IMG/VR virus record: IMGVR_UViG_3300010885_034740
Coordinates: 1 to 28,515 of that record
DNA: 28,515 nt
Strand: one strand, 5' to 3'
Source: a virus
Part shown: positions 1-28,515 of the stretch, in pieces
Layout of the letters: the number at the start of each line of letters is the position of its first letter
Numbering within the stretch: position 1 is the stretch's first letter
Program-made: the position numbers and the translations under genes
Notes under the pieces: model-generated
Told to the model about the DNA's origin: nothing
The model's database searches: none
The model's input: the letters and a program-made list of their open reading frames with translations, nothing else

Positions 1-32
1 GCGGCTTGTGCTTCAGCTCGTTGATCTATCAT
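1..32 (-). CDS. 5' end of an unidentified gene, cut by the window edge
   Basis: An ATG at 32 overlaps the TGA of the upstream 47-residue gene (ATGA), the junction style used throughout this cluster. Only about ten codons are visible (MIDQRAEAQA) before the window ends. The frame is open to the edge. The overlap suggests translational coupling. Function cannot be judged. Confidence 0.5.
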   Translation of the reverse strand, partial: MIDQRAEAQA

Positions 33-172
33 GAGCTCAAGTCCCAAGGATTACGCAGTTCGCCACGCTCGCTTGATATGAAGTCTCGATCGACCCACAT
101 GTTCCAGTGATTGGTGTTGTTCACTTTCAAGGTCATCATGATGGCTCTAAGATTACGACCTCGGGGTGTCAT
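29..172 (-). CDS. Small hypothetical protein, 47 aa
   Basis: The frame starts at an ATG at 172 inside an ATGA overlap with the end of the 230-residue gene and stops at a TGA that overlaps the next ATG, so it is stitched to both neighbours by 4-base overlaps. The product is basic at the N-terminus (MTPRGRNLRAIMM) and has a Trp-rich middle (NHWNMWVDRDF). There is no signal peptide or membrane segment. I do not recognise a family. Position between two coupled frames is the main reason to call it real; its function is unknown. Confidence 0.55.
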   Translation of the reverse strand: MTPRGRNLRAIMMTLKVNNTNHWNMWVDRDFISSERGELRNPWDLSS

Positions 173-861
173 GCTTCCTCTGAACGCACAGCAATCTGCT
201 CACCGGTTCTGGGATCAACCCAGCTCATGAGTTCGGGTCTCACACGACCAAACTTGTCAATCTTTTCACCAATGCTTCGGGGTTCAATTGGACCGATAAC
301 TTCGTAGCTGATCATGCCATTACGATACTTGCGGAACACAGTGTGAACCTTTTTGTTCTTGGCTCTATACTCCGGATCCGGATGTGGAATGAATGGTGTG
401 TAAAATTGGTTTTGTATTTCGCTTTCTGGCGGTAGACCAGGATCACGGTCCGGCACTGGCTTGAGGTCTTCTACAGGCACCAGTTCGCTACGATCCACAT
501 ACGGATTGTCACCGCCGGTGAACTTGGCGTCCACTGTGATGCCGTTTAACACATCCATTGCGACCTGATACTTTAACTTGTTGGCACGACCTTTGAGGTT
601 TAGCACATGACCTGTTTGGTCATACACGAAGCGTTCCAGTTCGGTGGCAGTTGGGAAGTCGGTCATTAGGCCGTCTATGTCGTATTCAGGCTGTTCGGGT
701 TCGGTGGCACGGTGTGCTTGAACCGCACGCTGTATACGTTCGTTGTCTGTTTCAGTGATTTCCGTTGCAAGTGCCGCTGCTTTGAGACCAGGATCTACTG
801 CTTCGGTTGGGGTATCCCAGGGATCTGATTCAGGGGTGTTGATGGGGGTTTTCTTAGTCAT
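169..861 (-). CDS. Hypothetical phage protein, 230 aa
   Basis: The start is ATG at 861, preceded by AAGGAAAGCA, a good ribosome binding site. The N-terminal third is acidic, Pro/Thr-rich and looks disordered. The middle is proline-rich (DRDPGLPPESE; PFIPHPDPEY), followed by a basic stretch (RAKNKKVHTVFRKYRNG) and a C-terminus with WVDPRTGEQ. No catalytic motif or membrane segment is visible. It lies downstream of the small-terminase-like gene and has a predicted late promoter whose transcript would begin with a perfect hairpin. A packaging or head-assembly role would fit the place but is only inference. No family recognised. Confidence 0.75.
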   Translation of the reverse strand: MTKKTPINTPESDPWDTPTEAVDPGLKAAALATEITETDNERIQRAVQAHRATEPEQPEYDIDGLMTDFPTATELERFVYDQTGHVLNLKGRANKLKYQVAMDVLNGITVDAKFTGGDNPYVDRSELVPVEDLKPVPDRDPGLPPESEIQNQFYTPFIPHPDPEYRAKNKKVHTVFRKYRNGMISYEVIGPIEPRSIGEKIDKFGRVRPELMSWVDPRTGEQIAVRSEEA

Positions 862-893
862 TGCTTTCCTTTTCTTTACGTGGCTTGACTGCT

Positions 894-920
894 ACAGCAC
901 TGAGATGGTCTCAGTGCTGT
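894..920 (-). other. Perfect 12-bp hairpin at the predicted 5' end of an mRNA
   Basis: Bases 894-905 and 909-920 are perfect inverted complements separated by three bases. No T tract follows on either strand, so it is not a normal intrinsic terminator. On the minus strand its first base, 920, is exactly six bases after the last A of the TAAATA motif at 926-931. That is where T4 late transcription would start, so the mRNA of the 230-residue gene would begin with this stem-loop. A 5'-terminal stem may protect the mRNA (inference). Confidence 0.6.
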
Positions 921-925
921 GTGAT

Positions 926-932
926 TATTTAT
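926..932 (-). promoter_or_regulatory. Predicted T4-like late promoter (ATAAATA)
   Basis: ATAAATA on the minus strand overlaps the stop codon of the upstream 112-residue gene. T4 geometry puts +1 at 920, the base of the hairpin. It would drive the 230-residue gene and those beyond it. Confidence 0.5.
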
Positions 933-1267
933 TTCTTCTTGTTGCGCATGACATATTCAGTTCCGCCCGCAGTTGGATTGCGTTTGGGACCACGGTCTGC
1001 GTCGAGTGGCTCGGTGGCTGCCATTCGTGATGGTTTCATGTCCACGCCTCGATCACCAAGTGCGTCTAACACAAATTTAGCAAGTGCCGGCTTTTCACCG
1101 GTCTCTTTTGACTTGACAAAGTCGGACCGTTTGCTACCGGGATTCTGATTGCCTGTTGTGGGACCACGGACTTGATTGATTGGCCGGGCTTCGGGGTTCT
1201 TTACACTCACACGACCTGTGGCATTTTTATTCTTTTCGATTAAGACTTGGCCTTTTTTCTGACTCAT
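929..1267 (-). CDS. Hypothetical basic phage protein, 112 aa
   Basis: The ATG at 1267 is chosen over an upstream in-frame codon because AAGGAAAATATC precedes it; the longer form would run into the preceding gene. The product is Lys/Arg/Asn-rich with low complexity (MSQKKGQVLIEKNKNATGR) and ends in RNKKK. A motif around residues 55-85 (KSKETGEKPALAKFVLDALGDRGV) could form a helix. No membrane segment or known domain is visible. Strong basicity would suit nucleic-acid or virion contact, but this is inference. It lies between a beta-rich structural candidate and the 230-residue gene. Confidence 0.7.
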   Translation of the reverse strand: MSQKKGQVLIEKNKNATGRVSVKNPEARPINQVRGPTTGNQNPGSKRSDFVKSKETGEKPALAKFVLDALGDRGVDMKPSRMAATEPLDADRGPKRNPTAGGTEYVMRNKKK

Positions 1268-1280
1268 GATATTTTCCTTG

Positions 1281-1769
1281 TTATACTGTGTAACCACTGG
1301 CAGCCTGCACTGTCAAAGTCACATTGGACAGGCGTGCTGGGTATGTCCATGTGCCGCCTGTCACCCAATTGGGTGCAAGTGCCAGGATCTGATAAACTGT
1401 TTCTATTGCAGGTGTTACTGTGACTGACAACGGACGATTCAATGTCTGTGACAGACCAATTACGGACAGGCCATCTGATGTGCCAAAATAATATGTGCCC
1501 ACAGGACCAGGTCCGACCTGATCCACTTGCACAGTAATGATCCAGGTTATGTCAGCGGCCAGCGTCAATTCACCTGTCGCTGTATCCAGACTGGCATCTG
1601 TGCCTACTGTATCGCCAAGGGTGCTGAATGTGACAGCGACCTGGTTGCCTGGGCTGTTGTATTGGGGAACACCTGGTGAGCCGTTTGTGTCATTGACCAA
1701 GTCAATAGTAAACAGATCCTGGAAGCCTGTGTTGTAAGCAGTCAATACTGTGGAGTTGATAATGGTCAT
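1281..1769 (-). CDS. Beta-rich putative virion protein, 162 aa
   Basis: The start is ATG at 1769 after AAAGGAATCGCAC. The sequence is Thr/Val/Gly-rich with alternating hydrophobic residues throughout. It has a pattern reminiscent of C1q/TNF-like jelly-roll heads of phage fibres: a conserved-looking strand near VAVTFSTLGD, an aromatic strand near GTYYFG and a final hydrophobic strand (SNVTLTVQAASGY). That assignment is a guess from pattern only. No signal peptide, membrane helix or catalytic motif is visible. It precedes the basic 112-residue gene and follows another beta-rich small protein. A decoration or fibre-tip role is possible. Confidence 0.7.
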   Translation of the reverse strand: MTIINSTVLTAYNTGFQDLFTIDLVNDTNGSPGVPQYNSPGNQVAVTFSTLGDTVGTDASLDTATGELTLAADITWIITVQVDQVGPGPVGTYYFGTSDGLSVIGLSQTLNRPLSVTVTPAIETVYQILALAPNWVTGGTWTYPARLSNVTLTVQAASGYTV

Positions 1770-1780
1770 GTGCGATTCCT

Positions 1781-2137
1781 TTAAGAGACCAGGGCGACTG
1801 GTGTGATGTAAACCGCAGCATTGCCCGACGAGGTCACAACACTGATATACAGTTTGGCAGTGGGGTCTTGGTTCTGACCGCCTGTGGTGGCTACAATCAC
1901 GCTGTCGCCATGTTGCACCACAAAGCTGTTGCCAGTTGTGGTGGCATTGGCTATGGTAGCAGTAGTAGTATTGGCTGTGCCAAAGTTCACAAACGCATCT
2001 ATGTTGGCATTGTTCACATTGTCAATTCGCAAATACTGTGTGCTGTAGGCACCAGTGCTCACAATGTTGCCTTGTGCGGCTGTGGTGTTGCCGGTTATGA
2101 GCGTGGTAGGACCTTGGGGTATAAACACCGAGCTCAT
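1781..2137 (-). CDS. Small Thr/Asn-rich putative virion protein, 118 aa
   Basis: The ATG at 2137 overlaps the TGA of the upstream gene (ATGA), implying coupling. The protein is rich in Thr, Ala, Asn and Val, with an expected all-beta fold (YLRIDNVNNANIDAFVNFG; LYISVVTSSGNAAVYITP). In size and texture it resembles the 108-residue protein at 23225-23551, though no clear shared motif is visible. Such small beta proteins are common as head decoration or tail accessory proteins in aquatic phages. The role is inferred and no specific family is recognised. Confidence 0.7.
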   Translation of the reverse strand: MSSVFIPQGPTTLITGNTTAAQGNIVSTGAYSTQYLRIDNVNNANIDAFVNFGTANTTTATIANATTTGNSFVVQHGDSVIVATTGGQNQDPTAKLYISVVTSSGNAAVYITPVALVS

Positions 2138-2532
2138 TGTGCGTTACCCTTGGTTGGACCGCGACCTAGATTGATTTGATCAGCGTTGCCTCTATAGTTC
2201 TGTCCGGCGCTGGGCATGAATGGTCTTGTGCCACCTGGTGTGCGAACCTGTGCACCACAGTTGATTGCGTCAGGGTTGGGCAAGTTTGTGCTGGGCACAC
2301 CACTTGTGGGTGCCTGTTTAGGACCTACGCCGGTTGGATTGGTGTTGCCTTTTAGTGCACCACGACCAAAGTTGCCTTCAGCGGCTCCACCGTGTTGGTT
2401 GCCTGAATACTTCTTTAATTGTTTGTAGCTGGGATGGTTTGAATCATTGTCCAGGCCCTCGGCCTTGTCCATACTATCATGTTGCCATGACGCTGTCTGT
2501 GTTCTTGTTATGCTACCTGAGTTCTTTTTCAT
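2134..2532 (-). CDS. Low-complexity Gly/Asn-rich hypothetical protein, 132 aa
   Basis: The start is ATG at 2532 in an ATGA overlap with the upstream gene, preceded by AAAGGAAAATT. The product is rich in Gly, Asn, Pro and Gln, with repeated GxGPxxG-like phrases (NLGRGPTKGNAQ at the end, FGRGALKGN in the middle). It is probably disordered. No motif or membrane segment is visible. It lies in a run of four overlapping or closely spaced small genes after the small-terminase-like gene. Function unknown. Confidence 0.65.
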   Translation of the reverse strand: MKKNSGSITRTQTASWQHDSMDKAEGLDNDSNHPSYKQLKKYSGNQHGGAAEGNFGRGALKGNTNPTGVGPKQAPTSGVPSTNLPNPDAINCGAQVRTPGGTRPFMPSAGQNYRGNADQINLGRGPTKGNAQ

Positions 2533-2789
2533 AATTTTCCTTTGGTGATCCTACGTGACTTGCGTGCAGGCGTCAGGTCCTGTCGTGTGTGTGCCACACT
2601 CTTCTCATATGCACTAGCCATTTCACTAGTGTGAGCACTGTGCTCCCGAGCGGATGGTTTGTTTTTTGCAGCTGATCGTTTCTCGCTGTAGGCAATGGCT
2701 AGACTTTGTTTTAAAGGTCGACCCGCTGCCAATTCTGCTTTTACATTTTTTCCAAATGCTTTTTTACTTGTGCTTTTGATCAGTGGCAT
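2529..2789 (-). CDS. DUF6496-like small basic protein, 86 aa
   Basis: ATG at 2789 gives the N-terminus MPLIKSTSKKAFGKNVKAEL. It is preferred over an upstream in-frame codon that would overlap the previous gene. The opening, followed by AGRPLKQSLAIAYSEKR, matches the pattern of short phage proteins I associate with DUF6496 (MPL..S.SKKA...N...E...GKP.KQA.AIA). The rest is basic and Ser-rich. No Shine-Dalgarno is visible; the predicted start of transcription from ATAAATA at 2798-2804 lies three bases before the ATG, so the message may be near-leaderless. Function of the family is unknown. Confidence 0.7.
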   Translation of the reverse strand: MPLIKSTSKKAFGKNVKAELAAGRPLKQSLAIAYSEKRSAAKNKPSAREHSAHTSEMASAYEKSVAHTRQDLTPARKSRRITKGKL

Positions 2790-2796
2790 AATATTA

Positions 2797-3132
2797 TTAT
2801 TTATCTCGCTCTGCGGCAACGGCCACAACCCGTAAGGCAGCCGCAAAGGCGTCGCTACGGGCCTGCACCAGGTCTGCACTATCGGTCACTTCGACCTGTT
2901 GGCGATCGGCCAAGACCTTGTCCATGATCATCTTTTCATAGATCACTCGAGTGCGACGGTCACCGTTTAAGATGGTGTCATGGTAGCCTTCGATGAGACT
3001 CTGCACGAATGGTTTGCCAATGGTCTGCTGTGCTTGGTCGATCAGGTCCTGCACTGTGACCTTGTTGCCGGATCCTTTTGGTCTGCCGGCTCCGGGTCTG
3101 ACTCCGCCTCGTGTTGTGCTTTTGGTTGTCAT
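2797..3132 (-). CDS. Putative terminase small subunit, 111 aa
   Basis: The N-terminus (residues 8-22, RGGVRPGAGRPKGSG) is the basic Gly/Arg/Pro opening typical of many phage small terminase-like proteins. It is followed by a helical region (VTVQDLIDQAQQTIGKPF) and a second helix with RTRVIYEKMIMDKVLAD. Small terminases recognise the packaging site on DNA and hand it to the large subunit. At 111 residues it is short for the family, and the large subunit is not in the window. An 'RPGAGRPKGS' start is also found in unrelated small DNA-binding phage proteins, so the assignment is moderate. A terminator and a late-promoter motif lie just upstream. Confidence 0.6.
   Translation of the reverse strand: MTTKSTTRGGVRPGAGRPKGSGNKVTVQDLIDQAQQTIGKPFVQSLIEGYHDTILNGDRRTRVIYEKMIMDKVLADRQQVEVTDSADLVQARSDAFAAALRVVAVAAERDK
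2798..2804 (-). promoter_or_regulatory. Predicted T4-like late promoter (ATAAATA)
   Basis: The motif overlaps the last codons of the small-terminase-like gene. Predicted +1 is 2792, three bases before the ATG at 2789, which has no visible ribosome binding site. Confidence 0.4.
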
Positions 3133-3162
3133 AATAGTTTAATTTTGATACCTTTTCAAACT

Positions 3163-3169
3163 TATTTAG
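3163..3169 (-). promoter_or_regulatory. Predicted T4-like late promoter (CTAAATA)
   Basis: It lies between a terminator (3176-3206) and the ATG at 3132. Predicted +1 is about 3157, leaving a 25-base leader with only a weak, distant AAAAGG. Confidence 0.45.
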
Positions 3170-3175
3170 TCTGGA

Positions 3176-3206
3176 TAAGAAAAAGCCCCGCAATCACTCG
3201 GGGCCA
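3176..3206 (-). terminator. Rho-independent terminator after the 82-residue gene
   Basis: Reading leftward, a 6-bp GC stem (3200-3205 with 3186-3191, eight-base loop) is followed by five Ts (3181-3185). It ends transcription of the gene at 3229-3477. A second weaker inverted repeat (about 3208-3231) overlaps that gene's stop codon. Confidence 0.8.
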
Positions 3207-3228
3207 AAACACTGATAGTATCTGTGTT

Positions 3229-3477
3229 TTAACTGGATACTGTCTCTACGGTGAGGTCATACATCCGAGCCAAACCAAATAGATGATCACTGTTGGCAAA
3301 ATAATAACCAGTTTGCTCACCACTGTCACCAAACGCTGGCCAGCGACGACTGCTCTCTGTCACTCGCTCAGGATTATACATCAGTGCTGTCACGATTATG
3401 GGATCAGCTGGATCGATATCCGCCATCATCTGGCACTCGGTCTCGTGATCCGTATTGGACCAAAATAATACTCGCAT
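3229..3477 (-). CDS. Hypothetical protein, 82 aa, probably early-expressed
   Basis: Two adjacent ATGs are possible (3480 and 3477). AAAGGAG sits only two bases from the first, so the second (MRVLFWSNTDHE) has normal spacing and is chosen. The protein is acidic and contains MMADIDPADPIIV and a C-terminal ARMYDLTVETVSS. No known domain is recognised. It has its own transcription unit: a near-consensus sigma-70 promoter upstream and an intrinsic terminator downstream. This suggests expression by host polymerase early in infection, perhaps as a host-interacting protein (inference from promoter type). Confidence 0.75.
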   Translation of the reverse strand: MRVLFWSNTDHETECQMMADIDPADPIIVTALMYNPERVTESSRRWPAFGDSGEQTGYYFANSDHLFGLARMYDLTVETVSS

Positions 3478-3498
3478 CATCTCTCCTTTACTATGTTA

Positions 3499-3534
3499 TA
3501 TTTATAGTATAGCATCAATCCTGTTAAAGGTCAA
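3499..3534 (-). promoter_or_regulatory. Tandem sigma-70 and late-type promoter
   Basis: Reading leftward: TTGACC (3529-3534), a 17-base spacer, then TATACT (3506-3511) with an extended -10 TGC just before it. The last base of the -10 begins TATAAATA (3499-3506), the full T4 late consensus. The gene at 3229-3477 could therefore be read early by host polymerase and late by a phage-modified one. Confidence 0.75.
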
Positions 3535-3565
3535 GTTCAGGTTTGCCGATTTGATAACGGAACAA

Positions 3566-3658
3566 TCACATTCGACGCCGCATTACAATCACCCAGATCA
3601 ACACTGGTGGCACCAGGATCAAGGCCAGCCACAAGCCCACCACACGCAACGCTGTCAC
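3566..3658 (-). CDS. Single-pass membrane micropeptide, 30 aa
   Basis: A GTG at 3658 overlaps the TGA of the 22-codon frame before it (GTGA), so translation would be coupled. The product is almost wholly a hydrophobic helix, residues 6-26, rich in Val, Leu, Ile and Trp with a PP kink at 17-18, ending in MRRRM. That charge pattern predicts an N-out/C-in single-pass inner-membrane peptide. Size is too small for a normal holin, but small phage membrane peptides acting in lysis control or superinfection exclusion are known. No family recognised; assignment rests on composition and coupling. Confidence 0.5.
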   Translation of the reverse strand: MTALRVVGLWLALILVPPVLIWVIVMRRRM

Positions 3659-3723
3659 GGTCGTCCCGGTATGGGATTTGGAATGGTCTTACGACCTGGT
3701 TGTCTTACTGGTCCTGCGCCCAT
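3655..3723 (-). CDS. Short leader-like frame, 22 aa
   Basis: The ATG at 3723 follows the stop of the 87-residue gene by one base, and AAGGAG lies eight bases upstream. The product is Pro/Gly/Arg-rich (GAGPVRQPGRKTIPNPIPGR). It ends in a GTGA overlap with the membrane micropeptide. The strong ribosome binding site shows that ribosomes are loaded here. It may serve mainly to deliver them to the next start, or be a short structural peptide. Unknown function. Confidence 0.45.
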   Translation of the reverse strand: MGAGPVRQPGRKTIPNPIPGRP

Positions 3724-3724
3724 A

Positions 3725-3988
3725 TTATGTTCTCCTTGGTATAAGTTGTTGTATCCCAAAATCTTGTGTTTCAAACTTGAGATTTAACTGTCTTGCCTGT
3801 CGATCTGCTGCCACTTGACTTGAATATGCTTGTTGTTGTGACAAGGTCTTTACCTCTTGTATCTGGCTGGGCCGTCTTCGACCCCACGTGATTGGAACAC
3901 CTTCACAGGTCACTACCCATAACTGTCGCATTTCAAACACTCGGTATTCGCCTTCGGGTAGTTCTCGACTGGCTAATATTCGTTTCAT
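3725..3988 (-). CDS. Hypothetical protein, 87 aa
   Basis: The start is ATG at 3988. The N-terminal half looks globular (EGEYRVFEMRQLWVVTCEG, with a GRRRPSQ turn) and the C-terminal half is a Gln/Ala-rich helix (SQQQAYSSQVAADRQARQL). No membrane segment or known motif is visible. There is no ribosome binding site. A TTAAATA motif at 3996-4002 would start transcription about two bases before the ATG, so it may be near-leaderless. The stop leads straight into the two micro-frames at 3566-3723, giving a three-gene unit. Confidence 0.65.
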   Translation of the reverse strand: MKRILASRELPEGEYRVFEMRQLWVVTCEGVPITWGRRRPSQIQEVKTLSQQQAYSSQVAADRQARQLNLKFETQDFGIQQLIPRRT

Positions 3989-3995
3989 AGGCAGT

Positions 3996-4002
3996 TATTT
4001 AA
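3996..4002 (-). promoter_or_regulatory. Predicted T4-like late promoter (TTAAATA), divergent pair
   Basis: Predicted +1 is 3990, two bases ahead of the ATG at 3988. It lies back to back with TATAAATA on the other strand (4006-4013). ATAGGC at 3987-3992 is inverted as GCCTAT at 4003-4008 and again at 4015-4020, which could be an operator. Confidence 0.4.
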
Positions 4003-4005
4003 GCC

Positions 4006-4013
4006 TATAAATA
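4006..4013 (+). promoter_or_regulatory. Predicted T4-like late promoter (TATAAATA)
   Basis: This is the exact T4 late consensus. Predicted +1 is 4019, the A of an ATG that opens a 64-codon frame, so the transcript would be leaderless. Confidence 0.45.
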
Positions 4014-4018
4014 TGCCT

Positions 4019-4213
4019 ATGTTCAACTTACCCGAAGCAAAGCCTCTTTATACTTGGCGACGAGTGGCTGGTGTGTGGCAACAGCAACCTAGTCAGAATC
4101 GGCGTGTTCCCGGTCGAGTTCACGAATTTGTTCAGTTGTGGCCCAGTATTGTTCAAGCGCGGCAAGCACGACTTGATCAGCTGCCGGACCCACTCGCTCG
4201 CGTAATCCCGTAA
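4019..4213 (+). CDS. Possible leaderless small protein, 64 aa, antisense overlap
   Basis: The frame opens with MFNLPEAKPLYTWRRVAGVW at the ATG where transcription from TATAAATA is predicted to begin. Its second half lies opposite the better supported minus-strand gene at 4089-4253. There is no ribosome binding site and no recognised domain; it is Arg/Gln/Pro-rich. It could be an artefact of codon structure on the other strand, or just the start of an antisense transcript. Low confidence. Confidence 0.25.
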   Translation: MFNLPEAKPLYTWRRVAGVWQQQPSQNRRVPGRVHEFVQLWPSIVQARQARLDQLPDPLARVIP

Positions 4214-4253
4214 GGTGTGCTTGTAATCTTAGTCGTTCAAACAGTATGGTCAT
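4089..4253 (-). CDS. Small helical hypothetical protein, 54 aa
   Basis: ATG at 4253 follows AGGAACACCCG; a longer in-frame version is rejected because it would start inside the promoter. The protein is mostly one or two amphipathic helices (MTILFERLRLQAHLTGLRER, then ALEQYWATTEQIRELDREHA) with an acidic end. No membrane segment is visible. A sigma-70 promoter with a perfect TATAAT lies 32 bases upstream of the ATG, so it is probably expressed early. Function unknown; its size and timing would suit a host-takeover or regulatory peptide, which is inference. Confidence 0.6.
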   Translation of the reverse strand: MTILFERLRLQAHLTGLRERVGPAADQVVLAALEQYWATTEQIRELDREHADSD

Positions 4254-4284
4254 CGGGTGTTCCTGTGTGGTTTTAGTAATGTTT

Positions 4285-4313
4285 ATTATACTACAACTAA
4301 ATACTTGTAGCAA
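4285..4313 (-). promoter_or_regulatory. Sigma-70 promoter for the 54-residue gene
   Basis: Reading leftward: TTGCTA (4308-4313), a 17-base spacer, then TATAAT (4285-4290). The -35 lies in the left arm of the 14-bp inverted repeat of the small RNA. The spacer contains the late promoter of that RNA on the other strand, so the two promoters overlap face to face. Confidence 0.65.
4297..4303 (+). promoter_or_regulatory. Predicted T4-like late promoter (CTAAATA) for the small RNA
   Basis: Predicted +1 is 4309, inside the first bases of a long perfect stem. The bases after the hexamer (CTTGTA) are identical to those after the motif at 5181-5187. Confidence 0.5.
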
Positions 4314-4437
4314 GAGACTGGTTCACCTTTCAACAGTGCCTGTCTTGATTCTCTCTAAAATCGACACAGTCTCTTGCTACCAATAATAACGATAAATGTG
4401 TCACATTGACCCCGGAAATTTCGGGGTTATTTTTTTG
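4309..4437 (+). ncRNA. Candidate small structured RNA, about 129 nt
   Basis: Bases 4307-4320 and 4367-4380 form a perfect 14-bp inverted repeat. Inside it, TGTC..GATT (4341-4350) pairs with AATC-GACA (4359-4366), giving a second stem with a two-base bulge and the loop CTCTCTAA. An intrinsic terminator follows at 4409-4436. A late-type promoter places +1 at 4309, within the outer stem. There is no coding frame or ribosome binding site. The 74-nt span is tRNA-sized but has no cloverleaf, so it is not a tRNA. It is a self-contained promoter-RNA-terminator unit of unknown function. Confidence 0.6.
4409..4436 (+). terminator. Rho-independent terminator of the small RNA
   Basis: A 6-bp stem (4409-4414 with 4422-4427) and seven-base loop are followed by TATTTTTTT (4428-4436). 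The opposite strand has no T tract, so it acts rightward only. Confidence 0.85.
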
Positions 4438-4441
4438 TGTG

Positions 4442-4448
4442 CTAAATA
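4442..4448 (+). promoter_or_regulatory. Predicted T4-like late promoter (CTAAATA) for the large RNA
   Basis: It comes right after the terminator at 4409-4436. Predicted +1 is 4454, one base before the GAGAGA that can close the large RNA domain. Confidence 0.5.
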
Positions 4449-4453
4449 TGTAT

Positions 4454-4952
4454 AGAGAGAACTACAAAGACTGGCCCCCTAGATAACTTGGCCGACGAAC
4501 CCGTTCTGATGTGTGACGGTAGTCAAATCGCTGTTGCTCTCACAGCGGCCTATACGCACTACCCTTGACCGGATGCTTAAAGAATAGTCTTATTAGTTAT
4601 AAATCAACCCTTGTGGTGAATCATAATAGATGGCACGAATAGACGACGATTTGCGTATTTGTAACAGTTGATTAAAGTGAGTGGGACAACACGCCTTTGA
4701 TGGTAACCCACACGAACTTGGACCGGATGTCTCTGTATCCCCAAGTTCTGCGTAGTTCGCAACCAAACAGGTGATCGCAAAACCTACCTGGCCCGTTGGG
4801 CGTTGTTATAGAGATCTTTCCGACGGAGACCCGTTGACAGAATCACGGCTCGGATAGCGTGATTCTGACCTCTCTCGACCCAATGTCTCAAAAGCAAAAC
4901 AGAAAGGCAACATTGAGTGGCGAAGACACTCAATAGATCTCGCAAGAGATCT
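4454..4952 (+). ncRNA. Candidate large structured noncoding RNA, about 420-500 nt
   Basis: About 500 bases lack any credible coding frame yet are dense in helices. GAGAGA 4455-4460 pairs with 4871-4876 and would close the domain. Inside are 4518-4523/4558-4563 enclosing 4529-4534/4542-4547; 4602-4608/4667-4673; 4681-4685/4707-4711; 4714-4721/4741-4748 with inner 4725-4728/4737-4740; 4768-4772/4786-4790; 4791-4794/4798-4801; 4821-4826/4831-4836; and a 10-bp stem 4838-4847/4858-4867. Size, late promoter and phage setting recall the GOLLD and ROOL large RNAs, but I cannot match either by sequence. The pairings were found by eye; none has covariation support. Confidence 0.55.
4912..4952 (+). other. 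Two adjacent perfect hairpins ahead of the DUF3820-like gene
   Basis: An 8-bp stem (4912-4919 with 4927-4934, loop GCGAAGA) abuts a 7-bp stem (4935-4941 with 4946-4952) capped by a GCAA tetraloop, a GNRA loop typical of structured RNA. They may stack coaxially. No T tract follows, so they are either the 3' end of the large RNA or the leader of the gene at 4975. CAATGT at 4881-4886 can instead pair with ACATTG 4910-4915, which would break the first hairpin. Confidence 0.6.
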
Positions 4953-4974
4953 CGATACTGTGTATTATATAACT

Positions 4975-5157
4975 ATGAAACCCAACTATCAGGAATACGC
5001 AACAACTCGAATGACTTTTGGTCGATATCGAGGTTGGTTTGTCAAAGATGTGCCAGAGGATTATCTCAAATGGGCAGTTGTAAACATACAAGATCAGGCA
5101 CGAGCCACTATGTTTGCTATCGAATTACAAAGAAGAAATCCCAAATTACGCCGATAA
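4975..5157 (+). CDS. DUF3820-like small protein, 60 aa
   Basis: ATG at 4975 begins MKPNYQEYATTRMTFGRYRG. The stretch at residues 13-33 (MTFGRYRG, then DVPEDYLKWAV) matches the short DUF3820 signature: [MT]FGKYKG, then [DE]VP..YL.W. This motif is found in small phage proteins and at the C-terminus of exonuclease X-like proteins, and its function is not established. The remainder is a basic helix ending in RRNPKLRR. There is no clear ribosome binding site; the start lies 22 bases after the paired hairpins at 4912-4952, so expression may depend on that RNA leader. It opens the rightward accessory block. Confidence 0.7.
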   Translation: MKPNYQEYATTRMTFGRYRGWFVKDVPEDYLKWAVVNIQDQARATMFAIELQRRNPKLRR

Positions 5158-5180
5158 TCAGGTGATTTGCGATTGACGAC

Positions 5181-5187
5181 ATAAATA
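5181..5187 (+). promoter_or_regulatory. Predicted T4-like late promoter (ATAAATA)
   Basis: Predicted +1 is 5193, 19 bases before the ATG at 5212. AAGGAACGCAAG lies between, so this transcript has a normal leader. The downstream CTTGTA matches the promoter at 4297-4303. Confidence 0.55.
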
Positions 5188-5211
5188 CTTGTATACGAAA
5201 AGGAACGCAAG

Positions 5212-5565
5212 ATGGATTATGTATTAGTAGATCAAGATCAAAGACCAGGTCGTAATGGTGTTACCATGTGGCGTCTCACATTTTACTGTGTGGATGATCG
5301 AACCTTGTGGGAAATGACAGTGGACCCCACATATGACAACTTCAAGAGATCAGGATGGGATCATGTGGTTCGTGATCCCAATAGCTATGGGGTCTATAGC
5401 GATCTCAAACGCACTCAAAGAAAGACACGAGAAGGCACACCCATAGTCAGTGCTGATAGCCCAGCTCGAATCACCTACAGATGTCAGGATCGTCAAGAAG
5501 CATTGAGATTGGTTGAAGCCAATGAGCATCCACCTTCAAGATGGCAGGAGCTGTTTAATGGGTAA
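5212..5565 (+). CDS. Hypothetical phage protein, 117 aa
   Basis: ATG at 5212 follows AAGGAACGCAAG. The protein looks globular, with alternating strands and aromatic residues (MWRLTFYCVDDRTLWEMTVD; YDNFKRSGWDHVVRDPNSYG) and a basic middle (LKRTQRKTREG). No membrane segment or recognised catalytic motif is visible. It has its own late-type promoter, and its stop overlaps the next gene by eight bases, so the three genes 5212-6635 form a rightward operon. Family unknown to me. Confidence 0.75.
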   Translation: MDYVLVDQDQRPGRNGVTMWRLTFYCVDDRTLWEMTVDPTYDNFKRSGWDHVVRDPNSYGVYSDLKRTQRKTREGTPIVSADSPARITYRCQDRQEALRLVEANEHPPSRWQELFNG

Positions 5566-5977
5566 AGGCCGAAAAGGACCTAGACCACACACAATGGGAC
5601 CAAGACCCAATTCGTGGATAAGCGGACCAGATCAGGTTCGTCATGAACAACATTGTGCTTGGCGTCAACAAAAGAACCAAGCACAGTGGCGTGGTGAGAC
5701 TTGGGATTTGGCATTTGAAGACTGGGTTGAGCTATGGGGTGACCTATGGCCCTTGCGTGGTCGCCTGGTTGATGACTACTGCATGACACGCCAGGACTGG
5801 GAACTGCCTTGGACTAGATCAAATGCTCACGTGATCACTAGAAGTGAACATGCTCAAATGCACGGGCGGCGAATGGCCGATGGCTGGGTCAGTCCGGCAC
5901 GCAGTCGATGGCGAAAGCTAAAAGGTATTGAGCGAAAAACATCAGGACGAAAAAGGAAACTGCCATGCAACGAATAA
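5558..5977 (+). CDS. Hypothetical basic protein, faintly HNH-like, 139 aa
   Basis: ATG at 5558 is chosen because GGAG lies seven bases upstream and it gives the short overlap normal for this operon; a longer in-frame start would overlap the previous gene more. The N-terminus (MGKGRKGPRPHTMGPRPN) is basic. Trp-rich helices follow (WDLAFEDWVELWGDLW). A later segment has C-M-T-R-Q-D-W, then PWTRSNAHVITRSEHAQMH, which recalls the Asn/His spacing of HNH-type proteins, but a full HNH triad is not evident. Nuclease activity is not claimed. Confidence 0.7.
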   Translation: MGKGRKGPRPHTMGPRPNSWISGPDQVRHEQHCAWRQQKNQAQWRGETWDLAFEDWVELWGDLWPLRGRLVDDYCMTRQDWELPWTRSNAHVITRSEHAQMHGRRMADGWVSPARSRWRKLKGIERKTSGRKRKLPCNE

Positions 5978-6441
5978 AATCACCTGCTCTAGAGCAATAC
6001 GCACACACCGCAGATGATCCTTGGCGTTGGCGTCCGGCAGCTGGCACAGACACCCAGGCCATCGAACAGTTGGCACATGACTATTTCCGACGCGAACCAC
6101 AACAGGTTTATCGTTGGGATAGCCTGGAATTCAGCAGGAATGTGTTGTTGGCCACTGTGAATCAGTTCTACAATCCCAGACGCGAACTAATCTCAGTTGC
6201 CACACATGTAGACACTGGCCAGTTATTGGCCTACACCTGGGCTGTGAGAAACGAACGAGCTCCCTGGAGCACACAAGAAATGGTAGCTGTGCGAATGGCA
6301 CATGTGAGCCTGGCTGTGCCCGTGCGTGCTCGAATACACTTGGTGGCACAGATGATCAGGATGTGGGAAACCTGGCCACTGCTTGTGAAATTGATATCAT
6401 ATGTTCGAGCACTATCCGCCAGGATGCAGGTGTGTTCATGA
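5965..6441 (+). CDS. GNAT-like acetyltransferase, N-terminal part of a broken frame
   Basis: ATG at 5965 follows AAGGAAACTGCC and overlaps the upstream gene by 13 bases. Residues 20-135 fit the first part of a GNAT fold: an opening helix (TQAIEQLAHDYF), a strand pair with GQLLAYTWAVR, and the strand VAVRMAHVSL followed by VRARIHLVAQMIRMWETW, the helix after the acetyl-CoA loop. After about residue 137 the frame turns into an unlike sequence (PLLVKLISYVRALSARM) and stops. Moving back one base near 6373-6376 rejoins a credible continuation (ATACEIDIICSSTIR). This is a frameshift mutation, assembly error or recoding. Substrate unknown. Confidence 0.65.
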   Translation: MQRIKSPALEQYAHTADDPWRWRPAAGTDTQAIEQLAHDYFRREPQQVYRWDSLEFSRNVLLATVNQFYNPRRELISVATHVDTGQLLAYTWAVRNERAPWSTQEMVAVRMAHVSLAVPVRARIHLVAQMIRMWETWPLLVKLISYVRALSARMQVCS

Positions 6442-6635
6442 GACTGCATGAGCGGGCAGGTTATTACTGTTTGGGTAGTGTGGCCTATTTGCGGCGTAGC
6501 ACTGCGAATTTTGCTGTAGATCTGGTCGCTGATCCCAATCGGGTAGTAGCACACAGCAGTTATAATCCAGCCGACTATGCAGGTGTGGGTCGAGAACATA
6601 GCGTTAGTAGTCAACAATTTAGACCAGCAGATTAA
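6363..6635 (+). CDS. GNAT-like acetyltransferase, C-terminal part of a broken frame
   Basis: This is the second half of the protein begun at 5965, in the -1 frame. Its first credible codons follow WETW of the other part. It carries DIICSSTIRQDAGVFMRLHE, then RAGYYCLGSVAYLRR, which matches the final strand-helix-strand of GNAT proteins, where 'F..HEK.GF...G.....' is usual. The C-terminal tail (DPNRVVAHSSYNPADYAG) looks extended. There is no ribosome binding site at the GTG, so it is unlikely to be made alone unless by frameshifting. Ninety-six bases with no clear feature separate it from the converging Dps-like gene. Confidence 0.55.
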   Translation: MGNLATACEIDIICSSTIRQDAGVFMRLHERAGYYCLGSVAYLRRSTANFAVDLVADPNRVVAHSSYNPADYAGVGREHSVSSQQFRPAD

Positions 6636-6731
6636 ATCACGGGCCAACGCACTAGTGACCTGGACTGGAGCATTTCGGTCCGTTCCGCCCAGACATCAAG
6701 GCATTGGTAAGTCTACAGGCGCTTGTGCAAC

Positions 6732-7196
6732 TTAATCATCGTAGTCTTCGTCGGGTTCGGCATCACCTATGGTGCTGGTGATCATCCAGATTTGCTTGGT
6801 CAAGACAGTTTCTTGATCTTGTGCAAAGTTAGCTATTTGATCTTGCCCAGCATCAGTGGCTTCGGTCTCTAACTCACGGTAAAGTGCCACAAGTGTTTGT
6901 AAATCTTCACAAACTAGCCTTAAAAGTGCATCGCTGTCACCCATGACCATGTCGTCACCAATAGCAGTAAGATCAAGCACATCACCGAGGCTTTCGGGCA
7001 TGAACGTTTCTACACTGCGTAGGAATTCGGCCAGGGTGTCTATTTGATCTTGTAGGTTCTCATAGACCTTTTGTAGCAACTTGTGATCCGAATAAAAGTT
7101 ACGCCCTGTAATGTTCACGTGTGCCACGTGGGCACGATAGTAGGCCACAAAATTGGTAGCAAATACTTCGGCAAGTTTCTTGATCAAATCGTTCAT
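6732..7196 (-). CDS. Dps/ferritin-like ferroxidase, 154 aa
   Basis: Dps proteins form 12-mers that oxidise and store iron and protect DNA. Residues 23-60 carry the motif AHVAHVNITGRNFYSDHKLL and then QIDTLAEFLR. The ligands H26, H38, D53 and E57 reproduce the classical spacing of E. coli Dps (H51, H63, D78, E82: +12, +15, +4). The usual Trp after the first His is Val27, and the position of E. coli Asp67 is Gln42. Near the end, TKQIWMITSTIG matches the last Dps helix. The N-terminus lacks a Lys-rich DNA-binding tail and the C-terminus is acidic (AEPDEDYDD). The ATG overlaps the upstream TGA. It is the last gene of the virion cluster. Confidence 0.8.
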   Translation of the reverse strand: MNDLIKKLAEVFATNFVAYYRAHVAHVNITGRNFYSDHKLLQKVYENLQDQIDTLAEFLRSVETFMPESLGDVLDLTAIGDDMVMGDSDALLRLVCEDLQTLVALYRELETEATDAGQDQIANFAQDQETVLTKQIWMITSTIGDAEPDEDYDD

Positions 7197-7864
7197 TGTA
7201 TTAGTCCGGCCTTTCTGGCTGCTTCTATTCTGGCACGCTGACGAATCAGCTCATCTTGTTCACCCATGTTCAAACTGGGACTGTGTGTGAGTGCGCCCAC
7301 TGCACCAGCGGCCTTGACCAAGGGTGCTGCACGACTTATAGCAGGTGCATATTGTTGCGCCATCTGTGCAAATCGATCCATCATGCCAGGTGTCTGTGGT
7401 GCGGGAACTGCTTGTGGTGCTATGCCAGGTGCAGGCGGTGTTGCTGGCCTTGGCATTTCATTCATTGGAGGTGCCACGCCAGGTCTTGCCAATTCACTCA
7501 TCATCTGTGCTTGTGGACTAATGTTAACGCGAGTAGCTGGATTTGCTGGCATTGCGGGTGTCTGTGCAGGCATAGCAGTAGGAGCAGGTGCGGCAGCAGC
7601 GGCAGGTGCGGCAGGTCGGCCTTGATTGTATTGATTGATTAGATTTTTTGCGCCACGATAAGCACCGTAGCCTAGTCCAGCAGTGGCCGCAGCACCAGCA
7701 CCCATGGCTGTGCCCAGTTGTGTGGTAGCTATTTGTTCCTCGCGCCGTTTGGCATCCTGGTCTGGTGCTTCCAGCACAGGAGGTCCAGCGTTGGGATTTA
7801 GATAGGCTTGAATTTCTTCATCTGAATAACCATTTTCTTTTGCCGCTTGTATATCAAATGCCAT
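7193..7864 (-). CDS. Ala/Pro-rich putative internal virion protein, 223 aa
   Basis: ATG at 7864 follows AAGGAAAGCAT. The N-terminus has the short motif GYSDEEIQAYL (residues 12-22), seen at the start of many phage internal-virion and tail proteins. A Gly/Ala-rich segment (TAMGAGAAATAGLGYGAY) could insert in membrane. A long Ala/Pro/Met-rich linker (residues 80-175) leads to helices near the C-terminus (ELIRQRARIEAARKAG). The composition resembles podovirus ejection proteins, which leave the capsid with the genome, but there is no diagnostic domain. It is coupled to the Dps-like gene by an ATGA overlap. Confidence 0.65.
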   Translation of the reverse strand: MAFDIQAAKENGYSDEEIQAYLNPNAGPPVLEAPDQDAKRREEQIATTQLGTAMGAGAAATAGLGYGAYRGAKNLINQYNQGRPAAPAAAAAPAPTAMPAQTPAMPANPATRVNISPQAQMMSELARPGVAPPMNEMPRPATPPAPGIAPQAVPAPQTPGMMDRFAQMAQQYAPAISRAAPLVKAAGAVGALTHSPSLNMGEQDELIRQRARIEAARKAGLIQ

Positions 7865-7873
7865 ATGCTTTCC

Positions 7874-10375
7874 TTATCTGTTAAAGCTGTCAAGTGGTTT
7901 GGTCTTTTTCCAGCGACCTTCACCGGAATCATATTCTGGCACTGGGAATCGTTTGTAGCCTTCAATCACAGCTGCAGTATTGCCACCCGATTCCACAATG
8001 TATTTTCCGCGTTTTTCCGCAATGTCCTGATACATCTTTATGTATTTGGTTTGTTCCTTGCGCCAGGCCTTTTCCAACTGTGTAGTATTGGTATAGGTTT
8101 GATCTGCGGCCCAGTCACCTTTAAAAGACGCCAAGTCGCCACTGAATTGGCTTTGTGCCATGGCATTATAACCGCCCAGGGCTGGAATCCTTGTAGGATC
8201 CACATTGCTGGCTTTGTTGGCTGCTTGTTCAGCATCACTGACATTGCCACCACCTGCTGTGGCTTTTAAGGTGCGTCGATTGATTTCAGCATTGGTAATG
8301 GCATACTGTTCAAGCGCACTGCGAGTCACAGGATCAAGTCCTAGCTGTGCAATTCTAGCACTGATTTCATCTTTGTCTTTGCCTACCATGCCTGCAAAGA
8401 TATCTCTAATGATAGTGCCTTTTTGTGCATCCGGACTGCCACCAGCAGCATTGTATAGGCCAAATATTCGATCCACATTCACGCCTGGACTGTTAAACAG
8501 GCCAAATTGTCTTCTGCGCATCTGTGCAATTTCATTTCCTGTTATGGAATCTGGAGTGACTTTTTCATCCAAGTAGTCGTTGTATTTTTGACTGCGTTTG
8601 CCAGCAACTTCGATGTCAGACTCACTGCGTTTTTGTTGCAAATTGCTTTCTCTTGTGGCTGTGTTTAGTGGTGTGTTAAATTGTCTATTGGCACGCTGTT
8701 CGGGTGTTTCACCTGCAGGTCCTGCTGTTTTTATAAATCCACCCAGATCAGTTTCTGCATCCAGACTAACTGGTTGGCGCACTCCATTGGGTCCAGTTAC
8801 AGGTGCTGGTGCTGGCGCTGGCACCTCTTTGGCACCAGGCATACCTTCTTTGATGCCGTATTTGGTTCTGAATTCATCACGAGTCATTGGATTACCAGGA
8901 CTACCAAAGAATCCATATTTGCGTTCAAATTCGTCTTCGGCCTTGAGTGCATTGGTTCCAAATTCTTTACGTAGGGCACTGATAGTATCTATCTGAGCAG
9001 CCAGTTCTTTGACACCTAAGTTGCTGCCAGTGTTAAGTGCATATGGTTCGCCTTGTGGTATCACGCGATTACCAGACTTGTCATAGTAGATTGGACCATT
9101 CACAGTGTTGACTTTTTGTAGCGTTTGTTTGGTCACTGGATCAAAATAATCACTGGCACCCACATTGGCACCTTTGAGATTCATGGTGTTGGCAGCAAAC
9201 TTGGCCAATTGATCTCGACTGAGTTCTTTACCATCACTGTCAAATCCTTTGCGGGCTAGACCATTACTATCAAATTGCAATATGGCTCTTTCACCGTTTA
9301 CACCCAGTGCCGATTGCCAATTGCCTCCGGCAATTTTGGCCTGTTCTTGTTCGGCCAATTTGGTCAAACCCAATCTGTTGAACACATAGGCTTTCAAATA
9401 ACTGCCTTCTTCGCCAGTATCTTTTAACATCCTGGCAAAATCTGTTGTGTTTCCTGTAGTCAGTGCTTTTTCTACTTTTTTAGCTACCTGGCTACTCATC
9501 TGTTGACTTTTCAACTGTTCAAGATGTTGCACCTGTGCGGCTTTGCGTATGTATTCAGGCGCAGAATCATCATAACTCAATGCGGCCATGTCACGTGGAT
9601 TAGCCTGACTTGCAAAGAATCGATCACTGTATTGTTTTTCAATTTGTCCTTCAGGACTGATCAATTCAGCACCAGGCCCCATTTGTTGAGCCTGATTGTA
9701 ATTGCCGGATGGAGCAGCTAAAAATTCTGGTGTAGGTGTAGTTGGTGCTGGTGGCGCAGGTTGTGCCATTGGCATTTGATTTGGGTTGACTGGAGCAACT
9801 GGTCGATTTTGCGGAGCCAACACCGCACCATTTGGTGCTGTGGCAGGAGCTTGTCCCGGACCATTTGCTGTCATAACTGGGGCACCAGCTGGTATATCAC
9901 TATACATTCCCGGCACTGTGGTTGGCGGAGCTGGTGGTGCTGTGGGTATTGGTTGTGGCCGAACTGGGGCCGCCACAGGCTGTGCTACAGGTTGTGCCAC
10001 TGGTTGTGCCACAGGCTGTGCCTGCGGTCTTGGCTGTTGCATTGCTGGTGGTTGTGGAGCCACCGGAGCTACTGGTGCAGCCGCAGCGGCCTGATTAAAA
10101 TCAAATGTGGGTGCTGGTGCAGGCGGTCGAGGTTGGACCACTGTGGGAGTAAGTGGATTGGCAGCAGTGAGATCTGCTTCGCTTCCTTCAATTTTTACTT
10201 TAACTTCGCCTGTTTCAGGATCCGTAGTTCTGGTTTCTTTGACCGGAGTTGGTTCTGCTTCACCTGCTTCGCGAGCCAATCTTCGGCGTCGTTCTTCTTC
10301 GGTCTCCAAGGGATTGAATCCTCCACCTTGCGGCATTGCTGATTGGTATTGCGTGTATAAATCTGCGTAAGCCAT
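7874..10375 (-). CDS. Large putative internal virion protein, 833 aa
   Basis: ATG at 10375 follows AAGGACCCAT. Residues 25-40 are a charged helix (EEERRRRLAREAGEAEP). A segment TTDPETGEVKVKIEGSEADL follows, then a disordered Pro/Ala/Gln stretch to about residue 215, including a PVAQPVAQ repeat. The rest is mostly helical and polar with no membrane segment: a long helix near 255-300, a Gly-rich middle, and helices near the end (EKAWRKEQTKYIKMYQDIA). No lytic transglycosylase motif was seen. Size, composition and place among similar proteins suggest an ejected internal protein. Confidence 0.65.
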   Translation of the reverse strand: MAYADLYTQYQSAMPQGGGFNPLETEEERRRRLAREAGEAEPTPVKETRTTDPETGEVKVKIEGSEADLTAANPLTPTVVQPRPPAPAPTFDFNQAAAAAPVAPVAPQPPAMQQPRPQAQPVAQPVAQPVAQPVAAPVRPQPIPTAPPAPPTTVPGMYSDIPAGAPVMTANGPGQAPATAPNGAVLAPQNRPVAPVNPNQMPMAQPAPPAPTTPTPEFLAAPSGNYNQAQQMGPGAELISPEGQIEKQYSDRFFASQANPRDMAALSYDDSAPEYIRKAAQVQHLEQLKSQQMSSQVAKKVEKALTTGNTTDFARMLKDTGEEGSYLKAYVFNRLGLTKLAEQEQAKIAGGNWQSALGVNGERAILQFDSNGLARKGFDSDGKELSRDQLAKFAANTMNLKGANVGASDYFDPVTKQTLQKVNTVNGPIYYDKSGNRVIPQGEPYALNTGSNLGVKELAAQIDTISALRKEFGTNALKAEDEFERKYGFFGSPGNPMTRDEFRTKYGIKEGMPGAKEVPAPAPAPVTGPNGVRQPVSLDAETDLGGFIKTAGPAGETPEQRANRQFNTPLNTATRESNLQQKRSESDIEVAGKRSQKYNDYLDEKVTPDSITGNEIAQMRRRQFGLFNSPGVNVDRIFGLYNAAGGSPDAQKGTIIRDIFAGMVGKDKDEISARIAQLGLDPVTRSALEQYAITNAEINRRTLKATAGGGNVSDAEQAANKASNVDPTRIPALGGYNAMAQSQFSGDLASFKGDWAADQTYTNTTQLEKAWRKEQTKYIKMYQDIAEKRGKYIVESGGNTAAVIEGYKRFPVPEYDSGEGRWKKTKPLDSFNR

Positions 10376-10383
10376 ATGGGTCC

Positions 10384-11106
10384 TTAGAAGCTGAAGCCGG
10401 CCTTGTAGCCTTGGTTTGTAACGGTCTGTCCTTGTGTGCCTGAAAAGTTAGGCGTAGAAGCAGCCTGTGGCGCTCCGTATGCAAGTGCGGCATATTTTCC
10501 AAAATAATCAAACGGAGCATTGGCCGCTGTCTGTCCAGCCTGTGCGGCTCCAAGAGCCTGTCCAATTCCACCTTGACCTAGACCAGCCAGTGTGCTTCCG
10601 GCCTGCATGCGTTGTAGCGCAATGTCTTTTTCGATCTGTGCGGCAGCTGCCTGTTGTGAGGCCTGTGTCTGTCCAGCAAGTGCTGTTTGTGCCAAAGCAC
10701 TTCTAGCCGAGCCCAATTGACCAGCGGCACCATATTGTGCGGCCTGATTGGCCAAGTTTTGTTGGTATTGCATCTGTGCTGGCACGAATGCGGCATTCAG
10801 TTGTCGTTGTTCGTAGCCAGGATCAAATACACTTTGTAATCCAGAGATACCAGTGCGTAATGCACTTTCACCTGTGCTGCCTAGTGTATTTTGTGCTTGA
10901 CCAGCTACACCGGCTACATTTTGTGCGGCATTGGTTACACCTCCGGCGCTTTGATTGTATAAATCAGTGCCACCCTTGACTATGCCAGTATAAGTTGGTG
11001 CTATTGTTTCTGTGAACAGACTGGTTCTGGCTGCGATGTCTCTGTTTTGTTCTGCGCTTAAGGTTGGTATGGAAGTGCTTGTGCTTCCGCTTTTTCCTGC
11101 ACTCAT
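10384..11106 (-). CDS. Gln/Ala-rich putative internal virion protein, 240 aa
   Basis: ATG at 11106 follows CAGGAGACACACA, and a late-type promoter lies 22 bases upstream. After a Ser/Thr-rich N-terminus, the core (residues 95-200) is a Gln/Ala coiled helix: DPGYEQRQLNAAFVPAQMQY, then GQLGSARSALAQTALAG and a further Gln/Ala helix. The C-terminus has PNFSGTQGQTVTNQGYKAG. This pattern is common in podovirus-type internal or ejection proteins found next to large internal-protein genes. No enzyme motif is visible. It starts a three-gene internal-protein block ending at the Dps-like gene. Confidence 0.65.
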   Translation of the reverse strand: MSAGKSGSTSTSIPTLSAEQNRDIAARTSLFTETIAPTYTGIVKGGTDLYNQSAGGVTNAAQNVAGVAGQAQNTLGSTGESALRTGISGLQSVFDPGYEQRQLNAAFVPAQMQYQQNLANQAAQYGAAGQLGSARSALAQTALAGQTQASQQAAAAQIEKDIALQRMQAGSTLAGLGQGGIGQALGAAQAGQTAANAPFDYFGKYAALAYGAPQAASTPNFSGTQGQTVTNQGYKAGFSF

Positions 11107-11128
11107 TGTGTGTCTCCTGATAGTAGTA

Positions 11129-11135
11129 TATTTAG
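11129..11135 (-). promoter_or_regulatory. Predicted T4-like late promoter (CTAAATA)
   Basis: It lies between the giant gene and the 240-residue gene. Predicted +1 is about 11123, leaving a short leader that contains CAGGAG. Confidence 0.5.
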
Positions 11136-11146
11136 TTTGGCCTGCA

Positions 11147-14100
11147 TTAGGCGGTTCCTGTTCCTGGCGCTACTGGTCCAGCCGGTGTTTGTGCCAGTTG
11201 TGCCAGATATTGATTCCAGTCAAAGTTGGGACCAGCTTGCAGACCAAATGGTTGGGCAGGTGCGCCTGGCACTTGATTGTATCGGGCCAAGTCTGACATG
11301 TTTTGCATGTAAGGATGTTGTCCCCAGTAGTATTGGCTCTGATACGGATTGGTAGTCTGATACATGGGCGGATTTACTCCTGTGACCACCCAGCCAGGAT
11401 TCAAGCCAGGGTTTACAAGATTAGTGCCTTCAAAATGTATTAGATCGTAAGGATTGCGTGGCATGGTTGGTGTGGGGTATGGCCGTGTTATTGGTGGTAT
11501 TATTATAGGTAAGTCAATGGGTGGTTCTGGTTCCACAGGATAATCTGGCTCGTATGGTTCATACGGTTTGGGCGGTTCGGTCGGTGGTGGTGGTTCTGCA
11601 GGTGGTGGTGCAGGTGGTGGTGGTGTTGGAGCAGGTCCTGGAGGACCAACTGGACCAGGTCCCGGAGGACCAACTGGACCAGGTGTAACAGGACCAACTG
11701 GACCAGGTGTAACAGGACCAACTGGACCAGGTGTGACAGGACCAGGTGTGACAGGTCCAGGTGTAACAGGTCCAGGTGTAACAGGTCCCGGAGGAGCCAC
11801 AACTGGAGGAATCACAATTGGTGGTTCAGTAACAGGACCTGGTGGTGTGACAGGAGGTGTAACAGGTGGAGTTACAGGAACTGGCTCTACTGGTGGAGGT
11901 GTAACAGGTGGCGTTACAGGAGGTGCAACTGGTGGCGGCACAGGCACTGGTTCTACTGGCGTAATTGGAGGTTCTACTGGTGGCGGAGTTACAGGAACTG
12001 GCTCTACAGGTGGCGGTGTAACCGGAACTGGCTCTACAGGTGGCGGTGTAACCGGAACTGGCTCTACTGGTGGCACTGGTGGGGTTACAGGTGGTGTGAC
12101 CACTGGTATAACAGGCGTGTCAATTGGCACGGGTTCAGGTGTGACTGGCGGAGCAACAGGAACTGGCTCTACCGGTGTAACAGGTGGTGCCACAGGTTCA
12201 GGTGTAATTACCGGTGGGGGTTCAACTGGTGCAATTACCGGTTCAGGTGTGACTGGTGTTGTGGGTGCGGTTGGTGTGGTAGTGGGTGCTGTGGGTGTGG
12301 CTGTTGCTGATGGAATCACTGTGGCTGGATTGCCACCGGCTGATATCACTGCTGTCACTGTGGCCAAGGCCGCTGCACCGCCACCCATTAGGGCAATTTG
12401 TTCGGGAGTAAGCGTGGCTATGATTTCACCAGGTTGTAATCCACCGTAGGTGATCAAAGGGGGCAAGTCACTGGGTGCCACAGGTCCCACCGGTCCAGTG
12501 CCAATCAGCTCAGTGGCAGTGGGATTGGTAACGCCTACGCCAGTAATTTCAACTTCAGTTGCTGGATTGTCAAACGTATTAAATCGCTTATAGGTCAAAT
12601 CAGACGCTTCTTTGATATCCATACCACCGTCAACCAGGTCCTTGAAGTATTGCTCTTGAGGAGTAATTGTGGGCGGAGCTATGGGCTCAACTACCGGTGT
12701 CAGCACAGGTTCAGTTGTGGGCAGGCCTGGCGTGGTTATAATATTGGGATCCTGATACGGTGTCATAGTGCCATCAGGATTCAACACAAATCGTTCACCA
12801 ATGTCATTTGACACAATTTCTGGTGCAACCGGACCAGGTGCAACTGGCGCAACATCAGTCACATCAGGAGGCCCAAATGGTTCATACGGTTTGACTGGTG
12901 CGTTGGTGTCTATGTTGTTGACAATTTCTGTGGGTGTTTCGTAACCAACAACCTCACCCACATCGTTTATAATTGGTTGTGGTAGTTCAGTAGTAACTGG
13001 CACATCAGGAATGACTGGTCCGGCGGTAACTGGCACATCGGGCGCAACTGGTTCGGTAATATTTGGTATAGAATCATAACCACCAAGATCGGGTGATACA
13101 TCAGGCGCAACTGGTGCAGTCTCTACAGGCACATTTATTTCATCAACACCAGTAGTAAATGTATCGGCCACGGTGTTATCAATAATACCTGCGTCGGCAG
13201 CGGCTTCAGTTCCTGCGGCCAAGGCCTCACCTAAAGCTTCTGTGCCATATGCCATAGCAAATGTCATAGCGGCGCTTCTAGCAATGGTGGCCAGGTCTTC
13301 ACCGGCTGCGGCACCTGCTAGTGATCTTGCTAGAGCAGCACCAAATGGACCACCAAAATAACTGCCGGCCATGCTGGCAATGGTCTTCCAACCCACAGTT
13401 TTATTGACCAAATCATCAAATGCAGAAAATATGTCGCCGTCGTTGCCTTTTGAAGTGTTTTGTTCAGCTACCAATCGATCGTATTCGGCTCGTTTTTGTT
13501 CATCTACAGATTTATTGAATGCGTTACTGGCATCATAAGCAACCTGCATAGATACAGGCTTGGCATTGGTCTGTCCCACAGGAGTAAAAGTTTTGAGATC
13601 TGAAGTTATACCCCAATAGCCTGGTTTGCCATCGGTTCCTGGAACAGGCACATACACTCGACCACCTGGACCATCACGCATGCCTGCATTAAATCCAGCC
13701 GACCCCGGAGCGGGCAAATTGGCTTCAAATGAGGCAGTGTCCTTGGCCAACTTGAGTGCGGCTTCCTGTGCAGTTTGTTGTTGATTATACACCAGCACAT
13801 TGTTTCGTGCTGTGGCTGCTTGTTGGTTGTATTCTTCGTTGGCAGTTACTGAGCTGGTAGGATAACCATCTGCACCAATGGCCTGTAAATCACCGTTGCC
13901 ATAATCTTGATACCACCCACCTGGTTTGCCCGTTATTGGATCAGGTGCAATGCTGTAAAAATGACTGCCGTTTGGACCAATACGGTCGGAGCCGGTTGGT
14001 GGTCCTAGTTTTGAGGCAAAGTCAGCAATGGTAGCGTTTTGTTTGATAGAGTTTTGCGCTTGTCCCAATCGACCAGCACTGATTGTGACGCCGGCTTTTT

Positions 14101-16303
14101 GTGCTTGATCCAGCATTCGATCCAGATCGCCTTGTGTGCGAACTGTTCCTGCTTGATTATCAAATTGAGTTTGTAATTCTTGTTTGGTTTTGAGTGCTAG
14201 TTGTGCTTGAGTTTGCTCACTGACCGTGTTGGCTTGATCAATACGGCCTTGATTTAAAGTGACACCTGCTGTTCGGGCCTCATCAACTATGCGAGCCACA
14301 TCAGCAGAAGTTTTGGCACGACTCAATTGATTTTCATAATCCTGGGTCTTGGTTGCTAATGCTTGGGCATTTTGCTGATTGTAAGTTTGTATTTGATTGA
14401 GTTGAGCTTGTTGATCACGTGTGAAATCTGCGTCAGGGACGGCAGGACCTGCAGGAGCCCCATCTGCACCAATCTGTTGCAACACATATTTGCCGGGTGT
14501 GGTTTCTACACTTCTATACCAACCACCCTTGACACCAGTTACTGGATTGTCTGGTTTGCTATAAACAGTTTCTCCTGATGGCAATCGTGCCTGTTGACCG
14601 GTTGGTGGGGTAATCTTGAGCCATTCAGCTGTTCTAGCATAATTGGCCTGGGTGCGAGCATCCTGGTCAGCGGCTTGTTTTTCAGCAGTAGCAATCTGTT
14701 CAGCCTGTTGTTGTGCTTGTGTTTGTTCATTGCGATAGGTCTGAATTTGATTGCTTATGTCTGTTTTGGTTTGATCGAATTCATCGCTGGGTATAGCAGG
14801 ACCAACAGGTCGGCCATCAGCACCAATCTGTTGCATCACATATTTTCCAGGTGCTGTCGCTTGTGATCTATACCAGCCACCTTCATTGACTTCAGTTGCT
14901 GGATTGTCAGGAATACTATAAACTGACTCGCCTGACGGCAGTGTGGCCTGCAATCCCGACGGCGGAGTTGTTTTCAGCCAGTCGGCTGTTCGAGCATAAT
15001 TGGCCTGTGTCAGGGCGGCTTGTGCTTGGGCTTGTTTTTCAGACGCGGCTGTTTGTTCAGCTGCCTGCTGTGCTTGTGCGGTTGCCCGGTCTTGTTGTTG
15101 TTTTACAACAAGATTGGCCCGATCAATATAGCCAGGATCAAGCGTGATACCATCCGCTTGGGCTCGTGCCACAACATCATTCAATTGATCTGGTGTTGTG
15201 GATGCCATTAATTGTGTTTGGTAATCGGCTGTTTTGGTGGCTGTGACAGCGGCTAGGGCTCTAGCATCTGCGGCTGCTTTTGCATCGGCTGTTGCCTTGG
15301 CTGTGGCAGCGGCTTGGGCATCGGCTCGGGCTTGGGCATCAGCTCGGGCCTGGGCATCGGCTGCCGCTTTGGCTTCAATTCGGGCTTGGGCATCTGCGGC
15401 TGCCTTGGCGGCAATTTTAGCATCAGAAACAGCTTGAGCTTCTGCGGCAAGTTTTTTTGAATTAGTTACTGCTATCACAGTATTGGCTCGCGTGATCAGG
15501 CTTGATTCAGGAGCACCGCCTGCGGCTTGGACTGCACTATTGTAAGCGTCTATATCGGCTTGAGTAGCAGTTCCGGCATTGGTGGCAGCAATTAAAGCAT
15601 TTTGTGCTTGTGTGATAGCGGCACGGTCTATAACTGGGGCAACAGGAGCAACTGGCGCAACTGGCGCGGTTTGTGCGGCTGTCTTGGCATCTGCGGCCAT
15701 TTTTACATTTTGAGATTGTATGACTGAATCAGGAATAGTTACTCCGGCTGCTTGGGCCGCACTTTTGATTGCGTTAAGTTCAAGTGGGGTCTTGGCATTT
15801 GCTGCTTGATCACTGTAAAGTTTTAGGTCAGCATCGGCTTTTGCCTTGTCAGCAACGGCCTTGTCAGTAGCGGCTTTAGCAGCGGCCATCTTGTCAGCAA
15901 TGGCCTTGTCAGCGGCCCGTGCGGCAGCGGCTTTGTCACCAGCAGCACTCCAGGTCGCTATGGCCGCTTTGGAATCAGCAGCGGCCTTGGCATCAGCAGT
16001 GGCCTTGGCAGCGGCAGCCGCTTTGTTATCAGCAAGGATTTTGGCATCGGCTGCGGTCTGGGCATCTTGAATGGCCTTGGCATCAGCAGCGGCCTTGGTT
16101 GCAGCGGCTGTTGTGGCCGGTGCCGCAAAAGTAGTGTCCTTGGGCAAATAGACTGACAAGGCTGCCTGCAGTTGTTTATCAGTCTTGGCAGCATTTACTA
16201 GAGCACTTGTAGGTGCAGTCCGATACAGTTGGGCTAGGCCGCTACCTCCTTTGAGGAAATTTGCAACGGCAGTGTTTAGTTGGGCAGAGGTGGCAATGGG
16301 CAT
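11147..16303 (-). CDS. Giant modular virion protein, 1718 aa
   Basis: Residues about 1-60 look globular. Residues 60-440 are an Ala/Lys/Asp coiled coil built on ADAKAAAD-like repeats. Four diverged copies of a beta module follow near 430, 550, 755 and 855, recognisable by LPSG..VYS.PDNP, GGWYRS and QQIGADG. A Gly/Ala-rich hydrophobic stretch lies at about 970-1030 and may enter membranes. Residues 1355-1580 are Pro-rich (VTPPPVEPVP and PGPVTPGPV repeats). The C-terminal 140 residues are Tyr/Pro/Asn-rich. No enzyme motif is visible. ATG at 16303 has no ribosome binding site but matches a predicted transcription start. A giant ejection protein or fibre is likely; I favour ejection. Confidence 0.7.
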   Translation of the reverse strand: MPIATSAQLNTAVANFLKGGSGLAQLYRTAPTSALVNAAKTDKQLQAALSVYLPKDTTFAAPATTAAATKAAADAKAIQDAQTAADAKILADNKAAAAAKATADAKAAADSKAAIATWSAAGDKAAAARAADKAIADKMAAAKAATDKAVADKAKADADLKLYSDQAANAKTPLELNAIKSAAQAAGVTIPDSVIQSQNVKMAADAKTAAQTAPVAPVAPVAPVIDRAAITQAQNALIAATNAGTATQADIDAYNSAVQAAGGAPESSLITRANTVIAVTNSKKLAAEAQAVSDAKIAAKAAADAQARIEAKAAADAQARADAQARADAQAAATAKATADAKAAADARALAAVTATKTADYQTQLMASTTPDQLNDVVARAQADGITLDPGYIDRANLVVKQQQDRATAQAQQAAEQTAASEKQAQAQAALTQANYARTADWLKTTPPSGLQATLPSGESVYSIPDNPATEVNEGGWYRSQATAPGKYVMQQIGADGRPVGPAIPSDEFDQTKTDISNQIQTYRNEQTQAQQQAEQIATAEKQAADQDARTQANYARTAEWLKITPPTGQQARLPSGETVYSKPDNPVTGVKGGWYRSVETTPGKYVLQQIGADGAPAGPAVPDADFTRDQQAQLNQIQTYNQQNAQALATKTQDYENQLSRAKTSADVARIVDEARTAGVTLNQGRIDQANTVSEQTQAQLALKTKQELQTQFDNQAGTVRTQGDLDRMLDQAQKAGVTISAGRLGQAQNSIKQNATIADFASKLGPPTGSDRIGPNGSHFYSIAPDPITGKPGGWYQDYGNGDLQAIGADGYPTSSVTANEEYNQQAATARNNVLVYNQQQTAQEAALKLAKDTASFEANLPAPGSAGFNAGMRDGPGGRVYVPVPGTDGKPGYWGITSDLKTFTPVGQTNAKPVSMQVAYDASNAFNKSVDEQKRAEYDRLVAEQNTSKGNDGDIFSAFDDLVNKTVGWKTIASMAGSYFGGPFGAALARSLAGAAAGEDLATIARSAAMTFAMAYGTEALGEALAAGTEAAADAGIIDNTVADTFTTGVDEINVPVETAPVAPDVSPDLGGYDSIPNITEPVAPDVPVTAGPVIPDVPVTTELPQPIINDVGEVVGYETPTEIVNNIDTNAPVKPYEPFGPPDVTDVAPVAPGPVAPEIVSNDIGERFVLNPDGTMTPYQDPNIITTPGLPTTEPVLTPVVEPIAPPTITPQEQYFKDLVDGGMDIKEASDLTYKRFNTFDNPATEVEITGVGVTNPTATELIGTGPVGPVAPSDLPPLITYGGLQPGEIIATLTPEQIALMGGGAAALATVTAVISAGGNPATVIPSATATPTAPTTTPTAPTTPVTPEPVIAPVEPPPVITPEPVAPPVTPVEPVPVAPPVTPEPVPIDTPVIPVVTPPVTPPVPPVEPVPVTPPPVEPVPVTPPPVEPVPVTPPPVEPPITPVEPVPVPPPVAPPVTPPVTPPPVEPVPVTPPVTPPVTPPGPVTEPPIVIPPVVAPPGPVTPGPVTPGPVTPGPVTPGPVGPVTPGPVGPVTPGPVGPPGPGPVGPPGPAPTPPPPAPPPAEPPPPTEPPKPYEPYEPDYPVEPEPPIDLPIIIPPITRPYPTPTMPRNPYDLIHFEGTNLVNPGLNPGWVVTGVNPPMYQTTNPYQSQYYWGQHPYMQNMSDLARYNQVPGAPAQPFGLQAGPNFDWNQYLAQLAQTPAGPVAPGTGTA
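11994..12053 (+). repeat. Two perfect 30-bp tandem units in the Pro-rich domain
   Basis: 11994-12023 and 12024-12053 are identical and a partial third copy follows. Each encodes ten residues of the PVTPPPVEPV type. The surrounding 11640-12250 holds more degenerate units, including repeated GGACCAACTGGACCAGGTGT around 11670-11730. Such repeats change copy number readily by slippage. Confidence 0.85.
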
Positions 16304-16308
16304 ACGAG

Positions 16309-16315
16309 TATTTAA
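16309..16315 (-). promoter_or_regulatory. Predicted T4-like late promoter (TTAAATA), leaderless
   Basis: Predicted +1 is 16303, exactly the A of the start codon of the 1718-residue gene, which lacks a nearby ribosome binding site. Confidence 0.5.
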
Positions 16316-16317
16316 CC

Positions 16318-17187
16318 TTAGGGTTTGACCACCTGTGCCGACAAGCTACGGAGACCTGTCTCACACTGTGTTATTTCAAGATCACCGCCGACACGGTCAA
16401 ATCTAATTTCCAAGATATACCAGTAGTAGCCTATAGTGGGTGCATCCACAATAGTGCTAAAAATAGTTTCTTGATCAATAGTGCCTGATCCAGTTAGTCC
16501 TGAATAAGAACCACCTGAATAGACTTTTTGTGCCACTGTGACAAAATCTGGAAAAATATAATCGGGATTTACAGGATCATTGTTTTGAAACCCTTGGTAA
16601 CGATTAACTGCCACAGTGTAGGTTAAATTGCTAGACACAGTGCCGGTATAACTTATGATATTGTTCAATTGGGCACTCACAAACACACGATCTGTGCCAC
16701 CGTTTACAGTGACTCTGGCATTGCAATCAGTAGAAACAAATCCTTGATCGATCACGGTAAATCTCACATCGCCACCCGTGGTTGAAGGATATCCTGGATA
16801 AAATGGTCGTGTTCTGGCTATCACATAATCAGTGGTGCATTCAACCACACCAATTGGTGCATATGATCCATCATAAAAACTATCTGTTGCGCCAGAGACC
16901 ACTATGGGACTGCCAAGCGTGAATGGGGGAGAAGGTTGTGTGCTGTTGAAATTAAATTTCCAAGTGTTGCCGGGTGCCAACACTTCGCTTGTGCCCAAGG
17001 CCACAGGTGCCACATATAACGGCACCGCAATTGTGCTACTATATGGCACTCGAAAATTGCCAGTCACATAGCCTGGCAGATAGGCACTGAATCCTTGAAA
17101 GTTCTGTCCCAGTCCGGCAGGACCACTTAGTAGATAGTCAACACCATCTCTTATGCTTTGATCATCTGCGACAGGATAACTGGGCAT
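16318..17187 (-). CDS. Putative tail-associated structural protein, 289 aa
   Basis: ATG at 17187 overlaps the TAA of the tail-hub gene (TAATG). The N-terminus (PVADDQSIRDGVDYLLSGPA) is helical. The rest is beta-rich, with strands such as VRFTVIDQGFVSTDCNARVTV and a C-terminus YWYILEIRFDRVGGDLEITQ. No enzyme motif or membrane segment is visible. Its tight overlap with the hub gene suggests it assembles on the tail, perhaps as an adhesin base or hub cap; that is inference. I recall similar proteins from uncultured aquatic phages without an assigned function. Confidence 0.65.
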   Translation of the reverse strand: MPSYPVADDQSIRDGVDYLLSGPAGLGQNFQGFSAYLPGYVTGNFRVPYSSTIAVPLYVAPVALGTSEVLAPGNTWKFNFNSTQPSPPFTLGSPIVVSGATDSFYDGSYAPIGVVECTTDYVIARTRPFYPGYPSTTGGDVRFTVIDQGFVSTDCNARVTVNGGTDRVFVSAQLNNIISYTGTVSSNLTYTVAVNRYQGFQNNDPVNPDYIFPDFVTVAQKVYSGGSYSGLTGSGTIDQETIFSTIVDAPTIGYYWYILEIRFDRVGGDLEITQCETGLRSLSAQVVKP

Positions 17188-19283
17188 TATCGATCATCCT
17201 CGGTCTGTGTGTATTGCCAAGTGGTGGCATTGCACATCCAGATTGATGTATTGCTTGAGTTGGTGATGTCGATGGTGTTTACTCTGAATGCATTTTGATT
17301 GATCTGTGCCCAGGGATTGTCGCCATTTACTGCACCATTGGCATCAACCGGTATTGTGATCGGTGTCTTGGCAGTAGGAGCCGATCCCACACTGTTGGCA
17401 CCTTCTATGGTTATGGTCACGTTGCCTTTGAGAGCTGTGTCAGTGACCGGATCAATTGGCAATTCGTTGTTGTTTAAATTGACCACTTCGGGTAAGATTC
17501 TGTGCACCAGTAACTTGCCTGAATAGTTTTCCAACATCTTGATGTTGTCTCGTCTGAACTGGCTGTCGATAGGTTCGCCATCTATCCAGCTGTAGCCTTG
17601 GTCTTTTTGCACAAGTTTTTGATTAGTAACACCTCTAGCATACACCACAGTCCTAGATCCGTAATTGAATTGCCAGTCACTGCCATCATAATACCAGATT
17701 GGACTTTCGCAAGCCATTGTGGCCGAACTAACATCCCTTGGTGCATTCCAGCACTCAAGATCATAACGATAACTGATCATTTGATTGGGCACACCATTCA
17801 CAGCTGAAGCAGTGGGGTAGTAGATTTCTATCTGATTGCGCTGACTGTTCACTTCCATAAACACTCGATCCACATAAAGCGGATCCAGTTGGTCGTAAAA
17901 CCAGTTTTTGATCCGTTGATTGCCGATGCCCACAAAGTCCTGTCCATCAAACTGCCAGATATCTCTGGCATCCACACCATAAACCATCTTGTCAGTGTTG
18001 GCCCAGCAGTTGCTACTGAGCAGGCCACGACCCTGGTTGTAGATTCGCACACCCAACAACGGTGCACTTGTGGTTGAATAGTTTATGGGAGCAAATACCA
18101 CTGTGTCCCAATAGCTACACAGGAAAAATTGGCCATTGCTGGGGAAAGCATCCAGAGCCGGTCCTCTTAAAGGAACCTCTAGTTGATTGGCCACATTGGT
18201 TATAGTTGGTTGCCAAGTTAATGGTGCTTGGTTGAGACCAAATGCTGTGCTCCACTGTATAGTCACAGGATACAGTTCTTGTGTGTCATCCAATTTGGTC
18301 ACTGTCAAGTTGCCGGCTACTAGTATTGACCCCACATTGGGCGTGTTATACAGGCGCATGAAGTTGGCATAATAGCTTTTCCAGTTGGGATTGTAGTTCC
18401 AGGTGTATAAAGGACTCACCGACCCACCACCTGGATATGCACCGCCTGGTTGTGCTAGATAATCAATGGTGCTGGTAGTGCTTGAGACCACAGTAAAAGT
18501 GCCATTGTAAAATTGATCTACTCCAGCAATAAGGATTTGTTCTCCACCCACAAACGGTGGTGACGAGAACAAATCGCCTGCGATTGCAGTTGAAGCCACA
18601 GTCTGACTAGGACTCACAGTCCAAGTCAAACCCGATCCGCCTGTAATTACGGTTCCGGCTGTGACTCCAGTGCCAGTTACAATTTGTCCAGCAGTGATTG
18701 AACCTGAAGTCAAGGTGCCGATGGCCAGCACAGTGCCAGTTATGGTGCTGCCAGTGCTGGTAAATGCTGATGCCAACGCTATCTGTTGTGTGGTGGCATT
18801 GACATAGACAATGTTGTCAATGTCGATGGGCTTGACCAAGTTGCTGTAAGGAACTAAAATAGCGCCCGGTTGATCTGGCAGGAACATGGGCGGATTTAAG
18901 CTGTCATTAAAAAACACCACTGTGCCATTCCAGGCTTCGGTAATGTTGGTGGCCTGTGTGTAGCCAGCAAATGTGCCACCGCCGGGCGTGATATCATACC
19001 AGTCCACGTCAGTGCCGTTTGAAGCATACCATTTGCCTTCTGTGGTGGCCACTATGAACCAAAACTCATCGCCGCGTCTGAAGCCTGCTGATATGTAGGT
19101 TGGAGTGCCTGGCACTGTGGTCAAGATCTCTTCGTCACCAGCTACCGATCTGATACCACGCACATCTGTTTCCACGTTATAGCCAGCGTTGTATTCGTTT
19201 GGTCCCAAGGCTGTGGCTGGCACATCCGGGCTGAATGTCATTTTTGCAAATGGTATTCGAGTTTCTGTATATTTGGCTGCCAT
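17187..19283 (-). CDS. Tail hub / gp10-like stabilisation protein, 698 aa
   Basis: ATG at 19283 follows AAGGACAAACA. The pattern fits the podovirus gp10-type 'phage stabilisation' family, beta-propeller proteins that plug the head-tail knob after packaging. It has an N-terminus listing bound conditions (FSPDVPATALGPNEYNAGYN) and repeated blades with W/F-F and D-G motifs (FRRGDEFWFIVATTEGKWYA; DARDIWQFDGQDFVGIGNQR; MISYRYDLECWNAPRD). Residues 168-238 look like an inserted Gly/Thr beta module (ITAGQIVTGTGVTAGTVITG, then WTVSPSQTVAST) of a type common in aquatic phage tail proteins. Family placement is from pattern alone. Confidence 0.6.
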   Translation of the reverse strand: MAAKYTETRIPFAKMTFSPDVPATALGPNEYNAGYNVETDVRGIRSVAGDEEILTTVPGTPTYISAGFRRGDEFWFIVATTEGKWYASNGTDVDWYDITPGGGTFAGYTQATNITEAWNGTVVFFNDSLNPPMFLPDQPGAILVPYSNLVKPIDIDNIVYVNATTQQIALASAFTSTGSTITGTVLAIGTLTSGSITAGQIVTGTGVTAGTVITGGSGLTWTVSPSQTVASTAIAGDLFSSPPFVGGEQILIAGVDQFYNGTFTVVSSTTSTIDYLAQPGGAYPGGGSVSPLYTWNYNPNWKSYYANFMRLYNTPNVGSILVAGNLTVTKLDDTQELYPVTIQWSTAFGLNQAPLTWQPTITNVANQLEVPLRGPALDAFPSNGQFFLCSYWDTVVFAPINYSTTSAPLLGVRIYNQGRGLLSSNCWANTDKMVYGVDARDIWQFDGQDFVGIGNQRIKNWFYDQLDPLYVDRVFMEVNSQRNQIEIYYPTASAVNGVPNQMISYRYDLECWNAPRDVSSATMACESPIWYYDGSDWQFNYGSRTVVYARGVTNQKLVQKDQGYSWIDGEPIDSQFRRDNIKMLENYSGKLLVHRILPEVVNLNNNELPIDPVTDTALKGNVTITIEGANSVGSAPTAKTPITIPVDANGAVNGDNPWAQINQNAFRVNTIDITNSSNTSIWMCNATTWQYTQTEDDR

Positions 19284-19292
19284 TGTTTGTCC

Positions 19293-20834
19293 TTAGAATG
19301 ATGTTAAAGCTATGCGTTTCCATGTGTTGGTGCCGGTGCAGATATAAAGATATGTGCTGTTCCAGGTAATTGCTCCCAATACTCCTGTTGAATTACCGGT
19401 TGGAGTGCTTGAACTTTGTATAGCAAGTTGATTACCTTTAAGGTAGCTGGCTGCTGTGACATTACCACTAGAACTTATTGTGCTGGCTCTGACAGTGGAC
19501 GCAACAACTGCTGACCCAACATTCAAATTACCTGTTCCAGTTATTATATTCACACCATTATATGCTTGTAAAGTTATTTCACCATCATCAGCAATAACCA
19601 TTTGACTTAGATATGCATTAAAAGTATTCCCCTGTATCTGCACAGTGTTGGCACTGCTTATTCGGATTGCACTATTGCCGTTTATAGTAACATTCATGTT
19701 GGCATAATTGGTGCCGTAATTGATAACACTAGCATTTGCAGTAAGACCGGTCAGTAATGCACCATTTCCTAAAATATAATCACCTGCTACATTGCCTGTT
19801 GCAGTGACAAAAGACACATTGCTTATGCCGTAACCGTTGCCATCTATATCGGCAGTCAAGTTGCCCGAGAATGAACCAGTTGTGCCTTGTGTGCCTTGTG
19901 TTCCGTCTGTGCCTTGGATTCCGGTTGTGCCTTGTGTGCCTTGTGTTCCGTCTGTGCCTTGGATTCCGGTTGTGCCTTGTGCTCCTGTAGTGCCCTGGAT
20001 GCCTTGTGCTCCTGTGGTGCCTTGTGCGCCCGATCCTGCTACTGGTATACCGTTGGCATACAAAAAGTTTGCACCTATAATGTTGCCAGTGGCTGTAATT
20101 TGGCCTGCTGTGGCGATATTGCCCGATGTGGCATTGCCCACAGCTGATATAGTGCCTAGACTGATCAATCTAGAACCAACCACATTGCCTTGGCTGCTCA
20201 TGGTAAATGATACAGTGACATTGGCCGCTGTGATATTGCCAGTGCTACTGATGTTGTTGCCATACGCACTCAACAGGGCCACCACATTGGCATTGCCATA
20301 CGTGCTGTTGCCACTGGCAATACCAGTTAGTAGGCTACCATTACCTATAAAGTATGTGCCGGCCACATTGCCAGTTACTGACACATTGCCAGCAGAGATA
20401 TTGCCACTAAAGATCGGCAAGTAATTGGCCACATTGGCATTTGAATAAGTGGCTGGCAATCCGGTTAATAGACTGCCATTACCTAGAAAGTATCCACCCG
20501 TGATATTGCCTGTGGTTGATACTACATTGGCACCAAACGTGGACAGCAAGGTGATCACATTGCTATCGGTATAGGTAGCAGGTAATCCAGTCAGTTGCGA
20601 ACCATTGCCCAAAACATAACCACCTGCAATATTGCCAGTGGTGCTTATGGTGTTGGATCCAAATGAAGCCAATAAATTTACAGCATTGGCATTGCTATAG
20701 GTATTGGCTGTGACATAGGTCTTTAAATTGGCCACTGTCACAGTGTAATTGGTGTTGGCACTCACAGTTGGTATAACAGTGTTGGCTGTTATGGTAGCTT
20801 GATTGGGCAGTTGGCCAAAGGTTATATTAGACAT
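19293..20834 (-). CDS. Collagen-like tail fibre protein, 513 aa
   Basis: The start is ATG at 20834 (MSNITFGQLPNQ); it overlaps the stop of the 51-residue gene by eight bases, so the longer in-frame version is not used. The N-terminal half has repeats of [17 protein letters not shown] type, each about 50 residues. The middle holds a Gly-X-Y run ([19 protein letters not shown] and onward), which would form a collagen-like triple helix in a trimeric fibre. The C-terminus is beta-rich (STPTGNSTGVLGAITWNSTY) and probably the receptor-facing tip. It is a paralogue of the 701-residue fibre at 23556-25661. Confidence 0.75.
   Translation of the reverse strand: MSNITFGQLPNQATITANTVIPTVSANTNYTVTVANLKTYVTANTYSNANAVNLLASFGSNTISTTGNIAGGYVLGNGSQLTGLPATYTDSNVITLLSTFGANVVSTTGNITGGYFLGNGSLLTGLPATYSNANVANYLPIFSGNISAGNVSVTGNVAGTYFIGNGSLLTGIASGNSTYGNANVVALLSAYGNNISSTGNITAANVTVSFTMSSQGNVVGSRLISLGTISAVGNATSGNIATAGQITATGNIIGANFLYANGIPVAGSGAQGTTGAQGIQGTTGAQGTTGIQGTDGTQGTQGTTGIQGTDGTQGTQGTTGSFSGNLTADIDGNGYGISNVSFVTATGNVAGDYILGNGALLTGLTANASVINYGTNYANMNVTINGNSAIRISSANTVQIQGNTFNAYLSQMVIADDGEITLQAYNGVNIITGTGNLNVGSAVVASTVRASTISSSGNVTAASYLKGNQLAIQSSSTPTGNSTGVLGAITWNSTYLYICTGTNTWKRIALTSF
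19879..19968 (+). repeat. Perfect 45-bp tandem duplication in the collagen-like region
   Basis: 19879-19923 and 19924-19968 are identical, encoding five Gly-X-Y triplets each. An exact copy implies recent slippage or recombination and a variable fibre length. Confidence 0.9.
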
Positions 20835-20982
20835 TGATAATTTCCACAAAGTTATTTCCTGCTTGCGAGATCAAGAAGTTGGCACCATCTTCTGTGACAA
20901 AGAACAAAGTTTCGGACAGCACTGGCCTATCGCCAATCTGTATTCCGGTCCCAATATCAATGCCTTGTTCGATCACAATCAT
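20827..20982 (-). CDS. Small hypothetical protein, 51 aa
   Basis: ATG at 20982 overlaps the upstream TGA (ATGA), and the TAA overlaps the fibre gene's start (ATGTCTAA). The sequence begins MIVIEQGIDIGTGIQIGD and has a hydrophobic C-terminal half (SETLFFVTEDGANFLISQAG). Short beta strands are likely. No membrane helix or known motif is visible. Being locked between two coupled genes argues it is real. It could be a fibre assembly helper or small tail protein; no evidence beyond position. Confidence 0.65.
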   Translation of the reverse strand: MIVIEQGIDIGTGIQIGDRPVLSETLFFVTEDGANFLISQAGNNFVEIINV

Positions 20983-21185
20983 GCTAGATCCTCATCAACA
21001 GGTGGCAGGCCCAGGGCTGATCTTGCCGCCGCTTCATCCGCATACCAGGTCCAACCGCGTATGGGGTAACTGTATTGATCTGCTTCAGCAGCCAACAACA
21101 CCGTTCCGTCACTGAAGTGTATCATGGTGTTTGAATACATCAAATCTGCTTGATTTTCTGAGCAATAGAATCCGGGTCCGTTCAT
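20979..21185 (-). CDS. Small hypothetical protein, 68 aa
   Basis: ATG at 21185 follows AGGATAAATC, and the previous gene stops just before it. The sequence has the look of a small beta protein with a final helix: FYCSENQADLMYSNTMIHFS, then SYPIRGWTWYADEAAARSAL. The end is acidic (PPVDEDLA). No domain is recognised. It is coupled to the 51-residue gene downstream and lies between the BspA-like protein and a fibre, so it may take part in fibre attachment or folding (inference). Confidence 0.65.
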   Translation of the reverse strand: MNGPGFYCSENQADLMYSNTMIHFSDGTVLLAAEADQYSYPIRGWTWYADEAAARSALGLPPVDEDLA

Positions 21186-21188
21186 GAT

Positions 21189-23225
21189 TTATCCTGATAC
21201 TGTCCAATTTTTAAGTGTGGCTATGGTGGTGTCAAATGTTCTAAAGTTCACTGTGCCGTTGCCGGTGTTGCTGGCATAGCCTGGCGCAAGTGTGACTGAC
21301 ACATTGGCCACGATTGCTGATATATAACGCCCGTAGTTTACAACCGGCGTAGCATTGGCAGTCACAGTTAAGGCTGTGCCACCAATGGTGTTGGCCACTT
21401 GAAATGTGTTGGTTGCGGCATTGACCACATATAGCGGTGTGTAAGCAGTGCCCACTGTGAACACAGCCGTGCTAAAACTCACAATGGTGTTGTTGACCAA
21501 ATTGTGCGAGGTCAAGGTGATTGCATTGGTGCCTGTGTTAGCCACAGTGGCTATACCAGAATTGATGTTGGCTGATATGGCTGTCATGCCCACTATCAAG
21601 CCTGTGGTGTTGCTTATGGTCAGCACAGCAGTGCCGGCTGTGCTGGCCACACCAGTCACGGGCACTGAGTTTGCTATGCCGGGATTTAGTGCCAGGGTAA
21701 TAGTATTGGCAGTTGCCGACTTGATTGACAAATTGGCCAAAATATTGCCAGCAGCCGAACTTGACAACTGTGCTGATGGTAAAGTAAAGTTCTGATTGAT
21801 GTTGTTGCCACTGAAATCTGACAGACTGCTACAAGCCTGCAACATGGTTGTTCCACCTGTAACTGCATTGGCCAGGTTGTAACTGGGCACGGTTTTTAAT
21901 GCAGAACAGTTTAGAAACATGTTGCTCACATCAGTTACCTTGGTAGTGTCACTAGCAGGTGCTATTGCCAGGCTGGCACAATCTCTAAATCTTCCACTCA
22001 TTGAAGTCACATTGGCAGTATTGTATGCGGGTGCTGTTTGTAAATTATAACAGCTTTGGAACATATTGACCATCAAGGTAGTCTTGATAGTGTTAAAACT
22101 TGGAGCAGTCTTCATTTGAAAATTTTCAAAAAACATGGTGCTCATGTCAGTCACATTGGCTGTGTCAAACACTGCATCAAATTTTAAATTTCGACAACCA
22201 CTAAACATGGCATTCATTGAAGTCACATTGCTGGTATTGAACGATGGCACAATGGGTAAACTGGTGCAACTGTTAAACATGCTGCCCATGCTGGTCACTT
22301 TGTTGGTGTCAAAAAGCGGAACAGTTCTAAGACTGGTGCAGTTCTGGAACATACTGCCCATGTTGGTCACATTGGCAGTGTTGTATAATGGCACCTGTTG
22401 CAGACTGGGACAGGTCACAAACATATTCTGCATGGTTGTAACAGTGCTGGTATTTAGGTATGGAGCTACTACCAGGTTGTAATTTGTGCTGAATGCAGTA
22501 TTGAACTGCGTTGCACCGGTGCCTGCATTGCCCGCAGTCACAATGTTTTTTAGCGAATAATCATTGACAAATATTTGATCTGTGCCACTGACAAGTGGAG
22601 CTGGGCTAGTTTTTAAAAACACCAGTTGTTGCAAGGCATACAAGTGTGACACAAATTGATTGCTCCAGTTTGTGATGTTGTTTTGTTGTATGGTGATTTG
22701 TTCAAGTAAATTGAATCTTAAAATGTTGCCACCAAGAGTGAATGTGGTCAAATTGGGCACATTCATGTAAATTTCCAAAATAGGAACATTATACGTGCCT
22801 GCAACAGTTATGCCGGTCACAGCAGGTCTGACTTGAAAATTACATGAAGTTAGATTGGCTGCACCGGTTGGTGTGATTGCCACAGTGGCACACTTGTAAC
22901 CTCGCGTGGTCACAGCACTCAGGTTCACATTAGCATAATCGTAGGTATGATTGACCTGCACACCTGCACTGACTGAGTCTGAGGTGCCATCTCCCCAATC
23001 CACTGTGTAATTGCCGCCTGCGATAAATGACAAATAATTGCTGCCGCTGGGAAATATGGCTGCTAATACTGAAACTTTTTGTGTGCCATCGGGTATGGCT
23101 GCAAGTGCCGGCCAGTCAGCAGGCCGCACATACATGGTATTGTTGGGAATTTGACTCAGACCTGCGGTTAGTGTTTTGGTGGCTACATCAGGTGCTGAAT
23201 AAAAATTGGCTCCACGAACGCTCAT
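21189..23225 (-). CDS. PKD + BspA-like (DUF285) tail surface protein, 678 aa
   Basis: The start is ATG at 23225, overlapping the previous stop. Residues 70-97 have a PKD-like signature: YTVDWGDGT and, 12 residues on, HTYDY. Residues about 242-452 hold eight or nine repeats of about 23 residues of the type NTANVTNMGSMFQNCTSLRT, the DUF285/BspA leucine-rich-like repeat of bacterial surface proteins. The last 200 residues are Thr/Asn/Val-rich beta modules. No signal peptide, as expected for a virion protein. Such repeats usually bind proteins or glycans, so it is probably a host-recognition or particle-surface protein. Confidence 0.75.
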   Translation of the reverse strand: MSVRGANFYSAPDVATKTLTAGLSQIPNNTMYVRPADWPALAAIPDGTQKVSVLAAIFPSGSNYLSFIAGGNYTVDWGDGTSDSVSAGVQVNHTYDYANVNLSAVTTRGYKCATVAITPTGAANLTSCNFQVRPAVTGITVAGTYNVPILEIYMNVPNLTTFTLGGNILRFNLLEQITIQQNNITNWSNQFVSHLYALQQLVFLKTSPAPLVSGTDQIFVNDYSLKNIVTAGNAGTGATQFNTAFSTNYNLVVAPYLNTSTVTTMQNMFVTCPSLQQVPLYNTANVTNMGSMFQNCTSLRTVPLFDTNKVTSMGSMFNSCTSLPIVPSFNTSNVTSMNAMFSGCRNLKFDAVFDTANVTDMSTMFFENFQMKTAPSFNTIKTTLMVNMFQSCYNLQTAPAYNTANVTSMSGRFRDCASLAIAPASDTTKVTDVSNMFLNCSALKTVPSYNLANAVTGGTTMLQACSSLSDFSGNNINQNFTLPSAQLSSSAAGNILANLSIKSATANTITLALNPGIANSVPVTGVASTAGTAVLTISNTTGLIVGMTAISANINSGIATVANTGTNAITLTSHNLVNNTIVSFSTAVFTVGTAYTPLYVVNAATNTFQVANTIGGTALTVTANATPVVNYGRYISAIVANVSVTLAPGYASNTGNGTVNFRTFDTTIATLKNWTVSG

Positions 23226-23551
23226 TAGGTTATTTCGCTTCCGTAAAGATTGAATGCGACAGTGGCCGTTCCAGCATAGACTGATACCACATCAGTTGTT
23301 GCTAAAGCCAGGCCCACTGTGAAAAATGCTGTGTCGTTGGCATTGACCACAGCATCGTATATGATATACTGTGAGGCGACTATACTAGCACCAGCTGGTC
23401 TTATGGCCACACGCACTGTGGTTGTAACACCTTGATTACATATGGTTAGAGTTGATGACACAGCCGATGTTGATGCCGGCACTGTGTATAGTGTTGTTAA
23501 AGTTGTTGCGGCCGGATTTGATTGACCCAGGACCTTGTATGCTGTTGCCAT
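23225..23551 (-). CDS. Small conserved phage beta protein, 108 aa
   Basis: ATG at 23551 follows GGGAG, and the stop shares a base with the next ATG. The sequence (YKVLGQSNPAATTLTTLYTV; LTICNQGVTTTVRVAIRPAG; VSVYAGTATVAFNLYGSEIT) closely fits a type of short beta protein I have met in many aquatic phage genomes, with no assigned function. The last strand ends VYAGTATVAFNLYG, typical of these. It may cover fibre bases or the capsid surface. A role in the virion is likely from place; no membrane segment. Confidence 0.7.
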   Translation of the reverse strand: MATAYKVLGQSNPAATTLTTLYTVPASTSAVSSTLTICNQGVTTTVRVAIRPAGASIVASQYIIYDAVVNANDTAFFTVGLALATTDVVSVYAGTATVAFNLYGSEIT

Positions 23552-23555
23552 TTGG

Positions 23556-25661
23556 TTATGCTCCCATTAATAAAAATGCATTAAATGTTTCTGTGCCAGT
23601 GCCGGTTACGCCTTGCACACCTTGTGCGCCAGTAGTGCCTTGTGTGCCTACACCAGTTGTTCCTTGTGCGCCGGTAGTGCCTTGCGTGCCAGCACCAGTT
23701 GTGCCTTGAGCACCAGTAGTTCCTGTTGTGCCTTGCGCCCCATCTGTTCCATTAAATCCTTGAGCACCGGTAACGCCTTGTGTGCCTTGAGTTCCGGTGG
23801 TTCCTTGAGCACCTAGAATGCCTTGTGTGCCTTGAGTTCCAGTGGTTCCTTGAGCACCTAGAATGCCTTGTGTGCCTTGAGTGCCTTGTGTTCCGGTAGT
23901 GCCTTGAGCGCCGGTAGCACCTTGGGTGCCAGTGGTGCCTTGTGTGCTTGTTATACCGGTCAACTGACGCCCATTGCCCAAGAAATAATTACCAGTTACA
24001 TTGCCAAACGCACTAGCATTGCCGCTTACAACAAGGCCACTTGCATTGATATTGCTTGCAGTAACATTGCTAATAATGTTAATATTGCTTGCACTAACAT
24101 TGCCAGACACATTGGCATTTCCCCCTACCACCAGTCGATCACGTGGTGCAATATTTCCAATGCCAACATTGCCGTTTATGTCAATGATCATGCGATCTGC
24201 ATTTTGAGTCCGGAATGTTATTGGCACCCATCCAGCATTGGCATTGCCAAAGCTGTCAATTTGCACATTTCCTGTGCCTGATATATTACTATATGCCCGT
24301 AAAACAAGCGATATTGAATTAGATGTATTGGCGTTGGCATATATGGTCCACGCACCACCCAGTATACTGTTATTGGTTGGATTGGGCACAGTTACGATAC
24401 TTGTAAATCCTCGATTGCCAGTCTGGGTGGTTTGAAACAGGGTTCTGCTGGATAAAGTGACATTGCTAAAATCGGCCAAGATGTAACTTGAACCGGCTAT
24501 GGTAACATTACCAGCAGAACTTAGTGATCCAACTCCCACAGCGCCAGTGGCACTGAGTGTGGCAATATTGCTGATTGAATAGCCTTGTCCATCAATATTG
24601 GCGGTTAAGTTGCCACTAAATGAACCTGTGGTTCCCTGTGCACCTGTGGTTCCCTGTGCACCGGTTGCGCCTTGCGTGCCTGCACCGGTTGCGCCTTGAG
24701 CGCCTGTGGTGCCATCTGTGCCTTGTGTGCCTGTAGTGCCTTGAGTGCCATCAACACCTTGCGTGCCTTGCGTGCCAGTGGTGCCTTGAGTGCCCACAAC
24801 ACCAGTCAACAGCGAACCATTACCTAAAAAGTAATTGCCTGTGATGTTGCCGGTGGCGCTGACACCACCATCGTTGCCTAATACAACTGTTTGCAGTGTG
24901 CCAGTGGTGTTGCTTTGGAATACGCCACCACCTGGATCTAGATAGAACCAGGATCCTGTGCCTATATCGTATGGAGTGACCGGGAGAGCAACACTGTTGC
25001 TGTATTGCATTTGCACATAGTCATAACCTTGCATTTGCATGCCTTGCCCAAACACAGTGGGTGCATTTATATTGCCGTTATAGACCGGCAAGAAAGCAGC
25101 CACATTGGCATTTGAATAGTTTGTGCCTGCTTGAATGTTGCTTAATAAACCGCCATCACCCAGATAGTAGTTGGCACTCACATAATTTACACCACGGATA
25201 TTGCCCACTCCACTGGCACCTGATGTCTGTAGCAGATTGGCAGTAACATTGGCCGCACTTGTTATGTTACCAGTGGTGTAGATGTTGCCAGTTGTGCTTA
25301 TTACAACGCTGTTGCCTGATCCTAAAAAGGCCACCACATTGGCGTTGCTGTATAAACCAACAATGCTGTTGGCTGAGATGCCGGTCAATAGACTGCCATT
25401 GCCAATAAAATAATTGCCATACACATTGCCCGTTGCCGAAATCCAACCACCTGCTGAGATATTGCCTATAACACTTATATTGGTATCAATTTCAATTGGT
25501 GTTTGTCCGGCCACATTGTATAGGCCAGTGTTGTTGTTGCTGGGGATCGTGGTGCCAACGCCACTGGTGTTGGCCACCGGCACCGTGGTGGTCTGCACAT
25601 TGCCATTGGCATTGTATAGACTGGTGTTGTTGTTGGCAGGTATTGTTATGTTGCTGGTCAT
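23556..25661 (-). CDS. Collagen-like tail fibre protein, 701 aa
   Basis: ATG at 25661 follows AAGGACACTCA. The N-terminus is Asn/Thr/Val-rich ([20 protein letters not shown]). Repeats of [12 protein letters not shown] type mark segments near residues 80, 170, 270 and 565. Two Gly-X-Y runs (about 285-345 and 570-690) would make collagen-like triple-helical shafts. Between them lies a beta region with [20 protein letters not shown] and [13 protein letters not shown], the latter a phrase common in phage fibres just before terminal domains. The protein ends soon after the second run without a large tip domain. It is a trimeric fibre candidate and paralogue of 19293-20834. Confidence 0.75.
23775..23864 (+). 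repeat. 45-bp tandem repeat in the collagen-like region
   Basis: 23775-23819 and 23820-23864 differ at a single base. Less exact CCTTG-TG-GCC units extend from about 23595 to 23945 and from 24630 to 24795 in the same gene. Confidence 0.85.
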
Positions 25662-25670
25662 TGAGTGTCC

Positions 25671-26651
25671 TTATTTGACCGCATACTGTCTGTCTCGGCG
25701 CGGCTGGAATATGCTGGTCAGTCTGGTATGACCACCTGACCATTTGCCCAGATTGTTTTGATCCTCTACTGTTTTCCAAGCATCAGTGGCTTTTTGTTTA
25801 TACATGGCAGCATCTTCGGCATTGTGTCGTTTCACATAGTATTCGTGTAGGCTGTTATACACATAGCCTTCAGGCCAAGTCTGCAGCACCTGATTGGTCT
25901 GCACTGTGGTTGCTGCCACATCGGTTACTGCTGTCACTGTGCCGGCTACTGGAGTAGTGCCACCTGTGACAGTGACATTGATCGTGGTTGAATTGGCAAT
26001 GCCAGTCACTGTGGCTACACCACCTGTGGTCAAGCTGCCGGTGCCGGCTGTGGCTGTGACTGTGTCACCTGCAGTAAAGCCCACACTAGTGGTCATGCCT
26101 GATATTTGGCAAGTCCACGGACCTGCTCCGGCAATGGCGCCTATGGTGCCTGTGGTGCTGATCACTGTTGTTGTAATGGCCGGAGTGAATAACAGATCCC
26201 AGGCCCGGTAGTAATACATGTTGAGCACAGCACCTTCTGCCAGGTATGGTAAGAATTGATAGTTACTTCCTACTTCACCAAATTTGCCGCGGATAACTGC
26301 TGGCACATTGACCGGTGTGAGATATAACTGTGCTATAAGTCCTTGTGTGATAATGTCTCGATCACCGATTCGATCATACACAATCCAGGGACCAGTGTCG
26401 TTGTAGTTGCCGTTGGTGCCTTGTTGAAAGAACAAGATGGGCTTGTTCATGTCGCTGGGTATGGGCATGAGCTGACCTGGGCCAACTGTGCCAAATGTGC
26501 TATAAGGATCAGTTCTTAGTGCCGGTAACTCGATGTTACGCATGGCCAATTCAGCTAGGAATATGCACTGTTTGATTTCGTCTGAGTTTGTGCTGCCGGT
26601 AAAGTCTTCTAGGTAACTGACTAGATCATCGCCTGTGGGTATTGCAAACAT
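25671..26651 (-). CDS. Head-tail adaptor-like protein with an inserted beta domain, 326 aa
   Basis: ATG at 26651 follows AAAGGAATTTAAAT. The N-terminus (IPTGDDLVSYLEDFTG, helix to RNIELPAL) and the region from 250 on (TWPEGYVYNSLHEYYVKRH, then GKWSGGHTRLTSIFQPRR) match the style of phage adaptor proteins that follow the capsid gene (SU10-type phage adaptor / DUF6682-like). Residues about 160-248 are a Gly/Thr/Val beta domain (VGFTAGDTVTATAGTGSLTT) which breaks the helical core between YYYRAWDLLF and VLQTWPEGY. It looks like an inserted Ig-like module, probably displayed on the particle. Adaptor assignment is moderate. Confidence 0.6.
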   Translation of the reverse strand: MFAIPTGDDLVSYLEDFTGSTNSDEIKQCIFLAELAMRNIELPALRTDPYSTFGTVGPGQLMPIPSDMNKPILFFQQGTNGNYNDTGPWIVYDRIGDRDIITQGLIAQLYLTPVNVPAVIRGKFGEVGSNYQFLPYLAEGAVLNMYYYRAWDLLFTPAITTTVISTTGTIGAIAGAGPWTCQISGMTTSVGFTAGDTVTATAGTGSLTTGGVATVTGIANSTTINVTVTGGTTPVAGTVTAVTDVAATTVQTNQVLQTWPEGYVYNSLHEYYVKRHNAEDAAMYKQKATDAWKTVEDQNNLGKWSGGHTRLTSIFQPRRDRQYAVK

Positions 26652-26653
26652 AT

Positions 26654-27241
26654 TTAAATTCCTTTAAAGAACTTGGTTTCACCTGATCGCGCAGGATACG
26701 GCACTTGAATCGGGATCGGCATGCGACCACCTGGATAGCACACATATTCGGGATATTCGCGTTGCACCACCTGGTAAAATTGTGCCTTTAGGGTCCGATC
26801 ATTTTTTAACACAGCCCAGGGCATGCCACCGAAGTATTGATCACTAATTCTGATAGCTATCACATCCGGCAGATCCATCCATTTGTATCCTATTTTGCCA
26901 TCGGGCATGTAAGGTGCAAGTGGATCCACAAAGCCAGCTTCGGCTGCCTTGCGGTATTCGGCACAGCGAAACTTGATGTATTCGGTATTGAACTGTTCGC
27001 GTCGGATATAGAACTTGCCATCCTCGCGACCGGTAGTTGTCTTGACATTTTGGCTGCCATTCCAACCTTCTCGCTTCCAATCGCCTTTCATGCTGCGATA
27101 CAGCCGGTCGTTTTTCAACAATCTATCTGCCACACCATTGTGTTCGGTGATCATGCCGCCGGCATCTTGTCTCAGGTAGTTGTAATCGGTTTCAGCAGTG
27201 CTGACATCTATAATTTGGGATTGGTTGTGGTCTAGGCTCAT
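26654..27241 (-). CDS. Hypothetical phage protein, 195 aa, probably leaderless
   Basis: The frame is open upstream to a TTG at 27283, but that start overlaps the terminator and has no ribosome binding site. In-frame ATGs occur at 27268, 27247 and 27241; the last is exactly the predicted +1 from CTAAATA at 27247-27253, so it is chosen. The product begins MSLDHNQSQIIDVSTAET. It has a basic middle (MKGDWKREGWNGSQNVKTTT) and a C-terminal Tyr/Pro-rich part (YPEYVCYPGGRMPIPIQVPY). No known domain recognised. Its place between capsid and adaptor genes suggests head completion or a connector part. Confidence 0.6.
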   Translation of the reverse strand: MSLDHNQSQIIDVSTAETDYNYLRQDAGGMITEHNGVADRLLKNDRLYRSMKGDWKREGWNGSQNVKTTTGREDGKFYIRREQFNTEYIKFRCAEYRKAAEAGFVDPLAPYMPDGKIGYKWMDLPDVIAIRISDQYFGGMPWAVLKNDRTLKAQFYQVVQREYPEYVCYPGGRMPIPIQVPYPARSGETKFFKGI

Positions 27242-27246
27242 AGACA

Positions 27247-27253
27247 TATTTAG
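27247..27253 (-). promoter_or_regulatory. Predicted T4-like late promoter (CTAAATA), leaderless
   Basis: Just downstream of the capsid terminator. Predicted +1 is 27241, the A of an ATG. It would start the long transcript of adaptor, fibre and hub genes. Confidence 0.5.
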
Positions 27254-27284
27254 CTGGCTTGATATCATCGAGGAGATTGCCAAT

Positions 27285-27312
27285 AAAAAAGCACCCCGAA
27301 AGGTGCTTTTTC
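27285..27312 (-). terminator. Rho-independent terminator after the capsid gene
   Basis: GCACC (27291-27295) and GGTGC (27302-27306) form a stem with a six-base loop, flanked by T runs on both strands, so it may work in both directions. It isolates capsid transcription from the genes beyond, which may allow higher capsid expression. Confidence 0.85.
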
Positions 27313-27326
27313 CGCATACTGATTGC

Positions 27327-28484
27327 TTAGTATGTGTTTGTTGCCCGCTGAACCAATGCGCTTGGTCGTGCAGTTGTCACATTCGCGCCACTTGTGCTGA
27401 TGTTGTTTAACATACCAACACCGGCTGGGTTACGAACAATCAAGGTGCCTTCCATGATGAACTGGTCTAAACTTGCGTCAGCGTTCGAGAACACTTCGTT
27501 GTTTGGACCTAGGTCACGCAGACTGCCCCATTGTAGCACTTCTTCGTTTAGGAAGTAGATGCTGTTGCTTACACCAGCTTGATCCATGATCCAACTATCA
27601 AATATTTCATAAGTGTAGTTGAAGTCACCTTCATAAGTCTGGATTGTGTCACCACGTTCAGCATTCACACGATTGATAGTTCTTGAAGTTGGGAATGTGT
27701 CACTTAACATTGTTCTCAAACTTGTAGGAGCTACGATAGTGCGAATCTTGGCATTGTAACGCTCTTCAGCTGTGGTCACCAACTGTTTGTAGATGATTGG
27801 GCTGAATAACTGGTTTGTAAATGTGCCAGTGTAGAATGTTGTGCCGTTACTGTTCATGGTGAAAGTGTTGGCTGTCACAGCAGCAACGTCAGTTGTGGCA
27901 TTGTTCACATTGGTAGTGATACCAACAGTGCCATTGCCAGCAGTTGTGTTGAAACTCTGTGTGCCAGCAAATGAACTCAATGAACCCATACGACGACCAG
28001 TTTGGCTGTTGCCACTTGCACCACCAGCTGTTCCAGTCTGTCCACCGTATTGTGTTCCAACTTGGTCATTACGGACCAATTGTTGTTCCACGTCGAACAT
28101 GAGTTCGATCAACTGTTTGACTTCCTGGTATGCCTGTGGATCTCCACCGGACTGCATAACTGCTCTAGCTGTTCCAGACGCAGCAACTGTGGTTGCAAAA
28201 ATCTGTGTGTAGTTAGCCAAGTTATAACGACTGTTTGATTCAGCGTTGGCTGTGGATACAGGTGCACCCTCAGTCCAGGCTTGTGTTTCTGGCAAGCGAT
28301 AGATATCGTCTGTCCATAATGGTAAAGTAGAATTTACTTTACGCTTTTTTGTCATACACATATTTAAAACAGGTGTATCATCTTTAACGCGATTGCTCAC
28401 GTCTAAGTCTAAGTCTTTGACAACGATGTCTGCGCCATATGCGGTTGTTCCGTTACCAATTTGACTGGTTGTAATTTCTGCCAT
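27327..28484 (-). CDS. Major capsid protein, DUF5309 / SU10-type, 385 aa
   Basis: The product builds the icosahedral or prolate head from the HK97 fold. ATG at 28484 follows AAGGAGAATAAC. The N-terminus fits the DUF5309 pattern: VSNRVKDDTPVLN, then LPLWTDDIYRL and AWTEGA. A run NYTQIFATTVAASGTARAVM follows, with a long helix VKQLIELMFDVEQQLVRNDQ (the spine helix of the fold). The C-terminal third (YEIFDSWIMDQAGVSNSIYF; FIMEGTLIVRNPAG) matches the last domain. Near residues 165-205 a Thr/Asn-rich loop may be a surface insertion. No protease or scaffold gene is visible here. It has its own terminator downstream. Confidence 0.8.
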   Translation of the reverse strand: MAEITTSQIGNGTTAYGADIVVKDLDLDVSNRVKDDTPVLNMCMTKKRKVNSTLPLWTDDIYRLPETQAWTEGAPVSTANAESNSRYNLANYTQIFATTVAASGTARAVMQSGGDPQAYQEVKQLIELMFDVEQQLVRNDQVGTQYGGQTGTAGGASGNSQTGRRMGSLSSFAGTQSFNTTAGNGTVGITTNVNNATTDVAAVTANTFTMNSNGTTFYTGTFTNQLFSPIIYKQLVTTAEERYNAKIRTIVAPTSLRTMLSDTFPTSRTINRVNAERGDTIQTYEGDFNYTYEIFDSWIMDQAGVSNSIYFLNEEVLQWGSLRDLGPNNEVFSNADASLDQFIMEGTLIVRNPAGVGMLNNISTSGANVTTARPSALVQRATNTY

Positions 28485-28515
28485 GTTATTCTCCTTGAAT
28501 ATTAAATTAGGCTAA

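Follow-up and report, generated by a model that had tools for sequence, protein, structure and literature searches.

A conserved, structured non-coding RNA in an environmental virus genome is a longer, diverged relative of Polynucleobacter-1

In the literature that we searched, the RNA motif Polynucleobacter-1 (Rfam RF01718) is named only by Weinberg et al. 2010 (PMC2864571), who marked it as a possible cis-regulator ('y'). The element described here has the same order of helices and motifs over its first ~140 nt (P1, P2, P3, P4, P5 and CACUAYC), but unlike the Rfam model, which begins 3' of the 5' strand of pseudoknot 1, it runs ~350 nt further. Like GOLLD and ROOL (PMC12286853), it is a large, ornate and pseudoknotted phage or prophage RNA of unknown function. 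Unlike these RNAs, it is shorter, oligomerisation is without evidence and the window contains no tRNA; Rfam detected no match in the window to GOLLD, ROOL, raiA or HEARO, and the relevant motif proved to be Polynucleobacter-1. The abundant non-coding transcripts of the ICP1 phage and PLE satellite (PMC7567579) are likewise carried by phages and integrative elements; this is a likeness of setting only, and no homology is claimed.

The window, i.e. the whole stretch of DNA analysed (28,515 nucleotides), is a 28.5-kb virus record from an environmental sample, in which head and tail genes are present. A similarity search gave no informative DNA match to annotated phages or plasmids. Between a leftward gene (4092–4253) and a rightward gene for a DUF3820-like protein lie ~720 bases without a convincing reading frame. 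Comparative evidence shows that most of this interval is a conserved, non-coding and strongly structured RNA of the + strand (Table 1), whose transcription is inferred. The earlier note had read it as a large ornate non-coding RNA, and this is supported by covariation, pseudoknots and independent models, although not by transcript data. We rejected a coding alternative: the open reading frames are short on either strand and none is common to the relatives, and the homologous regions carry compensatory changes without a shared coding frame. A 107-aa antisense frame of one relative (L003) was also rejected as coding, being interrupted in the window.

Table 1. Coordinates of the RNA, its structural parts and adjoining features in the window
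Feature	Positions	Strand	Evidence or remark
Promoter-like CTAAATA element	4442–4448	+	predicted transcript start near 4454
Whole element, ~500-nt non-coding RNA	4454–4952	+	covariation; two independent covariance models
Pseudoknot 1, 5' strand GAGAG	4455–4459	+	partner is 4537–4541 in the P3 loop
Helix P1 (4473–4476/4490–4493)	4473–4493	+	94% of cells paired, 4/4 pairs compensatory (nine phages); 99% in 23 sequences
Hairpin P2, CCGU-UCUGAUGUGUG-ACGG	4501–4519	+	invariant in the set found by that motif
Hairpin P3, bears pseudoknot-1 loop 4535–4541	4529–4547	+	98% of cells paired, 4 pairs compensatory
Helix P4 (4552–4558/4652–4658), encloses P5 and P6	4552–4658	+	100% of cells paired, 6/7 pairs compensatory in 23 sequences
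Hairpin P5, 3' of conserved CACUACC, then GGAUGC	4563–4572	+	nine-phage and 23-sequence alignments
Helix P7 (GUGGG/CCCAC) within AAGUGAGUGGG motif	4681–4711	+	100% paired, compensatory changes; 99% in bacterial set
Hairpin P8 (8+4 bp)	4714–4748	+	compensatory change at 9 pairs (helices 8 and 9)
Pseudoknot 2	4730–4814	+	P8 loop 4730–4736 with 4808–4814
Hairpin P9, conserved GAUNGCAAAACCU loop	4768–4790	+	compensatory pairs, nine-phage and bacterial alignments
P12, perfect 10-bp hairpin	4838–4867	+	96% paired in nine phages, yet nearly invariant
Tandem 3'-end hairpins, second AGATCTC-GCAA-GAGATCT	4912–4952	+	compensatory pairs
DUF3820-like protein gene (PF12843)	4975–5157	+	Pfam E 4.5e-7

The folding energy of the element is only modestly unusual (z -2.2, with 5/100 shuffles folding equally well; z -1.1 on the minus strand). 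This is weak evidence, so that comparison was needed, covariation being the real proof. Two relatives found through their neighbouring proteins (L003 and L004) are ~80–84% identical over the region, and a profile of three sequences found L084, L048 and L104 among phages carrying a Dps-like gene; the 18-nt core CGTTCTGATGTGTGACGG is common to all of these and the window. Two further candidates (L007 and L228) were discarded as chance matches of motifs. In an alignment of nine phages (A4), 86% of the cells in helices are paired and 36 base pairs are changed on both sides, a number that 0/500 shuffles reach; the covariation score is 0.354 versus at most 0.092 in slid controls. The 5' domain, aligned in 23 sequences, has 94% of its cells paired, with P1 and P4 at 99–100%. 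In each of the three alignments there are more G-U than A-C cells (106 versus 33, summed), which fits an RNA made from the + strand. In a diverged relative (L269), P2 is replaced by CUGU/ACAG around an unchanged CUGAUGUG loop, and in 13 loci the second 3'-end hairpin sits 328–433 nt 3' of the core motif.

Both pseudoknots were tested without alignment, and in each case the true partners scored above all 2000 partner permutations (0/2000 match). Pseudoknot 1 covaries in 87 sequences, with 48 distinct helices, and pseudoknot 2, whose downstream strand lies ~80 nt beyond the P8 loop, in 36 sequences, with 27 distinct helices. Helix 10 appears weak in the nine-phage alignment because MAFFT places pseudoknot 2 one base off in some phages.

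These comparisons bear on the structural claims made in the earlier note from the letters of the window alone. Three hairpins, namely the 10-bp stem, the 8+4-bp hairpin and the GCAA-capped 7-bp stem (4935–4952), are exact and recur in relatives. A proposed closing helix (4455–4460/4871–4876) failed, being absent from 8/8 relatives aligned; the true partner of its 5' strand is the P3 loop. Of a proposed nested pair (4518–4563), the inner hairpin, P3, is real, and the outer GGTAG/CTACC helix is disrupted where relatives have GGCAG, GGCAA or GGTAA. The promoter placed at the 5' edge is supported by the enrichment and position of HTAAATA: 15 copies are observed in the window versus 7.1 expected, mostly 12–37 nt upstream of gene starts, and the copy before the RNA is not immediately followed by a gene. 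An excess of TAAATA is likewise seen upstream of the RNA in its relatives (42/93 versus a background of 4%). The promoter-like element is supported, although it has not been demonstrated to be 'late' in the T4 sense.

The relation to Polynucleobacter-1 rests on intermediates. The RF01718 model aligns over its full length to 4469–4604 (22 bits, E 0.0033), and the window does not meet the Rfam gathering cut-off of 37 bits. Eight viral relatives with the same core do pass it (46–66 bits); fourteen other carriers, including the Polynucleobacter chromosomes tested, remain below it. The consensus helices P1–P5 of RF01718 are paired in the window element, with P1, P3 and P4 covarying. We built two covariance models, whose E-values are rough. 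R1 describes the 5' half from 23 sequences (class A and bacterial; the window, L003 and L004 left out) and matches the window at 4456–4624 (63.1 bits, E 9.5e-14). R2 describes the 3' half from 18 sequences taken from bacterial chromosomes only, and its sole match in the window up to E 10 is at 4675–4826 (63.6 bits, E 1.9e-13). Consequently, both halves of the RNA are homologous to RNAs on bacterial chromosomes. R1 also finds 6/6 RF01718-positive loci searched (42–55 bits), and R2 matches two RF01718-positive loci. Homology of the window to Polynucleobacter-1 through these intermediates is thereby demonstrated: the window element is a diverged relative of Polynucleobacter-1, not a member by the Rfam rule.

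The core 18-mer is present in more than 119 IMG/VR stretches, a lower bound, and a 19-mer in 35 bacterial contigs, mainly of Polynucleobacter and Limnohabitans but also of Rhodobacterales and Erythrobacter. Motif scans catch members with an exact core only, so that the family must be larger than counted. Class C sequences (CTGCATTGTG...) were left out as too different, R1 weakly finding one of them (L192). L192, L200, L157 and L158 form a separate group in which the 18-nt core is kept and the flanks differ (CTGCATTGTGGATGTGC...); the R1 match of L192 is weak (28.6 bits).

Three contexts were recognised: Dps-type phages of ~35 kb, T4-like phages, and bacterial islands with tyrosine integrases and DUF6641. 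In the T4-like phages, the RNA lies 3' of a SegE-like gene, beside SbcC/gp46- and gp47-like genes, which we take, from reading the sequence by eye, to be gp46 and gp47; the baseplate and SegE assignments are from Pfam. Two bacterial islands adjoin a SoFic gene or a type III restriction system. Occurrence is sporadic: 26/121 genomes in a sample of the genus Polynucleobacter, 4/398 in a phylum sample, and a small minority of Dps-type phages. P. sinensis MWH-HuW1, a strain with the island, has three copies. Such varied contexts make a single regulated neighbour unlikely. No tRNA was found within the three 18-kb bacterial stretches checked. In three Polynucleobacter islands (L266, L267 and L268), genes for DUF6641, DUF6876 and a small tyrosine recombinase are conserved around the RNA; the cargo varies and comprises, among others, a SoFic-type gene and a type III restriction-modification system. 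In two other bacterial islands (L240 and L256), TGATAAATA...TATTTATCA inverted repeats lie shortly before the RNA and may be sites for a recombinase or a regulator.

The RNA behaves as a cassette. In L002, the flanks are ~91% identical to those of the window and the slot of the RNA contains a different sequence. That slot (L002 4243–4960) comprises a 151-aa open reading frame without Pfam match and ~260 nt of other non-coding sequence, and ends in the same tandem 3' hairpins (AGATCTC..GAGATCT).

Upstream of the element, positions 4297–4437 of the window (+ strand) probably encode a second, smaller RNA with its own TAAATA element and a terminator-like hairpin (4407–4437). Its closing helix, AGCAAGAGACTG/CAGTCTCTTGCT, has a differing counterpart in L002 and L004 when judged by eye, and was not recovered by folding of the alignment. 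The 5' end of the large RNA (TAGAGAGAA) has a complement in an interior segment of this smaller RNA, TTCTCTCTA, and their pairing would be in competition with pseudoknot 1; in L002 and L004, there is complementarity to the respective next leader.

The conservation, fold, strand, distribution and cassette behaviour of the RNA are established. Its mode of action is not, and we consider a free-standing, trans-acting accessory RNA the best and a likely reading, in which transcription, trans action and a protein partner are inferred and no target has been identified. An RNA of ~500 nt would be transcribed from the phage's own TAAATA-type promoter; its 5' end would dock into the P3 loop and the P8 loop onto its downstream strand, and the resulting compact body would expose conserved single-stranded motifs (the CUGAUGUG loop, CACUAYC and GAUNGCAAAACCU). 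As an accessory cassette of unrelated phages and integrative elements, it would most likely act in trans, as a scaffold or decoy binding a host or phage factor, and the adjacent DUF3820-like protein may join it in that role. We favour this reading because contexts differ, occurrence is sporadic and the slot in L002 holds an open reading frame and other sequence instead; trans action is inferred from context only. The DUF3820-like gene close behind the RNA in several class A phages speaks against it, as this arrangement would also suit a leader.

The strongest rival, which we nevertheless regard as unlikely, takes the RNA for a cis-acting 5' leader, either riboswitch-like or protein-binding, with the DUF3820-like gene under its control. 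In its favour, the RNA ends 22 nt upstream of the ATG at 4975, a DUF3820-like gene follows on the same strand in 8 phage loci (+455 to +678 from the core motif), and Polynucleobacter-1 itself was listed as a possible cis-regulator. Against it, L003 carries the RNA but lacks a DUF3820 gene, and a separate TAAATA element precedes the gene that comes next there; the genes that follow the RNA in bacterial islands and T4-like phages are different ones or are encoded on the opposite strand. While a DUF3820-like gene follows the RNA in the 8 phage loci, one related locus devoid of the RNA (L105) was seen to have it among 95 loci scanned. The gene is a possible partner or regulated gene, partnership being an inference. 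It is very improbable that the structure acts as DNA, as a recombination, replication or packaging site: bacterial copies do lie near tyrosine integrases, but the G-U excess favours a + strand RNA, and the pseudoknots, together with a promoter-like element that is enriched at the 5' end, likewise speak against a DNA site. A mobile RNA that splices or cleaves itself (intron or ribozyme) is equally hard to sustain, since in spite of the ornate fold and the mobile, sporadic distribution there is no Rfam intron or ribozyme match, and the element is intergenic, not inside a gene, without an embedded maturase or homing frame.

Beyond the trans-acting accessory RNA that we prefer, a bolder interpretation is conceivable and cannot be excluded. 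The element may belong to a hitherto unrecognised superfamily of large RNAs that unrelated phages share with defence-carrying integrative islands. Such RNAs would assemble with DUF3820-type proteins into a ribonucleoprotein, or form an assembly of RNA only, and be used as weapon or shield where mobile elements and hosts are in conflict.

Polynucleobacter-1, a short orphan motif since 2010, is thus only the front part of a full-length RNA that contains two pseudoknots. Its carriers comprise several kinds of phage as well as integrative islands of freshwater and marine bacteria, and many members fall under the present Rfam cut-off. With a defined transcript, whose expression is as yet inferred, a fold and hosts accessible in the laboratory, the role of large phage RNAs becomes testable.
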